The position numbers and the translations under genes are program-made. A stretch of DNA of 64,000 bases from NCBI RefSeq assembly GCF_023698535.1, contig NZ_JALJCL010000003.1:62001-126000 (forward strand). The letters are read 5' to 3'. This document shows positions 1 through 64,000 of the stretch, one piece after another. Every line of letters begins with the position of its first letter. Position 1 is the first letter of the stretch. Below the pieces are notes generated by a model that was not told the DNA's origin, searched no databases, and was given only the letters and a program-made list of their open reading frames with translations. This stretch comes from Halorientalis regularis (lineage in GTDB: Archaea; Halobacteriota; Halobacteria; Halobacteriales; Haloarculaceae).

Positions 1-2
1 CT

Positions 3-227
3 TCCGCCTCCCTGTTGCTCCAGCAGTGGGGCCTGCGCGGGTTCGGTCCCCTCTCACCGAGTCTCGCCGCCGGCATCGCAATCCTCGGGATTCTGGTCGC
101 CGACCTCATCGCTATCAGCTACGTCTACCGGCTGCAGTGGTCGTCGGCGCTCCCGCTCGCCCTGTTGCACTTCGGGTTCGCCGCAGTCCTCGGTGTGGCA
201 CTGAACAATATCTTCGGCCTGCTCTAG
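3..227 (+). CDS. C-terminal end of a membrane protein (partial)
   Basis: The reading frame is open from the left edge of the window, so this is the last ~74 codons of a gene that begins outside it. The visible part holds two hydrophobic stretches, one around AAGIAILGILVADLIAIS and one around LPLALLHFGFAAVLGVAL, which suggests two closing transmembrane helices. No motif identifies a family. An internal TTG at 15 could be read as a start, but the frame continues upstream of it, so I treat the gene as truncated by the window. Its TAG stop lies in a CTAG shared with the convergent regulator gene that follows. Confidence 0.6.
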   Translation, partial: SASLLLQQWGLRGFGPLSPSLAAGIAILGILVADLIAISYVYRLQWSSALPLALLHFGFAAVLGVALNNIFGLL

Positions 228-628
228 GCCTCCTCGAAGGCCACGTCGTCGAGCAAGCGACCGAACGTGTCGTTCTCGACGGTACAGACGGCACGCCTGT
301 CCTCGGCGTCGTACGTGATCACGCCCGCAGCGTCGAGCTTCGGCAGGTGGGTGTGGTGGAGCTGGAGACGAACCGTCGCCAGCGGGGGTCGGTCGTCACC
401 GGCCGCAGTTACGTCACGCCGGGCTAGGACCGCCCGTGCGAGGGCGTCGAGCGAGAGCCATCCCCCATTCCGGAGGACCGCGAACGCCGCACGACGATGG
501 GGATGTGCCAGTACGTCGAACAGACGCGAGAGGTCGTCGGATTCGTTGGAGGGTCGTCCTGTCCGACGCCGCCCATCCTGCATGGTCCGGGTAGCCGTCC
601 GCTCGGTCCCCTGAGTATCCTGGCCCAT
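224..628 (-). CDS. Winged-helix DNA-binding protein of the DUF7344 type
   Basis: A small cytosolic protein (134 aa from this start) whose body reads as one winged-helix fold: LFDVLAHPHRRAAFAVL, then a recognition-helix region, then LHHTHLPKLDAAGVI and a wing. The combination 'L..VLAHPHRR' followed by 'LHHxHLPKLDxAGVIxYD' is characteristic of the haloarchaeal DUF7344 domain, a family presumed to act in transcription. The target is unknown. Several in-frame starts exist (661, 628, 583). I chose 628 because an AT-rich GGATATGC lies at the leaderless TATA distance, but 583 would give a protein that begins closer to the domain. The gene is convergent with the truncated membrane protein, sharing CTAG. 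Confidence 0.75.
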   Translation of the reverse strand: MGQDTQGTERTATRTMQDGRRRTGRPSNESDDLSRLFDVLAHPHRRAAFAVLRNGGWLSLDALARAVLARRDVTAAGDDRPPLATVRLQLHHTHLPKLDAAGVITYDAEDRRAVCTVENDTFGRLLDDVAFEEA

Positions 629-718
629 ACGCCCCAGAGGGGCGGCCCGCCCCATCAGCATATCCCGTGCACAGTGTGCAGGGGGTGCACGCGCCGCGAC
701 AGCGTCACCGCGTCGCGG

Positions 719-1660
719 TTACCACTGCTCGAACGGCGTCGCCTCGGTGCGGTACTCCTCGACGGTGCGTTCGGCCCATCGGCGAGCGCGTTCGTCCTCG
801 GTCGCCACCAGCGCGGCGGGTTGCCCGTCGTCGACCAGGCCGAGTTCGACGGTGTCGGCGTACCGGCCGAGATAGTAGGGGAACTGCCCCTCGTAGACCC
901 ACAGCGAGGCCGTCTCGGCCGCCTGCAGGTCCGCGACCTGTTCGCGGTAGTCCGCCTCGCTCCGGAGGTTCTCCGCGACGGCGGGGGTCACCACCAGTTC
1001 GAGGTCCGCCCCGGCCTCGGTGACCTGCTGGTGGAGTGCCTCCAGTGCCTGCGCGCAGGTCAGCGGGAACAGCATCCGGAGGTACTCCGCGCCCTCGATG
1101 TGTGTGACCTGCTCGTGGATCATCTTCAGCGGGTCGGCCGGGTCCGGCGTCGTCACCGAGACGTCCATGTGCCGGAGGTTCAGGTCGACCGCTCCGGTGT
1201 CGACGTGTTCGTAGACCGGCGCGAGTTCCGACGCGGTGTCGACGGTCCGCACCAGGTGGCCGAAGTCCTCGACGACCCACTCGCCGGCCTGCGTTGCGTC
1301 GTACTCACGATTTCGTTCCCGAACCCACCCCTGCTCGACCAGCGCGTCGAGGTTACGCTGGACCGTCGTCCGGGCCGCGTCGAACCGCCGCTGGAAGTCG
1401 TCACGAGTCAGCGGCCCCGATTCGACCAGCGCGTCCAGGATTCGGACCCGCGTCTCCGAACGCGCGAGGAACTCGACAGCCGCGATGGCCTCGCTCCGCT
1501 CGTCCGCCGTCGTCGGAGTCGGCCGCTCACTGCCGACCTGCGGTGTCGCACCGCCAGCGGTCCCGCCGTCCGTCCGTTCGGTCTCGGTCGCGCCGTCGCC
1601 CCCCGAAGTCCGCTCCTCGGCCCGCTCGTCTACTTCCGCACCCTCGGTCGCCTCGTCCAT
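719..1660 (-). CDS. Winged-helix regulator with FilR1-like sensor domain
   Basis: 313 aa. An acidic, low-complexity N-terminus (about 50 residues) precedes a winged-helix domain at about 58-125 (AIAAVEFLARSETRVRILDAL, then FDAARTTVQRNLDALVEQGWV). The remaining ~190 residues match the layout of the FilR1 middle domain found with archaeal ArsR-like HTH proteins, which is thought to sense an effector. Family knowledge supports a DNA-binding transcriptional regulator; the effector and targets cannot be read from sequence. It is followed on the same strand by the DUF7344 gene, with about 90 bases between them. Upstream lies hisG in the same orientation, but a 54-base gap and different function give no reason to link them. 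Confidence 0.8.
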   Translation of the reverse strand: MDEATEGAEVDERAEERTSGGDGATETERTDGGTAGGATPQVGSERPTPTTADERSEAIAAVEFLARSETRVRILDALVESGPLTRDDFQRRFDAARTTVQRNLDALVEQGWVRERNREYDATQAGEWVVEDFGHLVRTVDTASELAPVYEHVDTGAVDLNLRHMDVSVTTPDPADPLKMIHEQVTHIEGAEYLRMLFPLTCAQALEALHQQVTEAGADLELVVTPAVAENLRSEADYREQVADLQAAETASLWVYEGQFPYYLGRYADTVELGLVDDGQPAALVATEDERARRWAERTVEEYRTEATPFEQW

Positions 1661-1714
1661 ATCGCCTTTCGTTTCAGGCTATCTCCACATAAAACCAGCC
1701 ACACGTCCCAGCTG

Positions 1715-2563
1715 TCACTCGACCAGCCGCTCGATCTCGGTCACCAGCACGTCCGTCGCCCCTTCTGCCTTGAGGTCGGTGATCGTCTCGAACACCGACC
1801 GCTCGTCGACGACCGCGTGGACCGCCACCATCTCCTCGCCCGCGATGTCCATCACCGTCGGGCCGCCCATGCCCGGAATCACGTCCTTCACCGCCTCGAC
1901 CCGCTCCTCGGGGACGTTCATCATCAGGTAGCGTTTGTCCTCGGCGGTCTTGACCGACGAGAGGGCGGTCCGCACCTGCTCGACCTTCGGGTCGTCCACC
2001 ACGTCCTCGCGGGCGAACAGGCGGACGGAACTCTCCAGCACGTCGTCGATCACTTCGAGCCGGTTCATCCGGAGGGTCGTGCCGGTACTCGTGATGTCGA
2101 CGATGGCGTCGGCGATGTCGACGTGTGGCGTGAGTTCGGTCGCACCCGAGACCTCCGCGATGTCGGCGTCGACGCCCTGCTCGTCGAGGTACGCACGGGT
2201 GACGTTGGGGAACTCGGTGGCGACGGTCCCGCCGTCCAGATCGCCCACGGACTCGACCGGGCCGTCCTCGGGTGCCGCCAGTACGAGCCGGCAGGCCCCG
2301 AACTCCAGGTCGAGCAGGTCGACCAGATCGGCCGTCTCGGATTCTCTGACCTGGTCGAGGCCGGTGATTCCCACGTCGGCGGCCCCGTCGCTGACGTACT
2401 CGGGGATATCGGCGGCCCGGGCGTAGAGGATCGTGACCTCGGGGTCGACGGTGTCGGCGTAGAGTTTCCGGTCGGCCCCGTCGACGACGTGGAGGCCGGC
2501 CCGTTCGAGCAGATCGACCGACGGATCGTGTAAACGCCCCTTGTTGGGCACGGCGATGCGCAT
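1715..2563 (-). CDS. hisG: ATP phosphoribosyltransferase (long form)
   Basis: First enzyme of histidine synthesis: it condenses ATP with PRPP to give phosphoribosyl-ATP. The N-terminus [20 protein letters not shown] is the typical HisG opening. The middle carries [11 protein letters not shown] and the PRPP-binding-like loop region [19 protein letters not shown]. The length of 282 aa and the C-terminal segment from about residue 205 ([21 protein letters not shown], then a final alpha/beta module) show the long form, which has an ACT-like regulatory domain and is normally inhibited by histidine without HisZ. I chose the ATG at 2563 because the homologous sequence starts there; an upstream extension to 2602 looks spurious. 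It is divergent from the chemotaxis transducer gene. Confidence 0.95.
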
Positions 2564-2694
2564 ACCGACTCTTCCGGACCCGCGGGCAATTGCTTTTCGC
2601 ACGCCGTCCCGACCGCTCGACCCACCCGAACAGCGTTATCAGCCTCGATACTGCCGGAGCAATCGACTTATACGGCCCCGAGTCACGGGAGAAC

Positions 2695-4278
2695 ATGGCA
2701 AACGCACTGGACAGACTCTTTCTCTCGCTCCCCGATCCGATTCGGGAGCGGCTCTGGGGAAAATTCGCGTTCGCTCTCGGGACGGTCGCGGTCCTCTCGG
2801 TTCTTCTTACGGGCGGTCTCATCGTGGTGTTCGACCTGCCGTGGCTGCCACTGCTGTTGCAGTGGGCGATCCTGATCGGGCTGGCGACCGGCACGAGCAT
2901 CTACGTCGGCGCGGACTTCATCGGCCAGATGCAACGCGTCGAGCGCAAGGCCAAGGCCATCGGCCAGGGGGAGTTCGACACGCGGGTGACGACGCCACGG
3001 GAGGACGAAGTCGGGGAAGTTTTCGACGCGCTGGCGACGATGCGTGACAAACTCCAAGAACGCATCGAGGAGGCCGAACAGGCCGAGGCGACCGCCCAGC
3101 GCGAGCGGGAGAAAGCGGAGGCGTTGAGCGCAGAAGCCGAGGAGCTGAACGACCACCTCGAACGGAAAGCCGGGGAGTTCGGCGAGACGATGGCGGCCTG
3201 TGCAGACGGCGACCTGACCCGTCGGCTCGACGCCGACGGCGAGAGCGAGGCGCTGGCCCGGATCGCCACGGAGTTCAACGAGATGATGGACGAAATCGAG
3301 TCGACGATCCTCGATCTGCGGGCCTTCACCGACGACGTGGCGGCCGCGAGCGACGAGGCCACCGCAGGGACCGACGCGGCCCGCGAGGTCGGGTCGGAAG
3401 TCCGGGAACACATCACGGACATCGCCGACGGTGCGAGCGAGCAGGACCGGAAACTCCAGTCGGCCTCCGACGAGATGAGCCAGCTCTCGGCCACCGTCGA
3501 GGAGATCGCGGCCACCGCCGACGAGGTGGCCGACGTGTCCGACCGCGCCGCGGAGGCGGGCGACCAGGCCAGAGAAGCCGCCGAGGCGGCCGTCGACGAG
3601 ATGGACCGCATCACCACCCAGACCACCGAGGCCGTCGACGACGTGGAGGAACTCGACGAGGAGATGGCCGAGATCGACGAGGTCGTCGGCATCATCGAGG
3701 ACATCGCCGAGCAGACCTCCGTACTGGCGCTGAACGCCTCCATCGAGGCCGCCCGGGCCGGTGAGGCCGGGTCCGGGTTCGCCGTCGTCGCCAACGAGGT
3801 CAAAGACCTCGCGGAGGAGACCCAGGCGGCGACCACGGAGATCGCAGAGCGTGTCGAGCGGATTCAGGACCGGACGGACTCGGCCGTCCAGGGCATGCAC
3901 GAGACCAGCGACCGCGTCGAGGACGGCATGGAGACCATCGCGGCGGGACTCGATTCGCTGGAGCGCGTGGCCGAACTCGTCGCCGACGCCAACCAGGGGA
4001 TCCAGGAGATCGACGCGACCACCGACGAGCAGGCCGCCCGCACCCAGGAGATCGTCGCGACCGTCGAGGAGGTCGCAGACATCAGCCACCGGACCCGCGA
4101 GGAAACCGACGCCGCGACCGAGGCCGTCGACCGCCAGCAGGAGACCCTCGAAGCGGCGACCGACACGGTGGAGGGCGTCGCCGACCGGACCGACGAGTTG
4201 CGCGACCTGGCCGACTACTTCGAGGTCGACGCCGACGCCGAGCGCGCGACGCTCGCGGCGGACGGCCGCGGCGATTGA
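2695..4278 (+). CDS. Methyl-accepting chemotaxis transducer with minimal extracellular part
   Basis: 527 aa. Two membrane helices lie close together near the N-terminus (about 24-46 and 52-75), separated by only a few residues, so there is no extracellular ligand domain. A HAMP domain follows (about 77-128, [12 protein letters not shown] then [13 protein letters not shown]), then a long coiled coil. The conserved hairpin tip lies near 331-367 ([21 protein letters not shown]). The signalling region would bind CheA/CheW and control archaellum rotation. Glu- and Gln-rich heptads on both sides of the tip are likely methylation sites. The layout resembles transducers that read a membrane partner or an internal signal, such as Htr proteins, but no rhodopsin gene is adjacent. 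ATG 2695 is chosen over an upstream TTG at 2590. Confidence 0.93.
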
Positions 4279-4323
4279 GTGGGAGTCCCCGTCTTTATGC
4301 CGTCCGGCCGCGGACGCCCGAGC

Positions 4324-5628
4324 ATGACGACGCTGAAAGTTGCGGACGGTCGCGTCCTCCGCCCCGACCACACGGTCGAGCGGGCAGACGTCCTCGTCGA
4401 CCAACCCAGCGGCGATATTCTGGCGGTCGAACCCGACGGCGAGGGCAGTGCCAGCGCCGACGACCGTCTCGACGCCGAGGGCGGGCTCGTAATCCCGGGA
4501 CTGATCAACGCCCACACACACGTCGCGATGACGCTGTTTCGGGGCTACGCCGACGACAAACCGCTGGACGCCTGGCTCCAGGAGGACATCTGGCCGGTCG
4601 AAGCCGAACTCACCGCCGAGGACGTGCGAGCGGGCGCACGGCTGGGCAGCCTGGAGATGATCCGCTCGGGCACCACCGCCTTCGCGGACATGTACTTCTT
4701 CATGCCCGAGGTCGTCGCCGCCGTCGAGAAATCGGGCCTGCGCGCGCTGCTGGGCTACGGGTCGATCACCGTCGGCAACGACGACGCGGCCGCCCATCAG
4801 GAGATGCAGGACGGTCTCGACTTCGCAGAGGGGTACGACGGCGCGGCCGACGGCCGCGTCTCGACGGCGTTCATGCCCCACAGCCTCACGACGGTCGGCG
4901 AGGCGTACCTCCGGGAGTACGTCCCAGAGGCCCGCGACGCCGGGATTCCGATCCACTTCCACGCCAACGAGACCGACGGCGAAGTCGACCCGCTGGTCGC
5001 GGACCACGACGAGCGACCCCTCGAATACGCCGACGACATCGGGATGCTGGCCGACACGTCCTTCCTGGCCCACGGCGTCCATACCGACCGGACCGAACAC
5101 GAGTTGCTGGCCGAGCGGGAGACGGCGGTGATCCACTGCCCGGCCTCGAACATGAAACTCGCCAGTGGAATGGCCCCGGTCCAGGCCATGCGGGACCGCG
5201 GCGTGACCGTCGGCCTCGGCACCGACGGCGCGGCCTCGAACAACGACCTCTCGCTGTTCGACGAGATGCGCGACGCCGCCATGCTCGGCAAACTGGCGGC
5301 AGACGACGCCAGCGCCGTCGACGCCGACGCGGTCGTCGAGATGGCCACGCAGGGCGGCGCGGACGCGCTCGGCATGGCCTCGGGCCGGATCGAGGCGGGC
5401 GCGAACGCGGATCTGGCGGTGCTGGACCTGGACCAGCCCCATCTCACGCCGGCCCACGACCTCGTGAGCCACCTCACCTACGCCGCGAGCGGGTCGGACG
5501 TGCGCCACACCGTCTGTGACGGCCAGGTCCTCATGCGGGACCGCGAGGTGCAGACGCTGGACGAGGACGAGGTGCTCGCGGACGCTCGCGAGCGTGCAGC
5601 GGCCCTGATCGACCGCGCGGAATCGTGA
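4324..5628 (+). CDS. mtaD: Amidohydrolase, 5'-methylthioadenosine/S-adenosylhomocysteine deaminase family
   Basis: 434 aa metal-dependent deaminase, a TIM-barrel amidohydrolase. Metal and catalytic residues are visible: NAHTHVAMTLFRGYADD (His64, His66), IHFHANETDGEV (about 211-216), FLAHGVH, and LGTDGAASNNDLS (Asp301). The sequence after the first histidines matches the MTA/SAH deaminase group, which removes the 6-amino group of adenosine-type by-products of SAM use. An S-adenosylhomocysteinase gene lies two genes downstream, which fits a shared role in clearing SAM by-products. Related deaminases accept 5'-deoxyadenosine or adenosine, so the exact substrate is uncertain. The ATG at 4324 gives the usual N-terminus; an in-frame GTG at 4279 lies directly after the transducer stop codon. 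Confidence 0.88.
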   Translation: MTTLKVADGRVLRPDHTVERADVLVDQPSGDILAVEPDGEGSASADDRLDAEGGLVIPGLINAHTHVAMTLFRGYADDKPLDAWLQEDIWPVEAELTAEDVRAGARLGSLEMIRSGTTAFADMYFFMPEVVAAVEKSGLRALLGYGSITVGNDDAAAHQEMQDGLDFAEGYDGAADGRVSTAFMPHSLTTVGEAYLREYVPEARDAGIPIHFHANETDGEVDPLVADHDERPLEYADDIGMLADTSFLAHGVHTDRTEHELLAERETAVIHCPASNMKLASGMAPVQAMRDRGVTVGLGTDGAASNNDLSLFDEMRDAAMLGKLAADDASAVDADAVVEMATQGGADALGMASGRIEAGANADLAVLDLDQPHLTPAHDLVSHLTYAASGSDVRHTVCDGQVLMRDREVQTLDEDEVLADARERAAALIDRAES

Positions 5629-5760
5629 CGCGACGTGTGAATTAAACGGCCAGGACAGTTTTTGAACGTTCTCCCGACAGCTGGCGTCGTTTTGGATCGC
5701 AGTGAATTCACTGAACGAGAATCCGGGTTTATGCGGGTCTCTCGCCTGGATACAGGTGAG

Positions 5761-6489
5761 ATGCAATCGAGAAGCACACTGTTCGCACTCGTGTCCGTGG
5801 TCCTGCTCGCCGGTGTGGCGCTGGGGCCAGCCGTGGCCGCCGGCTCACCGACCGCCGTGTCGAGCGGGGCCGCGCTCGCACAGGACGACACCACCACTAA
5901 CGAGACAGCCACGAACGACACGGAGACCAACGAGACCGACGACGGCAACGAGACCGAACTCAACGATACCGACGACGGTAACGAGACCGATCTCGACGAA
6001 ACCGACGGCAACGAAACCGAGACCAACGAGACCGACGACGGCAACGAGACCCGCGTGCCGTTCGGACAGCTCGTGTCCGCGTTCGTCGAGAACACGCGCG
6101 CCCAGATGAACAGCACGAACAGCACGAACGGGTCCAGCACTCCGTTCGGACTGCTGGTCGCGGCGTTCGTCACGGAGAACAACCCCGGGAACGCGCCCGA
6201 CCACGCGGGACCGCCCGCGCACGCCGGCCCCGGTGGCAACGAGACGAACGCGAGCGAGCGCGGCCCGCCCGAGAACCGCGGTCCGCCCGAGGATCGTGGC
6301 CCGAACGAGGACCGGCGACAGGGCCCGCCCGAGGACCGCGGCCCCGGCGGTGACGACGAGGCAGACACCGAGAACAGTGACGGCAACGGCGGCGGCCCGC
6401 CCGCGAACGCCGGCGGTAACGGCGGCGGTGGCGGCAACGGCGGCGGTGGCGGCGGTCCGCCCGCGAACGCCGGGGGCCCCGGTCGATAG
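5761..6489 (+). CDS. Secreted Asn-Glu-Thr-rich low-complexity protein
   Basis: 242 aa. A Sec-type signal peptide (MQSRSTLFALVSVVLLAGVALGP, cut near AAG or ALA) is followed by four regions. First, about 60 residues made of N-E-T, N-D-T and D-D-G-N-E-T units. Second, two copies of a short repeat (PFGQLVSAFVEN and PFGLLVAAFVTEN) around an NSTNSTNGSS stretch. Third, a run of G-P-P-E-N/D-R-G-P units. Fourth, a Gly/Asn-rich tail. Many N-X-S/T sequons make it a strong candidate for heavy N-glycosylation. I do not recognise a functional domain. The export signal and composition suggest a cell-surface or secreted coat-type protein. ATG 5761 is chosen because it begins the signal peptide; an upstream in-frame ATG at 5662 would bury it. 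Confidence 0.75.
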   Translation: MQSRSTLFALVSVVLLAGVALGPAVAAGSPTAVSSGAALAQDDTTTNETATNDTETNETDDGNETELNDTDDGNETDLDETDGNETETNETDDGNETRVPFGQLVSAFVENTRAQMNSTNSTNGSSTPFGLLVAAFVTENNPGNAPDHAGPPAHAGPGGNETNASERGPPENRGPPEDRGPNEDRRQGPPEDRGPGGDDEADTENSDGNGGGPPANAGGNGGGGGNGGGGGGPPANAGGPGR

Positions 6490-6534
6490 GGCGACTCTTT
6501 TTTGACGCCCCGATTCGTCGCGGGTCCTGACGAC

Positions 6535-7467
6535 TCAGTCGGACTCGGAGACCGCAACGTTCCGGTACTGCGAATCGTGTGACCCGCAACTGATCCCCTC
6601 GTTGCCGTCACAGTCGTTGACGACGAGCAGTGAGTCGGCGTCGCCGAGGTTGTTCGTGTCCCCGTACACCTCGCCGATGGGGACTTCGTAGCGGGTCCAG
6701 CCGTCGCCGGTCTCGTAGTAGGACCCGCCGTAGTCGCTGACGTTGACGCCCCAGTTCTGGACGCCGGAGAGCCGGACGACCCGACCGCTGTCCTGCCCGG
6801 TATCCGCGTTCTCGAACCCGATGCCGTGGATCTCCCCCTCCGTCGTACTCCTGAACTCGAAGGTCAACACCGTGTCCTCGGTGACCGTGTAGTTCTTCCC
6901 GACCAGTTGCCACTTGTTGCCGGTCACCTCGATCCGTCGCCCGTCGTCCGAGATCGTCGTCGTCGCCGACGGATCGTTGACGTTCCCCTGGAAGTCACTG
7001 AGCGAGTCGGCGTCGGCGGTGATCAGTTCGCCGGCGATGCCGTCCGCGATCCAGAACTGCCGGCTGTGCAGGACCGCGCCGCTCGCCTCGTGGACGACCG
7101 ACACGGTCAGTTCGCCCCGGATCACGTCGTGGGGAAGGCGGTACCGATCACCCGCGGTGATCCTGTCGTCGCCGCCGCCGGCGACCGGAGCGAGCGACGA
7201 CAACCTGACGCGCCGGGTATCGTCGCCGTGGCGCAGGACCGCGACCGTCTCGGCGGCCGACAGGCCGTCCCCGGCGGTGTGGACGAGCGTGACGTTCCCC
7301 GCGGAGGCCGACGACGAGAGCGACGCCGTCGTGGGGTCGCGGCTCGCCTCCTCGGCGAGCGAGAAGCCGAGGACGGCGACGATACCGATCAGAACGACGC
7401 CGACCGCGACGAGCAGGAGGCTGCCGATCACCTCCGACTGTGCCCGATCCCGGCCGACATCTCGCAT
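6535..7467 (-). CDS. Archaeal type IV pilin with C-terminal beta-sandwich-like domain
   Basis: 310 aa. The N-terminus (GRDRAQSEVIGSLLLVAVGVV) is a class III pilin signal: a charged leader, then a hydrophobic helix expected to be cut by prepilin peptidase PibD, as in the haloarchaeal DUF1628 pilins. Residues about 30-150 resemble the usual pilin head (ELTVSVVHEASGAVLHSRQF). From about residue 175 a second module begins: KWQLVGKNYTVTEDTVLTFE, GEIHGIGFENAD, VQNWGVNVSDYGG, LLVVNDCDG. This pattern recurs in secreted bacterial proteins beside carbohydrate-active domains. A sugar-binding role is an inference. Two Cys pairs may form disulfides in the exported part. Confidence 0.82.
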   Translation of the reverse strand: MRDVGRDRAQSEVIGSLLLVAVGVVLIGIVAVLGFSLAEEASRDPTTASLSSSASAGNVTLVHTAGDGLSAAETVAVLRHGDDTRRVRLSSLAPVAGGGDDRITAGDRYRLPHDVIRGELTVSVVHEASGAVLHSRQFWIADGIAGELITADADSLSDFQGNVNDPSATTTISDDGRRIEVTGNKWQLVGKNYTVTEDTVLTFEFRSTTEGEIHGIGFENADTGQDSGRVVRLSGVQNWGVNVSDYGGSYYETGDGWTRYEVPIGEVYGDTNNLGDADSLLVVNDCDGNEGISCGSHDSQYRNVAVSESD

Positions 7468-7581
7468 ATCCGAGTGTTAGGCTCGCGCTGAGTAATGGTT
7501 TTCGTCGGTGACAGTCCGTGAGCCGCGCCCTCGCCGCCCCGGTTCGGCAGCGTTTTGAGGGTGCTAGCTAACTATCAGGCA

Positions 7582-8859
7582 ATGACTGCGCCGATCAGCG
7601 AGCGGCTCGACGACCCCGAGACCGCACGTGAGGAGGGGCGACGGAAGATGGACTGGGCGCGCGAACACATGCCGATTCTCGCCTCGCTCCGCGAGGAGTT
7701 CACCGAGAGTCAGCCCTTCGCGGGCGAAGTGATCGGGATGGCGATGCACGTCGAGGCCAAGACGGCCGTCCTCGCGGAACTGCTGGCCGAGGGCGGTGCC
7801 GAGGTCGCCATCACCGGCTGTAACCCCCTCTCCACCCACGACGACGTGTCCGCGGCGCTGGACGCCCACGAGACCGTCACCTCCTACGCCGAGCGCGGCG
7901 TCGACGACGACGCCTACTACGCCGCCATGGAGGCCGTCATCGAACACGAGCCGACGATCACCGTGGACGACGGGATGGACCTCATCGCTGCCATCCACGA
8001 GGACTACCCGGAACTCATCGACACCATCGTCGGCGGGTGTGAGGAGACCACGACCGGCGTCCACCGCCTGCGCGCGATGGACGACGACGGCGCGCTCGAA
8101 TACCCGGTCTTCGCCGTCAACGACACGCCGATGAAGCGACTGTTCGACAACGTCCACGGCACCGGCGAGTCCGTGCTGGCCTCCATCGCCATGACGACGA
8201 ACCTCTCCTACGCCGGCAAGACCGTCGTCGTCGGCGGCTACGGGGACTGCGGCCGCGGCGTCGCCAAGAAGGCCGCCGGGCAGAACGCCCGCGTCATCGT
8301 CACCGAAGTCGACGCCCGCCGCGCCCTCGAAGCCCACATGGAGGGCTACGAGGTCATGCCAATGCACGAGGCCGCCAAAGAGGGCGAGGTGTTCGTCACG
8401 ACGACGGGCAACCGCGACGTGATCACCGCCGAGGACTTCGAGGTCATGCAGGACGGCGTCTTGCTCGCCAACGCCGGTCACTTCGACGTGGAGATCGACC
8501 TCGTCGCACTGGAGGAGATGGCCGCGGAAGTCACCGAACCCCGCGACGGCATCGAGGCCTACGTCATGCCGGACGGTCGCGAGTTGAACGTCCTGGCGGA
8601 GGGCCGCCTCGTCAACCTCGCCACGCCCGTGGCGCTGGGCCATCCCGTCGAGGTCATGGACCAGAGCTTCGGCGTGCAGGCCGTCTGTGTGCGCGAACTC
8701 GTCGAGTCCGGGGACGCGTACGAGGCCGGCGTCCACGAGGTGCCCGACGACCTGGACCGGGAAGTCGCGGAGATCAAACTCGACGCCGAGGGCGTGGCCT
8801 TCGACGACCTGAGCGAGGCCCAGGCGGAGTACATGGGCTCGTGGCAACACGGGACCTAG
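7582..8859 (+). CDS. ahcY: Adenosylhomocysteinase (SAH hydrolase)
   Basis: 425 aa NAD-dependent enzyme that splits S-adenosylhomocysteine into adenosine and homocysteine, removing the product inhibitor of methyltransferases. Seen: the substrate region ITGCNPLSTHDDVSAAL, GGCEETTTGVHRL, VNDTPMKRLFDN, the NAD-binding loop VVGGYGDCGRGVA at about 216-228, and NAGHFDVEID. These are all diagnostic. ATG 7582 gives the expected N-terminus; a GTG at 7555 would add nine unlikely residues. The amidohydrolase at 4324 and the methyltransferase just downstream make a local set around SAM use. Haloarchaeal homologues are close in length. Confidence 0.97.
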   Translation: MTAPISERLDDPETAREEGRRKMDWAREHMPILASLREEFTESQPFAGEVIGMAMHVEAKTAVLAELLAEGGAEVAITGCNPLSTHDDVSAALDAHETVTSYAERGVDDDAYYAAMEAVIEHEPTITVDDGMDLIAAIHEDYPELIDTIVGGCEETTTGVHRLRAMDDDGALEYPVFAVNDTPMKRLFDNVHGTGESVLASIAMTTNLSYAGKTVVVGGYGDCGRGVAKKAAGQNARVIVTEVDARRALEAHMEGYEVMPMHEAAKEGEVFVTTTGNRDVITAEDFEVMQDGVLLANAGHFDVEIDLVALEEMAAEVTEPRDGIEAYVMPDGRELNVLAEGRLVNLATPVALGHPVEVMDQSFGVQAVCVRELVESGDAYEAGVHEVPDDLDREVAEIKLDAEGVAFDDLSEAQAEYMGSWQHGT

Positions 8860-8901
8860 ACGGCCGGTCGATTTTTCGGGTCGCCACGCGAAGCGATCCG
8901 T

Positions 8902-9693
8902 ATGGCCGAGGACGACGGTTCCCGGAACCACTGGAACCCGGACGACTACGACGACGACCACACGTACGTCACCGAGTACGGGGCGGGCGTGGTCGACCTG
9001 CTCGACCCGACCCCGGGGGAGCGCGTCCTCGATCTCGGCTGCGGGACGGGCCACCTGACCGCGGAGATCGCGGACGCGGTGGGCGAGTCCGGCGAAATCG
9101 TCGGGATCGACCGGTCGGCCGAGATGGTCCGGACGGCCCGCGAGACTCACCCCGAGATTTCCTTCCAGCGGGCCGACGCCCGGTCGTTCAGCGCGCGGGA
9201 ACCGTTCGACGCCGTCTTCTCCAACGCCGCGCTCCACTGGGTCTCCGACGTGGACCAGAACCGGGTGCTGGCGGGCGTGGCCGACGCGCTCCGCCCGGGC
9301 GGTCGCTTCGTCGTCGAGATGGGCGGCGCGGGCAACGTCGACCGGATCGTCACCGCGACGCTGGCCGAACTCGACGCCCGCGGCTACGACGCGGCCCACC
9401 CGTGGTACTTTCCGAGCATCGGCGAGTACGCCCCACGACTGGAGACCCACGGCTTCGAGGTGCGGCTGGCGCAGCTGTTCGACCGGCCGACGGAGTTAGA
9501 CGACGGTGCCGGGGGCCTCGCCAACTGGCTCTCGATGTTCGGCGATAGCCTCTTTTCGGACGTGCCCGACGACGAGCGCGCGGCCGTCGTCGCGGCCGTC
9601 GAGGACCGGCTTCGCTCCGATCTGTTCGACGGCGAGACGTGGACGGCGGACTACCGGCGACTGCGCTTTCGCGCCGTCCGGGACTCAGAGTGA
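8902..9693 (+). CDS. Class I SAM-dependent methyltransferase
   Basis: 263 aa. Motif I is RVLDLGCGTGHLTAEIA (Asp44 to Gly50), followed by the acidic ribose-binding residue in IVGIDRSAEMV, and then FDAVFSNAALHWVSD and ALRPGGRFVVEMGG. These place it in the broad Methyltransf_11/25 group of small-molecule methyltransferases related to trans-aconitate or ubiquinone-type enzymes. The substrate cannot be told. It follows ahcY by 42 bases on the same strand, which removes the SAH it would make, so co-expression is plausible. Its last codons overlap the 3' end of the convergent membrane gene by nine bases. Confidence 0.87.
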   Translation: MAEDDGSRNHWNPDDYDDDHTYVTEYGAGVVDLLDPTPGERVLDLGCGTGHLTAEIADAVGESGEIVGIDRSAEMVRTARETHPEISFQRADARSFSAREPFDAVFSNAALHWVSDVDQNRVLAGVADALRPGGRFVVEMGGAGNVDRIVTATLAELDARGYDAAHPWYFPSIGEYAPRLETHGFEVRLAQLFDRPTELDDGAGGLANWLSMFGDSLFSDVPDDERAAVVAAVEDRLRSDLFDGETWTADYRRLRFRAVRDSE

Positions 9694-10047
9694 GAGCAGG
9701 GTCAGGGCGTTGAGCGCGACGGTGACCACGGAGACGACGGCGAATCCGGTCAGGACGAGTTCCGCCGGCCGGTCCGGAAGGGAGTGCCAGGTCACCACGA
9801 GGACGACCAGCGCGGCGAACTTCAGCAGGCCGATGCCGGCGTCGCCGTACGTCGCCAGGAAGGCACGCGCGACCCGGTTGCCCTCCTCGAACCCGACCGA
9901 GAGGCCCGCGAGCGTCGTCACCACGTCGAACACCGCCGCGACGATGATGACCGTCCACAGCACGGCGTGGGATTCCGGCAGTTCACGCTCGAAGCGTTCG
10001 AGCGCGTCGCGACTGTCGTCGGGCGGCGACCCCGATTCTGACCCCAT
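9685..10047 (-). CDS. Small membrane protein, DUF5658 family
   Basis: 120 aa with three predicted transmembrane helices (about 29-50, 72-88 and 97-120). The first helix carries the D-V-V-T-T-L signature (VVAAVFDVVTTLAGLSVG), followed by EEGNRVARAFL, which marks the haloarchaeal DUF5658 family. The function of that family is unknown. The start at 10047 gives a short polar N-terminus before the first helix; longer in-frame extensions are Arg/Pro-rich and look non-coding. It is convergent with, and overlaps by nine bases, the methyltransferase gene. Confidence 0.8.
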   Translation of the reverse strand: MGSESGSPPDDSRDALERFERELPESHAVLWTVIIVAAVFDVVTTLAGLSVGFEEGNRVARAFLATYGDAGIGLLKFAALVVLVVTWHSLPDRPAELVLTGFAVVSVVTVALNALTLLSL

Positions 10048-10175
10048 CCTACCGGCGGAGAGACGGGCCGGCCACATAACGGTCCCCGCGGTGTCAGCGC
10101 GTGAGTCGTCCGGGCCGCCGCGTCGGCAGGCAATTCTTGATGGTGTAGTCCCTACCACGGGTGACGGCACCGACC

Positions 10176-10343
10176 ATGCCGCTGATCCCACCGCAGACCG
10201 ACGAGATTCGCGCCGAGATGTCGAAAGATCACCGTCGCCTGCTCCACTGTCTCGACTGTGGCGGACAGGTCGTGGCGATCCGCCACGGCGGCTCCTGCAT
10301 CCTCTGTAGCTCCGAGGCCGTCGTGGTCGAGGAGTGGGACTAA
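10176..10343 (+). CDS. Tiny zinc-ribbon protein (CPxCG-like)
   Basis: 55 aa with two Cys pairs (LHCLDCGGQ and CILCSSE) that would bind one zinc ion, like the many very small one-domain zinc-finger proteins of haloarchaea. The body reads HRRLLHCLDCGGQVVAIRHG. Role unknown; relatives affect motility, biofilm or stress when deleted, but nothing here points to one of these. ATG 10176 is preferred; an upstream GTG at 10161 is possible. It is followed after 27 bases by a zinc-ribbon-bearing transcription regulator. Confidence 0.75.
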   Translation: MPLIPPQTDEIRAEMSKDHRRLLHCLDCGGQVVAIRHGGSCILCSSEAVVVEEWD

Positions 10344-10370
10344 TAGCCGTGGCACGCAATCCCCGAGTCG

Positions 10371-11270
10371 ATGCCCACGCGTGACGACGGCGACGACGGG
10401 GCCGACGCCGCCGACGCCCTCTCGCTGGTGGCCCACGAACTCCGTCTGGAGATTCTCCGGGCGCTCTGGGCGGCCGAGGGTCACTCACTGTCCTTCTCGG
10501 ACCTCCGGAGCGCCGTCGGCGTGCGCGACGCCGGGCAGTTCAACTACCACCTCTCACAGCTGACCGGCCGGTTCGTCGCCCACGTCGAGGACCGCTACGA
10601 ACTGCTCTACCCGGGCCACCGGGTCGTCGACGCGATCCAGAGCGGCGTCTTCCACCGCGATCTCGCCGGAAGCGAGATCGACGTGTCCGGCACCTGTCCC
10701 GACTGTGCGGGGTCGCTCGCGTTCACGTACGCGGAGTTCATCGCCCGGATCGAGTGTCCGGACTGCGGGGAGACGGTCCTGGGCTATCCCTTCGACCCCG
10801 GCGGGTTCGAGGCGCGCGACGACGCCGGCGTCGTCCGGGCGTTCGACCGCCGGACACGGCGTTACTGGCTCTCGGCGACCGACGGCGTCTGCCCGGTCTG
10901 TGCCGGCCCGACCGACGCTAGACTGGTGGCCGACGCCACGACCCTCCAGGCGCTCGACCGGTACGACAAACACTTCGCGAGCGATCAGCCCGCCCTCGTC
11001 GCGACCGACTGCCAGCACTGCAGTTTCTACAGCTACGTCCCCAGCGGCGTCGTCTTGCTCTCGCACCCGGCCGTCGTCGGCGCGCTGTACGACCGCGGCG
11101 TCGACGTGCGCGAGAAACGACTCTGGACCCTACCGTTCGTCGTGGAGGCCGACCGCGTCGCACTCGCCGGGTCGGACCCACTCGAAGTCACCGTCACCGC
11201 CGGGCCCGACGACGAGCCGATCACCGCCACGGTCGGCGCGGACGCCTCGATCAGGTCCCTCGATAGCTAG
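10371..11270 (+). CDS. ArsR-like winged-helix regulator with zinc-ribbon middle
   Basis: 299 aa. An N-terminal winged helix (ALSLVAHELRLEILRALW, then RDAGQFNYHLSQLTGRFV) is followed at about 105-130 by a Cys4 zinc ribbon (CPDCAG, then CPDCGE). A second set of Cys pairs lies at about 180-230 (CPVCAG, then CQHCSF). This arrangement is common in haloarchaeal regulators annotated as DUF7351/DUF7347-type. It is likely a DNA-binding transcription factor; its ligand is unknown. The stop codon lies in a CTAG shared with the convergent flavin reductase gene. Confidence 0.82.
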   Translation: MPTRDDGDDGADAADALSLVAHELRLEILRALWAAEGHSLSFSDLRSAVGVRDAGQFNYHLSQLTGRFVAHVEDRYELLYPGHRVVDAIQSGVFHRDLAGSEIDVSGTCPDCAGSLAFTYAEFIARIECPDCGETVLGYPFDPGGFEARDDAGVVRAFDRRTRRYWLSATDGVCPVCAGPTDARLVADATTLQALDRYDKHFASDQPALVATDCQHCSFYSYVPSGVVLLSHPAVVGALYDRGVDVREKRLWTLPFVVEADRVALAGSDPLEVTVTAGPDDEPITATVGADASIRSLDS

Positions 11271-11848
11271 TCGCCGGCGGCCGGCGCGGGCGTCGACGGA
11301 CAGTCCGGGTAGGTGGCGACGTTGGCGTAGGCGACGAGTTCCTGCCCCAGTGCGTCGACACGCTCGGCGACGCCGTCGTCGGCGAACGCCCCGTCGTCGG
11401 TCACCGCCGAGTGGGAGTCCGGGACTGCGACCTGCGTGGGGAGTGTCCACGCCTCAAGCGCCCGGCAGACTGTCCGGAGGTGTTCGAGTGCAGGCAAGGG
11501 GAACCCGCCGCCCGAGACGGCCAGCAACCCGACGGTCGTGTCGGCGAACTCGTCGAACCCGCAGTAATCCAGCGCCGTCTTCAGCGGCGACGAGTACGAG
11601 CCGTGGTACATCGGCGTCGCCAGCAGGACGGCGTCGGCCTCGCGGACCCGGCGGCGCACCGCCGACGCCTCGCCGGCGTCGGGCCGGTCGGGGTCGAAGG
11701 TCGGCAGGTCCCACTGTCGGAGGTCGAGCAGGTCCGTGGTCGCGCCCGCACTGCGCGCGGCGTCGAGGGTCCGTTCGGCGGCGACTCGCGTCACGCTGTC
11801 GTCGGCCTGACTCCCACAGATCGCGACGACGTGTGTGTTCTCGGTCAT
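11267..11848 (-). CDS. NADPH-dependent FMN reductase family protein
   Basis: 193 aa flavodoxin-fold protein. The FMN phosphate loop is at the N-terminus (VVAICGSQADDSVTRVA) and the family hallmark ATPMYHGSYSSPLKTALDYC at about 77-96, followed by VGLLAVSGGGFP. These proteins use NAD(P)H to reduce FMN, quinones, azo dyes or chromate; the natural substrate here is unknown. The ATG at 11848 gives the correct N-terminus. It is convergent with the regulator at 10371, with the stops overlapping in CTAG. Confidence 0.88.
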   Translation of the reverse strand: MTENTHVVAICGSQADDSVTRVAAERTLDAARSAGATTDLLDLRQWDLPTFDPDRPDAGEASAVRRRVREADAVLLATPMYHGSYSSPLKTALDYCGFDEFADTTVGLLAVSGGGFPLPALEHLRTVCRALEAWTLPTQVAVPDSHSAVTDDGAFADDGVAERVDALGQELVAYANVATYPDCPSTPAPAAGD

Positions 11849-11925
11849 GTATCGAGTGTATCCAAACACACACCCTACACCGGGATAAGCGATTGGTGAA
11901 GGCGATTTCAGTAACGAATGTGAAA

Positions 11926-12822
11926 CTACAGCGTGATGCAGACGGCCCCGACGACGACGAGTGCCGCACCGAGGACGAGGCCCCGGGTCACACGCTCTAC
12001 GTCCCGCAGGAGGACGGCGGCGAAGACGGTGGTAAAGAGGGGTGCCGTCGCGGCGAGCGAGTCGACGATGGCGACCCGGCCGGCCTCCATCGAGAGCGCC
12101 GTGAAGAAGGATAGCAGGGCGACGGCCGTGATGAGCCCGCTCCCGGTGAAGTAGGTGTAGGACTCGCGGGGCGTGTCGAGGGGGTCGGTCCCCCGCGTGA
12201 CGAGCGCGTAGGCCGCGAGCGCCACGAGCGCCGCGGTCTCGTTGATCGCGACGGCCTGCAGGGGGGTCGCCGCGGTGTCCCCGAAGCCGAACCGCCGGAG
12301 GACGTTGCCCGCCGCGAACACGGCCGCCGCGCCGACCGGGAAGAGCAGGTCCCGGGGTTGCCACCCCGACACGTCCCCGCCCTTTGAGTAGGTCAGGACC
12401 ACGAGTCCCGTGACGAGAACGACGATGCCGACGCCCGTGAGCGGGCCCAACGGCTCGCCGAGGAAGCCGAGCGCCAGCAGGGTCGCGAAGAGCGGCCGCG
12501 TGCTGATGCCAGCGCTGTTGATGCTCGCGCCGACCCGGTGGACCCCGGCGAACACGAGGATTCGCCCCATCGCGGTGCCGAAGAGACCGGCGACCGCGAA
12601 GACGGCGACCAGGTCGACCGTCAGCCCGGTGAAGGGGTTGGGCCAGGAGGTGAGCAACAGCGCCAGCCAGTACAGCACCGAGTCGACGACGACGACGACG
12701 ATGGCGGCCTGGGTCGCCGTCCCACCGGCGTCCATGCCGCGCTTGTCGAAGATCGGCCCGAGTCCCCAGAGGACGGCCGGCAACAGCGCCAGCGCGTACA
12801 CGACAAGCGGCGTCCCCGTCAC
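11926..12822 (-). CDS. EamA/DMT superfamily transporter
   Basis: 298 aa with about ten predicted transmembrane helices in two EamA repeats. It starts with [20 protein letters not shown]; the second half contains [20 protein letters not shown] and [20 protein letters not shown], the usual end-of-repeat motif. Members export metabolites or amino acids across the cytoplasmic membrane; the substrate cannot be inferred. It lies alone between the flavin reductase (same strand, 77 bases away) and the divergent hjc gene. Confidence 0.85.
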
Positions 12823-12935
12823 CGACGATCCGCTCCTGTCACGCTCCCCGTTCGGAGTGGCCGCCCCAAGTGGCTTCCGTTCACTTCCGGCCCGGTTGCG
12901 TGTCCCTTTTGCCCCCGCCCGGCCAAGCCGAGGGC

Positions 12936-13466
12936 ATGTCTTCCAACCGGAAAGGGGACAGGCGGGAACGGGAACTCGTCAACGCGCTCGACGAGTCCGG
13001 CTTCGCGGTGATGCGCGCCCCTGCCAGCGGGAGCGCCACCGAGCGCGAACTCCCGGACGTGCTCGCCGGCGACGGCGAGGCCTTCTACGCCATCGAGGCC
13101 AAATCCTCCAGCGGCGACCCCATCTATCTCGACGGCGAGGAGATCCAAGCCCTGTTGTATTTCGCCCAGAACTTCGGCGCGAAACCGCGCGTCGGCGTCC
13201 GCTTCGACCACGAGGACTGGTACTTCTTCCACCCCGGCGACCTCTACACGACCGACGGCGGCAACTACCGCGTGAAGAAAGCGACCGCACTCGCCGACGG
13301 CACCGACTTCGCGGAGTTCGTCGGCGATACCCAGAAGGTCACGCTCGAAGAGGCCGCCGAAGCCGCCGAGGACGAAGCGGACGAAGACGACGAGGCCGTC
13401 CGCGACATACTCGAAGCGTTCGAGCGCGGTGATATCTCGGTCGACGACGCCGTGGAGATGCTCTAA
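12936..13466 (+). CDS. hjc: Archaeal Holliday-junction resolvase Hjc
   Basis: 176 aa PD-(D/E)XK-type nuclease that cuts four-way DNA junctions in recombination and fork repair. The active-site set is present: [10 protein letters not shown] with Glu11/Glu13, [10 protein letters not shown] with Asp41, and AIEAKSS with Glu54 and Lys56. It keeps the G-x-A-T/S-x-x-E-x-P-D-V-L-A pattern of the family. The protein is longer than thermophilic Hjc (about 120-140 aa) because of an acidic linker at about 135-160 and a short C-terminal helix ([18 protein letters not shown]). ATG 12936 is the family start. It lies beside other replication and repair genes and overlaps the convergent SWIM gene by four bases. 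Confidence 0.95.
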
Positions 13467-14074
13467 TCCACGAGTTCTGCGTCCTCGACCTGCCGGAGTC
13501 GCGAGTAGGGGAACGCGTACACGCGGGGGTCGTCGTTGCGTAACCGATCGCCCAGATAGACGGCCTCGACCACCGGATCGTCGGCCGGGTAGTCCTCGTT
13601 GGTGTCGTGGGCGGCCACGGTCTTGCCGGTGGCCTCGATGACGTACTCGTCGGCGCGGTCGGGATGGACCCGCCGGACGACGAGCGTGTCGGCGGTCTCA
13701 CGGTCGACGGCCACGTCGTCGTCGTCGAGCCGGCAGTCGCTACACAGCGGAACCGTGGCGGTCTCGGGGACGAACGACTCGTGGCCACAGTAAGCGCAGT
13801 CGGCGCGGCGCTGGCCGGGTGCGGGGACGCGCTCTTGCGTGATTTCGATGGCGACCCGCCGGCGGTGTTTGCAGTGTGCGTGTCGGTAGTGGTAGTCGGG
13901 GCAGGTACAGCGGTGGCCGGGCACGTCGACGGTGTAGGTGTCGCCGTCGGTGTCGACGCGGTAACAGCCGCCGCCGAGCGGCGTGACGGCCATCGGCTCG
14001 GTCCATGCGCGAACGGTGCGCTCGTCGCAGTCCCGGAGGTCGGGCGCGAGCGCGGTCTTGGAAGCTCGTGACAT
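13463..14074 (-). CDS. SWIM zinc-finger protein
   Basis: 203 aa. A SWIM finger is visible at about 55-70 (C-x-C then C-x-[18 protein letters not shown]), followed by a Cys4 zinc-ribbon-like pair (CAYCGH, then CSDC) at about 93-115. The C-terminal ~80 residues form an alpha/beta region ([20 protein letters not shown]) with no clear match. SWIM fingers bind DNA or proteins; in archaea they often sit near recombination genes. The convergent overlap with hjc fits that context but does not prove a link. Confidence 0.82.
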
Positions 14075-14275
14075 CGGCGATCAGGACGCTGCTAGTTTTC
14101 GACGCGTCCGTCCGAACCTTGGTGCCCGAGCTACCTAAGTGACACGCCCGTTCCGGCCAGAATTCAGAAGGGAGACGGTCTGTAGCGGTAGTTCCGGCTC
14201 GTCTACAGCGGGACGAAATCGACCGCGTCCGGCGGCATCGAAGCCCTTTTGCACGGGCCGGTGAAAGCCGCGCAT

Positions 14276-14482
14276 ATGGATATCGAGCGGGAGACGGTCG
14301 TCGAAGCGGGCGTCTCGTTCGCGGCAGTACTCGTCTTCATCGCGGCCGTCATGGGCGTCGGCACGACGTTCGGGACCAACGGCAACCTCTCGGGAACCGG
14401 CGGCCTCGCCGTCCTCGGCGCGGTCGTGCTGTTCATCGCCGTCATGACCGTCGTCGGCTACTGGCTCTCCTTCCGGGAGTAA
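14276..14482 (+). CDS. Small two-helix membrane protein
   Basis: 68 aa with two transmembrane segments (AGVSFAAVLVFIAAVMGVG and GLAVLGAVVLFIAVMTVVGY) joined by a short Gly/Asn-rich loop. The charged N-terminus (MDIERETVVE) and short C-terminus probably face the cytoplasm. It looks like one of the conserved small haloarchaeal membrane proteins, but I cannot assign a function. ATG 14276 gives a charged N-terminus; an upstream ATG at 14249 is in frame but unlikely. It is convergent with priL, with six bases between the stops. Confidence 0.7.
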   Translation: MDIERETVVEAGVSFAAVLVFIAAVMGVGTTFGTNGNLSGTGGLAVLGAVVLFIAVMTVVGYWLSFRE

Positions 14483-14488
14483 GCCGGA

Positions 14489-15571
14489 CTACTCGTCGTC
14501 TCCCCCCTCTCTCCAGTCCACCAGTTCCTCCTCGTCGGCGTCCTCGAGCCGGTGTTCGTAGTAGTTCAGCGGGTGTGACTCGTTGATCACGTCCTCGCAG
14601 ATGTCGTCTTTGTTCACGCAGTCGCCGTAGGACTGCATCGTCGCACACGCCGGCGCGGAGTACTCTGTCGGACTGGTCTCCCCGCGGATGTGATCGACCT
14701 GGTAACGGGTGGCCTCCTCGCCGAAGCCGGGGTTGACCTGGAACAGCTCGACGATCTCGTCGGTGGTCATCCCGATGCTCGTCAGGAAGGCGGCGATAGC
14801 GAAGCGGGAGTGGTGTTCGAGGTGGTCGCCCTTCTGGACCCTGTCCAGCAGGTGGCGCATACACGGCGGGAACAGGTCCGGAACGACCGTGTCGATGTCC
14901 CGGGTCAGGTCCAGATCGGCTAGAACCTCCCTGACGCGTTCCGCCTCGTCCTCGAGTTCCGCGGCGATGGCATCGGGCACCGAGAGCGGGAGGCCGTCCT
15001 CGACACGGCGGCGAACGGCCTGGCGGACGATCAGGAGGAGTTCGTCCTCGTCGATCGGAACCTGCCCGTCGGACAGCGGTCGGTTGACCAGTCGCCACTC
15101 GTCGCCCCACTGTCCCGCCGTGTGTTCGAGGTAGGTCCCCACGTCCACCCGATACGCCTCGTCTTCGCCCGCGACCGCGTGGACGTGGCCGGCCAGATCG
15201 AATTCGGTGAGCAGGGCCTGCAGGTCGAGCCGTTCGGTGCGGGTACTCTGGAACTCCGCCGTCGCGGTCAGTTCATCGGAGAAGCGGTCGTAGGCGGTCG
15301 CCGCCTCCGCGCGAGCGTAGCGGCGCAGGAGGATGTGTTCGTCGACCAGCGACACGAGGACTCTGGCGACGGGGTAGGAGAGCAACTCGACGCGGGTGCG
15401 GCGATGTGGCTCGCCGACGGTGCCCTCGGTGACGGCCCACTCGACGCGCTCCAGGCCGCGCTCGACCACCGCCGAGTCACTGGCCACGAGTTCGGCCAAG
15501 TCGACGCCGGCGGCCTCGACCGCCTCTCGGGCGGCCGACAGAAACGGGTAGCGGGCGTGGAGCGCCTTCAT
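14489..15571 (-). CDS. priL: DNA primase large subunit PriL
   Basis: 360 aa. PriL pairs with PriS to make RNA/DNA primers at replication forks. The N-terminus MKALHARYPFLSAAREAVEA is typical. The C-terminal half holds the four Cys that bind the [4Fe-4S] cluster: LFPPCMRHLL, then PACATMQSYGDCVNKDDICE. The spacing before ESHPLNYYEHRLED, a conserved closing motif, also fits. ATG 15571 is chosen; a longer frame to 15658 adds low-quality sequence. It is transcribed after the membrane gene at 15636-16244, 64 bases away, and lies near pcn and hjc. Confidence 0.95.
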   Translation of the reverse strand: MKALHARYPFLSAAREAVEAAGVDLAELVASDSAVVERGLERVEWAVTEGTVGEPHRRTRVELLSYPVARVLVSLVDEHILLRRYARAEAATAYDRFSDELTATAEFQSTRTERLDLQALLTEFDLAGHVHAVAGEDEAYRVDVGTYLEHTAGQWGDEWRLVNRPLSDGQVPIDEDELLLIVRQAVRRRVEDGLPLSVPDAIAAELEDEAERVREVLADLDLTRDIDTVVPDLFPPCMRHLLDRVQKGDHLEHHSRFAIAAFLTSIGMTTDEIVELFQVNPGFGEEATRYQVDHIRGETSPTEYSAPACATMQSYGDCVNKDDICEDVINESHPLNYYEHRLEDADEEELVDWREGGDDE

Positions 15572-15635
15572 CGACGCCTTGGTTGCCGCCGGGTCCGAAT
15601 AAACCCGACGGTCCGGGGAGTGAGTCGCCGCCGCG

Positions 15636-16244
15636 TCACCGCTCGTGGCGGTGTTCAATCTCTGTCACGATGTCTTCTTCACCACCATCTGCCAGTTTCG
15701 ACCGGTACTCCTGGAGTTCCGCGGGCGTGACCTCCATCCGGCGCGTCTCGCCGCCCTTCTCGATCTCGAGAGTGACGGTGCCGTGGGGGTCGTTGCGCCG
15801 TCGGAAGTTCGCGACGGCGACGAAGACATACCAGAGCGCGACGAACGCGCCGACGAAGTAGACGACTGCCGTCTCGAAGACGAGGGGGTCGGCGGCGTAG
15901 ACCCAGCGGTCGGGGTAGGCGAGCGAGAACAGATAGACGCCGGCGACCGAGACGAGCGACCCGGCGACGACCCCGAGTTGCTGGCGGCGCTTCGAGGGCA
16001 GGACGGCGACGACCCCGAGCAGGACCGCCGGGCCGCCCAGCCCCGCGAGGACGCCACCGAAGTGTTTCGCGGCGATGGCGTCGGTGGCCCCGAGGAGGGC
16101 CCCGAGCGGCGTCGTCACCACGAGCAGGGCGGCGACGAGCGCGAGCGCGCCCGACAGCGACACGGCCGCACCCAGCGCAATCCGGCGTGGATCACGCTTC
16201 CCGCGGTCCCGTCGGTCGGTGTAGGCCTCCGAGAGGCTCGGCAT
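15636..16244 (-). CDS. Membrane protein of the DUF7139 type
   Basis: 202 aa with about four transmembrane helices (around 23-46, 63-82, 90-107 and 122-146) and a soluble C-terminal tail containing GTVTLEIEKGGETRRMEVTP. The tail is a small basic-acidic module, followed by RHER at the end. The pattern matches haloarchaeal DUF7139 proteins, whose function is not known. It is encoded directly upstream of priL on the same strand, an arrangement I believe is common in haloarchaea, so the two may be co-transcribed. Confidence 0.75.
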   Translation of the reverse strand: MPSLSEAYTDRRDRGKRDPRRIALGAAVSLSGALALVAALLVVTTPLGALLGATDAIAAKHFGGVLAGLGGPAVLLGVVAVLPSKRRQQLGVVAGSLVSVAGVYLFSLAYPDRWVYAADPLVFETAVVYFVGAFVALWYVFVAVANFRRRNDPHGTVTLEIEKGGETRRMEVTPAELQEYRSKLADGGEEDIVTEIEHRHER

Positions 16245-16338
16245 AGGTCCGTATGGTCGCTCCTCCTACAAAACGATGCGTCAGACACGCGTGTGACGGG
16301 GCGAGAGGAGAGAGAAATCGACGTGATGCCGGGCCGGC

Positions 16339-17082
16339 TCAGTCGCTCTGGATACGCGGCGCGAGCATATACGTGACCGTCCCGTCGCCCTCCGCGATGT
16401 CGAAGTGCATCTTGACGGGGAACTCCTCGCCGAGTTCCATCTCGATCTCGGCGTCTTTCGGGATGGCCTTGTTCATGTCCTTCAGATAGTCGAGCGAGAA
16501 CAGCGAGTGGGCGTCACCAGCCACGAGGTCGATGAGGTCGTCCCGGCCGAGTTCGAAGTGAACGTCGTCGGTGTCGCCCTCGGCGTCGACGTAGAACGCT
16601 TCCTCGTCGGTCTCGACACCGAGCGCGATGTGATCGGAGACCATGTCGGCGGCCGTCACGGCGCGGTCGATATCCTTGCCTTCGAGGACGACCCTCGCGG
16701 GCAGGTCCAGGTCGGGCAGGTCGGGTTCCTGCCGGATCGAATCGGGGTCGATCAGCGCCAGCGTCCCCTCCAGCCCGTCGATCTGCACGTGAAGCTTCCG
16801 GGTCTCCTCGTCGAGTTCCAGCTGGATCAGCTGGCCCGCGTCGGCCATGCCGGCGAACTCCTCCAGCCGCGAGAGGTTGACGCCGATGATCCCGCCGTCG
16901 GTCTCGTAGGACTCGAAGGCCGTGGCGTCGAGCCGCAGGTCGACCATCCCGACGTTGGCCGGGTCGACCGCCCGGATCTCGATGCCCTCGTCCGTGAGGT
17001 GGATCTTGCACTCGTCCACCAGGACGCTCACGGAGTCGAGCGTCGCCCGGAGCGTGTCTGCACTCACGATGGCGTTGAACAT
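16339..17082 (-). CDS. pcn: DNA polymerase sliding clamp (PCNA)
   Basis: 247 aa ring-forming clamp that tethers polymerases, ligase and nucleases to DNA. Seen: [20 protein letters not shown], the [19 protein letters not shown] segment, [20 protein letters not shown], and the C-terminal [20 protein letters not shown] that docks PIP-box partners. The length is standard for archaeal PCNA. The ATG at 17082 follows a CTTTTTAAC box at 17108-17116, the right distance for a leaderless transcript. Longer frames upstream are non-coding. The clamp loader small subunit is encoded 26 kb away in the same window. Confidence 0.97.
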
Positions 17083-17107
17083 CTTGACCCGGGCTACGCC
17101 CGCATCT

Positions 17108-17116
17108 GTTAAAAAG
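17108..17116 (-). promoter_or_regulatory. TATA-like box of pcn
   Basis: CTTTTTAAC on the minus strand, 26-34 bases before the pcn ATG. This is the spacing of an archaeal TATA box for a leaderless mRNA. The rest of the neighbourhood is G+C-rich, so the box stands out. A short inverted repeat (CGGGCGTAGCCCG) lies between box and start. Confidence 0.55.
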
Positions 17117-17332
17117 TCCCGTCTTTCCGTTCCCGGGCGGCGACGCGGCAGCGGACCCAGGTGCCACCGCGACCACGGCGGCCGACAGCCCGGGAACGGG
17201 CGTCCAGACCGCCCCGAGCGGTCTAGCCGGGGCCGGCGCGCTCGCTCGCTGGTCGGACGACGACCGAGACCGCGCGTCTGTCCTCGCGAGCCCACCCCGG
17301 AAGTTTCGTGTCCGGCCACCGAAGCGAGTGGT

Positions 17333-17434
17333 ATGAGTGAACAGACACCACACGATCTGATGGAGTCGTACGCGGAGCTGGCGGCCGAGGAGGCGAAGTT
17401 CCGTCGCGAAAAGGGGACGTACTCGACACGGTGA
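17333..17434 (+). CDS. Possible 33-residue protein, coupled to the next gene
   Basis: A short frame encoding 33 residues ([20 protein letters not shown], then a basic end). Its TGA stop overlaps the GTG start of the next gene (GTGA), the pattern of translational coupling. The composition is acidic with a basic end and predicted helical. I do not recognise it. It could be a genuine leader-type protein, or the detached N-terminus of the following gene after a one-base change. Confidence 0.45.
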
Positions 17435-17895
17435 GCGAGCGGCTGGCGGCGGGTGTGGCCGACGCGGTCGACGAGACCGGGGTCAACGTCGAAGTGACCC
17501 ACACGTCGGCCGACGGGACCCACCATACCCTCCGGCCGCGGTTCGACCGGGCCGCGCTGGTTGCCGCGCTGAACGACCACCTCCCCGACGGGTTCGTCGT
17601 CGAACACGTCAACGAGGACGGGACGCTGACGGTGCAGTGGGACGAGCGCGAGACCGTCCGCGAGCGCCGCCACCACGGCGCGATCCTGAAGGCTATCGTC
17701 GCCGAGGAGACCGAGACCGACGGCGACGGCCTCATCGAGTCGGTGCCGGGTCGCGAGCGAGTCCTGGCGCGGGCGGCCGACCTCGGCGTACCCGAGGACG
17801 CGGCCGCGGACCGACTGGCTCGCCTCGCCGATCTGGACGTGGTCGACCTCGCGGACGGGAAGGTCTACCCCGACAGCAACTTCTCGAAGTTCTGA
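17431..17895 (+). CDS. Unknown protein with winged-helix-like C-terminus
   Basis: 154 aa, starting at a GTG that overlaps the previous stop. An N-terminal alpha/beta part ([20 protein letters not shown], then [16 protein letters not shown]) leads to a C-terminal ~65 residues that read like a winged helix ([20 protein letters not shown], then [19 protein letters not shown]). That last part resembles the helix-turn-helix ends of archaeal replication proteins in style only. I cannot assign a family. It lies between pcn (divergent) and rlmE (same strand, 53 bases on). Confidence 0.6.
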
Positions 17896-17948
17896 GCGAG
17901 CGGGAACGACACGGGTAAACGGCTCGGCGGGCTACACCGGACACTCAG

Positions 17949-18707
17949 ATGACACGCAAAGACGAGTACTACAACCGGGCCAAACAGGAGGGGTATCGCT
18001 CCCGGTCGGCCTACAAGCTCAAACAGCTCGACGCGACGGCGAACCTGCTCCACGAGGGCGCGACCGTGGTGGACCTCGGGGCCGCCCCCGGCGGCTGGCT
18101 CCAGGTCGCCCAGCAGGAAGTCGGCGAGGCCGGCACCGTCGTCGGCGTCGACCGCCAGCGGATCGACGCCCTCGACGGCGTCGAGACGGTCCGTGGCGAC
18201 ATGACCGAGGACGCCACGAAAGACGAGGTGCGCGAAATCGTCGGGGAAGCAGACGTGGTCTGCTCGGACATGGCCCCGAACATGACCGGCGAGTACGAGC
18301 TCGATCACGCCCGCTCGGTCCACCTCGTCCGGCAGGCGCTGGAGGTCGCGCTCGACCTGCTCGCACCCGGTGGCGACTTCGTGGCGAAGGTCTTCGACGG
18401 GCAGGACCTCGACGACCTGAAAGCCGACATCGAGCCCGAGTTCGAGTACGTCCGCGAGGTCCGGCCCGACGCCTCCCGGGAGTCCTCCTCGGAACTGTTC
18501 CTCGTCGCGAAGGGGCGACTCACCGCGCCCGTCGCGGAGGGTGACACGGTGACCGTCGAGATCGTCGACACGGGCCACGAGGGCGACGGCATCGCCAAGG
18601 TGGAGGGCTACACCCTGTTCGTCTCCGGGGCCGAGGCGGGCGAGGAAGTCGAGGTGCGGATCGACGAGATCAAGCCGAAGTACGGGTTCGCACAGCGAGT
18701 CGAGTGA
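17949..18707 (+). CDS. rlmE: 23S rRNA 2'-O-ribose methyltransferase RlmE/RrmJ with TRAM domain
   Basis: 252 aa. The N-terminal domain is FtsJ/RrmJ: YRSRSAYKLKQLDATANLL, then motif I VVDLGAAPGGWLQVA, and VCSDMAPNMTGEYELDH with the catalytic Lys/Asp set (Lys in AYKLKQ, Asp in SDMAP, Lys in GDFVAKVFDGQ). It is expected to methylate a uridine of the 23S rRNA A-loop using SAM. The C-terminal ~60 residues are a TRAM domain (TVTVEIVDTGHEGDGIAKVE), an RNA-binding beta-barrel that archaeal versions carry and E. coli RlmE lacks. Its stop is directly followed by the stop of the convergent transporter (TGATCA). Confidence 0.94.
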   Translation: MTRKDEYYNRAKQEGYRSRSAYKLKQLDATANLLHEGATVVDLGAAPGGWLQVAQQEVGEAGTVVGVDRQRIDALDGVETVRGDMTEDATKDEVREIVGEADVVCSDMAPNMTGEYELDHARSVHLVRQALEVALDLLAPGGDFVAKVFDGQDLDDLKADIEPEFEYVREVRPDASRESSSELFLVAKGRLTAPVAEGDTVTVEIVDTGHEGDGIAKVEGYTLFVSGAEAGEEVEVRIDEIKPKYGFAQRVE

Positions 18708-19430
18708 TCAGCGGGGCTCGCCTCCGGTCGGAACGAGCGGCGTGTCCCGGGACCGGACGACCCCGACGACGGCGTAGACGAACGGCGTGTCGACAAGCGC
18801 GATCAGGAGTTTCAACAGGTACTGGCCGACGATCAGACTGGCGATCACGGGGAACGGCGGTGCGACGCCGACGCCGAGCAGTTCGGGGACGACCAGAAAG
18901 CCGAGCGTCACGAAGATCACGGTGTCGAGCAACTGGCTGGAGGCCGTCGAGGCGATGTTACGGAGCCACAGCCGCTCCCCGTCGGTGGCCTCCCGGAGCC
19001 GGTGGAAGACGATCACGTCCCAGTTCTGGCTCACGACGTAGGCCGCCAGACTCGCGATCACGATGTTGGTGCTCGCGCCCAGGACCTGCCGGAACTGGGT
19101 CGGGTCGATGCTGTTCGGGGCGGCCGGCGCGAGGATCGTACTCCAGACCAGCGCCAGCAGGACGAAGTTCATCGCGAAGGCGACGTTGACCATCACCTGC
19201 GCGGCCCGCTTGCCGTACAGCTCGGCGTAACAGTCCGAGGCGAAGAACGTCACGGCGTAAGCTAGCGCCGCCCCCGGCAGGGAGAGCGTCGCTCCCGTGA
19301 CCGGTAGGGAGACGGGGAGCGAGAACGCCAGGATCTTCGCGGCGGTCACCTGCGCGGTCACCAGCGCGGTGACGAACAGCGCGAGCAGGGCGACCTGCGG
19401 GACCGCGAGCGGCGCTGTTCGCTCACTCAT
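18708..19430 (-). CDS. Queuosine/archaeosine precursor transporter, YhhQ (DUF165) family
   Basis: 240 aa with about six membrane helices. Family landmarks are TAKILAFSLP near the N-terminus, YAVTFFASDCYAELYGKRAA, NIVIASLAAYVVSQNWDVIVF and LWLRNIASTASSQLLDTVIF. Characterised YhhQ members import 7-cyano- or 7-aminomethyl-7-deazaguanine. In archaea these feed archaeosine in tRNA. The transport role follows from the family and was not tested here. The gene starts inside the end of the upstream RHH regulator gene (eight-base overlap), so the two are probably one transcript. Confidence 0.88.
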   Translation of the reverse strand: MSERTAPLAVPQVALLALFVTALVTAQVTAAKILAFSLPVSLPVTGATLSLPGAALAYAVTFFASDCYAELYGKRAAQVMVNVAFAMNFVLLALVWSTILAPAAPNSIDPTQFRQVLGASTNIVIASLAAYVVSQNWDVIVFHRLREATDGERLWLRNIASTASSQLLDTVIFVTLGFLVVPELLGVGVAPPFPVIASLIVGQYLLKLLIALVDTPFVYAVVGVVRSRDTPLVPTGGEPR

Positions 19431-19596
19431 CGTCGAGTCGGCCCTGCCGCTGATCGATCTCGTCCAGCAGATCGAGCGTCTTCCGGATCGACGCCCGGAT
19501 CGCCTCGCTCCGGTTGACGAACTTCCCGTCCTCGCCGACGTGATCGTCCAGATCCTGCAACAGTTCCGCGGGCACCTCCACGCTTATCTTGGGCAT
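19423..19596 (-). CDS. Ribbon-helix-helix (CopG-type) regulator
   Basis: 57 aa. It is a single RHH domain: an N-terminal strand (MPKISVEVPAELLQDLDDHV), then a helix-turn-helix pair (NRSEAIRASIRKTLDLLDEI). Such dimers bind short DNA repeats and often control their own operon. It overlaps the start of the queuosine-precursor-type transporter gene by eight bases, which suggests co-expression and possibly control of that gene. ATG 19596 gives the standard RHH start; an ATG at 19614 is in frame but less likely. Confidence 0.85.
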   Translation of the reverse strand: MPKISVEVPAELLQDLDDHVGEDGKFVNRSEAIRASIRKTLDLLDEIDQRQGRLDDE

Positions 19597-19653
19597 ATCG
19601 GAATAATACCGCAAGCGCGGCTTAACGGTTTTCGTCGGTCGCTGGACTGGGGA

Positions 19654-19992
19654 TCACTCCGGCGGCAAGCCGTCGGCGATCCTGATGAGCGAGACCTTGC
19701 CGTCCTGATCGATGGTGATGGGGTAGCCGGCGTACGAGAAGGAGAGTTGCGCCTGCGCTTCGGGTGAGGGCGGGTTCTCGGACATCCTGGTCACGAGGTG
19801 ATCGATCCGGTCGTAGATCGGCGGGAGTTCCGTCACGTCGATCCCCTCGACCTCGGCGATCAACCGCAGGAGTCGGTAGTCGGCGTCGCCGGCTTTGGGT
19901 TCGATCCGCCGGTGAACGATCTCGTCCGCGCGGTCGTCTCCCTCGTCGCGGTCCACTCGGTCGTCACCGTCGGCCGGGCCGTCAGGTCCCAT
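19654..19992 (-). CDS. Stand-alone HalOD1 domain protein
   Basis: 112 aa. After an acidic N-terminus of about 35 residues, the rest is one HalOD1 domain (RLLRLIAEVEGIDVTELPPI, then LSFSYAGYPITIDQDGKVSL). HalOD1 is the 'halobacterial output domain 1', found alone or after response-regulator receiver domains; its biochemical activity is not established. It may take part in signalling. It is the next gene upstream of the RHH regulator on the same strand, 57 bases away. Confidence 0.85.
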   Translation of the reverse strand: MGPDGPADGDDRVDRDEGDDRADEIVHRRIEPKAGDADYRLLRLIAEVEGIDVTELPPIYDRIDHLVTRMSENPPSPEAQAQLSFSYAGYPITIDQDGKVSLIRIADGLPPE

Positions 19993-20078
19993 GCGAGGTG
20001 ATTGTTCACGCCGGTAAAAGCGACAATTATCGTGATAGTTCCGGAGTGGATACCCGAAGCCCCGGATCTACGTGCGGG

Positions 20079-22298
20079 TCACTCCACGGTGGGCTCCTGG
20101 GGTTGCGGGCGGCCCCGGCGACCGCCGAGCGTGATCAGCCACAGCAGTCCCAGGCCGGCGAGATAGGCCAGTGCGGCGGGGACCGCCATCAGCAACATGG
20201 TGAACACGCCCCGTGGCGAAATAAATGCCGCCAGCGCGAAGATCGCGACGACGACCTCCCGCCAGTACTTGCGCTGGGTCTGGTAGGAGGCGATCCCGCC
20301 GACGTGGAACAGCGCCATCGAGACGGGGACCTCCAGCAGGAGGCCGATCCCGACGGTCGTGTAGACGACCAGCCAGCCGAAGTTGTTGATCCGGTAGGCG
20401 ATCACCATGTTGGCCTGGATGGCGTCGGCGGCCAGCCAGGAGATGACGGCCGGCGCGACGAACAGGAAGCCGACGATGCTCCCGACGATCAGCCCGAGGA
20501 TCAGCGACCCGCCCCAGACGAGCATCACGCGGGCGTCGCCGCGGACCCAGCCCCGCGCTTTCAGCGACGGCCAGGCGTAGTACAGCAAGAGCGGCAGCGT
20601 CGTCACGATGGCCAGCAGCGTCGAGAACTTGATCTGGAAGATGAGCGCCTCGACGGGGTGGAGCGTGACGATGTCGATGCTCCCGCCGACGCCCTCGGGC
20701 ACCTTGCTGAAAAAGAGATTCTTGATCTCGCGAATCCCGCCCCGGTAGAGCCAGATGAACGAGCCGGCCAGCACGACCATGAACAGCCCGACCAGCCGGA
20801 ACGCCTTCGAGGTCAGCGACTCCAGGATGAAGGCGATGTCGTAGTAGTAGCCGCCGATGTCTTCCTCGGTGGTCTCGTCTTCGGTGAAGGCGTCGACCAT
20901 ACCCGCGGCGGTCTGGGTCGCCGTGCCGCCTTCCTCGTCCTCGTCGGCCGCGTCGGTCTCGCCCTCGGCCGCCTGCTTGCGGGCTTCGAGCTGGTCTTGC
21001 ACCTCGTCGTATCGGTCGAGGATCGCCTGTGCCTTCTCGTGGTCGTCCTCGTCCATGGCGGCCCGGGCCTTGGCGACGGCGTCGTCCTCCGAGAGGTCGG
21101 CGAAGGCCTCGGGCGGGGCCGCTCGCACGCCGCCCGCGTCGAGGGGGTCGAGGCTGATCTCGGATGGTGCGCCGGCGCTGGCGGGAGCCGGGCCGGATCT
21201 GGCCCGGTCGGCCGCACCCAGGGCCCGCGAGACGAAGACGAGCAGGGCGACCCCGACCGCGAACAGGGCGACGACGAGACCGAGGAGCGCCGCCGCGATA
21301 TCGTCCGGCAGGCCGAGGAGTCGGGAGGCCGGGGCCACCCGGAACGACGTGTCGAACGGTAGGGACGCGATGGCACGATTGGCCGCGGCGACGCCACCGC
21401 GGGTGAAGAAGCCGTAGACGGCGACGCCGGCGAGGAAAGCCACGCCCGCCAGGACGTTCCAGTTGGCGCGGGCGACGCCGGGCACGTCGATCTCACTCCC
21501 GCTCCGTTTGGCGACGACGACGATCTTCGTCAACTGGAGTGAGAAGGCATAGAGGATCAACAGGGGGATCGCCCACATGATCTGGGTGAACGGTTCTGGC
21601 GGGGAGAACAGCGCGCCGAAGACGAAGATCGCGACGACGGCGTGTCGCCACTTGTCCCGAAAGGTCTCGTAGGGGACGATTCCCGAGTACGCCAGCGCGC
21701 TCATCGCCAGGGGCAACTGGGCTGCCAGCCCGAACGAGATGGTGAGCAGGAAGACGAACTCGGCCCACTTGACGATGGAGTACGTGGGCTGGAACCCGAC
21801 GTTGTAGGCGTTGGCCGCCAGGAAGTCGAACATGATGGGGAAAAAGATGTAATACCCGTACGAAACCCCGACGGCGAGCAGGAGAACCGACATGAGGACG
21901 ATCAGGGCGATCTTCCAGCGGGCGACGCGCTCGCCGGGCCAGAGGCCGCGCTGGCGGAGGCCGTCCCGCGAGTACCACAGGAAAACGGGCAGGCCGAGCA
22001 GGATACCGACGACGAGGCCGATCTTCACCTGCAGGAGAATCACGTCGAAGGGCGTGCGAGCGATGATCTTGGTGGACTCGAACGCCTCTGGATGTTTCGC
22101 GGCCAGTCGGGAGAACAGGTCCTCTTTGAGGATCGCCCACCCGAACTCCCGGAGGGCGTAGATCGTCCCCATGAGGCCGAGGACGGCGACGATGAACACC
22201 TTCTGGAGGTGCGATTGGGCGGCCGACAACATCGCGCCGATCGTCTGTCGACCGCTATTGACGGCTCGGCGGGTGTCGTCGTCGATCGCCCCGGACAT
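20079..22298 (-). CDS. tatCt: Tandem TatC fusion translocase TatCt
   Basis: 739 aa. It contains two TatC domains in one chain, which is specific to haloarchaea. The first spans about 25-260 (VKIGLVVGILLGLPVFLWYS, then FGLAAQLPLAMSALAYSG) and the second about 480-725 (FQIKFSTLLAIVTTLPLLLY, then LLLEVPVSMALFHVGGI). Between them lie extra helices and a cytoplasmic, acidic linker (about 350-470). Around 14 membrane helices are expected in total. TatC recognises twin-arginine signal peptides of folded proteins, the main export route in haloarchaea. It is divergently transcribed from tatCo with 109 bases between the starts. Confidence 0.95.
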   Translation of the reverse strand: MSGAIDDDTRRAVNSGRQTIGAMLSAAQSHLQKVFIVAVLGLMGTIYALREFGWAILKEDLFSRLAAKHPEAFESTKIIARTPFDVILLQVKIGLVVGILLGLPVFLWYSRDGLRQRGLWPGERVARWKIALIVLMSVLLLAVGVSYGYYIFFPIMFDFLAANAYNVGFQPTYSIVKWAEFVFLLTISFGLAAQLPLAMSALAYSGIVPYETFRDKWRHAVVAIFVFGALFSPPEPFTQIMWAIPLLILYAFSLQLTKIVVVAKRSGSEIDVPGVARANWNVLAGVAFLAGVAVYGFFTRGGVAAANRAIASLPFDTSFRVAPASRLLGLPDDIAAALLGLVVALFAVGVALLVFVSRALGAADRARSGPAPASAGAPSEISLDPLDAGGVRAAPPEAFADLSEDDAVAKARAAMDEDDHEKAQAILDRYDEVQDQLEARKQAAEGETDAADEDEEGGTATQTAAGMVDAFTEDETTEEDIGGYYYDIAFILESLTSKAFRLVGLFMVVLAGSFIWLYRGGIREIKNLFFSKVPEGVGGSIDIVTLHPVEALIFQIKFSTLLAIVTTLPLLLYYAWPSLKARGWVRGDARVMLVWGGSLILGLIVGSIVGFLFVAPAVISWLAADAIQANMVIAYRINNFGWLVVYTTVGIGLLLEVPVSMALFHVGGIASYQTQRKYWREVVVAIFALAAFISPRGVFTMLLMAVPAALAYLAGLGLLWLITLGGRRGRPQPQEPTVE

Positions 22299-22407
22299 TG
22301 TCGTGCGGTGATTGCCGATACCCCGTTATCAACCTTTTCGATGCGCGTGGCCGCGCCGGGGCCGGGAAAAGAAAGTTTACAACAGCCCACCAGCTACTGG
22401 CCCTCAC
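22299..22407. promoter_or_regulatory. Divergent tatCt/tatCo promoter region
   Basis: A 109-base gap holding two opposing promoters. On the plus strand a TTTACAAC box (22376-22383) lies 25-32 bases before the tatCo ATG. On the minus strand TTGATAAC (about 22325-22332) lies the same distance from the tatCt ATG. Co-regulation of both TatC subunits from this region is likely. Confidence 0.55.
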
Positions 22408-23739
22408 ATGAGCGACGGCGAACCGGGGCTCTACTCGGAGATGGACATCGAGGGCCCCGACCGCCCGGAGCCGGATCCGAACCCGCCCGGCGGCGACCCG
22501 CCAGGCACAGGGACGGGCGCCGGCACACCCGGTGCGCCCGACGACGAGGAGATGCCCCTGACGGAACACATCGAGGAGATGGTCCGCCGGCTGGGCGTCG
22601 TCGTCCTGGCCATGGCCGTCGTCGCGGGCGTCGCCTTCCCGTTCGCCGACCGCCTGATCACGTTCCTCTGGTTCTCGTTCCTGCCGGGCGTGGCTTCGCA
22701 GTGTCCGCCGCCGGCCGGCGCGACCGCCTCGTCCTGTCCCCGCGTCTATCACCCGCTCTCGCTGATGATCGCCCGGCTGAAGGTCTCGACGCTGGCCGGC
22801 TTCATCGTCGCGCTCCCGGTGTTCGTCTACCAGACGTACCTGTTCATGCGCCCCGGGCTCTACCCCCGCGAACGGAAATACTACCTCGCGGCGGTCCCGA
22901 CGAGTCTGATCCTCGCGGGCGTCGGCGTCGCGTTCGCGTTCTTCCTCGTCTTGCCGGCCATCTTCACGTACTTCCTCTACTACTCCGAGAGCGCCGCTAT
23001 CATCGCCTTTGGACTGTCCGAGACGTTCAACCTGATGGTGATGATGCTCGGCCTGTTCGCCTTCATCTTCCAGATTCCGCTGTTCGTGATGCTCGCGATC
23101 ATGATGGGCATCACCACCCGCCGGTGGCTCGAAGCCCGCCGGCTCTACTTCTGGGGTGGGTTCCTCACCATCGCTTTTTTCTTCAGCCCCGATCCGACCG
23201 GGATGGCACCTATCCTGGTCGCGTCGACGATGGTCGTCCTGTTCGAGGGGACCCTGGGGCTGCTCCGGTGGACCGGGACGGACGCACGGACCGCCGCGGT
23301 CGACCAGGTGGCCGCCCTCCGCCCGCTCCTGTACACCATCGTCGCCGCCGTCGCCTACATCGTCAGTCCGGCCCCGATGCCGACGGGCTACTTCGGCCAG
23401 CTCCCGCCGGCCGTGACCGACGGCCTCGCCTATCTGGGACTGACCTCGGCCACACCGATCATCGTCGGGCTCGCCATCATCGGCGTCTTCGAGGGGATCA
23501 ACCGCCTCGTCCGGCGCGTCACACGCGATTACCGGGTCCGGCGAGTGCTGGCCCGCACCCGGGTCCCGGTCTGGCTCGGCGCGGTCGTCGTCGGCTACCT
23601 CGCCAGCCCCGATCCCGGCCTGCTCCGGCGGGTCGACGTGACATACCTCTCGACGACCGAGACGGCCATCGCCGTCGGCGCGGTGGTCGTGCTCTACGAG
23701 GGGGGTCTGGTGCTGTGGCGCTGGCAGCGCGGTCGGTAG
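22408..23739 (+). CDS. tatCo: TatC translocase TatCo
   Basis: 443 aa. A Pro/Gly/Asp-rich cytoplasmic N-terminus of about 50 residues precedes the TatC core: PLTEHIEEMVRRLGVVVLAM, then LKVSTLAGFIVALPVFVYQT, RERKYYLAAVPTSLILAGVG and QIPLFVMLAIMMGITTRRW. The core ends near residue 290. About 150 more residues add several hydrophobic helices not found in bacterial TatC. It works with TatCt and TatA-type subunits in twin-arginine export. ATG 22408 matches the leaderless TATA box at 22376. Confidence 0.94.
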   Translation: MSDGEPGLYSEMDIEGPDRPEPDPNPPGGDPPGTGTGAGTPGAPDDEEMPLTEHIEEMVRRLGVVVLAMAVVAGVAFPFADRLITFLWFSFLPGVASQCPPPAGATASSCPRVYHPLSLMIARLKVSTLAGFIVALPVFVYQTYLFMRPGLYPRERKYYLAAVPTSLILAGVGVAFAFFLVLPAIFTYFLYYSESAAIIAFGLSETFNLMVMMLGLFAFIFQIPLFVMLAIMMGITTRRWLEARRLYFWGGFLTIAFFFSPDPTGMAPILVASTMVVLFEGTLGLLRWTGTDARTAAVDQVAALRPLLYTIVAAVAYIVSPAPMPTGYFGQLPPAVTDGLAYLGLTSATPIIVGLAIIGVFEGINRLVRRVTRDYRVRRVLARTRVPVWLGAVVVGYLASPDPGLLRRVDVTYLSTTETAIAVGAVVVLYEGGLVLWRWQRGR

Positions 23740-23782
23740 GAAACGGACACACTCTTTTCGACCCCCGCCGAATCCCTGGTCG

Positions 23783-24421
23783 ATGACGACGGTCGTGGCA
23801 GTCCGACACGGCGAGACCGAGTGGAACCGCGAGGGGCGCATCCAGGGGTGGGCCGCCTCGCCGCTGAACGACCGTGGCCGCCGCCAGGCCCGCGCCGTGG
23901 GCCGCCACCTCGACGACACCTACGACCTCGACCGCATCGTCGCCTCCGACCTCCGGCGCACCCGCGAGACGAGCGCCCACCTCCGTTCTGCGGGCGAATT
24001 TCCCGAACCCGAGTTCACGAAGGGGTGGCGGGAACGCTCCTTCGGCGCGTTCCAGGGCCTGAGCTACGAACAGGTGTTCAGCGAGTTCCCCGAACACCGG
24101 GCCTCCTTCGGCATGGTGGGGCTCGAGAACACGCCCGAGCGCGGCGAGAGTTTGCTGGAGGCCCGCGAACGCGTCATCGCGGCGTGGGACGACCTCCTTG
24201 AGGGGGCCGGCCCGGACGAGGAAGTGCTGGTCGTGACCCACGGCGGGCCGATCTACGTCCTGCTGGCCCATCTCCGGGGGCTGGATCTGTCGGCGGCGCT
24301 GACGAACTTCTCGCAGGGTAACTGCGCGGTCAACGAACTCGAACACGATCAGGAGACCGGGGAAACCGAGATTCTGCGGGAGAACGAGACCGGATATCGG
24401 GACATCGGGGCGGTGGAGTGA
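23783..24421 (+). CDS. Histidine phosphatase (phosphoglycerate-mutase-like) family protein
   Basis: 212 aa. The catalytic R-H-G motif is at the N-terminus (TVVAVRHGETEWNREGRIQG, phospho-acceptor His9). SDLRRTRETSAHL follows, and the second catalytic His lies in VLVVTHGGPIYVLL. This fits the branch-1 histidine acid phosphatases, which include cofactor-dependent phosphoglycerate mutases and broad phosphatases such as CobC and PhoE. Sequence alone does not separate these. It starts 43 bases after tatCo on the same strand. Confidence 0.88.
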   Translation: MTTVVAVRHGETEWNREGRIQGWAASPLNDRGRRQARAVGRHLDDTYDLDRIVASDLRRTRETSAHLRSAGEFPEPEFTKGWRERSFGAFQGLSYEQVFSEFPEHRASFGMVGLENTPERGESLLEARERVIAAWDDLLEGAGPDEEVLVVTHGGPIYVLLAHLRGLDLSAALTNFSQGNCAVNELEHDQETGETEILRENETGYRDIGAVE

Positions 24422-24516
24422 GTGACGGCGTCCGTTCCGAGATACAGATCGGCTATCGAACGGCCAATTTCCGAGCGAAAGAAGTATTGACACGCTGATT
24501 GATTTGGGGACTACCG

Positions 24517-24765
24517 ATGTCCAGTCACGACGAGGAGGCGAACACGTCCAGCGGTATCAGTTCGGAGTCGTTCGCGAGGCTGTTGCTCGCACTCCTGCTC
24601 GGGTCGTTCGTCATCGGGACCGCGGTCGTGGCACCGGTCGAGTTCACGATTGCAGCCATCGTCGTCTCGCTTCTCGTCGTGATCGTCTTCCAGTTGTGGA
24701 ACCTGTCCCGTTCCGTAGCGGAACTGAATCGAACGATAGAGTCCATCGAAGAGCGATCCGAGTAG
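24517..24765 (+). CDS. Small two-helix membrane protein
   Basis: 82 aa. Two adjacent hydrophobic helices (FARLLLALLLGSFVIGTAVV and FTIAAIVVSLLVVIVFQLW) follow a polar acidic N-terminus. A charged C-terminal helix (LSRSVAELNRTIESIEERSE) has heptad character and may form a short coiled coil. I recognise no family. ATG 24517 is preferred to a TTG at 24499. It is convergent with larE. Confidence 0.65.
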   Translation: MSSHDEEANTSSGISSESFARLLLALLLGSFVIGTAVVAPVEFTIAAIVVSLLVVIVFQLWNLSRSVAELNRTIESIEERSE

Positions 24766-24823
24766 TTCGCGCGCCCGTGACTGCGCGACCAGCTCGTCGT
24801 TTGGGATCCGGTTTCGCGGACAG

Positions 24824-25717
24824 TCACTCCCCGGTCGGGTAATCGGTGTCGAACACGTCCTCGACGAGCGGTTCGTCGTCCTCGTCGTCGGGACTCACAC
24901 TGCCGGTCTGGTAGCCGTGGAGGTCGAGCGTCACGTGGTCGAACCCGAGGTCGCCGATGTGGTCGCGGGCGGCCCGCACGAAGTCAGGATCCAGCGCCAC
25001 GTCGAGTTCGTCCTCGGCGACCTCGATGCGGGCGAGGTCGTCGTGGTCGCGCACGCGGAATTGCTCGAAGCCCCAGGTCCGGAGGAGGCGTTCGGCCTTC
25101 TCGATGCGCGAGAGGCGGTCCTCGGTGACTTCCAGGCCCGTGGGAATACGCGAGGAGAGACAGGCCATCGAGGGCTTGTCGGCGACCGAGAGGTCGTACT
25201 GGCGGGCGATCTCCCGGACTTCGGGCTTGGTGATGCCGTGTTCCAGCAACGGGGAGTAGGCGTCGAGTTCCTCGACGGCCCGGAGGCCCGGACGATGCCC
25301 CTCGCCGGTGTCGGAGGCGTTCGTGCCGTCACAGACGACGCCGATGTCGAGTTCGCGGGCGCGGTCGTACATCGCCGAGAGGCGCATCGACCGGCAGTGA
25401 TAACAGCGGTCCTCGCCGTTGGCGACGAACTCGTCGCTTTCGAGTTCCGAGAACTCGACGATCTCGTGGCGGATGCCGATCTCGTCGGTCACCCGGTGGG
25501 CGTCGTCCAGTTCCTCGGCGGGGAGGGTCTCGCTTTTGGCTGTGCAGGCGACGGCGTCCTCGCCCAGGGCGTCGTGGGCCAGGGCGGCGACGACGCTGGA
25601 ATCGACGCCACCGGAGAAGGCGATCAACACGCCGTCCATCTCGGCCAGGTCGTCGCGGACGGCCGCGATCCTGTCCGAGACCGCGTCCGCGTCGACACTG
25701 GTGTCCTCGGCTGCCAT
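24824..25717 (-). CDS. larE: ATP-dependent sacrificial sulfur transferase LarE
   Basis: 297 aa. The N-terminal PP-loop ATPase motif is clear (VLIAFSGGVDSSVVAALAHD), followed by DRCYHCRSM and DGTNASDTGEGHRPGLRAVE. The sequence KPSMACLSSRIPTG carries the cysteine that in characterised LarE gives up its sulfur. LarE converts pyridinium-dicarboxylate intermediates to the thio-acids of the nickel-pincer nucleotide, the cofactor of lactate racemase and related enzymes. larB is also in this window (39013), but larC and a racemase gene are not. Some haloarchaeal homologues could serve other sulfur-transfer jobs. Confidence 0.92.
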   Translation of the reverse strand: MAAEDTSVDADAVSDRIAAVRDDLAEMDGVLIAFSGGVDSSVVAALAHDALGEDAVACTAKSETLPAEELDDAHRVTDEIGIRHEIVEFSELESDEFVANGEDRCYHCRSMRLSAMYDRARELDIGVVCDGTNASDTGEGHRPGLRAVEELDAYSPLLEHGITKPEVREIARQYDLSVADKPSMACLSSRIPTGLEVTEDRLSRIEKAERLLRTWGFEQFRVRDHDDLARIEVAEDELDVALDPDFVRAARDHIGDLGFDHVTLDLHGYQTGSVSPDDEDDEPLVEDVFDTDYPTGE

Positions 25718-25840
25718 GGCCCCGCTTCGCCGTCGTGGCGCAAAAGCCCGTTGTCTCGCGTCCGATACCGACGGGATGACTTAAATTGCCGGCAACTAAC
25801 GGCACCGATTATATCAGTTGAGAGGGGCGTGAAACGAACG

Positions 25841-27139
<1,299 letters not shown>

Positions 27140-27200
27140 GCGCGCCGCTGTCGTGCTGACCCGGGAACGCTTTTGCCCTCGGGTTCGGTAGGACGGGTCG

Positions 27201-29213
27201 ATGGACCTGGAAGCGATTCCCGGGGTCGGCGCGAAGACGGCCGAGCGACTGGCCGAACTCGACGATCCCGAGCGTGCGCTCCGAGAGGGGGACGTGGCCG
27301 CCATCGCCCGCGCACCCGGCATCAGCGAGGGCCGAGCGGCACGGATCGCTCGCGGCGCGATCAGGCGCGACCACGACGATCCCGGCGGCTTCCTCGGGAC
27401 CGACCGCGCCAGCGAACTCTACCGCGAGGCGCTCTCTTTGCTCCAGGCGCGGACAGTCACCGACTACGCCGCCCGGCGACTGGAGACGATCTACCCCAGC
27501 GCCACCGAGTCCCGGATCGAGGAGGTCCGGGCGTTCGCGACGGCGGCGATGGACCGCGACCCCGACCCCGCGGTCCGGGACGCACTCGCGGGTGTGGAAC
27601 CGCTGGACGCGCCCGGTGACGTGCGGATCCGCGACCGCTGTCTGGCGACTGGTGACGCCGAGACCTACGCCCGGGCACAGGAGGCGATCCCGGAGGTCAG
27701 CGTCGAACTCGTCGACGACGCCCGGAAGCTGTCGGAACTCGCGCGGGGCTACGCCACCGTGATCGCGCTCGACGAGGACTTCACGGGCGTCGAGGTCGAC
27801 GGCGACGTACGCGTCGAGCCGTCGGCGCTGGAGAACCCGGCCGAGGTCGTCCCCGAGCGCGTCCTGACCTTCTTCGCGCGCAACCGCGACAGCCTGCGAG
27901 CGGCCGCCACGGTCGCTCAGCAGGCCGATATCGAGGTCGACTGCGATCTGGACGCGCTGGCGGACGCCCTCGACCAGCTCGACGACGACGGGCAGGTCCG
28001 GGGCGACGAGGAACTCGACCGGCTGACGACGGCCGTCGACGACCTCGACGCCGCGGTCTCGACCGCCGAGTCCGTCGCCAACGACCGGCTTCGGGAGGCC
28101 ATCGAGGAGCGGGACGTGACCATCGAGGGCGCGGACCTGCTCACGCTGGTCGAACGCGGCGCGGGCGTGGACTCGCTCCTGGGCCGGGAACTGGCCGACG
28201 AATACGCCGACGCCGTGGCGGCCGCCCGCGACCACCTCGTGGACGCACTCCAGTTGCGCGACACCGAGCGCATCGCTCGCCAGACGTTCCCGGACGAACC
28301 CACGTTCCCGGTCGAGCGCGACGAGTCCGTGGTCTCCCGGCTCCGCGAGGAGTTGACTGCGGCCCGGGACCGGCGGGCGACCCGGCGCAAGCGGGAGCTG
28401 GCGGGCGAACTGTCCGACGCGCGCCCGGCCGCCGAGGAACTGGTCGACGCCGCGCTGGATCTGGACGTGGAGCTAGCTATCGCGCGGTTCGCCCGCGATT
28501 TCGACTGCACGATGCCGACGCTCTCGGCCGACCCCGGCTTCGAGATCGAGGGCGGGCGCTCGCCGTTGCTGGACGTGCCCTTCGAGGCCGTCGAGCCGGT
28601 GGATTACGGTGTGGACGGCGTGACGCTGTTGTCCGGCGTCAACAGCGGTGGGAAGACCTCGACGCTGGATCTCGTTGCACTGATGGTCCTCCTCGCGCAC
28701 ATGGGGTTGCCAGTGCCGGCGGCGGAGGCACGTGTCGAGCGACTCGCCGAACTGCACTACCACGCAAAGACCCAGGGCACCCTCGACGCAGGGGCCTTCG
28801 AGTCCACGCTGCGAGAGTTCGGCGGTCTGGTGACCGGCGTGGGCGACGAGGACGACGAGACGGCCGCATCGGCGCGGAAACTCGTGCTGGTGGACGAACT
28901 CGAGTCGATCACGGAGCCGGGTGCGAGCGCCAAGATCATGGCGGGTATCCTCGAAGCGCTGGACGAGCGGGGCGCGACGGCGGTGTTCGTCTCCCATCTG
29001 GCCCGGGAGATTCGGGCGGCCGCAGACTTCGACGTGCAGGTCGACGGGATTCAGGCCGTCGGGCTCGAAGACGGGGAGCTTCGGGTGAACCGGTCGCCGG
29101 TCAAGGGCGAGCTTGCTCGCTCGACGCCGGAGTTGATCGTGGAGAAATTAGCCGAGGACGGGGACGAGCAGTCGAAGGCGTTCTATCGGAGATTGTTGGC
29201 GAAGTTCGAATAG
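27201..29213 (+). CDS. MutS family ATPase (MutS5-like) with helix-hairpin-helix start
   Basis: 670 aa. A helix-hairpin-helix lies at the N-terminus (LEAIPGVGAKTAERLAELDD). A long helical region follows, then the MutS ATPase: Walker A LLSGVNSGGKTSTLDLVALM at about 478-490, an AGAFESTLREF-type signature region, Walker B KLVLVDELESITEPGASAKI, and ATAVFVSHLAREI. It lacks the MutS1 mismatch-reading domain and the Smr nuclease of MutS2. The best fit is the archaeal MutS5-type group, whose role in repair or recombination is unclear. A hairpin-forming repeat starts directly after its stop codon. Confidence 0.85.
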   Translation: MDLEAIPGVGAKTAERLAELDDPERALREGDVAAIARAPGISEGRAARIARGAIRRDHDDPGGFLGTDRASELYREALSLLQARTVTDYAARRLETIYPSATESRIEEVRAFATAAMDRDPDPAVRDALAGVEPLDAPGDVRIRDRCLATGDAETYARAQEAIPEVSVELVDDARKLSELARGYATVIALDEDFTGVEVDGDVRVEPSALENPAEVVPERVLTFFARNRDSLRAAATVAQQADIEVDCDLDALADALDQLDDDGQVRGDEELDRLTTAVDDLDAAVSTAESVANDRLREAIEERDVTIEGADLLTLVERGAGVDSLLGRELADEYADAVAAARDHLVDALQLRDTERIARQTFPDEPTFPVERDESVVSRLREELTAARDRRATRRKRELAGELSDARPAAEELVDAALDLDVELAIARFARDFDCTMPTLSADPGFEIEGGRSPLLDVPFEAVEPVDYGVDGVTLLSGVNSGGKTSTLDLVALMVLLAHMGLPVPAAEARVERLAELHYHAKTQGTLDAGAFESTLREFGGLVTGVGDEDDETAASARKLVLVDELESITEPGASAKIMAGILEALDERGATAVFVSHLAREIRAAADFDVQVDGIQAVGLEDGELRVNRSPVKGELARSTPELIVEKLAEDGDEQSKAFYRRLLAKFE

Positions 29214-29460
29214 GGAGGCTCGAACGGAGTGAGAGCCTCCGAAAATACGAACGGCGACCGCAGGGAGCCGTGAGCAGGGAGGACGAGCGGAGCGAGACCC
29301 CGGAAACTGCGAGCGGGGAGGCACGACCTGCGAGCAGCGGGGTCGGGCAGGATTCCCGGGAGCGGAGCGAACGGGAGTCCACGAAAACCGGAGGGTTTCG
29401 GTATGCCACGAGAGCGTCGCGCTCGTGAGCACTCGGAAGACGAGAGGGGCGAGTCTTCCG
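29214..29460. repeat. Cluster of short inverted repeats (hairpin island)
   Basis: This stretch after the MutS-like gene holds at least four predicted stem-loops. GGAGGCTC (29214-29221) pairs with GAGCCTCC (29233-29240). GATTCCCG (29351-29358) pairs with CGGGAGTC (29372-29379) apart from one mismatch. CGAAAACC (29382-29389) pairs with GGTTTCG (29394-29400) with a bulge. CGGAAGAC (29434-29441) pairs exactly with GTCTTCCG (29453-29460). Loop sequences repeat the theme GAGCGGAGCGA or GAACGGAGTGA. Such degenerate palindromes are scattered between haloarchaeal genes; the first may also act as a terminator. Confidence 0.6.
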
Positions 29461-29480
29461 GTGCGAGACCCCGGAACCGA

Positions 29481-29906
29481 TCAGAGGAGATGGATACACG
29501 CGCCGAGTTCGAAGTCCAAGACGACGGTGAAGATGGCGCCGACGACGACGGGGAAGACGGCGCCGGCGGTGGCCTGGAGCGCACCGACCATGGCGCGGCG
29601 GCCCTGGCGCTGTCGATCGGCGCGAGGGGAGCCGAGTTTGTCGAACGCGACCGTCGCGGTGATCGCGCCTTTTACGACGTGGAACACGGCGAGGGCGGCG
29701 ATGGCGAACGTGACGAGGTCGCCGATGCCGAGTTGGCACGCGACCGAGCCCACTTGATCGGCCGCGCTCGCGCTCGCCGGCCCGACGAACAGCGGGACGG
29801 CGACGCCCAGTGCAGTCGCTCGGCCGGTCGTGATCGCCCGGACGCGAGCGAGCGCACGCAGTGCAATGCCGATTCCGACGGTCGAAACGACGAGTACCCA
29901 GTGCAT
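29481..29906 (-). CDS. Membrane protein with signal-peptide-like start
   Basis: 141 aa. It starts with a hydrophobic segment (MHWVLVVSTVGIGIALRALA), then a second one ending in an Ala-rich cleavage-like site (VPLFVGPASASAADQVGS). Two further helices follow: LVTFAIAALAVFHVVKGAIT and a C-terminal one around GAVFPVVVGAIFTVVLDFE. A basic patch (SPRADRQRQGRR) lies between the last two. The plan recalls small VirB2/TrbC-like pilin subunits (leader plus two helices), but this is similarity of layout only. I do not recognise the family. Confidence 0.6.
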   Translation of the reverse strand: MHWVLVVSTVGIGIALRALARVRAITTGRATALGVAVPLFVGPASASAADQVGSVACQLGIGDLVTFAIAALAVFHVVKGAITATVAFDKLGSPRADRQRQGRRAMVGALQATAGAVFPVVVGAIFTVVLDFELGACIHLL

Positions 29907-30141
29907 TGGTCCCCCACGTCCCCCCGGACGTGCTACGTACCGCGATCGTTCCAGTGTCGTGCTGTTAACTCTTTACCAATGGTGGTCCACTCAGTGCCGA
30001 CTCGGCAGCACTGTTTTTTGACCGAGCAGTAGTCGCCGGGCAGGGACGGGCGGCGTGTCGGCGCACCGGCGCGGACAGGTTTCAGTACCGTGTCCGAGCA
30101 GGGCAAAAGCATGATGTGCGGGATCGACATAGGTGGCAAGA

Positions 30142-31569
30142 ATGACTGGGGAGGTAGATTACCGGTCGCTCTTCGAGCACGCCGCCGACGCGCTCGTCGT
30201 CTTCGATCCCGATACGGGGGCGGTTCTCGACGCCAACGAACGGTACTGCGAACTGGTGGGCTACGACGAGACGGAACTGGACGAGGTGACGCTGTCTGAC
30301 GTGACGGCCGACGGCTGGGAGTGGCCGACGGGTCCCGACGAACTCGTCGCTCGGGCACGCGAGGAAGGGCCGACGACGATCGAGTGGTACAGCCAGCACA
30401 GCGACGGCACGCCCTTTTGGACGGAAGTCGCCCTCTCGGTCATCGAGTCGAACGGGAACGAAACCATCTGTGCCAGGGTCAGAGATATCTCGGACCGCAA
30501 GGACTCGGAGCGAGAGGTCACGCTCTACGAGACCATCGTCGAGAACGTGAGCGACGGCGTGTACGTCTTCGACACTGATGGGATCATCGAGTACGTCAAT
30601 CCGCGGATCGCCGAAGTGACCGGCATCGACCGGGAACGCTGGATCGGGAACACGGTGCGCGTCTTCGCCGAGGAAGGGATAGCTGGCGAGGAACCGGTCG
30701 CGGAGTTCGAGCGGGCCTTCGAGGCGTTCGTCGAGGGCGGCGACGAGCGAACACAGATCGACATCGAGTCGCCGACGGGCATCCTCGACGTGATCGACAT
30801 CAGACTCTCTGCGGTCCGATTCGACGGCGAGTTGCGGAAGGTAGTCGCGACGGTGCGGGACGTCTCCGACCGGGTCGAACGGGAGCGCCAGCTGGCCGAG
30901 CGGACCGAACAGCTCGAAGTCCTCAACCGTGTCGTGCGCCACGACATCCGCAACGACATGACCGTGGTGCTGGCGTGGCTGGAAGCCCTGGAAGCCCACG
31001 TCGGCGAGGACGGCGCGGATGCACTCGACCGGATCGAACGGGCCAGCGAACACGTCGTGGAACTCACCGAGATCGCCCGCGATCACGTCGACGTCGTGGT
31101 CGGCGACGGAGAGATCGAACCGGAGCCGACCGACCTCACCGACGCGCTGGAGACGGAACTGGAAAAGCACCGCGAGTCCTACCCGAACGCGACCTTCGAG
31201 ATCGAGGGCGAGGTACCCGACACCCGGGTCGCGGCCGACGGGATGCTCCCGTCGGTGTTCCGGAACCTGCTGAACAACGCGGTCCAGCACAACGACGGGC
31301 CGTCACCGACGGTGTCGGTCGCGGCCGAACGCGACGACGACGTGGTCCGCGTCCGGGTGACCGACGACGGACCGGGCGTCCCCGACGCACAGAAAGAGAC
31401 GATTTTCGGCAAGGGCGAGAAGGGGCTGGACAGTCCGGGGTCGGGGATTGGCCTCTATCTAGTCTACAGCCTCGTCGAGGGCTACGGCGGCGACGTGTGG
31501 GTCGAGGACCGGGCCGACGGCGAGTCCGGAGCCGTGTTCGTCGTCGAGTTGCCGGTCGCCGAGGTCTGA
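30142..31569 (+). CDS. PAS-domain sensor histidine kinase
   Basis: 475 aa, no membrane helix, so cytosolic. There are two PAS domains (about 8-120, YRSLFEHAADALVVFDPDTG; and about 130-240, ETIVENVSDGVYVFDTDGII). An H-box of the haloarchaeal type follows (LNRVVRHDIRNDMTVVLAWL, His267). The ATPase domain has NLLNNAVQHN, VTDDGPGVPDAQK and GLDSPGSGIGLYLVYSLVEG. The signal sensed is unknown. No response regulator is adjacent, which is usual in haloarchaea. ATG 30142 is preferred to a GTG at 30133. orc1/cdc6 follows 44 bases downstream on the same strand. Confidence 0.93.
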   Translation: MTGEVDYRSLFEHAADALVVFDPDTGAVLDANERYCELVGYDETELDEVTLSDVTADGWEWPTGPDELVARAREEGPTTIEWYSQHSDGTPFWTEVALSVIESNGNETICARVRDISDRKDSEREVTLYETIVENVSDGVYVFDTDGIIEYVNPRIAEVTGIDRERWIGNTVRVFAEEGIAGEEPVAEFERAFEAFVEGGDERTQIDIESPTGILDVIDIRLSAVRFDGELRKVVATVRDVSDRVERERQLAERTEQLEVLNRVVRHDIRNDMTVVLAWLEALEAHVGEDGADALDRIERASEHVVELTEIARDHVDVVVGDGEIEPEPTDLTDALETELEKHRESYPNATFEIEGEVPDTRVAADGMLPSVFRNLLNNAVQHNDGPSPTVSVAAERDDDVVRVRVTDDGPGVPDAQKETIFGKGEKGLDSPGSGIGLYLVYSLVEGYGGDVWVEDRADGESGAVFVVELPVAEV

Positions 31570-31613
31570 GCGCTGGCGAACAATTAAGTCCTGTGGGGAG
31601 CGTGGTGAAAGTG

Positions 31614-32750
31614 ATGACCGACGACCCCGAGGAGGGGATGCTCTCGTGGGACGAGTCGGTGTTCCGGAACGAACACGTCTTCGAGATCGACTACCTGCCC
31701 GAGACGTTCCACCACCGGACCTCCCAGATGGAGAGCCTGAAGTACGCGCTCCGGCCGGCAGTCCGGGGCTCGCGGCCGCTGAACGTCATCGCCCGCGGCC
31801 CGCCCGGCACGGGCAAGACGACGGCCATCCAGAAGCTGTTCACGGAGTTACGCGCCGAGACCGCCGACGTACGGGCGGTCCGGGTCAACTGCCAGGTCAA
31901 CGGGACCCGCTATTCGGTCTTTTCCAGACTGTTCGAGGGTATCTTCGACTACGAGCCACCTTCCTCGGGCATCTCCTTCAAGCGGCTGTTCGAGCAGGTG
32001 ACCGACCGGCTGGTCGACGACGAGGAGGTCCTCGTCGTCGCGCTGGACGACGTGAACTACCTCTTTTACGAGAACGAGGCCTCCGACACGCTCTATTCCC
32101 TGCTTCGCGCCCACGAGGAACACGCCGGCGCGAAGATCGGCGTCATCTGTATCTCCTCGGACCTCGATCTCGACGTGATCGAGGAACTCGACGGCCGCGT
32201 CCAGTCGGTGTTTCGCCCCGAGGAGGTGTACTTTCCCAAGTACGACGAGGGCGAGATCGTCGACATCCTGCAAGAGCGCGTCGACCGGGGCTTTCACGAC
32301 GGCGTGATCTCGCCGACGGTGCTGGATCGGGTGGCCGAACTCACCGCCGAGTCCAACGGCGACCTGCGGGTCGGGATCGACCTGCTCCGGCGGGCCGGCC
32401 TCAACGCCGAGATGCGCGCCGCCAAGGAGGTCAGCGTCGACGACGTGGAGGAAGCCTACGACAAGTCGAAATTCGTCCACCTCTCGCGGGCGCTCCGTGG
32501 GCTCTCGGACAGCGAGGCGGCCCTCGTCGCGGTGATCGCCGAACACTCCGGCGAGCAGGCCGGCGAAGTCTACGAGACCTTCCACGAGCAGACCGACCTG
32601 GGCTACACCCGCTATTCCGAGATCATCAACAAACTCGACCGACTCGGAATCATCGACGCCACCTACACCGATGTCGACGGCCGCGGCCGCTCGCGTGAGT
32701 TGACGCTGAACTACGACGCCGACGCCGTGCTGGACCGACTAGAGACCTGA
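31614..32750 (+). CDS. orc: Orc1/Cdc6-type replication initiator ATPase
   Basis: 378 aa AAA+ protein. Walker A is ARGPPGTGKTTAIQKL (Gly62 to Thr70) and Walker B is VVALDDVNYLFYENEASDTL, with the second acid an Asp. Sensor and lid regions follow (ISSDLDLDVIEELDGRVQSV). The C-terminus is a winged helix (YETFHEQTDLGYTRYSEIIN, then KLDRLGIIDATYTDVDGRG). Archaeal Orc1/Cdc6 binds origin repeats and loads MCM. Haloarchaea have many paralogues, and some are not tied to an origin. I found no set of origin recognition boxes beside it, so this may be such an orphan. ATG 31614 follows an in-frame region that is not coding-like. Confidence 0.88.
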   Translation: MTDDPEEGMLSWDESVFRNEHVFEIDYLPETFHHRTSQMESLKYALRPAVRGSRPLNVIARGPPGTGKTTAIQKLFTELRAETADVRAVRVNCQVNGTRYSVFSRLFEGIFDYEPPSSGISFKRLFEQVTDRLVDDEEVLVVALDDVNYLFYENEASDTLYSLLRAHEEHAGAKIGVICISSDLDLDVIEELDGRVQSVFRPEEVYFPKYDEGEIVDILQERVDRGFHDGVISPTVLDRVAELTAESNGDLRVGIDLLRRAGLNAEMRAAKEVSVDDVEEAYDKSKFVHLSRALRGLSDSEAALVAVIAEHSGEQAGEVYETFHEQTDLGYTRYSEIINKLDRLGIIDATYTDVDGRGRSRELTLNYDADAVLDRLET

Positions 32751-32822
32751 CAGCCGTCCACGCGACCGCTCGATTCCCGCTGAACCGCGACCACACTGCA
32801 CAGTGATGGGCAACCGGAACTG

Positions 32823-32914
32823 TTCGGGTATTTTAATCCTAGATGCTATATCTTCGGGTATTCTTGCTGTAGATGGAAAATTTTAATCCTATTTTTTGGG
32901 AAGAAATAGATGCA
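32823..32914 (+). promoter_or_regulatory. AT-rich promoter with two interleaved direct repeats (HMG-CoA reductase)
   Basis: TTCGGGTATT occurs at 32823-32832 and 32853-32862, exactly 30 bases apart. TTTTAATCCTA occurs at 32831-32841 and 32881-32891, exactly 50 bases apart. The second TTTTAATC lies 27-34 bases before the ATG at 32915, so it can be the TATA box. The first copy lies upstream and could be a regulator site or a second promoter. The whole stretch is AT-rich compared with the surrounding DNA. Spacings of whole helical turns suggest protein binding on one face of the DNA. Confidence 0.6.
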
Positions 32915-34534
32915 ATGGTCGTCCCGAAGCCAGACAGCGGCATACTGAACAGGCTCTACGCGAACCTCGTCGGCGGGAACGGCGTCGTCTCGCTCGACGT
33001 GCCCGAGAAGGTGTTGAAGCGCCTGTACACGTACGGGAGTCTGACGAACACCGACGACGGGGTGCGCTTCGAGGTGAAAAACAGGCTGCAGGACGCGGAG
33101 TTCGGGGGCCTCGAACGGCTGGAGATCAACGGCGACGAGGTCATGCCCAGCGACGTGACCCTCGAAACCTCGGAGGGCGAGACCTACGCGCTCACCGAGG
33201 TCGACGAGGACGAGCCGCTGGGGTTCCCGGTCGGGCGGACGGTGTACGTCACCGTCGCCGGACTCGACCTCCCGACCGGCGACCACGACATCGAGATCGA
33301 CTTCGTGGCTCACCCCTTCGGGTCGCTGTCGCTGTCGGTCACCGACACTATCCGGGACGAGGAGACGGTGCCAAGCGTCCCGCGGGACGAGGTCGACAAC
33401 TACAGCACCGAGGCCATCGAAGAACGCCACGAGTACCTCGCCGAACGGACCGATACGGAACTGGACCACATCAGCAGTTACTCCGTCGATCCCCAGGAAC
33501 TCGAGGGCAACATCGAGAACTTCGTCGGCGTCGCCCAGATGCCGATGGGGCTCGCGGGACCACTGAAAGTGAACGGCGAGCACGCCGACGGCGAGTACCC
33601 CATCCCGCTTGCCACGACCGAGGGGACGCTCGTGGCCTCTTACAGCCGCGGGATGAAGGCGCTCAACCTGGCCGGCGGCGTGAAGGCTACCGTCGTCGAC
33701 GACCGGATGAACCGCGCACCGGTCTTCGTCTTCGAGGACGCCCGCACCGCCCGGGACTTCCGCGACTGGGTGTTCGACCACTACGACACGGTCAAGGCGA
33801 AAGCCGAGGGGACCTCGAGTGTCGCGGAACTCGTCGAGATCGAGGACTACCTCACGAACAACCTCGCCTTCCTCCGCTTCGACTTCAGGACCGGCGACGC
33901 CGCCGGCCAGAACATGGTCGGGAAGGCCACCTTCGCGGCCTGCAACTGGATCCTCAGTGAGTTCCCCGGCTACGTCGAGAACTTCTATCTGGAGGGGAAC
34001 TTCGCCACCGACAAGAAACACTCCCAGGTCAACGACATGATGACCCGCGGCAAGCGGGTGACCGCCGAGGCCACCATCCCGGAGGAGGTGTTCACGCACC
34101 ACCTTGGGGCCGACCCGGAGAGTCTCGTCCACCACGGCGAGGTCGCCAACCTCGGGTCGATGCTGGCGGGAGCGAACACGAACGGCGCACACCCGGCAAA
34201 CGGGCTGGCGGCGCTGTTCGTCGCCACCGGGCAGGACGAGGCCAACGTCGCCGAATCCTCCGCCGCGCTGGTCAACGGCACCCTGCTCGAGGACAATTCG
34301 GTCCACGTCTCGGTGACGATTCCCTCGCTCATCGTCGCGACCTACGGGGGCGGGACGGGCCTGCCGACCCAGAACGAGGCCCTGCAGCTGCTGGACTGTG
34401 ACGGCGCGGGCAACGTCAACAAGTTCGCCGAGATCGCCGCCGGCGTCGTCCTCGCGGGGGAGTTGTCGCTGGCCTCGGCCATCTCGGCTTCGGACTGGGT
34501 GACCAGCCACGAAGAACTCGGCCGCAACCGGTGA
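32915..34534 (+). CDS. HMG-CoA reductase (class I) with an extra N-terminal domain
   Basis: 539 aa. From about residue 165 on it is a class I HMG-CoA reductase, which makes mevalonate for isoprenoid membrane lipids. All four catalytic residues are visible: Glu236 in LATTEGTL, Lys367/368 in ATDKKHSQ, Asp441 in ATGQDEAN, and His532 in TSHEELGRNR. The first ~150 residues are an additional beta-rich module (VRFEVKNRLQDAEFGG, PLGFPVGRTVYVTVAGLDLP, IEIDFVAHPFGSLSLSV), not present in the usual ~400-aa haloarchaeal HmgA. Its style recalls the DUF6379/C-glycoside deglycosidase beta-subunit fold, but this is unverified. It may be a second HMG-CoA reductase. I chose ATG 32915 over 32873 because the TATA-like repeat lies inside the longer frame. 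Confidence 0.88.
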   Translation: MVVPKPDSGILNRLYANLVGGNGVVSLDVPEKVLKRLYTYGSLTNTDDGVRFEVKNRLQDAEFGGLERLEINGDEVMPSDVTLETSEGETYALTEVDEDEPLGFPVGRTVYVTVAGLDLPTGDHDIEIDFVAHPFGSLSLSVTDTIRDEETVPSVPRDEVDNYSTEAIEERHEYLAERTDTELDHISSYSVDPQELEGNIENFVGVAQMPMGLAGPLKVNGEHADGEYPIPLATTEGTLVASYSRGMKALNLAGGVKATVVDDRMNRAPVFVFEDARTARDFRDWVFDHYDTVKAKAEGTSSVAELVEIEDYLTNNLAFLRFDFRTGDAAGQNMVGKATFAACNWILSEFPGYVENFYLEGNFATDKKHSQVNDMMTRGKRVTAEATIPEEVFTHHLGADPESLVHHGEVANLGSMLAGANTNGAHPANGLAALFVATGQDEANVAESSAALVNGTLLEDNSVHVSVTIPSLIVATYGGGTGLPTQNEALQLLDCDGAGNVNKFAEIAAGVVLAGELSLASAISASDWVTSHEELGRNR

Positions 34535-34607
34535 GCGGGACCGGCCGGGGCTCGACCCGCCGACACGACCCGAGAGGTTATTCCGGTCGTGGACGCCGGA
34601 TCGTCTA

Positions 34608-35273
34608 ATGGAACTGTCGCGACGACGGGCCCTCCGGACCGGCGCGCTGGCGCTGGCCGCGGGACTCGCGGGCTGTGGCGCACGCGACGACGGAACGGGC
34701 GGGACGGCCACGACCGGCGGCACCGCGACCGAGGGGGCTGGCGCCGGCGACACCGACGGGTGTCCCGCGGAACCGGTTCCGGCGGGCTGTGTCGTGGAAG
34801 CCAGCGCCGGGAGCGCCGACCCGATCCCGACGGCCGTGGACGGGTCGGCCGACGCGGAGACGATCCTCTCGGTGCGCTGGAACGCCCGCACACAGTCGTC
34901 GATGTCGCCGCAGGACTCGGAGTTCGTCTCGTACACTCCCACTCGCGGCAACGTCTACGTCGTCTTTCGGCTGGAACTGACGCCGGCCGTCGACCGAGAA
35001 GTCAGGGTCGCCCCGTTCGGGCTGTTCGGGCTGCGAGCGCACCTCTGTGACGCGCAGTGGTATCTGGAGCCACCGCTCCGAACGCTCGACGCGACCTTCG
35101 ACACCGGGTTCACCCTCTCGCCGGCGGAGACCCGGTCGGGCGTCCTCAGTTTCGAGGTCCCCGCCGAACTCGACGCGGCGACGCTGGTCCGGTACAGCGA
35201 CCGGGACGAGCGTCCCGACACCGCCTTCGAGGCGTCCTGCGACCGGGAGCTAGACGTCAGGGTCACGCTCTAG
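34608..35273 (+). CDS. Tat-exported lipoprotein of unknown function
   Basis: 221 aa. The N-terminus has a twin-arginine-type signal and a lipobox (MELSRRRALRTGALALAAGL, then AGCG), so it should be exported folded by Tat and lipid-anchored at Cys24. A short Gly/Thr-rich spacer leads to a beta-rich extracellular domain (ETILSVRWNARTQSS, YVVFRLELTPAVDREVRVAP, LSPAETRSGVLSFEVPAELD). The domain has the feel of the DUF4352-type immunoglobulin-like fold. Paired cysteines may form disulfides. Its stop is shared in CTAG with the convergent SDR gene. Confidence 0.78.
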   Translation: MELSRRRALRTGALALAAGLAGCGARDDGTGGTATTGGTATEGAGAGDTDGCPAEPVPAGCVVEASAGSADPIPTAVDGSADAETILSVRWNARTQSSMSPQDSEFVSYTPTRGNVYVVFRLELTPAVDREVRVAPFGLFGLRAHLCDAQWYLEPPLRTLDATFDTGFTLSPAETRSGVLSFEVPAELDAATLVRYSDRDERPDTAFEASCDRELDVRVTL

Positions 35274-35968
35274 AACGCCTCGACGTGGGGGCGCAGGTCC
35301 AGTTCCAGCGTCCACGCCGACTCGTCCTGTTCGACCAGGTGCCAGTAGCTGTCGGCGATGGCGTCGGGGTCGAGGGAGTCCGCGTCGTTCTCGACCTCGG
35401 CGTCGGGGGGCCGGATCATCCCGTCGAGGACGACGTGGGCGACGTGGATCCCCTCGGGCCCGAGTTCGCGGGCCATGGACTCGGCCATGCCGCGACAGGC
35501 GAACTTCGCGGCGGAGAACCCGACTGCGCCCTCTCGGCCCCGGACAGAGGTGGTCGCCCCGGTGAAGATCACCGTCCCGCCGTCGCCGTCCAGCATGTCC
35601 GGGACGGCCTCCTGCGAGCAGTGGAGCGCGGCCTTCGGCCCGACGGCGAGCGCGCGGTCGAGCGATTCGGCCGAGATGTCGGTGAGCCCGTCCCACGAGG
35701 CGGCACTGGCGTGGTTGACGAGGACGTCGACGGGACCGAACGCTTCGCGGACGGCCGCGAAACCGTCGGCAATCGCCGCCGGGTCGGTGAGGTCCGTCGG
35801 GACCGCCAGTCCCGCGCCGGCGGTCTCGTCCAGTTCGGCGGCGAGGTCGTCGAGGTACGATTCCGAGCGGGCGAACAGGCCGACGCGACAGCCCTCGGCG
35901 GCGAACCGGCGGGCGATCGACTCGCCGAGCCCGGGGCCGACGCCGGCGATCACGGCAGTACGTGCCAT
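35270..35968 (-). CDS. Short-chain dehydrogenase/reductase lacking the catalytic Tyr
   Basis: 232 aa Rossmann-fold SDR. The nucleotide loop is TAVIAGVGPGLGESIARRFA, and VDVLVNHASAAS replaces the classical NNAG region. At the active site the usual Y-x-x-x-K reads F151-S-A-A-K155 (AVGFSAAKFACRGMAESMAR). ELGPEGIHVAHVVLDG follows. A subgroup of SDRs with this AKFAxRxMAxSMARELGPxGIHVAHV signature also lacks the Tyr, so this is probably a family trait. Either another residue acts as acid, or the protein does not reduce carbonyls in the usual way. Substrate unknown. Confidence 0.85.
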   Translation of the reverse strand: MARTAVIAGVGPGLGESIARRFAAEGCRVGLFARSESYLDDLAAELDETAGAGLAVPTDLTDPAAIADGFAAVREAFGPVDVLVNHASAASWDGLTDISAESLDRALAVGPKAALHCSQEAVPDMLDGDGGTVIFTGATTSVRGREGAVGFSAAKFACRGMAESMARELGPEGIHVAHVVLDGMIRPPDAEVENDADSLDPDAIADSYWHLVEQDESAWTLELDLRPHVEAF

Positions 35969-36224
35969 AGCGTGGCGTACGACCGGGACCGGCAAAAGGC
36001 TGTGTCGGCGGTGACGTCCGGGCACGTTCCTGACGGGTATCCGGAGCGTCGCGCCCGACGGTCGGTGGCCGCGATCAGCAGTGTCGGGCGGGAACGTATC
36101 GGCAAACCGTTTCGGTACCGACCGGACTCGCCGTCTCTGGAGGTGTCCGAACGGTTCAGCAGCATGAGAGAGTGTCACAGGCACCACCCAAAGTTAAGAC
36201 AACACCATCCTATGCACCGAATGT

Positions 36225-36383
36225 ATGCCGGAATGTCAGAACTGCGGCGCTTTTGTCACTGCCGCGTATGCACGTGTCTTCACACCGAACGGCATCCAAG
36301 CACCACGGGTCTGTCCACAGTGTGAGGACAAGATTCGCGACGGCGCTGACGTCCGGAAAGCGCGGTCGACGCGGCGCGGATAA
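36225..36383 (+). CDS. Tiny zinc-ribbon protein (DUF7563-like)
   Basis: 52 aa: a Cys pair at the start (MPECQNCGAFVTAAYARVF), a second pair (PRVCPQCEDK), and a basic tail (IRDGADVRKARSTRRG). It is a one-zinc ribbon of a family widespread in haloarchaea and annotated DUF7563 as far as I recall. The basic tail could bind nucleic acid. The start follows an AGTTAAGAC box about 30 bases upstream. A related protein is encoded at 39895. Confidence 0.78.
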   Translation: MPECQNCGAFVTAAYARVFTPNGIQAPRVCPQCEDKIRDGADVRKARSTRRG

Positions 36384-36427
36384 CCACCCCCGGCGGGACG
36401 GTACGGCCCGCCGCCCGGAACCACCCC

Positions 36428-37735
36428 TCAGCTTCTCGCGGTTTCCAGCAGGTCCCGAGCGTCGGCGAAGATCGATTCGGCCCGCCCAGCCTCGCGTGCC
36501 TCGGCCGTGATCCGGACCAGCGGCTGGGTCCCGCTGGCCCGCAGGAGGAACCAGCCGTCGCCCAGGTCGACCCGCACCCCGTCCATCGTCTCGACGGCGT
36601 CGTACCGGTCGGCCACCAGTTCCCGCACCCGGTCCATGACGGCGGTCTTGTCCTCGACAGCGACGCTGTCGCGATGGATCGGGTAGGTGTCGATCTCGGC
36701 CGCCCGTTCGGCCAGCGGGCGCTCGGCGGCGAGTTCGACCAGCCGACACGCCGCCAGCGGCCCGTCGGGACACAGCGTCGCGTCGGGCCAGATCCACGCG
36801 CCGCTTGGCTCGCCGCCGAAGGCCACGCCGTCCGCCGCGACGCGCTCGGCCACGTACACGTCGCCGACCTTCGTCCGCTCGACGGCCACGTCGATCTCGG
36901 CGAGGTGGTCCGCGACCGCGAGGCTGGTGTCGACGGGCGCGGCGATCCGCTGGCCCGCCTCGGCGGCCGCCCGGGCGAACAGAGCGAGCGTCACGTCCCC
37001 CGAGAGGTAGGTGCCGTCCCCCGCGACGGCGCGCATCCGGTCGGCGTCCCCGTCGTGGGCGATCCCGAGGTCGGCGTCGGTCTCGGCGACCAGCGTCGCC
37101 AGGGACTGGCAATTCTCGGCGGTCGGTTCACTGGGCCGACCCGGGAACGACCCGTCGGGCTGGGCGTTCAGCGTCTCCACAGTACAGCCGAGTTCCTGGA
37201 GGGCGTCGACGGTGACGCCGCCGGCCCCGTTGCCCACGTCGACGATGACGGAGGGCGGGGCGTCGATGTCGACAGCCGCGACGAGTTCTCGGACGTGGCG
37301 CTCGCGGGCATCGGCGTCCTGGCGGTTCCCGAGGCTGTCCCAGTCTCGGAGGTCGGCGGCGTCCTCGCGGACGCGCTGGCTGATGGTCCCGCGGCGCTCG
37401 GCGTCGAAGGCCTGGCCGCTCGCCTGCCAGAGTTTGATGCCGTTGTCTTCGGGCGGGTTGTGCGAAGCGGTGATCGAGACGCCGGCGTCGGCGTCCGCCC
37501 ACGCCACGGCGCGGGCGACGGTCGGCGTGGCCGCCAGTCCCAGGTCCAGCACGTCCGTCCCCGACTCGCGCAGGCCGGCGGCCAGGGCGTCGGTGAGCAA
37601 CGCACCGCTCTCGCGGGGGTCCCGGCCGACGACGACCCGCTCGGTGTCGGCGCCGAGGGCGCGCCCGACCGAGAGCGCCAGGTCCGCGGTCACCGTCTCG
37701 CCCACCGGGCCCCTGATGCCGCTGGTTCCGAACAT
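36428..37735 (-). CDS. glmM: Phosphoglucosamine mutase-type phosphohexomutase
   Basis: 435 aa. It begins [20 protein letters not shown], with the phosphoserine loop [19 protein letters not shown], the metal loop [14 protein letters not shown], the sugar loop [13 protein letters not shown], and the phosphate loop [13 protein letters not shown]. The order and spacing are those of the alpha-D-phosphohexomutase family. The length and sequence resemble GlmM (glucosamine-6-phosphate to glucosamine-1-phosphate), needed for amino-sugar nucleotides in surface glycans. Archaeal members can also act on mannose or glucose phosphates. A second mutase is at 40502. ATG 37735 is the family start. Confidence 0.88.
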
Positions 37736-37826
37736 ACGCGAGGCGACGGGTGTGACCCCTAAAAGTATCCGCCTCCTGGTCGGGCGATCCCACGGCTTTT
37801 TGTTCGCGGGTGCGGTCCCTCCGGGC

Positions 37827-38507
37827 ATGAAACGCGGCGGGAGCGACGAGGCGAAGCGACGGGCCGGCGAGGCCGCCGCCGACGCCGTCGACGACGGACA
37901 GGTCGTGGGACTGGGGACCGGCAGCACCGCAGCCCACGCCATCCGGGCGCTCGGCCGGACGGTCGATTCCGGCCTCGACGTCGAGGGTATCGCGACCTCC
38001 TACCAGTCCCGGGAGCTCGCCCGCGAGGTCGGGATTCCACTGACGACGCTCGACGACGCGACCCCCGATGTCGCCATCGACGGGGCCGACCAGGTGGCCG
38101 ACGGCGACCTGATCAAGGGCGGCGGGGCGGCCCACGCCCGGGAGAAACTGGTCGACGCCGCGGCCGACCGCTTTCTCGTGGTCGCCGACGAATCCAAGCT
38201 CGCCGACCGACTGTCGGCCCCGGTTCCAGTCGAAGTCCTCCCCGACGCCCGCGAACCGGTCGCCGCGAGCATCCGGGACCTGGGGGGAGACCCCGAACTG
38301 CGGGCCGCCGAACGGAAGGACGGCCCGGTCGTCACCGACAACGGGAACCTCGTACTGGACTGTGACTTCGAGGCAATCGACGACCCCGCGGGGCTTGCGA
38401 CCGATCTCTCGGCACTGCCGGGCGTCCTCGAACACGGACTGTTCGTCGGCCTGGCCGACGCCATCTACGTCGGGAGCGACGAGGACGCGACGGTCCGGGA
38501 GCAGTAG
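37827..38507 (+). CDS. rpiA: Ribose-5-phosphate isomerase A
   Basis: 226 aa. It interconverts ribose 5-phosphate and ribulose 5-phosphate, supplying PRPP for nucleotides and histidine. Family motifs are [56 protein letters not shown] (active-site Asp and Lys), [14 protein letters not shown] and [16 protein letters not shown] 37827 is the normal start. It is divergent from glmM, with 91 bases between the starts, and convergent with the DUF1931 gene. Confidence 0.95.
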
Positions 38508-38560
38508 AGCCTCGGCTACCGGCCGTGGTACCCGGTGAAAAAACGAATGAAATCCCCAGC

Positions 38561-38728
38561 CTACAGGTCGCGGGGCTGGACGGTCTTGCGGTCGTTCTCT
38601 TCGGCACGACGCGCGGCGTCCTCGAGCAGTTCTTCGACTTCCTCGTCGAGTGCGTCGTAGAAGTCAGATGCGACGTTCATGTCATCGAGCGCTTCCTTCA
38701 CGGCGGCTTTGACGATCAGGTCTGCCAT
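38561..38728 (-). CDS. DUF1931 histone-fold protein
   Basis: 55 aa, too short for most gene callers' default output but clear: MADLIVKAAVKEALDDMNVA, then SDFYDALDEEVEELLEDAAR and a closing RKTVQPRDL. Helix lengths and the final R-K-T-V-x-P-x-D-L match the end of a histone fold, where archaeal histones read RKTVKAEDI. DUF1931 members are known to have histone-like folds. It may act as a small nucleoid or regulatory protein. A TATTTAAAC box at about 38752-38760 (minus strand) lies 24-32 bases before the ATG. Confidence 0.85.
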   Translation of the reverse strand: MADLIVKAAVKEALDDMNVASDFYDALDEEVEELLEDAARRAEENDRKTVQPRDL

Positions 38729-39012
38729 ACACGCCGCCTTTCCAGAGGGTGGTTTAAATACTTTCCCGTTTGTGCGGTTTCTCGCCGGTATTCACGGGGG
38801 TCTGAGCCGGTTTCGCGGTTCTCTATTTATAAAGCCACTGGCCGGTATTTAACGGAACCCCTGTGTCGGCCCCATTCGAACCGGCGAACTGGTCGTGTAC
38901 ACCCGTTAGCCGGTCGCTCGCGCGCGCTTTGGTCTAAAAGAATATATGTCATTTTTCCTACCGTCTGTAGTCAAGTCGATGGGTAAGAGTGAGTCGAGTG
39001 TGGAGGGAATGT
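38729..39012. other. AT-rich spacer with several promoter-like boxes
   Basis: No protein gene is visible in these 284 bases. The left end holds the DUF1931 promoter (minus strand). TTTATAAA lies at 38826-38833, and GCCGGTATT occurs twice (near 38784 and 38841). AATATATG at 38941-38948 is the best TATA candidate for larB, which would give it an untranslated leader. The plus-strand TTTATAAA is too far from larB to be its main box, so a short RNA starting near 38855 is possible. Confidence 0.4.
39002..39006 (+). promoter_or_regulatory. Shine-Dalgarno site of larB
   Basis: GGAGG lies six bases before the larB ATG at 39013. This is unusual here because most genes in the window appear leaderless. 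It agrees with the distant TATA candidate at 38941 and decides the start at 39013 rather than the GTG at 38989, which overlaps no such site. Confidence 0.5.
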
Positions 39013-39774
39013 ATGCGTGAGTTGCTCGAAGCGGTCGCGGCGGGCGACGTGAGTCCCGCCGAGGCAGAGGCGGAACTCGCCGGGTACGCCACCGGCGAGG
39101 CCGGACGGTTCGACGCCGCCCGGGAGACACGGGCGGGCGTGCCCGAGGCGATCCTGGCCGACGGGAAGACGCCCGCCGAAGTGGCCGACCTGGCGGCGAC
39201 GGCCGTCGAGACGACTGGCCGGGCTATCGTGACGCGACTGGACGCCGAGGCGCTGGCCACGGTCAGAGAGCGCCTGGACGCCTTCGAGGCCGACGACACC
39301 TACCACGAGCGCGCCCGCGTGCTGGTAGCCCACACCGACGCGTTCGAGCGCCCACAGCTGGACGCGACCGTCGGCGTCGTCACCGCCGGTACGTCCGACG
39401 CCGAGCCCGCCGGGGAGGCGGCTGTCCTCGCCCGAGAGATGGGCGCACAGGTCGAGCGCGTCGACGATGTCGGCGTGGCCAGCATCGTCCGCCTGCTCGA
39501 CCAGTTGCCCGCGCTCCGGGACCTCGACGTGTTGATCGTCGCCGCCGGCCGCGAGGGGGCGCTCCCGACGGTCGTCGCCGGCCTCGTCGACACGCCAGTC
39601 ATCGGCCTCCCGGTGTCGGCGGGGTACGGCCACGCCGGCGAGGGCGAAGCCGCACTCGACGGGATGCTCCAGTCCTGTACCGCCCTGACCGCCGTCAACG
39701 TCGACGCCGGCTTCACCGCGGGCGCACAGGCCGCGCTGATCGCCCGCGCCGTCGACGCCGCTCGCGCGGAGTGA
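39013..39774 (+). CDS. larB: Nickel-pincer cofactor biosynthesis carboxylase/hydrolase LarB
   Basis: 253 aa. An N-terminal helical part (MRELLEAVAAGDVSPAEAEA) is followed by a PurE/AIR-carboxylase-like domain (DATVGVVTAGTSDAEPAGEA, then VLIVAAGREGALPTVVAGLV, then PVIGLPVSAGYGHAGEGEAA). LarB carboxylates the pyridine ring of nicotinic acid adenine dinucleotide and hydrolyses it, the first step of the nickel-pincer nucleotide pathway; LarE (24824 in this window) adds sulfur later. LarC, which inserts nickel, is not visible here. The older name for this family is circadian phase modifier CpmA. Confidence 0.9.
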   Translation: MRELLEAVAAGDVSPAEAEAELAGYATGEAGRFDAARETRAGVPEAILADGKTPAEVADLAATAVETTGRAIVTRLDAEALATVRERLDAFEADDTYHERARVLVAHTDAFERPQLDATVGVVTAGTSDAEPAGEAAVLAREMGAQVERVDDVGVASIVRLLDQLPALRDLDVLIVAAGREGALPTVVAGLVDTPVIGLPVSAGYGHAGEGEAALDGMLQSCTALTAVNVDAGFTAGAQAALIARAVDAARAE

Positions 39775-39894
39775 GAAGCCGAAACCGGGAGAGGGCACCG
39801 CCCCGCGAGGATACCTTACTGGTCCGGTATGGAGGATATGTACACGCGCCCCTTATGTACGGTGTCGGCAGTCGGTCGCTGCCGGCAGTGACGA

Positions 39895-40044
39895 ATGCCA
39901 GACTGTAATCACTGCGGCGCGCACGTGTCCGACCAGTTCGCTCGGGTCTTCGCGGACGAGTACGGCGAGGTTCACGCCTGCCCGAGTTGCTCGGCGAACG
40001 CTGGCATCGCCGAGGTGGCACGCGAGCGCGCTCACAAAGCGTGA
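39895..40044 (+). CDS. Tiny zinc-ribbon protein (DUF7563-like paralogue)
   Basis: 49 aa with the same plan as the protein at 36225: MPDCNHCGAHVSDQFARVF, then ACPSCSANAGIAEVARERAH. The four Cys would hold one zinc. The shared M-P-x-C-x-x-C-G-A-x-V and ARVF blocks show the two are paralogues. A perfect 13-base inverted repeat (GGCCAC-T-GTGGCC, 40046-40058) follows two bases after the stop and could end the transcript. Confidence 0.75.
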   Translation: MPDCNHCGAHVSDQFARVFADEYGEVHACPSCSANAGIAEVARERAHKA

Positions 40045-40181
40045 CGGCCACTGTGGCCACCCGAATCGTGGTCTAGACACCACGCGAAGCCCATTTCGAC
40101 GGCACTGCTCCGGCAGCGGGCCGGGCGACACTGCCCTTTCGTGTCGTAACACTCACCGCCGAGTGCGTCCTCCGTGCGGAC

Positions 40182-40427
40182 GTGCCGGACCACTACGTCT
40201 ACGTGTTGCGCTGTGCCGACGATACGCTCTATACGGGCTACACGACCGACGTACAGCGCCGGGTCGCCGAACACGACGCCGGCGAGGGAGCCAAGTACAC
40301 CCGCGGACGCACGCCGGTCGAACTCGTCCACGTCGAGTCCTTCGACTCGAAATCGGCCGCCATGTCCCGCGAGTACGAGATCAAACAGTACGCCCGGGCC
40401 GAGAAGGAGCGACTGATCGAGGGGTGA
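40182..40427 (+). CDS. GIY-YIG domain protein (UPF0213-like)
   Basis: 81 aa, a single GIY-YIG nuclease domain: [20 protein letters not shown] (the 'GIY' and 'YIG' positions are YVY and YTG), then [20 protein letters not shown] with the catalytic Arg, and [20 protein letters not shown] with the metal-binding Glu. Such stand-alone domains are of unknown role but likely cut or bind nucleic acid. It starts with GTG. Confidence 0.85.
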
Positions 40428-40501
40428 GCGCCGGCGACGTGGAACCCCCACAGGATTGTCAGCAACCGTGACTTTTTCCAAGGCCACGAGCGAGAGAGCG
40501 T

Positions 40502-41878
40502 ATGGACCAGATTTCGTTCGGCACCGACGGGTGGCGGGCCACCCTGGAAACGTTCACCGACCGGCGCGTCCGGATGGTGGGACAGGGCGTCGCCTCGGTA
40601 TTGCGGGACGACGAGAGGACGAGTGACACCGTCGCGGTTGGCTACGACGCTCGTGAGCACTCGCGGGGCTTCGCGGAAGAACTCGCGCGCGTCCTCTGTG
40701 CCAACGGGTTCGACGTCTTGCTCCCCGAGCGGGACTGTCCGACCCCGGTCACAGCCTGGACCGTCCGGGACCGGGACCTGGCCGGCGCGCTCGTGGTAAC
40801 GGCCTCGCACAACCCGCCCGAGTACAACGGCGTGAAGTTCATCCCTGCGGACGGCTCACCGGCCCCCGCGGACGTGACCGACCGCATCGAGGCCAACCTG
40901 GCCGAACCCGAACCGCTCCCGGAGGACGAACAGGGTACTGTCGAGGAAGTCGACTTCGTCGGCCCGTACGTCGACCACGCGCTCTCGGTCGTCGACGCCG
41001 ATCTGGACGGACTGACCGTCGCCTACGACGCGATGCACGGGAGCGGCCGCGACGTGACCGACCGCCTGCTCGACGCCGCCGGTGCCGAGGTCGAGCGCCT
41101 GCGCTGTGGGACCGACCCCGAGTTCGGCGGCGAGTCACCCGAACCGAGCGCCGAGAAGCTCGGTGGCCTGATCGAGCGCGTCCAGTCCGGCCCGGCCGAC
41201 CTGGGGATCGCCAACGACGGCGACGCCGACCGGATCGGCGTCGTCACGCCCGAGCGGGGCTTGCTGGATCCCTCACTGTTCTTCGCCGCGGTGTACGACT
41301 ACCTGCTCGAATCCGCGTCGGGGGCGGCGGTCCGGACGGTCTCGACCAGCGCCATCGTCGACCGCGTCGCCGAGGCCCACGGCGAGACCGTCGCCGAGAC
41401 GCCGGTCGGGTTCAAACACGTCGCCGAAGCGATGGCAGAGACCGACGCCCTGATGGGCGGTGAGGAGAGCGGCGGGTTCGGGGTCCGGGGGCACCTCCGG
41501 AACAAGGACGGCGTGACACTGGCCCTGCTGACGGCGGCCGCGGCCGTCGAGGGCCCACTGGACGAGCGCGTATCGGCCCTGGAGGACGAACACGGGGAAG
41601 TCCACCAGGATCGGATCAGCGTCGACTGCCCCGACGAGCGCAAGGCCGGGGTTATCGCGGACCTGGACGGGGCACTGCCCGACGAGATCGCCGGGGCCAC
41701 CGTCGAGCGCGTCAACGACGTGGACGGGTTCAAGATCTTCCTCGCCGACGGGTCCTGGCTGCTGGTCCGGCCCAGTGGTACCGAGCCAAAGCTCCGGGTG
41801 TACGCGGAGGCGACGGGCGACGCGCGGGTCACGGAACTCCTGTCGGCCGGCCGAGACCTCGTCGAACCCCTCGTCTGA
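40502..41878 (+). CDS. Phosphoglucomutase/phosphomannomutase family protein
   Basis: 458 aa alpha-D-phosphohexomutase, distinct from glmM at 36428. Motifs: MDQISFGTDGWRATLETFTD, the phosphoserine loop [18 protein letters not shown], the metal loop GIANDGDADRIGVV, the sugar loop LMGGEESGGFGV, and the phosphate loop LVRPSGTEPKLRVY. GEESGGFG with FGTDGWR suggests a glucose- or mannose-phosphate mutase; the choice between them is open. It probably feeds nucleotide-sugar synthesis for surface glycoproteins. An ATG directly precedes the motif, so the start is secure. Confidence 0.92.
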   Translation: MDQISFGTDGWRATLETFTDRRVRMVGQGVASVLRDDERTSDTVAVGYDAREHSRGFAEELARVLCANGFDVLLPERDCPTPVTAWTVRDRDLAGALVVTASHNPPEYNGVKFIPADGSPAPADVTDRIEANLAEPEPLPEDEQGTVEEVDFVGPYVDHALSVVDADLDGLTVAYDAMHGSGRDVTDRLLDAAGAEVERLRCGTDPEFGGESPEPSAEKLGGLIERVQSGPADLGIANDGDADRIGVVTPERGLLDPSLFFAAVYDYLLESASGAAVRTVSTSAIVDRVAEAHGETVAETPVGFKHVAEAMAETDALMGGEESGGFGVRGHLRNKDGVTLALLTAAAAVEGPLDERVSALEDEHGEVHQDRISVDCPDERKAGVIADLDGALPDEIAGATVERVNDVDGFKIFLADGSWLLVRPSGTEPKLRVYAEATGDARVTELLSAGRDLVEPLV

Positions 41879-42165
41879 ATCTGGTATCGAACCCGTAAAT
41901 TCGGCGACTGAGACCGCCCTGCTCGCATTTTGCGCCCACGGAGCTACGCAAACGACTGATAATATTGCTCGCTATGGCGGCCAGCGCGAGCGCGGAACGA
42001 CACCTCGGTCACCTCATCGACGAGCCTGTTGGATCCGGGAACTCCACTCGTCGATCCGGTTGGGAGCGGCACTGGACCGAGAGCGTCGATACGTCGAGCT
42101 GGACTCTCGGCCGGACGACACCGTCGAGCGGGGCCTCTGACGCGTCCATCCCCTGGCGGCCCGAC
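41879..42165. other. Spacer without recognisable gene
   Basis: 287 bases with no convincing coding frame. Short open frames cross it but have composition unlike nearby genes. One ends in a haloarchaeal-looking acidic C-terminus (ERRYVELDSRPDDTVERGL), so a decayed gene remnant is possible. No tRNA fold or strong repeat was seen. Confidence 0.4.
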
Positions 42166-42531
42166 TCATTCACGGACACCCCGGTAGCGGTCCGGCTCGT
42201 CGGCGGCGTCGATCTCGAACCCGAGCGACGCCCAGAACGGTCGCACCCGCGGATCGAACTCGGCGACGAGCCGCTCCCGACGGTCGGCCGCGGCCTCGAC
42301 CAGCGCCGTGCCGATGCCCTGATCCCGGCGGGCGCGCCGGACCGCGACCGCCTCGATCACTTCACCGTCCAGCAGACAGGCCCCGAGAACGCGCCCCCCG
42401 GTCGCGGCTACGAGCAGGTCGCCCCGGTCGATGGCCTGCCGGACGGCGTCGACGTTGGTCGCCAGTATGGCCCCGTCGAAGACGGTCAGCACGGCCGGAA
42501 GGTCCTCGACCGTCGCCTCGCGGATCTCCAT
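42166..42531 (-). CDS. GNAT-family N-acetyltransferase
   Basis: 121 aa, one short GNAT fold. It starts MEIREATVEDLPAVLTVFDG; the acetyl-CoA loop is RRARRDQGIGTALVEAAADR, with the Q/R-x-x-G-x-G/A signature; and the C-terminus is FDPRVRPFWASLGFEIDAAD. Substrate unknown. It is transcribed after the SAMP2 gene, 30 bases away on the same strand. I recall this neighbourhood (GNAT, SAMP2, clamp loader) from other haloarchaea. Confidence 0.88.
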   Translation of the reverse strand: MEIREATVEDLPAVLTVFDGAILATNVDAVRQAIDRGDLLVAATGGRVLGACLLDGEVIEAVAVRRARRDQGIGTALVEAAADRRERLVAEFDPRVRPFWASLGFEIDAADEPDRYRGVRE

Positions 42532-42561
42532 CGGTAGGGAGTAGTCGCTCCCACGCAAAAA

Positions 42562-42768
42562 CTACCCGCCCTTGATCAGTCGCAGGACGCGAACGTGGTC
42601 GGCGTCGACCGCGCGGTCCTCGGGGACCGGTTGGTCGTCGACCAGCACGGACACCTCGTGGGGGCTGTAGTCGACGGCCCGCACCAGGTCCGCGTAGGTC
42701 GGATCGGCCCCGAGCGTCTCGGGTTCGATCTCGCGGGTCCCCTCGCCGACCACTTCGACCGTGACCAT
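42562..42768 (-). CDS. samp2: Ubiquitin-like small archaeal modifier SAMP2
   Basis: 68 aa beta-grasp protein ending in the di-glycine needed for conjugation ([10 protein letters not shown]). The core reads [20 protein letters not shown], then [20 protein letters not shown], very close to Haloferax SAMP2. SAMP2 is activated by the E1-like UbaA, is attached to protein lysines and also supplies sulfur for tRNA thiolation. The Lys just before Gly-Gly allows chain formation. Short length and the exact end leave little doubt. Confidence 0.93.
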
Positions 42769-42859
42769 ACCGGGGGAAGAGCCTGACTGGATTTGAGCGT
42801 GTCGCTCACCGCCGGGTCCGCCGGTTCCGGGCGGATCGAAGCTGGAGTGGTCCCGGGCA

Positions 42860-42867
42860 GTTTATGA
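42860..42867 (+). promoter_or_regulatory. TATA-like box of rfcS
   Basis: GTTTATGA, 24-31 bases before the ATG at 42891. It decides the start: an in-frame ATG at 42864 lies inside this box and so is unlikely to be used. Confidence 0.5.
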
Positions 42868-42890
42868 CGAGCCCACTCGTTGCCCGGAGT

Positions 42891-43868
42891 ATGAGCGAGG
42901 CCGACACCGAGTCGCGGGCCGGGCGGGACGAGATCTGGATCGAGAAGTACCGCCCGCAGACGCTCGACGAGATCGTCGGACAGGAGACCATCGTCGAACG
43001 CCTCCAGAGCTACGTCGCCAGGGACGACCTGCCCCACCTCATGTTCTCGGGGGAGGCCGGAATCGGGAAGAGCACCGCGGCACTCGCCATCGCCCGCGAA
43101 CTGTACGGCGAGGACTGGCAGGAACACTTCCTCGAACTCAACGCCTCCGACCAGCGCGGGATCGACGTGGTCCGTGAACGGATCAAGAACTTCGCCCGCT
43201 CCTCGTTCGGCGGCGCGAAATATCGGATTATATTCCTCGACGAGGCAGACGCTCTCACGAGCGACGCCCAGTCGGCACTCCGCCGGACGATGGAGGAGTT
43301 CTCGAACAACGTTCGCTTCATCCTCTCCTGTAACTACTCCAGTCAGATCATCGACCCGATCCAGTCCCGGTGTGCCGTCTTCCGGTTCAACCCGCTCTCG
43401 GACGAGGCCGTCGAGGAGCAGATCCGAATCATCGCCGAAGAGGAGGACATCGAGGTGGCCGACGACGGGGTCGACGCGCTGATCTACGCCGCCGACGGCG
43501 ACATGCGCCGGGCGATCAACGGGCTCCAGGCCGCCGCGGTCACCGGCGACGTGGTCGACGAAGAAGCCGTCTACGCCATCACCTCGACCGCGCGTCCGGA
43601 GGAGATTCACGAGATGGTCACGCAGGCGCTCGACGGCGACTTCCTGGCGGCGCGGTCGACGCTCGACGACCTCCTCACCAATGAGGGCATCGCCGGTGGC
43701 GACGTGATCGACCAACTCCACCGCTCGGTCTGGGAGTTCGACTTGGACGACGAGGCCGCCGTCACCCTGCTGGACCGCATCGGTGAGGCCGACTACCGGA
43801 TCACCGAGGGGGCCAACGAGCGCATCCAGCTGGAGGCGCTGCTCGCCTCGCTGGCGCTGGACGACTGA
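42891..43868 (+). CDS. rfcS: Replication factor C small subunit
   Basis: 325 aa AAA+ clamp loader subunit that opens PCNA and places it on primed DNA. Motifs: [20 protein letters not shown], Walker [21 protein letters not shown], Walker [21 protein letters not shown], the arginine finger in [19 protein letters not shown] (SRC box), and a collar domain to the end. Its partner PCNA is encoded at 16339 and PriL at 14489. The leaderless start at 42891 fits the upstream box. Confidence 0.96.
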
Positions 43869-43948
43869 GTGTCGAGCGGTCGTCGATACGCTGGGCTTCG
43901 GCTCTTCGTCGCAGCGGTACGGATCGAGGCGTCGAAACGCCGGGTCCG

Positions 43949-44599
43949 TCAGTCGGCGTCCGCAGGTGGGAACCAGGCCAGCACGAGGAGCGGGACGCCG
44001 ATCTTCAGCGCCGCGTCGAGGGCGACCCGTGCCGGCAACAGCGGCAGGGTCGGGGCGAGCGCGAAGCCCGGCGCTCCGAGCACCCAGACCACCGGGTAGA
44101 GCAGGAACAGGGCGACGACGACGTTTCGGACGCGCCCGAACGCGGGCGCGGCGGCGCTGTCCCGAGCGGCTCGCGAGAGGGGCCCGAACAGGATCCACAG
44201 GAGTGCACAGAACGCGCCGACGGCGACGGCGAGCCACGCGAGTTTCGTCGTCCCCGTGGTCAGTGTCGCGACCAGCGTCGCGGCCATGCTGTACCCGCCG
44301 AGCGCCATCCCCGTCGCCGTCGTCGTGCGGTCGGCGTCGCCGAGCAGGGCGAGGACGAACACGAGAAGCGGGATGGTGAGGACGCCGTCGGCGAAGCGGC
44401 CCCAGTGGACCACGCGGTCACCGGCGTCGAGGGCCCACCCGGTCGCCATAGCGAGGTACCAGGTCCCGATGGAGACCGGGAGGAACGGCAGGACGGCGGC
44501 GACCGTCCGGGCACGACCTTCGCGGCCGCGGGCGCGCCAGGCGACCAGTGCTGCCCCACCACCGAACCCTGCGGCGACAGTCGCGAGCGTCGGGTTCAT
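43949..44599 (-). CDS. Divergent microbial rhodopsin
   Basis: 216 aa with seven predicted helices that align with bacteriorhodopsin (BR). Helix C reads VVHWGRFADGVLTIPLLVFV (BR Arg82, Asp85, Thr89 conserved as Arg68, Asp71, Thr75). Helix F reads VRNVVVALFLLYPVVWVLG (Tyr185 and Trp189 kept as Tyr168 and Trp172). Helix G reads RVALDAALKIGVPLLVLAWF (Asp212 and the retinal Lys216 kept as Asp195 and Lys199). Changes: Asp96 is Val82, Trp86 is Gly72, Trp182 is Phe165, and Glu194/Glu204 are Pro177/Leu187. It should bind retinal but lacks the donor and release groups of a proton pump. The ATG overlaps the tspO stop (TGATG), so the genes are coupled. Confidence 0.85.
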   Translation of the reverse strand: MNPTLATVAAGFGGGAALVAWRARGREGRARTVAAVLPFLPVSIGTWYLAMATGWALDAGDRVVHWGRFADGVLTIPLLVFVLALLGDADRTTTATGMALGGYSMAATLVATLTTGTTKLAWLAVAVGAFCALLWILFGPLSRAARDSAAAPAFGRVRNVVVALFLLYPVVWVLGAPGFALAPTLPLLPARVALDAALKIGVPLLVLAWFPPADAD

Positions 44600-45111
44600 C
44601 AGTTCAACCGCCAGAGTTCGTAGTTCAATAGTGCGGCGAAACTCACCCACAGCAGATAGGGCACCAGCAACAGCGCCGCCCGGCGGTCCACCCGGTCGAA
44701 GGCCAGCACGGTGGCGACGATGGTGAGCCAGAGGACGGCGATGACGACCAGCCCGAGCAGTGGCGAACGCAGGCCGAAGAACGCGCCGGACCACGCGACG
44801 TTGAACGCGAACTGGCCGGCGAACAGCGCCAGGGCGATCCTGACGGTCCGGTCGTCGAGGCCAGCACGCCAGACGAGCCACGCCGCGACGCCCATCAGGG
44901 CAAAGAGGGTGATCCAGACCGGGCCGAACACCCAGCCCGGCGGAGTGAACGCCGGTTTCGTCAGCGTGGGGTACCACGTCGTGACGCCGGACAGCGAGAG
45001 GAGGTTGCCGAGGCCGCCGAGCAGTTCGCTCGCGAGGACGACGAGGACGAGCGACGCGGCCGGGCGACGCTGCGGGAACCGTGCTGTCGTGTCGACTGTG
45101 ATGTCGGCCAT
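44599..45111 (-). CDS. tspO: TspO/MBR tryptophan-rich sensory protein
   Basis: 170 aa with five predicted membrane helices. Family signatures are [20 protein letters not shown] near 45-65, then [33 protein letters not shown], and the closing [20 protein letters not shown]. TspO binds porphyrins; in Rhodobacter it tunes photopigment genes to oxygen and light. An N-terminal polar stretch of about 15 residues precedes helix 1. It is the first gene of a two-gene unit with the rhodopsin (one-base overlap of stop and start). A T-rich CCTTTTTTCC box at about 45135-45144 (minus strand) lies at promoter distance. It is divergent from alaS. Confidence 0.93.
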
Positions 45112-45225
45112 ACCGAACCCAGACTGGGGAGGGAAAAAAGGACCGCGACGACTCCCGGCGATCGGGACCGGGCGCGAACCCGAAACGTCCAGACGGCGGC
45201 GAATCTCGCCGCCTGTTCGGAACTG

Positions 45226-45232
45226 TTTTACC
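45226..45232 (+). promoter_or_regulatory. TATA-like box of alaS
   Basis: TTTTACC, 28-34 bases before the alaS ATG at 45260, in an otherwise G+C-rich spacer. Spacing fits a leaderless transcript. It supports the start at 45260. Confidence 0.5.
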
Positions 45233-45259
45233 GCCCGGTTGGCCACATTAGGGCAACGA

Positions 45260-48088
45260 ATGAGTGAGCTCGAAGCGGAGTACAAACTCCAGTACTTCGA
45301 AGACGAGGGGTTTCACCGGCTGGAGTGTTCGGCCTGTGGGGACCACTTCTGGACGCTCGACGGGAGTCGGGATACCTGTGGCGAGCCCCCGTGTGCGGAG
45401 TACAGTTTCATCGACAATCCGGGGTTCGACGACGAGCTGTCGCTGTCGGAGATGCGCGAGACGTTTCTCTCCTTTTTCGAGGACCACGACCACGAGCGGG
45501 TCGATCCCTACCCCGTCGCCGCGAACCGCTGGCGTGACGACGTGCTCCTGACCCAGGCGTCGATCTACGACTTTCAGCCCCACGTCACCTCGGGGCAGTC
45601 GCCGCCGCCGGCCAACCCCCTCGTCGTCTCGCAACCGTGCATCCGGATGCAGGACATCGACAACGTGGGCAAGACCGGCCGCCACACCATGGCCTTCGAG
45701 ATGGGCGGCCACCACGCGTTCAACGCCGCCGAGGACGCCGAGTACGCCTACGAGGGCGAGGTCTACTGGAAAGAGGAGTGTGTCGAGTACTGTGTCGAGT
45801 TCTTCGAGTCGCTGGGCGCGGACATGGGCGAGCTGACGTTCATCGAGGACCCGTGGGTCGGCGGAGGCAACGCCGGCCCGGCCTTCGAGGTCATCTACCG
45901 CGGGCTGGAACTCGCCACGCTCGTGTTCATGTGTTTCGAGCAGGACCCCGACGGCGAGTACGAACTCAAGGACGGGAACACGTACTCCCGGATGGATCGC
46001 CGGGTCATCGACACTGGCTACGGGATCGAGCGCTGGACGTGGATGAGCCAGGGCACGCCAACTGTGTACGAGGCGATCTACCCCGACATGATCGACTTCC
46101 TGAAGGACAACGCCGGGGTCGATCTGACGAGCGAGGAGGCGGCCATCGTCCACGACGCCGCGCGGCTCTCCGGGAGTCTCGACATCGACGACGTCGACGA
46201 CGTCGAGGCCGCACGCGCCGACATCGCGGCCGAACTCGGGGTCGACGTCGACCGGTTGCGCGACCTCGTGGAGCCCCTCGAAGACATCTACGCCATCTCG
46301 GATCACGCCCGGACCCTGGCGTACATGCTGGGCGACGGCATCGTCCCGAGCAACGTCGGGACGGGCTATCTCGCGCGGATGGTCCTCCGGCGGACCAAGC
46401 GCCTCTGTGACAACGTCGGCGTGGACGCCCCGCTGGACGAACTCGTCGACATGCAGGCCGAGCGGCTGGGCTACCGCAACCGCGACACGATCCGGGACAT
46501 CGTCCGCACCGAGGTCGAGAAGTACCGCGAGACGCTCGACCGGGGCGGCCGGAAGGTCCGCCAGCTGGCCGAGGAGTACGCCGCCTCGGGCGACCCCATC
46601 CCGACCGAGGAGCTGATCGAGTTGTACGACAGCCACGGCATCCAGCCCGACATGGTCGAGGAGATCGCCGCCGAGCGGGACGTAGCCGTCGCGGTCCCGG
46701 ACGACTTCTACTCGCTGGTCGCCGACCGCCACGACGCCGAGGAGGCGGCCGCCGAGGCAGAGGAGTCGAGCCACGGCGAGCGACTGTCGGACCTGCCCGA
46801 GACCGACCGCCTCTACTACGAGGACCAGGAGCGCATGGAGTTCGAGGCGATGGTGCTGGACGTGTTCGAGCGCGAGGACGGCGACTACGACGTGGTGCTG
46901 GACCAGACGATGTTCTACCCCGAAGGCGGGGGCCAGCCCGCCGACCACGGGACGATCACGACCGACGACGTGACCGCCGAGGTCGAGGACGTGCAGATCG
47001 TCGACGGCGTCGTCCTCCATCGGGTCGACGAGGACCCGGGCAAAGGCGAGTTCGTCCGCGGGGGGATCGACGCCGACCGGCGACGTCGACTCATGCGCCA
47101 CCACACCGCGACCCACATCGTCGGCCACGCCGCCCGGGAAGTGCTGGGCGACCACATCCGGCAGGCCGGTGCGCAGAAACACACCGACAGCGCCCGGCTG
47201 GACGTGCGCCACTACGAGCCGATCACGCGCGAACAGGTCAAACAGATCGAACGCCTCGCCAACGAGGTCGTGATGGACAACACGTCGGTCACCCAGGAGT
47301 GGCCAGACCGCCACGAGGCCGAAGCCGAGCACGGGTTCGACCTCTACCAGGGCGGGATTCCAGCCGGCGAGCAGATCCGGCTGATCCACGTCGACGAGGA
47401 CGTCCAGGCCTGCGGTGGGACACACGTCGCCCGCACCGGCGACGTGGGCGCGATCAAGCTCCTGAACACAGAGCGTATCCAGGACGGTGTGGAGCGGCTC
47501 ACGTTCGCCGCTGGCGACGCGGCCATCGAGGCGACCCAGGCGACCGAGGACGCCCTCTACGCGGCCGCGGACACCCTCGACGTGAGCCCGCAGGACGTGC
47601 CCGAGACCGCCGAACGGTTCTTTAGCGAGTGGAAAGAACGGGGCAAGACCATCGAACAGCTCAAAGAGGAACTCGCGGAGGTCCGGGCGGCCGGCGACGA
47701 CGGCGAGGAAGTCGACGTGGGCGGAACGCCCGCGGTGATCCAGCGGCTCGACGCCGACATGGACGAACTCCGCGCGACGGCCAACGCCCTCGTCGAGGAC
47801 GGAAAGATCGCCGTCATCGGGAGCGCGCCGGACGGCGTCCCCGCGAGCGACGCGAGCGAGGGCTCGGCGGACGAGGAAAGCGAGTCCGGCGGTGCGCAGT
47901 TCGTCGTCGCCGTCCCCGACGACGCCGGAATCGACGCCGGCGAGGTCGTCGGCGAACTCGCGAGCAAGGTCGGCGGTGGCGGCGGCGGCCCACCGGACTT
48001 CGCCCAGGGTGGCGGCCCCGACGGCGAGGCTCTCGACGACGCGCTGGACGACGCGCCGGACGTGCTCGAACAGGTCCTGAGGGCCTGA
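45260..48088 (+). CDS. alaS: Alanyl-tRNA synthetase
   Basis: 942 aa archaeal-type AlaRS that charges tRNA-Ala. The N-terminal part carries a Cys-rich zinc ribbon ([20 protein letters not shown]) specific to archaeal forms. The class II core follows ([40 protein letters not shown]). The editing domain has [19 protein letters not shown] and [20 protein letters not shown], which clears Ser- and Gly-tRNA. The C-terminal dimerisation region ends with a Gly-rich [18 protein letters not shown] segment, typical of AlaRS. Insertions are acidic, as expected for a halophile. Confidence 0.97.
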
Positions 48089-48100
48089 TCGAGGGGCTGG

Positions 48101-48601
48101 TTAGTCTTTTCTCGTGTCGTGCTCGGTGTCGCCAGCGGCGGCCCCGTCCGCTTCCTCGGTGTTGTGTCTCGGCGGCTGAACCCGCTCGAATCGTCCGGGA
48201 TCGAGCGCGAGCAGGTCGGTCGCGTCGAGGCGCGTCCCGGCCCACGCGCGGCCGGCGGCGAGGACGAGCGCGACCGAGACCGGCCAGACGGTGACGTGGG
48301 CCTCGTTGAACACCAGGGTGCCGAGGCCGACGAGGGTGGCCAGCGCGGCCGCGAGTCGCGGGGAGCGATCCAGTCGCCACAGGAGGACCGCGGGCAGTGC
48401 GGCCACCCCCGCGAGGACCGCGACGGCGAGGAGGACCGCGGCGACGAGCGCCCCGACCCGGTCGCCGCCGGCGTACCCCGCCGCGAACAGCCCGACCGCG
48501 AGGGCGGTCTGGAGGAAAATCCCGGTGATGGCGATGCGTTCGGCGGCCGGGAGTCTGTCGAGCAGGGCACCCAGCCGGCGGAGGTGTGTCGTGGGTGTCA
48601 T
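48101..48601 (-). CDS. Four-helix membrane protein, last gene of an operon
   Basis: 166 aa. Hydrophobic segments lie at about 22-45, 48-75, 83-98 and 104-120, so about four membrane helices. A charged cytoplasmic tail of about 40 residues ends EEADGAAAGDTEHDTRKD. No family is recognised. Its ATG overlaps the stop of the upstream gene (ATGA, four bases), so it is co-translated with the signal-peptide protein encoded before it. Confidence 0.7.
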   Translation of the reverse strand: MTPTTHLRRLGALLDRLPAAERIAITGIFLQTALAVGLFAAGYAGGDRVGALVAAVLLAVAVLAGVAALPAVLLWRLDRSPRLAAALATLVGLGTLVFNEAHVTVWPVSVALVLAAGRAWAGTRLDATDLLALDPGRFERVQPPRHNTEEADGAAAGDTEHDTRKD

Positions 48602-49554
48602 AGGAGCCAGGTGAGGAGGCCGACGACCAACCGGGCGGCACCGAGCGCGAGGTCGACGATGGCCCACTTGATCGTGGCGAGCGGGCCGACGCCCCGAACC
48701 GTGATCTTCCCGGACGCGAACGCCTGCCTGAGCGCCGCGTCGGACTGTTCGGCCGTCAGGACGCGTCTGGCCGTCGCTTCGTCGACCGTCACGACCAGCG
48801 TGGTGTCCGGGTGTGCCCCGGCCCGAAGGTTCCGGATCCGACCGTCCTCGGTCGTCCGGAACGAGACGACGCCGGTGCCACCGCCGGTCCGGTCGATCCG
48901 GAGCGTAACGCGTTCGCCGTCGACGTGTGCCCCGAGGACGCCGAGGTCGTAACTGCCGGCGCTGGCGTTGTACGTCGCGACCGTTGTCGCGAGGCGACGA
49001 TAGAAGCCCGCGCCGAGGCCGGCGGTCCCGCCGGGGTCGGCGGCGACCACGTCCGCGGCCCGGGACTGCACCGCGTCGATCCGGGCACCGGTGACGTTGG
49101 CCTCGCGGCGGACGGTAGTGTTCAGCTCCGCGGTCGCCGTCCGGACCCGCTGGACGCGTCTGTCTATCGCCCGGGCACGCGCCGCGACCGGTCCGATCCG
49201 GGCCGCGTAGGCGTCGGCGTCGAGCGCCCCTCGCTCGCGGGCGGCGCGCAACGAGTCCGTTCGGGCTTCGAGCGTCGTGAGCCGTGACTCGGCGTCGTCG
49301 AGCGCGGCGGCCGCGACGCGGGCCCTCGCCGCCGGCGTCTCGGCGGCGGCCAGTCGGTCCCGGAGGTCGGCGGCGGCGAGGTCGCCGTCGAGTTCGACAC
49401 GCTGTGTGTCGATGGCACTGGCGACGGCCGTGCCCGGGCCGGTCGCGTTGCGCTCGGGCGGCGTCGCCGCCAGCGCACTCCCGGCGGTCGCGAGTGCCGC
49501 GAGGAGTACCGCGACGAGCACCAAGACCACGACGGCACGACGGAGTCGAGTCAT
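48598..49554 (-). CDS. Exported protein with coiled-coil middle and C-terminal helix
   Basis: 318 aa. A signal peptide (RAVVVLVLVAVLLAALATAG, cut near ALA) leads to a long helical, Ala/Arg-rich region (about 45-160) with coiled-coil character. A small alpha/beta domain follows (GVVSFRTTEDGRIRNLRAGA, then TLVVTVDEATARRVLTAEQS), which resembles an SCP2-like fold. A hydrophobic C-terminal helix (KWAIVDLALGAARLVVGLLT) may anchor it in the membrane. Function unknown. It is followed, with overlap, by the four-helix protein gene. Confidence 0.7.
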   Translation of the reverse strand: MTRLRRAVVVLVLVAVLLAALATAGSALAATPPERNATGPGTAVASAIDTQRVELDGDLAAADLRDRLAAAETPAARARVAAAALDDAESRLTTLEARTDSLRAARERGALDADAYAARIGPVAARARAIDRRVQRVRTATAELNTTVRREANVTGARIDAVQSRAADVVAADPGGTAGLGAGFYRRLATTVATYNASAGSYDLGVLGAHVDGERVTLRIDRTGGGTGVVSFRTTEDGRIRNLRAGAHPDTTLVVTVDEATARRVLTAEQSDAALRQAFASGKITVRGVGPLATIKWAIVDLALGAARLVVGLLTWLL

Positions 49555-49687
49555 TCGTCGATCCACCTCTCCGGTAGGCACCCGGGAGAGTTGAAAGGCA
49601 CAGACGTTCCGGCCCAATCAGCGCCGTTTCGGAACCGTTCAATCGCCGGACGTGGACGGGACAGTGGGGGACGCGGAGCGCGCACGG

Positions 49688-50788
49688 TCATACCTCGATC
49701 TCCCCCGGGAGTGCGAGGACGTTCTCGCGGCCGAGTCGGTAGACCTCGATACGCTCGGCCTCGTGCATCTCGTTGACCACGTCGCTGGCTTTCGTCCGTG
49801 ACCAGTCGACGGCCGCGATGAGGTCCTGTTGTTTCATGCGACCGCCCTCGGCTTCCAGCAGTCGCAGGACCCGTTCCTCGTCGGTGAGCAGTTCCTCGCG
49901 CGGGTCGTCGGGGCTTTTCTCGGCAGTTTCGCCAACGGTCTCCCCCGCGTCGTCCCGGTCGGCGTCGGGAGGAGTTGTCGCCGTCCCGTCTCCGGGTAGG
50001 CCGTCGTCGGTCGTCGACGACTCGCCCCACCACCGTCCGTGGCCGTACCAGCCGACGGCGAGGACGAGCGCCAGGGCCGCGCCGCCGAGAGCCGGCAGTA
50101 TGGAGTCGATACCGCCGACGCCGGTCGCGTCCAGCGCGACCGTCGGGTCTTCGGTCCGGAACTGCAGCGGCCCCGTCCAGCGGACGGCGTGAGCCTGACT
50201 GGCGTCGGGGTCGGGCGTGACCGACGCTCGCTCGAAGTCGTCGGGCCACTCCATCCAGAGCGACTCGTTCGCACCGAGCCGGAGGCCGCCGATGGCGTCA
50301 CCGAGGACGTACCGGTCCGACGCGGGCGTCGCGGCGAAGTTCGTCCAGGTGAAGCGGTAGGTCACGACGCCGAACCGGCCGGACGGCACCGACCGGTGGG
50401 CCCGGACCGAGCCGTTCTCGACCGCCATCGATCGACCCGTCTCCTGCTCGGCCCGGTCGACGGCGCGTCGCATCCGCCCCACGAAGACACCGGGTGGGTT
50501 CGAGACGTTCGTCCGTGCCTGCGCGAAAGCGCGACGCGCGGCCCCGTCGGTCAGTTCGTAGCGAAACTCGACCCGCCAGTGGGCATCCCCGTCCCGGTCG
50601 AAGTCGACTCGGGTCACGACGGCATCGTAACCCGACACCGGTGCCAGCGCGCCGACGAAAGACGGGTTCGACCCCGTGTCCCCGGCCGCGCCCGCGGATG
50701 CACCGAGCGCGACCGCGACCAGAACCGTGACAGCCGCTCCGAGGGCGACCAGGCGGACGACTCGATCCCCGATGGCGCTGTCTGTCAT
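49688..50788 (-). CDS. Membrane-anchored winged-helix regulator
   Basis: 366 aa. A signal-like start (VVRLVALGAAVTVLVAVALG) precedes an outside domain of about 180 residues (VTRVDFDRDGDAHWRVEFRY, then RFGVVTYRFTWTNFAATP). A membrane helix (ILPALGGAALALVLAVGWYG) follows at about 230-250, then an acidic linker, and a cytoplasmic winged helix at about 300-360 (LLTDEERVLRLLEAEGGRMK, then WSRTKASDVVNEMHEAERIE). This plan, DUF7345-like outside and DUF7343-like inside as I recall, is common in haloarchaea and suggests one-component signalling across the membrane. The exported protein encoded 133 bases downstream may be part of the same system. Confidence 0.82.
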   Translation of the reverse strand: MTDSAIGDRVVRLVALGAAVTVLVAVALGASAGAAGDTGSNPSFVGALAPVSGYDAVVTRVDFDRDGDAHWRVEFRYELTDGAARRAFAQARTNVSNPPGVFVGRMRRAVDRAEQETGRSMAVENGSVRAHRSVPSGRFGVVTYRFTWTNFAATPASDRYVLGDAIGGLRLGANESLWMEWPDDFERASVTPDPDASQAHAVRWTGPLQFRTEDPTVALDATGVGGIDSILPALGGAALALVLAVGWYGHGRWWGESSTTDDGLPGDGTATTPPDADRDDAGETVGETAEKSPDDPREELLTDEERVLRLLEAEGGRMKQQDLIAAVDWSRTKASDVVNEMHEAERIEVYRLGRENVLALPGEIEV

Positions 50789-50986
50789 TCCTCACCCCGC
50801 ACGACGCGTGTTCGATTCGGTCGTGTTCGTGAACCGACTTGATAGTGGGGGATCGTTCGAAATGACGCCACGGACCACCGGGAGGACCGGCGGGAACTCA
50901 CCGGCGAATATTCTACTATTTAAAACCTTTTACCGTTTACGTCCTCACATCAAGGTCGAAATACCGAATCGCAATACACCAGTGGT

Positions 50987-51047
50987 GCTGATTGACGCGG
51001 AGCGTGGTTGAGAGTCGCTGATTGGCGCTGAGGGTGAGGGGTTTATA
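50987..51047 (+). promoter_or_regulatory. Direct repeats and TATA box upstream of the DUF7331-like gene
   Basis: Two near-identical 16-base sequences, GCTGATTGACGCGGAG (50987-51002) and GCTGATTGGCGCTGAG (51017-51032), start exactly 30 bases apart. They are followed by TTTATA at 51042-51047, which is 30-35 bases before the ATG at 51077. Two sites spaced by three helical turns just upstream of the core promoter suggest an activator-binding pair. Confidence 0.55.
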
Positions 51048-51076
51048 CGGACATCCCGGCCCGAGAAGGGAGTGTG

Positions 51077-51238
51077 ATGGCTCGAAACCACATCACGGAC
51101 GGTTCGCATCGAGCGACGACCGGCCCGTCGACCGAGACGGTCGAACTCGCGACGGGTGGCGCGGTCGTCTACGACCGGGAGAACAAGGACGCCTGGATAC
51201 AGGCCGAGACCACGACCGACCTCACGGAGGTGCGGTGA
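51077..51238 (+). CDS. Small haloarchaeal protein (DUF7331-like), coupled to the protease gene
   Basis: 53 aa: a polar N-terminus, then TVELATGGAVVYDRENKDAW and IQAETTTDLTEVR. This short pattern matches the haloarchaeal DUF7331 proteins as I recall them; function unknown. One base separates its TGA from the ATG of the secreted metalloprotease gene (TGAGATG), so translation of the two is probably coupled. Confidence 0.7.
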   Translation: MARNHITDGSHRATTGPSTETVELATGGAVVYDRENKDAWIQAETTTDLTEVR

Positions 51239-51239
51239 G

Positions 51240-53513
51240 ATGTGCGTTCGCAGTCGACTCCGGCTGGGGCTCGTCGTCGTGGGTGCAGTGTTGCTCACGT
51301 TGAGCTTGGTGCCCACGGCCGCCGCCAGCGGGGCAGGTGGCGGCGCACACGCGTCGCCCACTGCGGACACGGACGAGTCCTCTGCGGTGACGGTCACGAA
51401 GTCGCTGTCGGCGGCCAACGGGAAGACGACGCTCTCCGGGACGGTCCAGTACCGCGGCGTCGACGGCAATCTCCGGCCGGCCCGACAGGTGACGGTCAAG
51501 ATCCGACACGACGTGGTTGGCCCCGTGAATCCGGTGATCGCCCGGACGACGACCGACGATCAGGGTCGCTACTCGGTGCAGATCGACGTGGCGGAGTACG
51601 AGGCCGACGTGGATTTCGACAAGAAGCTCTTCCTGCACGTGCAGGCAGTCGCGAAGAACCCGGCGGTCAACGTCGTCAACTTCGGGCAGAACCTGGATAC
51701 GGCCAACGGCAACACCTGGACGCTCAACCAGGAGGCGATGGTCAAGCGCGGACAGAACTCGGCGACGGTCGACCTGACCGCGACGAAGGAAAAGCCCCGC
51801 CGCGCCTTCCAAGTCGCCAACTGGACCCTGGAGGCGTACCGGTTCACCGAGCGCGAGGCCGGCTGGACGCGCAACCGCGTGAAAGCGCGGTACCCGGCGG
51901 CCAATCCCAACAACAGCCAGTTCAAGTCCCCCTTCGAGAAGTTCGTCATCGGGAGCAACGGCTGGGACGCGGACAAGCGCCACACGGTCCACCACGAGTA
52001 CGGGCACGCGGTGATGAGCGGCCTGTTCAAGTACAAGGGCTGGCAGATTCCCAAGCCCGCTAACTGGGGCCCACACTGCGTGTGGAGCGACACCGGACGG
52101 ATCACCGCCTGGTACGAGGGCTTCGCCGAGTTCTTCGAGGCCGCAGTCAACGACAGCCCCCGCACGGACGGGATGTGGCTCGAACAGCATCACTACTACA
52201 ACGAGACCAACGAGCACGGCCCGCAGTGTCCCGAGTCGCACGCCAACGACGGCTACGACGGCGCGAAGGTCGAGGGTGCGGTCGCGAACATCCTCTGGGA
52301 CGTGTACGACCCGGCGAACGAACCCCACGACGAAATCGACGGTGACCTCGGGACGATCTTCGACGCCGTCAACGAGACGGACAACCAGCAGCGGGTGGCA
52401 CGACCGTTCAACAGCGACCGCACGACGGACATCCACGACTTCTTCATCCAGTACGTGGACAACACCGGTCGCCACGAGGAACTGCGGAAGATCTACTTCG
52501 AGTACGGCATCGTCAAGCCCGACCGCTTCGACTCCGCGACGTCCGCGTCGGGACCGCTCAGCGACTGCTCGATCCACTACTACCCCTGCTCGAAGCAACC
52601 GAAACACGACTGGACGACGCTCGATCCGGACACGAGCGTCGACGTGATGCTCCACGGGAGCGACATCGACAAGTACATTTTCCAGCTGTCGAAGGGGGAC
52701 ACGATCGACGTGACCACGACGGCGCACGGCGGTGGGACCACCGCGGCGTTCGAGGTCTTCGAGGGCGAACCGCCGTGGGGCAGCGGACAGCCGTCACCGG
52801 CGGTCGCCTCGTCGACCGAGAGTGGGAACGTCCACTCCACCACGTTCACGGCCGACCGGAGCGGCAAGTACACCGTGATCGTCCAGCCGCCGGAGGGCAG
52901 TTTCGAGCAGGTCACCAGCTACACGCTCTCCGTGACCCACGCATCCGACTCGACGGACAGCGGGGGAACGGGCGACGGCGGTCCCATCTTGGGCCCGGGC
53001 GACGACGGTCCGCGCCTGGACCCGGGCGGCAACCTGACCACCGATCCCTGTCCCACGAAACCGGGCGGCTGTGACTTCGACATCAACGTCTCCGGGTTCG
53101 GAGCGGACGGCGACGAATCCACTGGCGACGACTCCGACGGGACGGCTGGAACCGATAGCTCGACCGACTCCGGGTCCGGCGACACCGGTGCCAGTGACTC
53201 CGGATCGGGCGACAGCGCCACGGAGGGCACTGCTTCCGGCAGTCAGTCGGACTCGTCGACCCGAAGCGACGGGACGACGGCCGACGACGCCGCGGCCGTT
53301 CCGGCAACCGACGGCGACTCTGACGGTTCCGGTGCCGTCACGGACACGACCCAGTCGGCCGGTGACGGCAACGCTGCCGACGATCCCGGGGCGACCCGAC
53401 AGGCGACCGATTCGGACGGCGCGGACGACGGGATCACGGGCAGTACTCTCGGCGTCGTACTCGCCCTGCTCCTGGCGTTGCTCGCGGTGCTGATCGCGGT
53501 CCTGCGGCGCTGA
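51240..53513 (+). CDS. Secreted gluzincin metalloprotease with PPC domain and C-terminal anchor
   Basis: 757 aa. A signal peptide (LRLGLVVVGAVLLTLSLVPT) is followed by a beta-sandwich like carboxypeptidase regulatory domains (about 50-135, TLSGTVQYRGVDG, then VIARTTTDDQGRYSVQIDVA). The catalytic core has HHEYGHAVMSG (His252, Glu253, His256) and YEGFAEFFEA with the likely third zinc ligand Glu297. A PPC domain follows at about 465-570 (DKYIFQLSKGDTIDVTTTAH, then STTFTADRSGKYTVIVQPPE). A Ser/Asp/Gly/Thr-rich stalk of about 170 residues and a final helix (GVVLALLLALLAVLIAVLRR) complete it. It is probably a cell-wall-anchored protease; the substrate is unknown. Confidence 0.85.
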   Translation: MCVRSRLRLGLVVVGAVLLTLSLVPTAAASGAGGGAHASPTADTDESSAVTVTKSLSAANGKTTLSGTVQYRGVDGNLRPARQVTVKIRHDVVGPVNPVIARTTTDDQGRYSVQIDVAEYEADVDFDKKLFLHVQAVAKNPAVNVVNFGQNLDTANGNTWTLNQEAMVKRGQNSATVDLTATKEKPRRAFQVANWTLEAYRFTEREAGWTRNRVKARYPAANPNNSQFKSPFEKFVIGSNGWDADKRHTVHHEYGHAVMSGLFKYKGWQIPKPANWGPHCVWSDTGRITAWYEGFAEFFEAAVNDSPRTDGMWLEQHHYYNETNEHGPQCPESHANDGYDGAKVEGAVANILWDVYDPANEPHDEIDGDLGTIFDAVNETDNQQRVARPFNSDRTTDIHDFFIQYVDNTGRHEELRKIYFEYGIVKPDRFDSATSASGPLSDCSIHYYPCSKQPKHDWTTLDPDTSVDVMLHGSDIDKYIFQLSKGDTIDVTTTAHGGGTTAAFEVFEGEPPWGSGQPSPAVASSTESGNVHSTTFTADRSGKYTVIVQPPEGSFEQVTSYTLSVTHASDSTDSGGTGDGGPILGPGDDGPRLDPGGNLTTDPCPTKPGGCDFDINVSGFGADGDESTGDDSDGTAGTDSSTDSGSGDTGASDSGSGDSATEGTASGSQSDSSTRSDGTTADDAAAVPATDGDSDGSGAVTDTTQSAGDGNAADDPGATRQATDSDGADDGITGSTLGVVLALLLALLAVLIAVLRR

Positions 53514-53603
53514 TCGCCGTCGAACCGCCGACGGCTTTTTTCCAGTTCTCCGCCATCCGCAACAGCTAACTATTCGTTCCCCAACAGGACCAGCAGGGAA
53601 CAG

Positions 53604-55127
53604 ATGGGGGCATTCACGGACCGGGTCCGATCGGTACCGGCGGCGCTGTACGGCATCGTCGCGCTCGCGGCCGGACTCAGACTGTACGACCTCGGGAACG
53701 AGAGCTACTGGCTCGACGAGATCGCGTCGCTGAACCTCGTGGCCGGGCGCACGCTGCCCGAAGTGCTGATCCAGGTGCCGACCGTCGACCGCCACCCGCC
53801 GCTGTACTACGCGATCCTGAAGGGCTGGACGGACCTGTTCGGGACGGCCGAGACGATGACCCGGCTCCCGGCGGCGCTGTTCGGCGTCGCGGCCGTCGTC
53901 GTTATCTACGCACTCGGCGCGCGCCTCTACGACCGGCGGGTCGGGCTACTGAGCGCGGCCGTCCTCGCGGTGGCGCGGTTCCACATCGACTTTTCGCAAT
54001 CCACGCGGATGTACAGCCTGTTCGCGCTGCTGACGCTGCTGTCCTTCTACATGCTCGTGCGTGTCGTCGAGACACCGACGCGCCGGACGGTGGCCGGGTA
54101 CGCCCTGGCGACGGTCCTGCTGGTCTACACCCACGCGTTCGCGCTGTTCGTCGTGCTGGCACAGAACGTCTTCGTGGTCGGCTCCAGATGGCTCGGCGAC
54201 GAGAGGCCGGCCGTCCCGTTTCGGCCGTGGCTCGCGTCACAGGTCGCCGTCGGACTGGCCGCGCTCCCGTGGATCGCGGTGTTGCTCGGGCAGGCCCTCT
54301 CGTCGGGCGGTGGCGGCCCGACGGGGTTGACCTGGATCCCCGACCCGACGGTGCCGAGAATTCTCCTGACGTTCGGTGTCTACGTCGACCCCTGGAATCC
54401 GGTGATCGGCTCGCTGGCGCTGTTGCTCGTCGCGGGATTCGTCGCCGTCGACTACGCCGACGAACGGACTGGCGAGACCAGTGAAACCGCCGAGGCAAGA
54501 GGGGACGGCGGCGCGGCCAACACAGGAGACGGCGTGGGCCTCACTGGCCGCGAGCGGCGAGCGTTGCTCGGCACCTGGATCGGGGTCCTCGTCGTCGTAC
54601 CCGTGGCGATCTCGTACCTGGTCACGCCGATCTACGTGTACCGCTACACCGTCGGGGCGGCGATGGGGGTGTACGTCCTGCTGGGGGCGTCGATTCGGCT
54701 CGTCGACAGTGCCGAGTTGCGCTACATCGTCGGGGGTGTCCTCGTGCTGGCCTTCCTCCTCCCGCTGCCGGTGTACTACACCCAGGACCAGCACGCCCAG
54801 TGGGACGAGGTGTCAGAAACCGTGGGGACCGACGCGGCCGCGGGTGACGTGGTCCTCGTCAGCCAGCCCTCGTACGCCAACCCGTTCGAGCACTACTTCG
54901 CGCGGGACGACGTGGCCGTGAAACGACTCTCGGGGTCGGCGTCGGCCACGGAGATCCGGCGAGCGGTCCGCGACCACGGTACCGTCTGGTTCGTCTCCGT
55001 CCACGTCCCGCCGGACGGCCTGCGGCGCTACCGCGACACGCTCGAAGCGAACCGGAGCGACGCCGACGTGACGAAGTTCAGAGGGCTGACGCTGTGGCGG
55101 TTCGATGCGGGCAACCGGACGGTGTGA
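53604..55127 (+). CDS. GT39/PMT-type membrane glycosyltransferase
   Basis: 507 aa with about ten to twelve membrane helices. The first outer loop holds LGNESYWLDEIASLNLVAG (catalytic Asp in the W-x-D-E motif) and VDRHPPLYYAILKGW, the H-P-P-L-Y-Y signature of the ArnT/PMT_2 family. A soluble C-terminal domain of about 100 residues follows the last helix (VVLVSQPSYANPFEHYFARD). These enzymes move a sugar from a lipid carrier to protein or lipid outside the membrane. The acceptor is unknown; many exported, sequon-rich proteins are encoded in this window. Confidence 0.88.
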   Translation: MGAFTDRVRSVPAALYGIVALAAGLRLYDLGNESYWLDEIASLNLVAGRTLPEVLIQVPTVDRHPPLYYAILKGWTDLFGTAETMTRLPAALFGVAAVVVIYALGARLYDRRVGLLSAAVLAVARFHIDFSQSTRMYSLFALLTLLSFYMLVRVVETPTRRTVAGYALATVLLVYTHAFALFVVLAQNVFVVGSRWLGDERPAVPFRPWLASQVAVGLAALPWIAVLLGQALSSGGGGPTGLTWIPDPTVPRILLTFGVYVDPWNPVIGSLALLLVAGFVAVDYADERTGETSETAEARGDGGAANTGDGVGLTGRERRALLGTWIGVLVVVPVAISYLVTPIYVYRYTVGAAMGVYVLLGASIRLVDSAELRYIVGGVLVLAFLLPLPVYYTQDQHAQWDEVSETVGTDAAAGDVVLVSQPSYANPFEHYFARDDVAVKRLSGSASATEIRRAVRDHGTVWFVSVHVPPDGLRRYRDTLEANRSDADVTKFRGLTLWRFDAGNRTV

Positions 55128-55162
55128 GCGACCGAGGGAGTCCGACCACTCCTGTTGGAAAA

Positions 55163-55170
55163 TTTTAACA
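55163..55170 (+). promoter_or_regulatory. TATA-like box of the frameshifted DUF4013 gene
   Basis: TTTTAACA, 27-34 bases before the ATG at 55197, inside an AT-rich GGAAAATTTTAACATC stretch. The promoter is intact although the gene it serves is frameshifted. Confidence 0.5.
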
Positions 55171-55196
55171 TCGGCGACTGTGCAGGCTCCACAGGG

Positions 55197-55963
55197 ATGG
55201 GCTATTACGACGCGTGTGGGACCGAACTCGACGACGAGATGAACTACTGCTCGAACTGCGGGCAGTCGGTGAAGGCGCCGGGGCCGGACACGAACCCGGA
55301 GGGGAAATCCCCGTTCGGGGACGGCGTGTTCTCGCTCTCCCTCGGCTACTCGTTTCGAAGCGACAAGCGGCCGCTGGTGATATCGGGGGGTTGATCACCC
55401 TCGCCGGGATGACCGTGCCGTTCGTCGGGTGGATCTCGACGGGCTACGGCTTCCAGTTGTGTCGGGCGGTCGCACGCGGGCAGACCCAGCGGCCGGATTT
55501 CGACGACTACGGCGGGACGTTCGTCGACGGGATGTGGCTGCCGCTGGTCGTCTTCATATACGGCGGCGCGTTCGTGGTACTCGTCCTCGCGCTGGTGCTC
55601 GGGGCGGCACAGGCCAGCGAGGGAATCGCATCGGCCGGCGCACTCGGCCTGCTCGTCCTGTTGCTGTACCTGCTGCCGGGTGCGCTCACGGTCGTCGCCA
55701 CGACCGAGGAGATGGAGGCGGCGTTCTCGACGGAGTATCTCGTCCGGTTCGTGCTGTCGGGCACCGACCTCGAGGCGATGGTCCTCTGGACAGTCCTGTC
55801 GGTCGGGCTGTGGATCGCGCTGTTCCTGTCTACCTTCGCCATCGTCGGGTTCCCCTTCGTCTCGGCGCTGTTCAACTACGTCGCCGGGACGTTCTGGGGC
55901 TACTTCGACCGGGAAGCCGCCGAGCGGGGCGACGTGCTGCCCGCGCCGGATCTGGCGGTGTGA
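55197..55963 (+). pseudogene. DUF4013 membrane protein with zinc ribbon, frameshifted in a G run
   Basis: The first frame encodes a zinc ribbon (MGYYDACGTELDDEMNYCSN, then CGQSVKAPG) and FGDGVFSLSLGYSFRSDKRP, then stops at 55392-55394 after LVISGG. The frame one step over continues at once with LITLAGMTVPFVGWISTGYG, RPDFDDYGGTFVDGMWLPLV and several membrane helices to 55963. Together they make one normal DUF4013 protein of about 255 aa. The shift lies in a run of six G (55385-55390); a seventh G would restore the reading frame. This could be a sequencing error, a slippage-prone switch or a true pseudogene. DUF4013 function is unknown. Confidence 0.85.
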
Positions 55964-56054
55964 AGGCGTCGGCAGCGAACGCAGGCCGACCACACCCCAC
56001 CGGACCCGGAGGCGATGGCGGGGTTCTTGACGCTGTAGGAACTACCGACGACGT

Positions 56055-56843
56055 ATGCCGACCGCGACCAACGGCGACGTGGAGCTGTACTACGAGACCG
56101 CCGGTTCGGGGCCGACGGTCGCGTTCGTCGAACCAGCGGGCTACGGCGCGTGGTGCTGGTCGTGGCTCGTCGACGCGCTCGCCGGTCCCGTCGAGACGCT
56201 CGTCTGGGACCTCCGGGGGACCGGCCGCTCCGATGTCCCGTCAGGCCCCTACGACGTGGCGACGCTCGCCGCCGACCTGGAGGCCGTGCTCGCGGAACAC
56301 GGGACCCGGACTGTGCACCTCGTCGGCGCGGGACTGGGCGGGATGGTCGCGCTTCAGCACGCTCGCGAGTACGGCCGGGCGGCGACGCTCGCCCTGCTCG
56401 GGACGACGGCCGACGGGAGCCGCGTCGACGCCGACGCCCTGCGCGGCCTGCAGGCACCGCGTGACGACCCCGACAGGCTCCGGGATTCGCTTCGCGGGGC
56501 GTTCTCGCCCGGCGTCGTCGAGGGCCACCCCGACGCGGTCGACCGGATCGTCGACTGGCGGGCCAAGGACGACGCCGACCCCGACGGCTGGGCGGCACAG
56601 ATCGCCGCGACGACCGACTTCGCAATGGCGGACCTGTACGAGGTGACGACGCCGGCGCTCGTGATCCACGGCCGCGCGGACGCCGTGGTCCCGGTCGAGG
56701 CTGGGCGGGACCTCGCCGCGGACCTCCCACGAGGGACCTTCGAGGGGATCGACGCCGGCCACCTCGTCGCCACCGAGGAGCCCACGGTCGTCGCGGACAC
56801 TCTGTCGGGTCAGCTGGACGAACACGCCGATCTCGACGGGTGA
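56055..56843 (+). CDS. Alpha/beta-hydrolase fold protein with Gly at the nucleophile position
   Basis: 262 aa. Its opening is VELYYETAGSGPTVAFVEPA, and the oxyanion region is GYGAWCWSWLVDALAG. The nucleophile elbow reads VGAGLGGMVALQHARE; the expected Ser is Gly93 (codon GGA at 56331). The other triad members look present: Asp in VIHGRADAVVPVEAG and His in FEGIDAGHLVATEEP. The family includes esterases, haloperoxidases and haloacid-type hydrolases. Without the Ser it may be inactive as a hydrolase, use another mechanism, or be a binding protein. Confidence 0.85.
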   Translation: MPTATNGDVELYYETAGSGPTVAFVEPAGYGAWCWSWLVDALAGPVETLVWDLRGTGRSDVPSGPYDVATLAADLEAVLAEHGTRTVHLVGAGLGGMVALQHAREYGRAATLALLGTTADGSRVDADALRGLQAPRDDPDRLRDSLRGAFSPGVVEGHPDAVDRIVDWRAKDDADPDGWAAQIAATTDFAMADLYEVTTPALVIHGRADAVVPVEAGRDLAADLPRGTFEGIDAGHLVATEEPTVVADTLSGQLDEHADLDG

Positions 56844-56909
56844 GCGCGGGGGCGGCAAGACGTGTCGAGACGAACGAGCCTTTCAGTCTGGAGTCGTTGC
56901 TAGTGAGTG

Positions 56910-57638
56910 ATGACGCGGCCACGCATCGCCCTGTTGAACGCGGCCCACGACGGTGCAGACACCCGACGGAACTTCCGTCGCGAACTCGACGCGGACCTCG
57001 TCGAGTTCCACTGTCCGGAGGGTGAGGTGCCCGAGAGCTTCCGCTACGACGGGTTCGTCGTGACGGGCTCGCGGGCCTCCGTCTACTGGGAACGGGAGTG
57101 GATCGGCCAGCTGAAGGCCTGGGTCGGCGACGCCATCGAGGCCGGCCTCCCCGCACTGGGCGTGTGTTACGGCCACCAGTTGCTCGCGGACGTCATGGGC
57201 GGACGCGTCGAGGCCATGGACGAGTACGAGATCGGCTACCGCACCGTCGAACAGGACGGCCAGAACCGCCTGCTCGACGGCGTCGACGAGGACTTCACCG
57301 TCTTCACGACCCACTCCGACCGCGTGGTCGAGGCCCCGCCCGGCGCGACCGTCTTCGCCCGGAACGACTACGGCATCCACGGCTTCCGGAAAGACCAGGT
57401 GTTCGCCGTCCAGTTCCACCCCGAGTACGACATGGAGACGGCGGCGTCGGTCACCGAGGGGAAAGACGACCAGCTGAGCCAGGCACGCATCCAGCAGGTC
57501 CTCGACGGCATCCACGCGGACAACTACGACGCCGCCTGTGAGGCAAAGCGCCTGTTCGACAACTTCACCGCCTTCGTCCGGGACGTGCGGACCGACCGGA
57601 CCGGCGGTGACCCGGGGACCAGCGCCGCGGACGACTAG
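56910..57638 (+). CDS. Class I glutamine amidotransferase-like protein (GMP-synthase-like)
   Basis: 242 aa. It is a stand-alone type 1 amidotransferase domain with the nucleophile Cys86 (LPALGVCYGHQLLADVMGGR) and the His/Glu pair in VFAVQFHPEYDMETA. YDGFVVTGSRASVYWEREW marks the substrate loop. Proteins of this kind resemble the GuaA glutaminase subunit or YchF/GatD-like amidotransferases and gamma-glutamyl hydrolases. No synthase partner is adjacent, and haloarchaeal guaA subunits are usually about 185 aa, so I leave the role open. ATG 56910 is preferred to a GTG at 56907. Confidence 0.85.
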   Translation: MTRPRIALLNAAHDGADTRRNFRRELDADLVEFHCPEGEVPESFRYDGFVVTGSRASVYWEREWIGQLKAWVGDAIEAGLPALGVCYGHQLLADVMGGRVEAMDEYEIGYRTVEQDGQNRLLDGVDEDFTVFTTHSDRVVEAPPGATVFARNDYGIHGFRKDQVFAVQFHPEYDMETAASVTEGKDDQLSQARIQQVLDGIHADNYDAACEAKRLFDNFTAFVRDVRTDRTGGDPGTSAADD

Positions 57639-57760
57639 ATACCGTGGGCGAGGCCCAACGAGACCGGACGGTTCGGCTGTGAGAACCCCGTTCAGGTTCG
57701 GTCCACCCGAGAGACGGACTGGCGACCGCGGCGCTTAACAACAGCCGTTCAGTTGAGTAG

Positions 57761-57770
57761 TGTTTTTACC
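57761..57770 (+). promoter_or_regulatory. TATA-like box of the acyl-CoA dehydrogenase gene
   Basis: TGTTTTTACC, 22-31 bases before the ATG at 57792. It supports that start over the TTG at 57753, which lies upstream of the box. Confidence 0.5.
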
Positions 57771-57791
57771 ACTGGAAACCTAGGCAGATGT

Positions 57792-58955
57792 ATGCTCGAT
57801 TACTACGGCGTGGAGGCGGACCTTTCCGAAGAAGAGCGGATGATCCAGGAGTCGGCCCGGGAGTTCGTCGACGAGAAGGTGCGGCCGGACATCGGCGAGC
57901 ACTGGATCGAGGGGACGTTCCCCAAGGATCTGATCCCGGAGATGGGCGAGATGGGCTTTTACGCGCCCAACCTCGAAGGGTACGGTTCGCCCAACGTCAG
58001 CGAGAAGGCCTACGGCATCCTGATGCAGGAACTGGAGGCGTGTGACTCGGGCCTGCGCTCGATGGCCTCCGTGCAGGGCGCACTCGTCATGTACCCGATC
58101 CACGCCTACGGCAGCGAGAAGCAGAAGGAACACTGGCTGCCCAAACTCGGCAGCGGTGAAGCCGTCGGCTGTTTCGGCCTGACCGAGCCCGAACACGGCT
58201 CCAACCCCACCGCCATGGAGACTCGCGCCGAGGAAGCCGACGAAGGCTACGTGCTGAACGGCTCGAAGACCTGGATCACGAACTCCCCCATCGCCGACGT
58301 GGCAATCGTCTGGGCGCGAGACCGGACGGATCCGGACACGCCGGTTCGCGGCTTCCTCGTCGAGACCGACCGCGATGGCGTCTCCACGAACAAGATCGAC
58401 GAGAAACTCTCGCTCCGGGCCTCGATCACCGGCGAGATCGGCCTCAACGACGTGTACGTCCCCGAGGAGAACCTCCTGCCCGGCGTCGAGGGCATGGGCG
58501 GTCCCCTCGGGTGTCTCACGCAGGCCCGCTACGGGATCGCCTGGGGCGCTGTCGGCGCGGCCCGAGACGCCTTCGAGACCGCGCGCGACTACGCCACCGA
58601 CCGCGAGCAGTTCGGCGGGCCAATCGCCCGGTTCCAGCTCCAGCAGGACAAACTCGCGGAGATGGCCACCCAGATCACGCTGGCCCAGTTGCTAGCCCAC
58701 CGGCTCGCGGACCTCAAAGAGCGCGGCGACATGCGCCCCCAGCACGTCTCGATGGCCAAGCGCAACAACGTCCGCATGGCGCGCAACCAGTCCCGCATCG
58801 CCCGCGAGATCCTCGGGGGCAACGGGATTACGGCGGACTACTCGCCGATGCGCCACATGGCGAACCTCGAAACCGTCTATACCTACGAGGGCACCCACGA
58901 CATCCATACCCTGATTCTCGGGGAGGATCTGACCGGGTTCGCAGCCTACGAGTGA
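57792..58955 (+). CDS. Acyl-CoA dehydrogenase, glutaryl-CoA dehydrogenase-like
   Basis: 387 aa FAD enzyme with the family's three parts: N-terminal helices (LSEEERMIQESAREFVDEKV), a middle beta-barrel (GCFGLTEPEHGSNPTAMETR, then YVLNGSKTWITNSPIADVAI), and C-terminal helices. The catalytic base lies in LETVYTYEGTHDIHTLILGE. The sequence LRSMASVQGALVMYPIHAYG and the C-terminal YEGTHDIH closely resemble glutaryl-CoA dehydrogenases, which oxidise and decarboxylate glutaryl-CoA in lysine and aromatic breakdown. Similar haloarchaeal enzymes may act on other acyl-CoAs. It is a single gene, with no linked electron-transfer flavoprotein. Confidence 0.93.
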   Translation: MLDYYGVEADLSEEERMIQESAREFVDEKVRPDIGEHWIEGTFPKDLIPEMGEMGFYAPNLEGYGSPNVSEKAYGILMQELEACDSGLRSMASVQGALVMYPIHAYGSEKQKEHWLPKLGSGEAVGCFGLTEPEHGSNPTAMETRAEEADEGYVLNGSKTWITNSPIADVAIVWARDRTDPDTPVRGFLVETDRDGVSTNKIDEKLSLRASITGEIGLNDVYVPEENLLPGVEGMGGPLGCLTQARYGIAWGAVGAARDAFETARDYATDREQFGGPIARFQLQQDKLAEMATQITLAQLLAHRLADLKERGDMRPQHVSMAKRNNVRMARNQSRIAREILGGNGITADYSPMRHMANLETVYTYEGTHDIHTLILGEDLTGFAAYE

Positions 58956-59020
58956 CGCTGTAAGCGGTACGAGTGCGGTGCGAACGCGGGCAGCGACCGG
59001 GTTCGCAGCCTGGTCTTTTT

Positions 59021-59488
59021 CTACTCGAAGCGGCCCGTCTCCGCGCCACACTCGACACAGATCGTCAAGATAGCGTCGCGGTCGTCGGTGAGTTCCAGAT
59101 CCTGTTCGGTCTGGCCGTCACAGTCGGCGCAGTGCCGGAGCATCTCGGTCTCGCCCATGTCCTGTGGTGCGCCCATGGCGAGTGCGACCACGCGCTCGTC
59201 GCCATCGTTGGTGCCGAGTTGCCACTCGCCGGGGCCAAAGCGGACGCACTCGCCCGTGGTCGCGGTGATTTCGCCGTCTTCCGTGTCGAAGGTGACGGCA
59301 CCCTCGGCGATGTAGAACACTTCTTCCTGGTCGCTGTGGCGGTGGTAGCCGAAACCGAAGCTGTCGCCGGGTGCGAGTTCGTAGTAGTTCAGCGCCATGT
59401 CGGTCGCGCCGAGGGCGTCGCCGACTTTGCGCTTGGTGTCGGCCGGCCCCATCCGGTCGTCGAGGTCGTCGACGGTGGCTCTGTCCAT
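59021..59488 (-). CDS. Cupin-domain protein with C-terminal zinc ribbon
   Basis: 155 aa. The cupin barrel at about 30-105 includes the metal motif GFGYHRHSDQEEVFYIAEGA and CVRFGPGEWQLGTNDGDERV. Two Cys pairs near the end (CADCDG, then CVECGA) look like an added zinc ribbon. Cupins bind a metal ion and small ligands; the role could be an isomerase, a dioxygenase or a sensor. The start at 59488 gives MDRATVDDLDDRMGPADTKR; a GTG-extended frame to 59563 is unlikely. Confidence 0.82.
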   Translation of the reverse strand: MDRATVDDLDDRMGPADTKRKVGDALGATDMALNYYELAPGDSFGFGYHRHSDQEEVFYIAEGAVTFDTEDGEITATTGECVRFGPGEWQLGTNDGDERVVALAMGAPQDMGETEMLRHCADCDGQTEQDLELTDDRDAILTICVECGAETGRFE

Positions 59489-59559
59489 ATGTGGGTTTGT
59501 GGTGCCGGGGGGAAAAATCCACGCGCTCGGCGGGTCAGTGGCCGGGGAGGGGCCGGGGG

Positions 59560-59724
59560 TCACTCGTGGCCGTCGATGTCGAGTTCTTCTTCGAGGTTCG
59601 CGAGGGCGTCGCTGTCGGCGAGCGACTCCATCTGTTCGCGGAAGTGCGTCTCACACACGCCCACCTTGACGCCGTCTTTCTCGACCGCGATGTCCGCGTC
59701 GCGGTCGCAGTAGTGACACCGCAT
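59560..59724 (-). CDS. Small zinc-binding protein, DUF6757-like
   Basis: 54 aa: MRCHYCDRDADIAVEKDGVK, then GVCETHFREQMESLADSD and an acidic end. Cys3, Cys6, Cys24 and His27 would form one zinc site. It matches the haloarchaeal DUF6757 layout as I recall it. It lies 71 bases upstream of the cupin gene on the same strand. Confidence 0.75.
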   Translation of the reverse strand: MRCHYCDRDADIAVEKDGVKVGVCETHFREQMESLADSDALANLEEELDIDGHE

Positions 59725-59786
59725 GATCTAGCCTATGACGCCCGTGGCTTTGAACCCTGCGAAGCCGTCAGCCGACCGTCTGACGG

Positions 59787-60560
59787 TCAGAGTGAGGCGA
59801 GCAACCGCTCGGTCGCCGCCCGGTCCAGTCCGGCTCGGCCCAGCTGCTCGTCGTGGGCGTCGCTCCCGCCGGTCACGAGCAGGTCGTGGGCCTCGATAGC
59901 TCGCTCGACCGTCGTCGGGTCGGCGTCGTGGCCGTATGGATAGTACCGCTCGACGGCGTCGAGGTCCGCGGTCAGGTCGAGCGCGGCGTCGGGGTCGTCG
60001 TACCGGAGCGGGTGGGCCAGGCCGACTACGCCACAGGCTTCGGCCAGAACCTCGCGGCCGCGCTCGATGGTCGGGATGTCGCGGGCGACGTAGCAGGGGC
60101 AATCGTCGCCGATGAAGTGGTCGAACGCGTCCTGATAGTCGTAGTCGGCCGGACTCGCCTCGACGGCCCGGGCGATGTGGGGACGCCCCAGTCCCGGCCG
60201 CGACTCGACGCCGAGGTCCACGCCGAGTCTGTCCTCGACGCACTCGACGATGGCGCGGCCCCGTTCCGCGCGGTCGCGCTGGATCTCTTCGACCAGGTCC
60301 GTGAGCGCGGGCGTCTGTTCGACGCCGTATCCCAGCAAATCGACCCGCTGGTCCCCCGCGTCGACCCGGAGTTCGATCCCGTGGACGAGCGTGATCCCCT
60401 CGCGCTCGGTGACGGGCGCGTCGAGCGCGGGCTGAATCCGGTCGTGATCGGTCAGCGCCACGACCTCGACACCGGCCGAGCGGGCCGCCGCCGGCACCGC
60501 GTCGAGGGTCAGCGTCCCGTCCGAGCGCGTCGTGTGAACGTGTACGTCCGCGACGACCAT
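59787..60560 (-). CDS. PHP-domain metal-dependent phosphoesterase
   Basis: 257 aa, a single PHP domain. Metal-binding motifs: ADVHVHTTRSDGTLTL (His7, His9, Asp14), VVALTDHDRIQPAL, VHGIELRVD, GRPHIARAV, VGLAHPLRY, and the last ITGGSDAH-type motif as LLVTGGSDAHD. Relatives hydrolyse phosphoesters such as 3',5'-nucleoside bisphosphates (RNase AM/YciV) or histidinol phosphate. The YciV-like length and order suggest the former, with moderate certainty. Confidence 0.87.
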   Translation of the reverse strand: MVVADVHVHTTRSDGTLTLDAVPAAARSAGVEVVALTDHDRIQPALDAPVTEREGITLVHGIELRVDAGDQRVDLLGYGVEQTPALTDLVEEIQRDRAERGRAIVECVEDRLGVDLGVESRPGLGRPHIARAVEASPADYDYQDAFDHFIGDDCPCYVARDIPTIERGREVLAEACGVVGLAHPLRYDDPDAALDLTADLDAVERYYPYGHDADPTTVERAIEAHDLLVTGGSDAHDEQLGRAGLDRAATERLLASL

Positions 60561-60636
60561 GCCAGCGCTGGGCCCCCCGGCTCCATGCCGCTTGTGGTCG
60601 TGGCCCTTAATGTCACTAGAAGACTCGATAGCGAAC

Positions 60637-60646
60637 GTTTATCAAC
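60637..60646 (+). promoter_or_regulatory. TATA-like box of the DUF5789 gene
   Basis: GTTTATCAAC, 22-31 bases before the ATG at 60668, in the divergent spacer between the PHP gene and the DUF5789 gene. Confidence 0.5.
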
Positions 60647-60667
60647 GACCGTTAACGATCGGAGTAT

Positions 60668-60955
60668 ATGCGACTACTGAGCGGGCTGGACGACCGGATC
60701 GGTGCGCAGGCGTACCCCGCGACGACGGAGGAGGTCATCGAGGAGTACGGGGACATCGAACTCGAACTGCCCAACGGCGACGAACAGCTGGGGGACGTGC
60801 TGGGGCGACTCGAAACCGAGACGTTCGAGACGGCCGAGGACCTGCGGCTGGCGACGCTGTCGGCCGTCAGCAGCAACGCCATCGGTCGGGAGGGGTACAG
60901 CGACCGTGACCCGTCCTGTCTCGGCGAGGACGGCCACGACCAGGTCTCGTTCTGA
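60668..60955 (+). CDS. DUF5789 family small protein
   Basis: 95 aa. It opens with MRLLSGLDDRIGAQAYPATT, then EEVIEEYGDIELELPNGDEQ, LETETFETAEDLRLATLSAV and a closing GREGYSDRDPSCLGEDGHDQ. The TTEEVIEEYGDxELELPNG core is typical of the haloarchaeal DUF5789 family, whose role is unknown. It is soluble and acidic. Confidence 0.82.
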   Translation: MRLLSGLDDRIGAQAYPATTEEVIEEYGDIELELPNGDEQLGDVLGRLETETFETAEDLRLATLSAVSSNAIGREGYSDRDPSCLGEDGHDQVSF

Positions 60956-61054
60956 CAGCTCGAGCGTCGCTGACGGTCGCTTGCGGCGGTTCGTGGCTCA
61001 CGGCGTCTCGTTTTGGCCGGAGAGTCAAACGGCCCTTTGAGTCAACGATACAAC

Positions 61055-61062
61055 CTTTATCG
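61055..61062 (+). promoter_or_regulatory. TATA-like box of the beta-propeller gene
   Basis: CTTTATCG, 21-28 bases before the ATG at 61083. It fits a leaderless transcript. Confidence 0.45.
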
Positions 61063-61082
61063 CGGCTACGGGAGTCGCTCGT

Positions 61083-63089
61083 ATGGATCGAACCCGACTT
61101 CTCGGAGCGAGTCTCGCAATCGTCGTCCTCGCTGTCGTGGTCGCCGGCGCGCTGGCGCTCGGCGGTGAGACCACGCGCCCGCCGGCGGACGTGGTGAACG
61201 ACAGCGACGACCAACCCACCGACAACGCGACGATAGTGCAGTTCGAAGGCGAAGCGGCAGTCGCGGCGTACGTCCAGCGCGGCCAGCGGCTCGCGGCGGT
61301 CGACGCGCCCTTCCGGGTGCGGCGCGTCCGGTTCACGGCCCAGCCGACCGTCGTCCGCGGCGAACCGGCCGTCCAGCGGGAACCTCCCGCACGGACCGAC
61401 GCGGTCGGGAGCAGTGCCGCGTCGGGCGGCGCTGGCGGCGAGAGCGCGCCCGAACGCGTCTCGAACACGAACGTCCAGGTGGCCGGCCTCCAGGAGCCGG
61501 ACATCCTGAAAAACGATGGCCGGAACGTCTACTACGCGCCACAGCGCCAGCGGGTCGAGCCGTGGATGGAACCCCGACGCCCGGATCACGGTGACGACGA
61601 AACCTACGTCCTCGCGGCGACGCCGCCCGAGGCTCCCGAGGAGATCGGGTCGATAGACGCGAGCGGCCGGCTCCTGCAGGTCAACGACACGCTCGTCGTC
61701 CTCGAGGACGACGCGGTTCGGGGCTACGACGTGAGCGATCCGGCCGCACCGAGGCAGGTCTGGGCCCATCCGCTCGAAGACGAGGTCGTCACCGCGCGCG
61801 AAATCGACGGACGGCTCTACCTGGTTACGCGGTCGTCGGTGTCGGTCGACGACCCCTGTCCGGTGCAACCGCTGGGCGGCGACGCGGCCATCGCCTGTGA
61901 CGACATCTATCGGCCGACGCGGCAGGTGCCGGTCGACGCCACCTACTCGGCGCTCGCGCTCGACGCCGAGAGCGGCGCGGTCGGTGACGCGATCAGCTTC
62001 GTCGGCACGCAGGACAACACGGCGGTCTACATGTCCAACCAGTCGCTGTACGTGACCTACACCGAGCGGAGCGAACGCGGGGCGCTCCGCGTCGACTTCC
62101 TGCTGGAACGGCAGAGCGAGCGTCTTCCGGCGTGGGCGGTCGACCGCCTCGAAGAGATCGAGAGCTACAACATCTCCGCGACCTCCAAGGAACGGGAGGC
62201 CAACCGCATCCTGCAGCAGTATCTCGCCACGCTCGACCGGTCGAAGCGCGACCGGGTGGCCAGCGAGATCAGCAACGACTACCGGTCGTTCCTCGCGGAC
62301 CACCAGCGGGACCTGCTCACGACGGGCATCGTCCGGGTCGATGTCGACGGGACCGACCTCGCCGTCGAGACCGTCGGGACGGTCCCGGGCCGCCCGTTGA
62401 ACCAGTTCTCACTCTCGGAACACGAGGGGACGCTCCGCATCACGACGACGGTGCCGGCCGCGGGCAGCGCCCAATCGGCCAACGACCTCTACACGCTGGA
62501 CGCCGACAGTCTGGATCGGCTCGGCGCGGCGAAGGACATGGGCCTGAACGAGGAGGTGTTCGCCGTCCGCTACGTCGGTGACACCGCCTACGTCGTCACC
62601 TTCCGACGGGTCGATCCCTTCCACGTCGTCGACGTGTCCGATCCCCACGACCCCGAGGAGGTCGGCCAGCTCGAACTCCCGGGCTTTTCCTCCTATCTCC
62701 ACCCCGTCGACGAGAACCACGTCCTCGGGATCGGCGAGGAGGACGGCCAGGTCAAGGCCGTCCTGTTCGACGTGTCCAATCCCTCGGACCCGACCATCGA
62801 CGACGACCACCGGTTCGGTGCGGGCTGGTCGGCCGTCTCTGACACGCACCACGCGTTCCTGCTCGACCGCCGCCACGAGGTCTTCTTCCTGCCGACCGGC
62901 CAGGGCGGGACGGTCGTCGACTACAGCGACGGTGACCTCTCCGTGAAGACGACGGTCGACACCGACGGCGCGGCCCTGCGCGCGATGTACGTCGACGACT
63001 ACATGTACGTCTTCGGCCAAGACGAACTGATCGTCGTCGACGAACGCACCTGGAACCGGACGCGGGCCGTCGCCCTCGACGGCTCGTAG
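61083..63089 (+). CDS. Secreted beta-propeller domain protein
   Basis: 668 aa. One N-terminal hydrophobic helix (LLGASLAIVVLAVVVAGALA) acts as a signal anchor or signal peptide. The outside part is a beta-propeller of the archaeal/bacterial 'beta-propeller domain' family (VAGLQEPDILKNDGRNVYYA, the conserved 'EADIVKTDG' position; QNLYVTY-like QSLYVTYTER; FSLSEHEGTLRITTTVPAAG; PGFSSYLHPVDENHVLGIGE). In other members this is followed by little else, as here. Role unknown, possibly surface binding or peptidase-like. It has no C-terminal sorting signal. Confidence 0.88.
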   Translation: MDRTRLLGASLAIVVLAVVVAGALALGGETTRPPADVVNDSDDQPTDNATIVQFEGEAAVAAYVQRGQRLAAVDAPFRVRRVRFTAQPTVVRGEPAVQREPPARTDAVGSSAASGGAGGESAPERVSNTNVQVAGLQEPDILKNDGRNVYYAPQRQRVEPWMEPRRPDHGDDETYVLAATPPEAPEEIGSIDASGRLLQVNDTLVVLEDDAVRGYDVSDPAAPRQVWAHPLEDEVVTAREIDGRLYLVTRSSVSVDDPCPVQPLGGDAAIACDDIYRPTRQVPVDATYSALALDAESGAVGDAISFVGTQDNTAVYMSNQSLYVTYTERSERGALRVDFLLERQSERLPAWAVDRLEEIESYNISATSKEREANRILQQYLATLDRSKRDRVASEISNDYRSFLADHQRDLLTTGIVRVDVDGTDLAVETVGTVPGRPLNQFSLSEHEGTLRITTTVPAAGSAQSANDLYTLDADSLDRLGAAKDMGLNEEVFAVRYVGDTAYVVTFRRVDPFHVVDVSDPHDPEEVGQLELPGFSSYLHPVDENHVLGIGEEDGQVKAVLFDVSNPSDPTIDDDHRFGAGWSAVSDTHHAFLLDRRHEVFFLPTGQGGTVVDYSDGDLSVKTTVDTDGAALRAMYVDDYMYVFGQDELIVVDERTWNRTRAVALDGS

Positions 63090-63151
63090 CCGGCCCGACG
63101 CGCGCCATCTCGACCCATTCATCAATATTTTTATTAATTACCGTTACATTC

Positions 63152-63170
63152 ATAGGCAGTTACTGCCTAT
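63152..63170. promoter_or_regulatory. Perfect 19-base palindrome before the DUF5786 gene
   Basis: ATAGGCAGT-T-ACTGCCTAT is an exact inverted repeat with a one-base centre. It ends 17 bases before the ATG at 63188, just after a T-rich box (ATATTTTTATTAAT, 63125-63138). It would overlap the transcription start, so it is a good candidate operator for a dimeric repressor or a short hairpin in the leader. Confidence 0.6.
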
Positions 63171-63187
63171 CGTGGGTGTGAGTACCA

Positions 63188-63361
63188 ATGTCGATGGGAG
63201 CCTACGACGAGGAAGAGCACGAGCGCCGTGAGCGGAAAAACAGCGAGGTAGACGCTGACTTCGACGACGAGCGGACGAACTACCACGGCGAGGTCGAGTA
63301 CGACAGCGGTGAGTCCGCGGAGGACCTGCTCGACCAGTTCAAGGAGATGAACTCGGAGTAG
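63188..63361 (+). CDS. DUF5786 family small acidic protein
   Basis: 57 aa: MSMGAYDEEEHERRERKNSE, then DADFDDERTNYHGEVEYDSG and AEDLLDQFKEMNSE. The sequence is the conserved haloarchaeal DUF5786 pattern; it is soluble and of unknown function. It overlaps the 3' end of the convergent membrane gene by 23 bases. A palindromic candidate operator precedes it. Confidence 0.82.
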   Translation: MSMGAYDEEEHERRERKNSEVDADFDDERTNYHGEVEYDSGESAEDLLDQFKEMNSE

Positions 63362-63992
63362 CCCTTTTTGTCCGGACCCGTAGGAGCAGTATCGACGCGC
63401 CCGTCACGACAGTGACCGCCGCGACGTGTCCGAGGACGGCCGTTCGGAGGACTGGTGCCGAGGCAAGGAACGGGACCAGCACTAGCTGGAGAATACCGAA
63501 ACCCATCGTCTCCAGGTCCGCCCGCTGGAGCGCCCGGGCCGTCGCGGGGTCGAACCGATAGCGGGCCGAACGCCACAGCGCGACGACGCTGGCCCACCAG
63601 CCAGTCCCGATCCGGTAGCACACGTCCCACAGCACCAGCAAGACCAGGTAGACCACCAGGATCGGCGGCTCGGGGCCGAACAGTGTGGTCAACAGCGGCG
63701 TCCCGGAGCGTGAGTCGTACACGAACAGGTGCGTGATCAGCGCCACGTACGCCAGCACCGAGAGGACGACCTCGACGCTGGACCCGAACAGCAGGCGGCG
63801 GTAGCTCTCGGGGACTGCCTCGCCGCGGACGAAGCGGCTGATCCGGAGCATCTCGACGCTGCCGGCCGTCGCGACGACGACTGCGACGGTGCCCGCGGCC
63901 GCCGCCACCCAGAGGTCGTAGATCGCCGCCAGCCCGAGGACTGCGACCTCGAAGACGAGAAACTGGACCAGGACGGCCGCTCGCGTCGACAC
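63339..63992 (-). CDS. Membrane protein, probably running past the window edge
   Basis: At least 217 aa with about five or six membrane helices (AVLVQFLVFEVAVLGLAAIY, VVLSVLAYVALITHLFVYD, PILVVYLVLLVLWDVCYRIG and others). A GTG at 63992 can be the start, but the frame stays open to the right edge, so the true N-terminus may lie outside. It resembles the haloarchaeal DUF7530-type membrane proteins in layout; I am not certain of that name. Function unknown. It is convergent with the DUF5786 gene. Confidence 0.65.
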   Translation of the reverse strand: MSTRAAVLVQFLVFEVAVLGLAAIYDLWVAAAAGTVAVVVATAGSVEMLRISRFVRGEAVPESYRRLLFGSSVEVVLSVLAYVALITHLFVYDSRSGTPLLTTLFGPEPPILVVYLVLLVLWDVCYRIGTGWWASVVALWRSARYRFDPATARALQRADLETMGFGILQLVLVPFLASAPVLRTAVLGHVAAVTVVTGASILLLRVRTKRATPSSSP

Positions 63993-64000
63993 GTCGATGC

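Follow-up and report, generated by a model that had tools for sequence, protein, structure and literature searches.

Trp86 belongs to a set of highly conserved residues between which the retinal of microbial rhodopsins is sandwiched (PMC10510653; residue positions are given throughout in bacteriorhodopsin, BR, numbering). In Gloeobacter rhodopsin, the equivalent of W86L bleached within 10 flashes, and the equivalents of W182L and W182F lowered the quantum yield (PMC10510653). Remodelled opsins with an altered pocket are known from haloarchaea as opsin-related proteins (ORPs), which lose the retinal lysine and often adjoin chemotaxis transducers (PMC4915679). A rhodopsin may also be associated with a non-transducer protein: heliorhodopsin is encoded beside glutamine synthetase and has been shown to bind it (PMC9529153). 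In bacteria, TspO has been tied to light and pigment control (PMC4237140, PMC9861118).

The window, that is the whole 64,000-nucleotide stretch of DNA analysed here from a Halorientalis genome of 4.03 Mb, resembles the heliorhodopsin case in that a rhodopsin gene lies beside a non-transducer gene, here tspO (Table 1). A sequence-only reading had taken the two overlapping genes for a single light- or pigment-sensing pair. The best reading of the rhodopsin is that it belongs to an undescribed haloarchaeal type-1 subfamily, which we designate "ADG" after the Ala-Asp-Gly at BR positions 84-86. This clade comprises sequences from four Halorientalis species (the window genome, H. pallida, H. marina and the metagenome-assembled genome LUM.68) and, in a second haloarchaeal family (f4), from three genomes. 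A literature search, for which subscription journals were mostly outside reach, returned no description of the clade or of a tspO-rhodopsin pairing.

The tspO-rhodopsin locus

Both genes are what the sequence-only reading took them for. The tspO product scores 167 bits against the Pfam profile TspO_MBR (PF03073; curated cut-off 24), and this score constitutes its likeness to Rhodobacter sphaeroides TspO and the TspO/MBR family; it differs from the R. sphaeroides protein in being archaeal and a putative TspO by profile. The claim of a divergent microbial rhodopsin is borne out by a score of 78.6 bits against Bac_rhodopsin (PF01036; curated cut-off 24.6), and by the retinal lysine and both counterions, which are kept.

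Table 1. Features of the tspO-rhodopsin locus (window coordinates)
Feature	Position	Strand	Remarks
rfcS (replication factor C small subunit)	42864..43868	+	Convergent neighbour; marks one side of the conserved slot
Divergent type-1 rhodopsin gene	43949..44599	-	216 aa, ATG at 44599
Rhodopsin codons 195-199, D-A-A-L-K	44003..44017	-	D212 and retinal lysine K216 kept; A215 to Leu
Rhodopsin codons 165-172, F-L-L-Y-P-V-V-W	44084..44107	-	Y185, P186, W189 kept; W182 to Phe in Halorientalis
Rhodopsin codons 122-123	44231..44236	-	W137 kept; W138 to Leu
Rhodopsin codons 68-72, R-F-A-D-G	44384..44398	-	R82, D85 kept; Trp86 to Gly
TGATG stop/start overlap of tspO and rhodopsin	44597..44601	-	1-base overlap (shared A); tspO stop TGA 44601-44599, rhodopsin ATG 44599-44597
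tspO (TspO/MBR family)	44599..45111	-	170 aa; sole tspO of the genome
T-rich TATA-like element	45134..45139	-	23-28 bases upstream of the tspO ATG; read by eye
alaS (alanyl-tRNA synthetase)	45260..48088	+	Divergent neighbour; other side of the slot

The TGATG overlap, also pointed out by the sequence-only reading, is present and is found in identical form in H. pallida, while the H. marina genes overlap by 4 bases (ATGA). In LUM.68 the TGATG is still present despite a dead tspO. A crude gene call of the window found no such overlap in 26 codirectional pairs; the call missed both tspO and the rhodopsin and so offers no usable base rate. Judged from its sequence, the TATA-like element is a possible promoter of the pair. 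The two genes would be co-transcribed from this element where tspO is intact, and the overlap would couple translation of the rhodopsin to that of TspO, a coupling that would set their co-expression.

In two Halorientalis (G081, locus L046; G076, loci L139 and L141) and in f4 genomes (L232, L233), an inserted reading frame interrupts the neighbouring rfcS at residue 131/132. The insert looks like an intein, being Hint-like and ending in HN before a threonine, and occupies the same site in both families.

Sequence and predicted structure of the rhodopsin

The nearest solved chain to the window rhodopsin is deltarhodopsin (PDB 4fbz, 97.8 bits), ahead of bacteriorhodopsin. An AlphaFold2 model, built on aligned orthologues together with further haloarchaeal rhodopsins, exhibits the seven-helix BR fold with its BC-loop hairpin (mean pLDDT 95, pTM 0.90), and Foldseek superposes it on BR and sensory rhodopsin II with TM scores of 0.87-0.90. 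Profile match, predicted fold and Schiff-base lysine together qualify the protein as a putative type-1 microbial rhodopsin. This helix G lysine, Lys199 in the window protein, is invariant in the aligned clade members.

The four Halorientalis proteins have kept Y57, R82, D85, P91, W137, Y185, P186, W189, D212 and K216, and exhibit the changes W86G, T90I, D96V/L, D115G, W138L, S141A, W182F, E194P, E204L and A215L, so that the BR release group E194/E204 has become Pro and Leu. Across the whole clade, f4 members included, R82, D85, Y185, P186, W189, D212 and K216 are kept, W86G, T90I, G122L and W138L are found, and the proton donor D96 is lost (Val or Leu). The Leu at position 122, read from a pairwise alignment for the window protein, is invariant in the clade alignment. 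Position 182 differs between the families, being Phe in Halorientalis and Trp in the f4 members. Trp86 is present in all other lysine-bearing rhodopsins of the compared sets: the sole exception outside the clade in our residue table is a lysine-less opsin homologue with Tyr at 86, and the true rhodopsins outside the clade in the later locus sets all carry Trp86.

The source genome contains seven further rhodopsin-family genes, eight in all. One of these (L009, G000:C45:122514-123140) is an opsin homologue in which His stands in place of the retinal lysine (SHVA) and Tyr occupies position 86; it resembles the lysine-less ORPs (PMC4915679). Two others (L007, G000:C44:126-752; L006, G000:C2:103395-103934) are sensory-like rhodopsins whose branches are very long and whose D96 position is occupied by Tyr; L007 also has Tyr at the W189 position. 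For retinal supply the genome has three Brp/Blh (BCD) retinal-forming enzyme genes (G000:C42, C43 and C2), where most Halorientalis have one. A Brp/Blh gene was found in seven of the eight genomes of the genus; the eighth (G080) gave no match to a rhodopsin.

The clade fits none of the classes compared here. Deltarhodopsin and bacteriorhodopsin (4fbz, 1c3w) are closest in sequence, and share with the ADG proteins the fold, the BC hairpin, R82, D85, Y185, P186, W189, D212 and K216. In contrast, D96, E194, E204, W86, W138, T90, D115 and G122 are changed in the ADG clade (W182 also, in its Halorientalis members only), which forms a separate clade. Thus R82, D85 and D212 of a BR-type proton pump are present, but D96, the E194/E204 pair and the Trp86/Trp182 sandwich are absent, position 86 being Gly throughout the clade, and these residues speak against such a pump.

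Sensory rhodopsin II (5jjn, 1h68) gives the best structural overlap with the model (TM 0.90) and likewise misses the D96 carboxylate, but keeps W86 and W182. Its transducer contact Tyr199 corresponds to Ala193 of the window protein (ungapped offset from D195/K199, anchored on D201/K205 of sensory rhodopsin II). No Htr transducer was recognised among the genes of the alaS-rfcS slot, which were inspected without an MCP/HAMP profile, and a distant transducer is possible. On the Tyr199 position, and as far as neighbouring transducers were recognised, the protein is not a canonical sensory rhodopsin. Xenorhodopsins (Alt-rhodopsin) are ruled out by the invariant R82. The ORPs are ruled out by the invariant lysine, and differ further in genomic setting, the ADG genes sitting in the alaS-rfcS slot. 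Heliorhodopsins form another family, with Ser at the D212 position (and in AbHeR Tyr at the W86 and Phe at the W182 position); the aligned clade members exhibit DxxxK in helix G, not SxxxK.

Among the four Halorientalis genes dN/dS is 0.29-0.44, and therefore the rhodopsin is under purifying selection; comparisons involving LUM.68, where tspO is dead, give 0.29-0.32. These values bear on the possibility of a decaying or weak proton pump, i.e. a BR relative losing its function where other rhodopsins exist and kept by a small benefit. The loss of D96, E194, E204, W86 and W138 agrees with such a history, as do the wide loss of the gene across the order, the half-deleted copy in the f4 genome G361 and the two other BR-type rhodopsins of the source genome. 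However, the core changes are common to two families, dN/dS is about 0.3, and R82, D85, D212 and K216 do not vary in full-length members. Simple decay is disfavoured because a broken lysine or counterion would be expected in some full-length copy, and we hold this explanation to be rather doubtful.

The pocket changes also admit an opsin fold turned into a receptor or carrier of a non-retinal ligand, which would occupy the room left by Trp86 and Trp138. The changes W86G, W138L, T90I and G122L and the loss of D115 appear coordinated, and the ORPs provide a haloarchaeal precedent for the re-use of opsins without retinal (PMC4915679). Yet the ORPs lose the lysine, whereas the full-length ADG members keep it invariant together with both counterions, and this explanation appears very improbable.

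Distribution and phylogeny of the ADG clade

The search covered 146 genomes from the family and 392 from the order; matches above 250 bits with the single protein or above 400 bits with the profile were counted as strong. Strong matches were confined to Halorientalis, the others being ordinary bacteriorhodopsin-type proteins. The three further members, from genus g101 of family f4, score 148-178 bits with the clade profile; they have W86G, T90I and W138L in common with the Halorientalis proteins and retain Trp182. Only Trp86-bearing rhodopsins were seen in a further family (f5) checked for clade members. In a tree of haloarchaeal rhodopsins the six full-length ADG sequences (four from Halorientalis, two from f4) make up one side of a branch with support 100/99, and the four Halorientalis sequences group with support 99/96. 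The ADG branch is long, and the placement of the clade among the rhodopsin classes is therefore unsure.

Searches of IMG/VR contigs and of plasmids returned no relative of the rhodopsin, and a mobile or viral origin was rejected on this ground. Between the window and the f4 genomes the rhodopsin is about 50-55% identical, and alaS and rfcS are 73-76% and 67-72% identical, respectively. Because the rhodopsin identity lies below that of both flanking genes, vertical descent is favoured over a recent transfer between the two families.

Separate retention and loss of tspO and the rhodopsin

The ADG rhodopsin lies between alaS and rfcS in all genomes that carry it, and this shared synteny suggests that it has occupied the slot since before the two haloarchaeal families split. 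The accompanying tspO does not follow it faithfully. Of the 392 genomes of the order, 293 have a TspO match, mostly without an adjoining rhodopsin, and tspO alone fills the alaS-rfcS slot in four rhodopsin-less Halorientalis and in other genera, the stop codons of tspO and rfcS almost touching in some of these genomes. One genome (G079) has 440 bases between tspO and rfcS (L043, 1939-2378), in which six-frame translation revealed no rhodopsin remnant; this insert holds a short reading frame on the minus strand that is not related to rhodopsin. The Halorientalis genome G076 has neither tspO nor rhodopsin left.

Conversely, the rhodopsin of LUM.68 is intact while the only tspO match of that genome is badly degraded, carrying two in-frame stops and lacking 36 codons through a deletion. 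No tspO was found in the f4 genomes G445, G446 and G447, assemblies of 70-80% completeness, for which genome-wide absence is not certain. In two of the three, G446 and G447, the rhodopsin is the sole occupant of the slot, starting roughly 60-80 bases from alaS, and there is no room for tspO.

A further f4 genome (G361, genus g91; L203 1953-2291, G361:C2) carries an intact tspO immediately followed by a 113-codon rhodopsin remnant, which scores 72 bits against the f4 ADG proteins versus 54 bits against deltarhodopsin. Helix A of this remnant is fused in frame to helices F-G, helices B-E being deleted, with no stop; from this reading frame, a shortened protein may still be made.

When the rhodopsin profile was run over 155 tspO loci, it detected nothing beyond the copies in Halorientalis and the remnant in G361. 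The expectation that the adjacency would recur is thus upheld for H. pallida and H. marina, and the G361 remnant extends it to f4; adjacency to an intact rhodopsin is limited to Halorientalis among the 155 loci inspected. In a tree of alaS and rfcS the rhodopsin-bearing Halorientalis do not group together: H. marina branches at the base, and the remaining three are interspersed with rhodopsin-less species. Judged from gene order and identities, the simplest history would be an ancestral order alaS-tspO-rhodopsin-rfcS that predated the split of the two families, with one gene or the other then lost independently many times. A transfer that brought the rhodopsin into this very slot would be a less simple account, and the identities do not point to it.

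The idea of one light- or pigment-sensing pair, in which TspO would handle tetrapyrroles or retinoids for the rhodopsin, has to be weighed against this record. An overlap is kept in kind in three species, the gene order predates the genus and existed in the second family too, and bacterial TspO is connected with light and pigment control (PMC4237140, PMC9861118); this much speaks for the sequence-only proposal. The joint function is not supported, since every combination of presence and absence is seen: both genes are intact in the window, H. pallida and H. marina, and neither is left in G076; the rhodopsin persists with a dead tspO in LUM.68 or with none found in three f4 genomes; and tspO stands with no rhodopsin, or a decayed one, in four Halorientalis, in G361 and in most haloarchaea. 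We consider a single sensing pair distinctly improbable. As each gene survives without the other in some species, the two are probably neighbours rather than one machine.

Proposed function

The reading to which we give about an even chance is that the ADG rhodopsin belongs to an undescribed subfamily and acts as a retinal photoreceptor that is slow and does not pump. Its co-transcription with TspO would reflect a long-standing synteny, and it would not depend on TspO. The protein would still bind retinal covalently, presumably retinal that the cell's own Brp/Blh enzymes produce. Judging by the mutants of Gloeobacter rhodopsin (PMC10510653), its isomerisation yield may be low and its photocycle slow and easily bleached, which would make it an inefficient pump and most likely a photoreceptor. 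The term "photoreceptor" is suggested mainly by the loss of pump residues, no transducer gene being recognised next to the rhodopsin. Pumping rhodopsins lacking D96 exist. TspO is unlikely to be essential, because the assemblies show LUM.68 and the f4 genomes keeping the rhodopsin without an intact tspO; it could modulate the rhodopsin without being an obligatory partner.

The clade might instead represent a functional class of its own, in which the pocket, free of Trp86 and Trp138, would yield a light sensor of an uncommon kind, slow or bistable, or would accommodate an added ligand. Co-expression with TspO would then allow light to be read jointly with tetrapyrrole or oxygen status where both genes are present. 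We think this unlikely.

The rhodopsin is more unusual than the sequence-only reading could see, while the idea of a sensing pair is weakened by the repeated separation of the genes. The main interest of the locus is a rhodopsin subfamily with glycine where tryptophan is otherwise found: seven natural genomes from two families combine Gly86 with the retained lysine and counterions, and purifying selection was measured in the four Halorientalis. The Gly86 clade offers a ready natural experiment on the role of the retinal-packing tryptophans, and is a candidate for new photochemistry. Genomes in which either gene survives singly provide a clean comparison on whether TspO serves archaeal light sensing.
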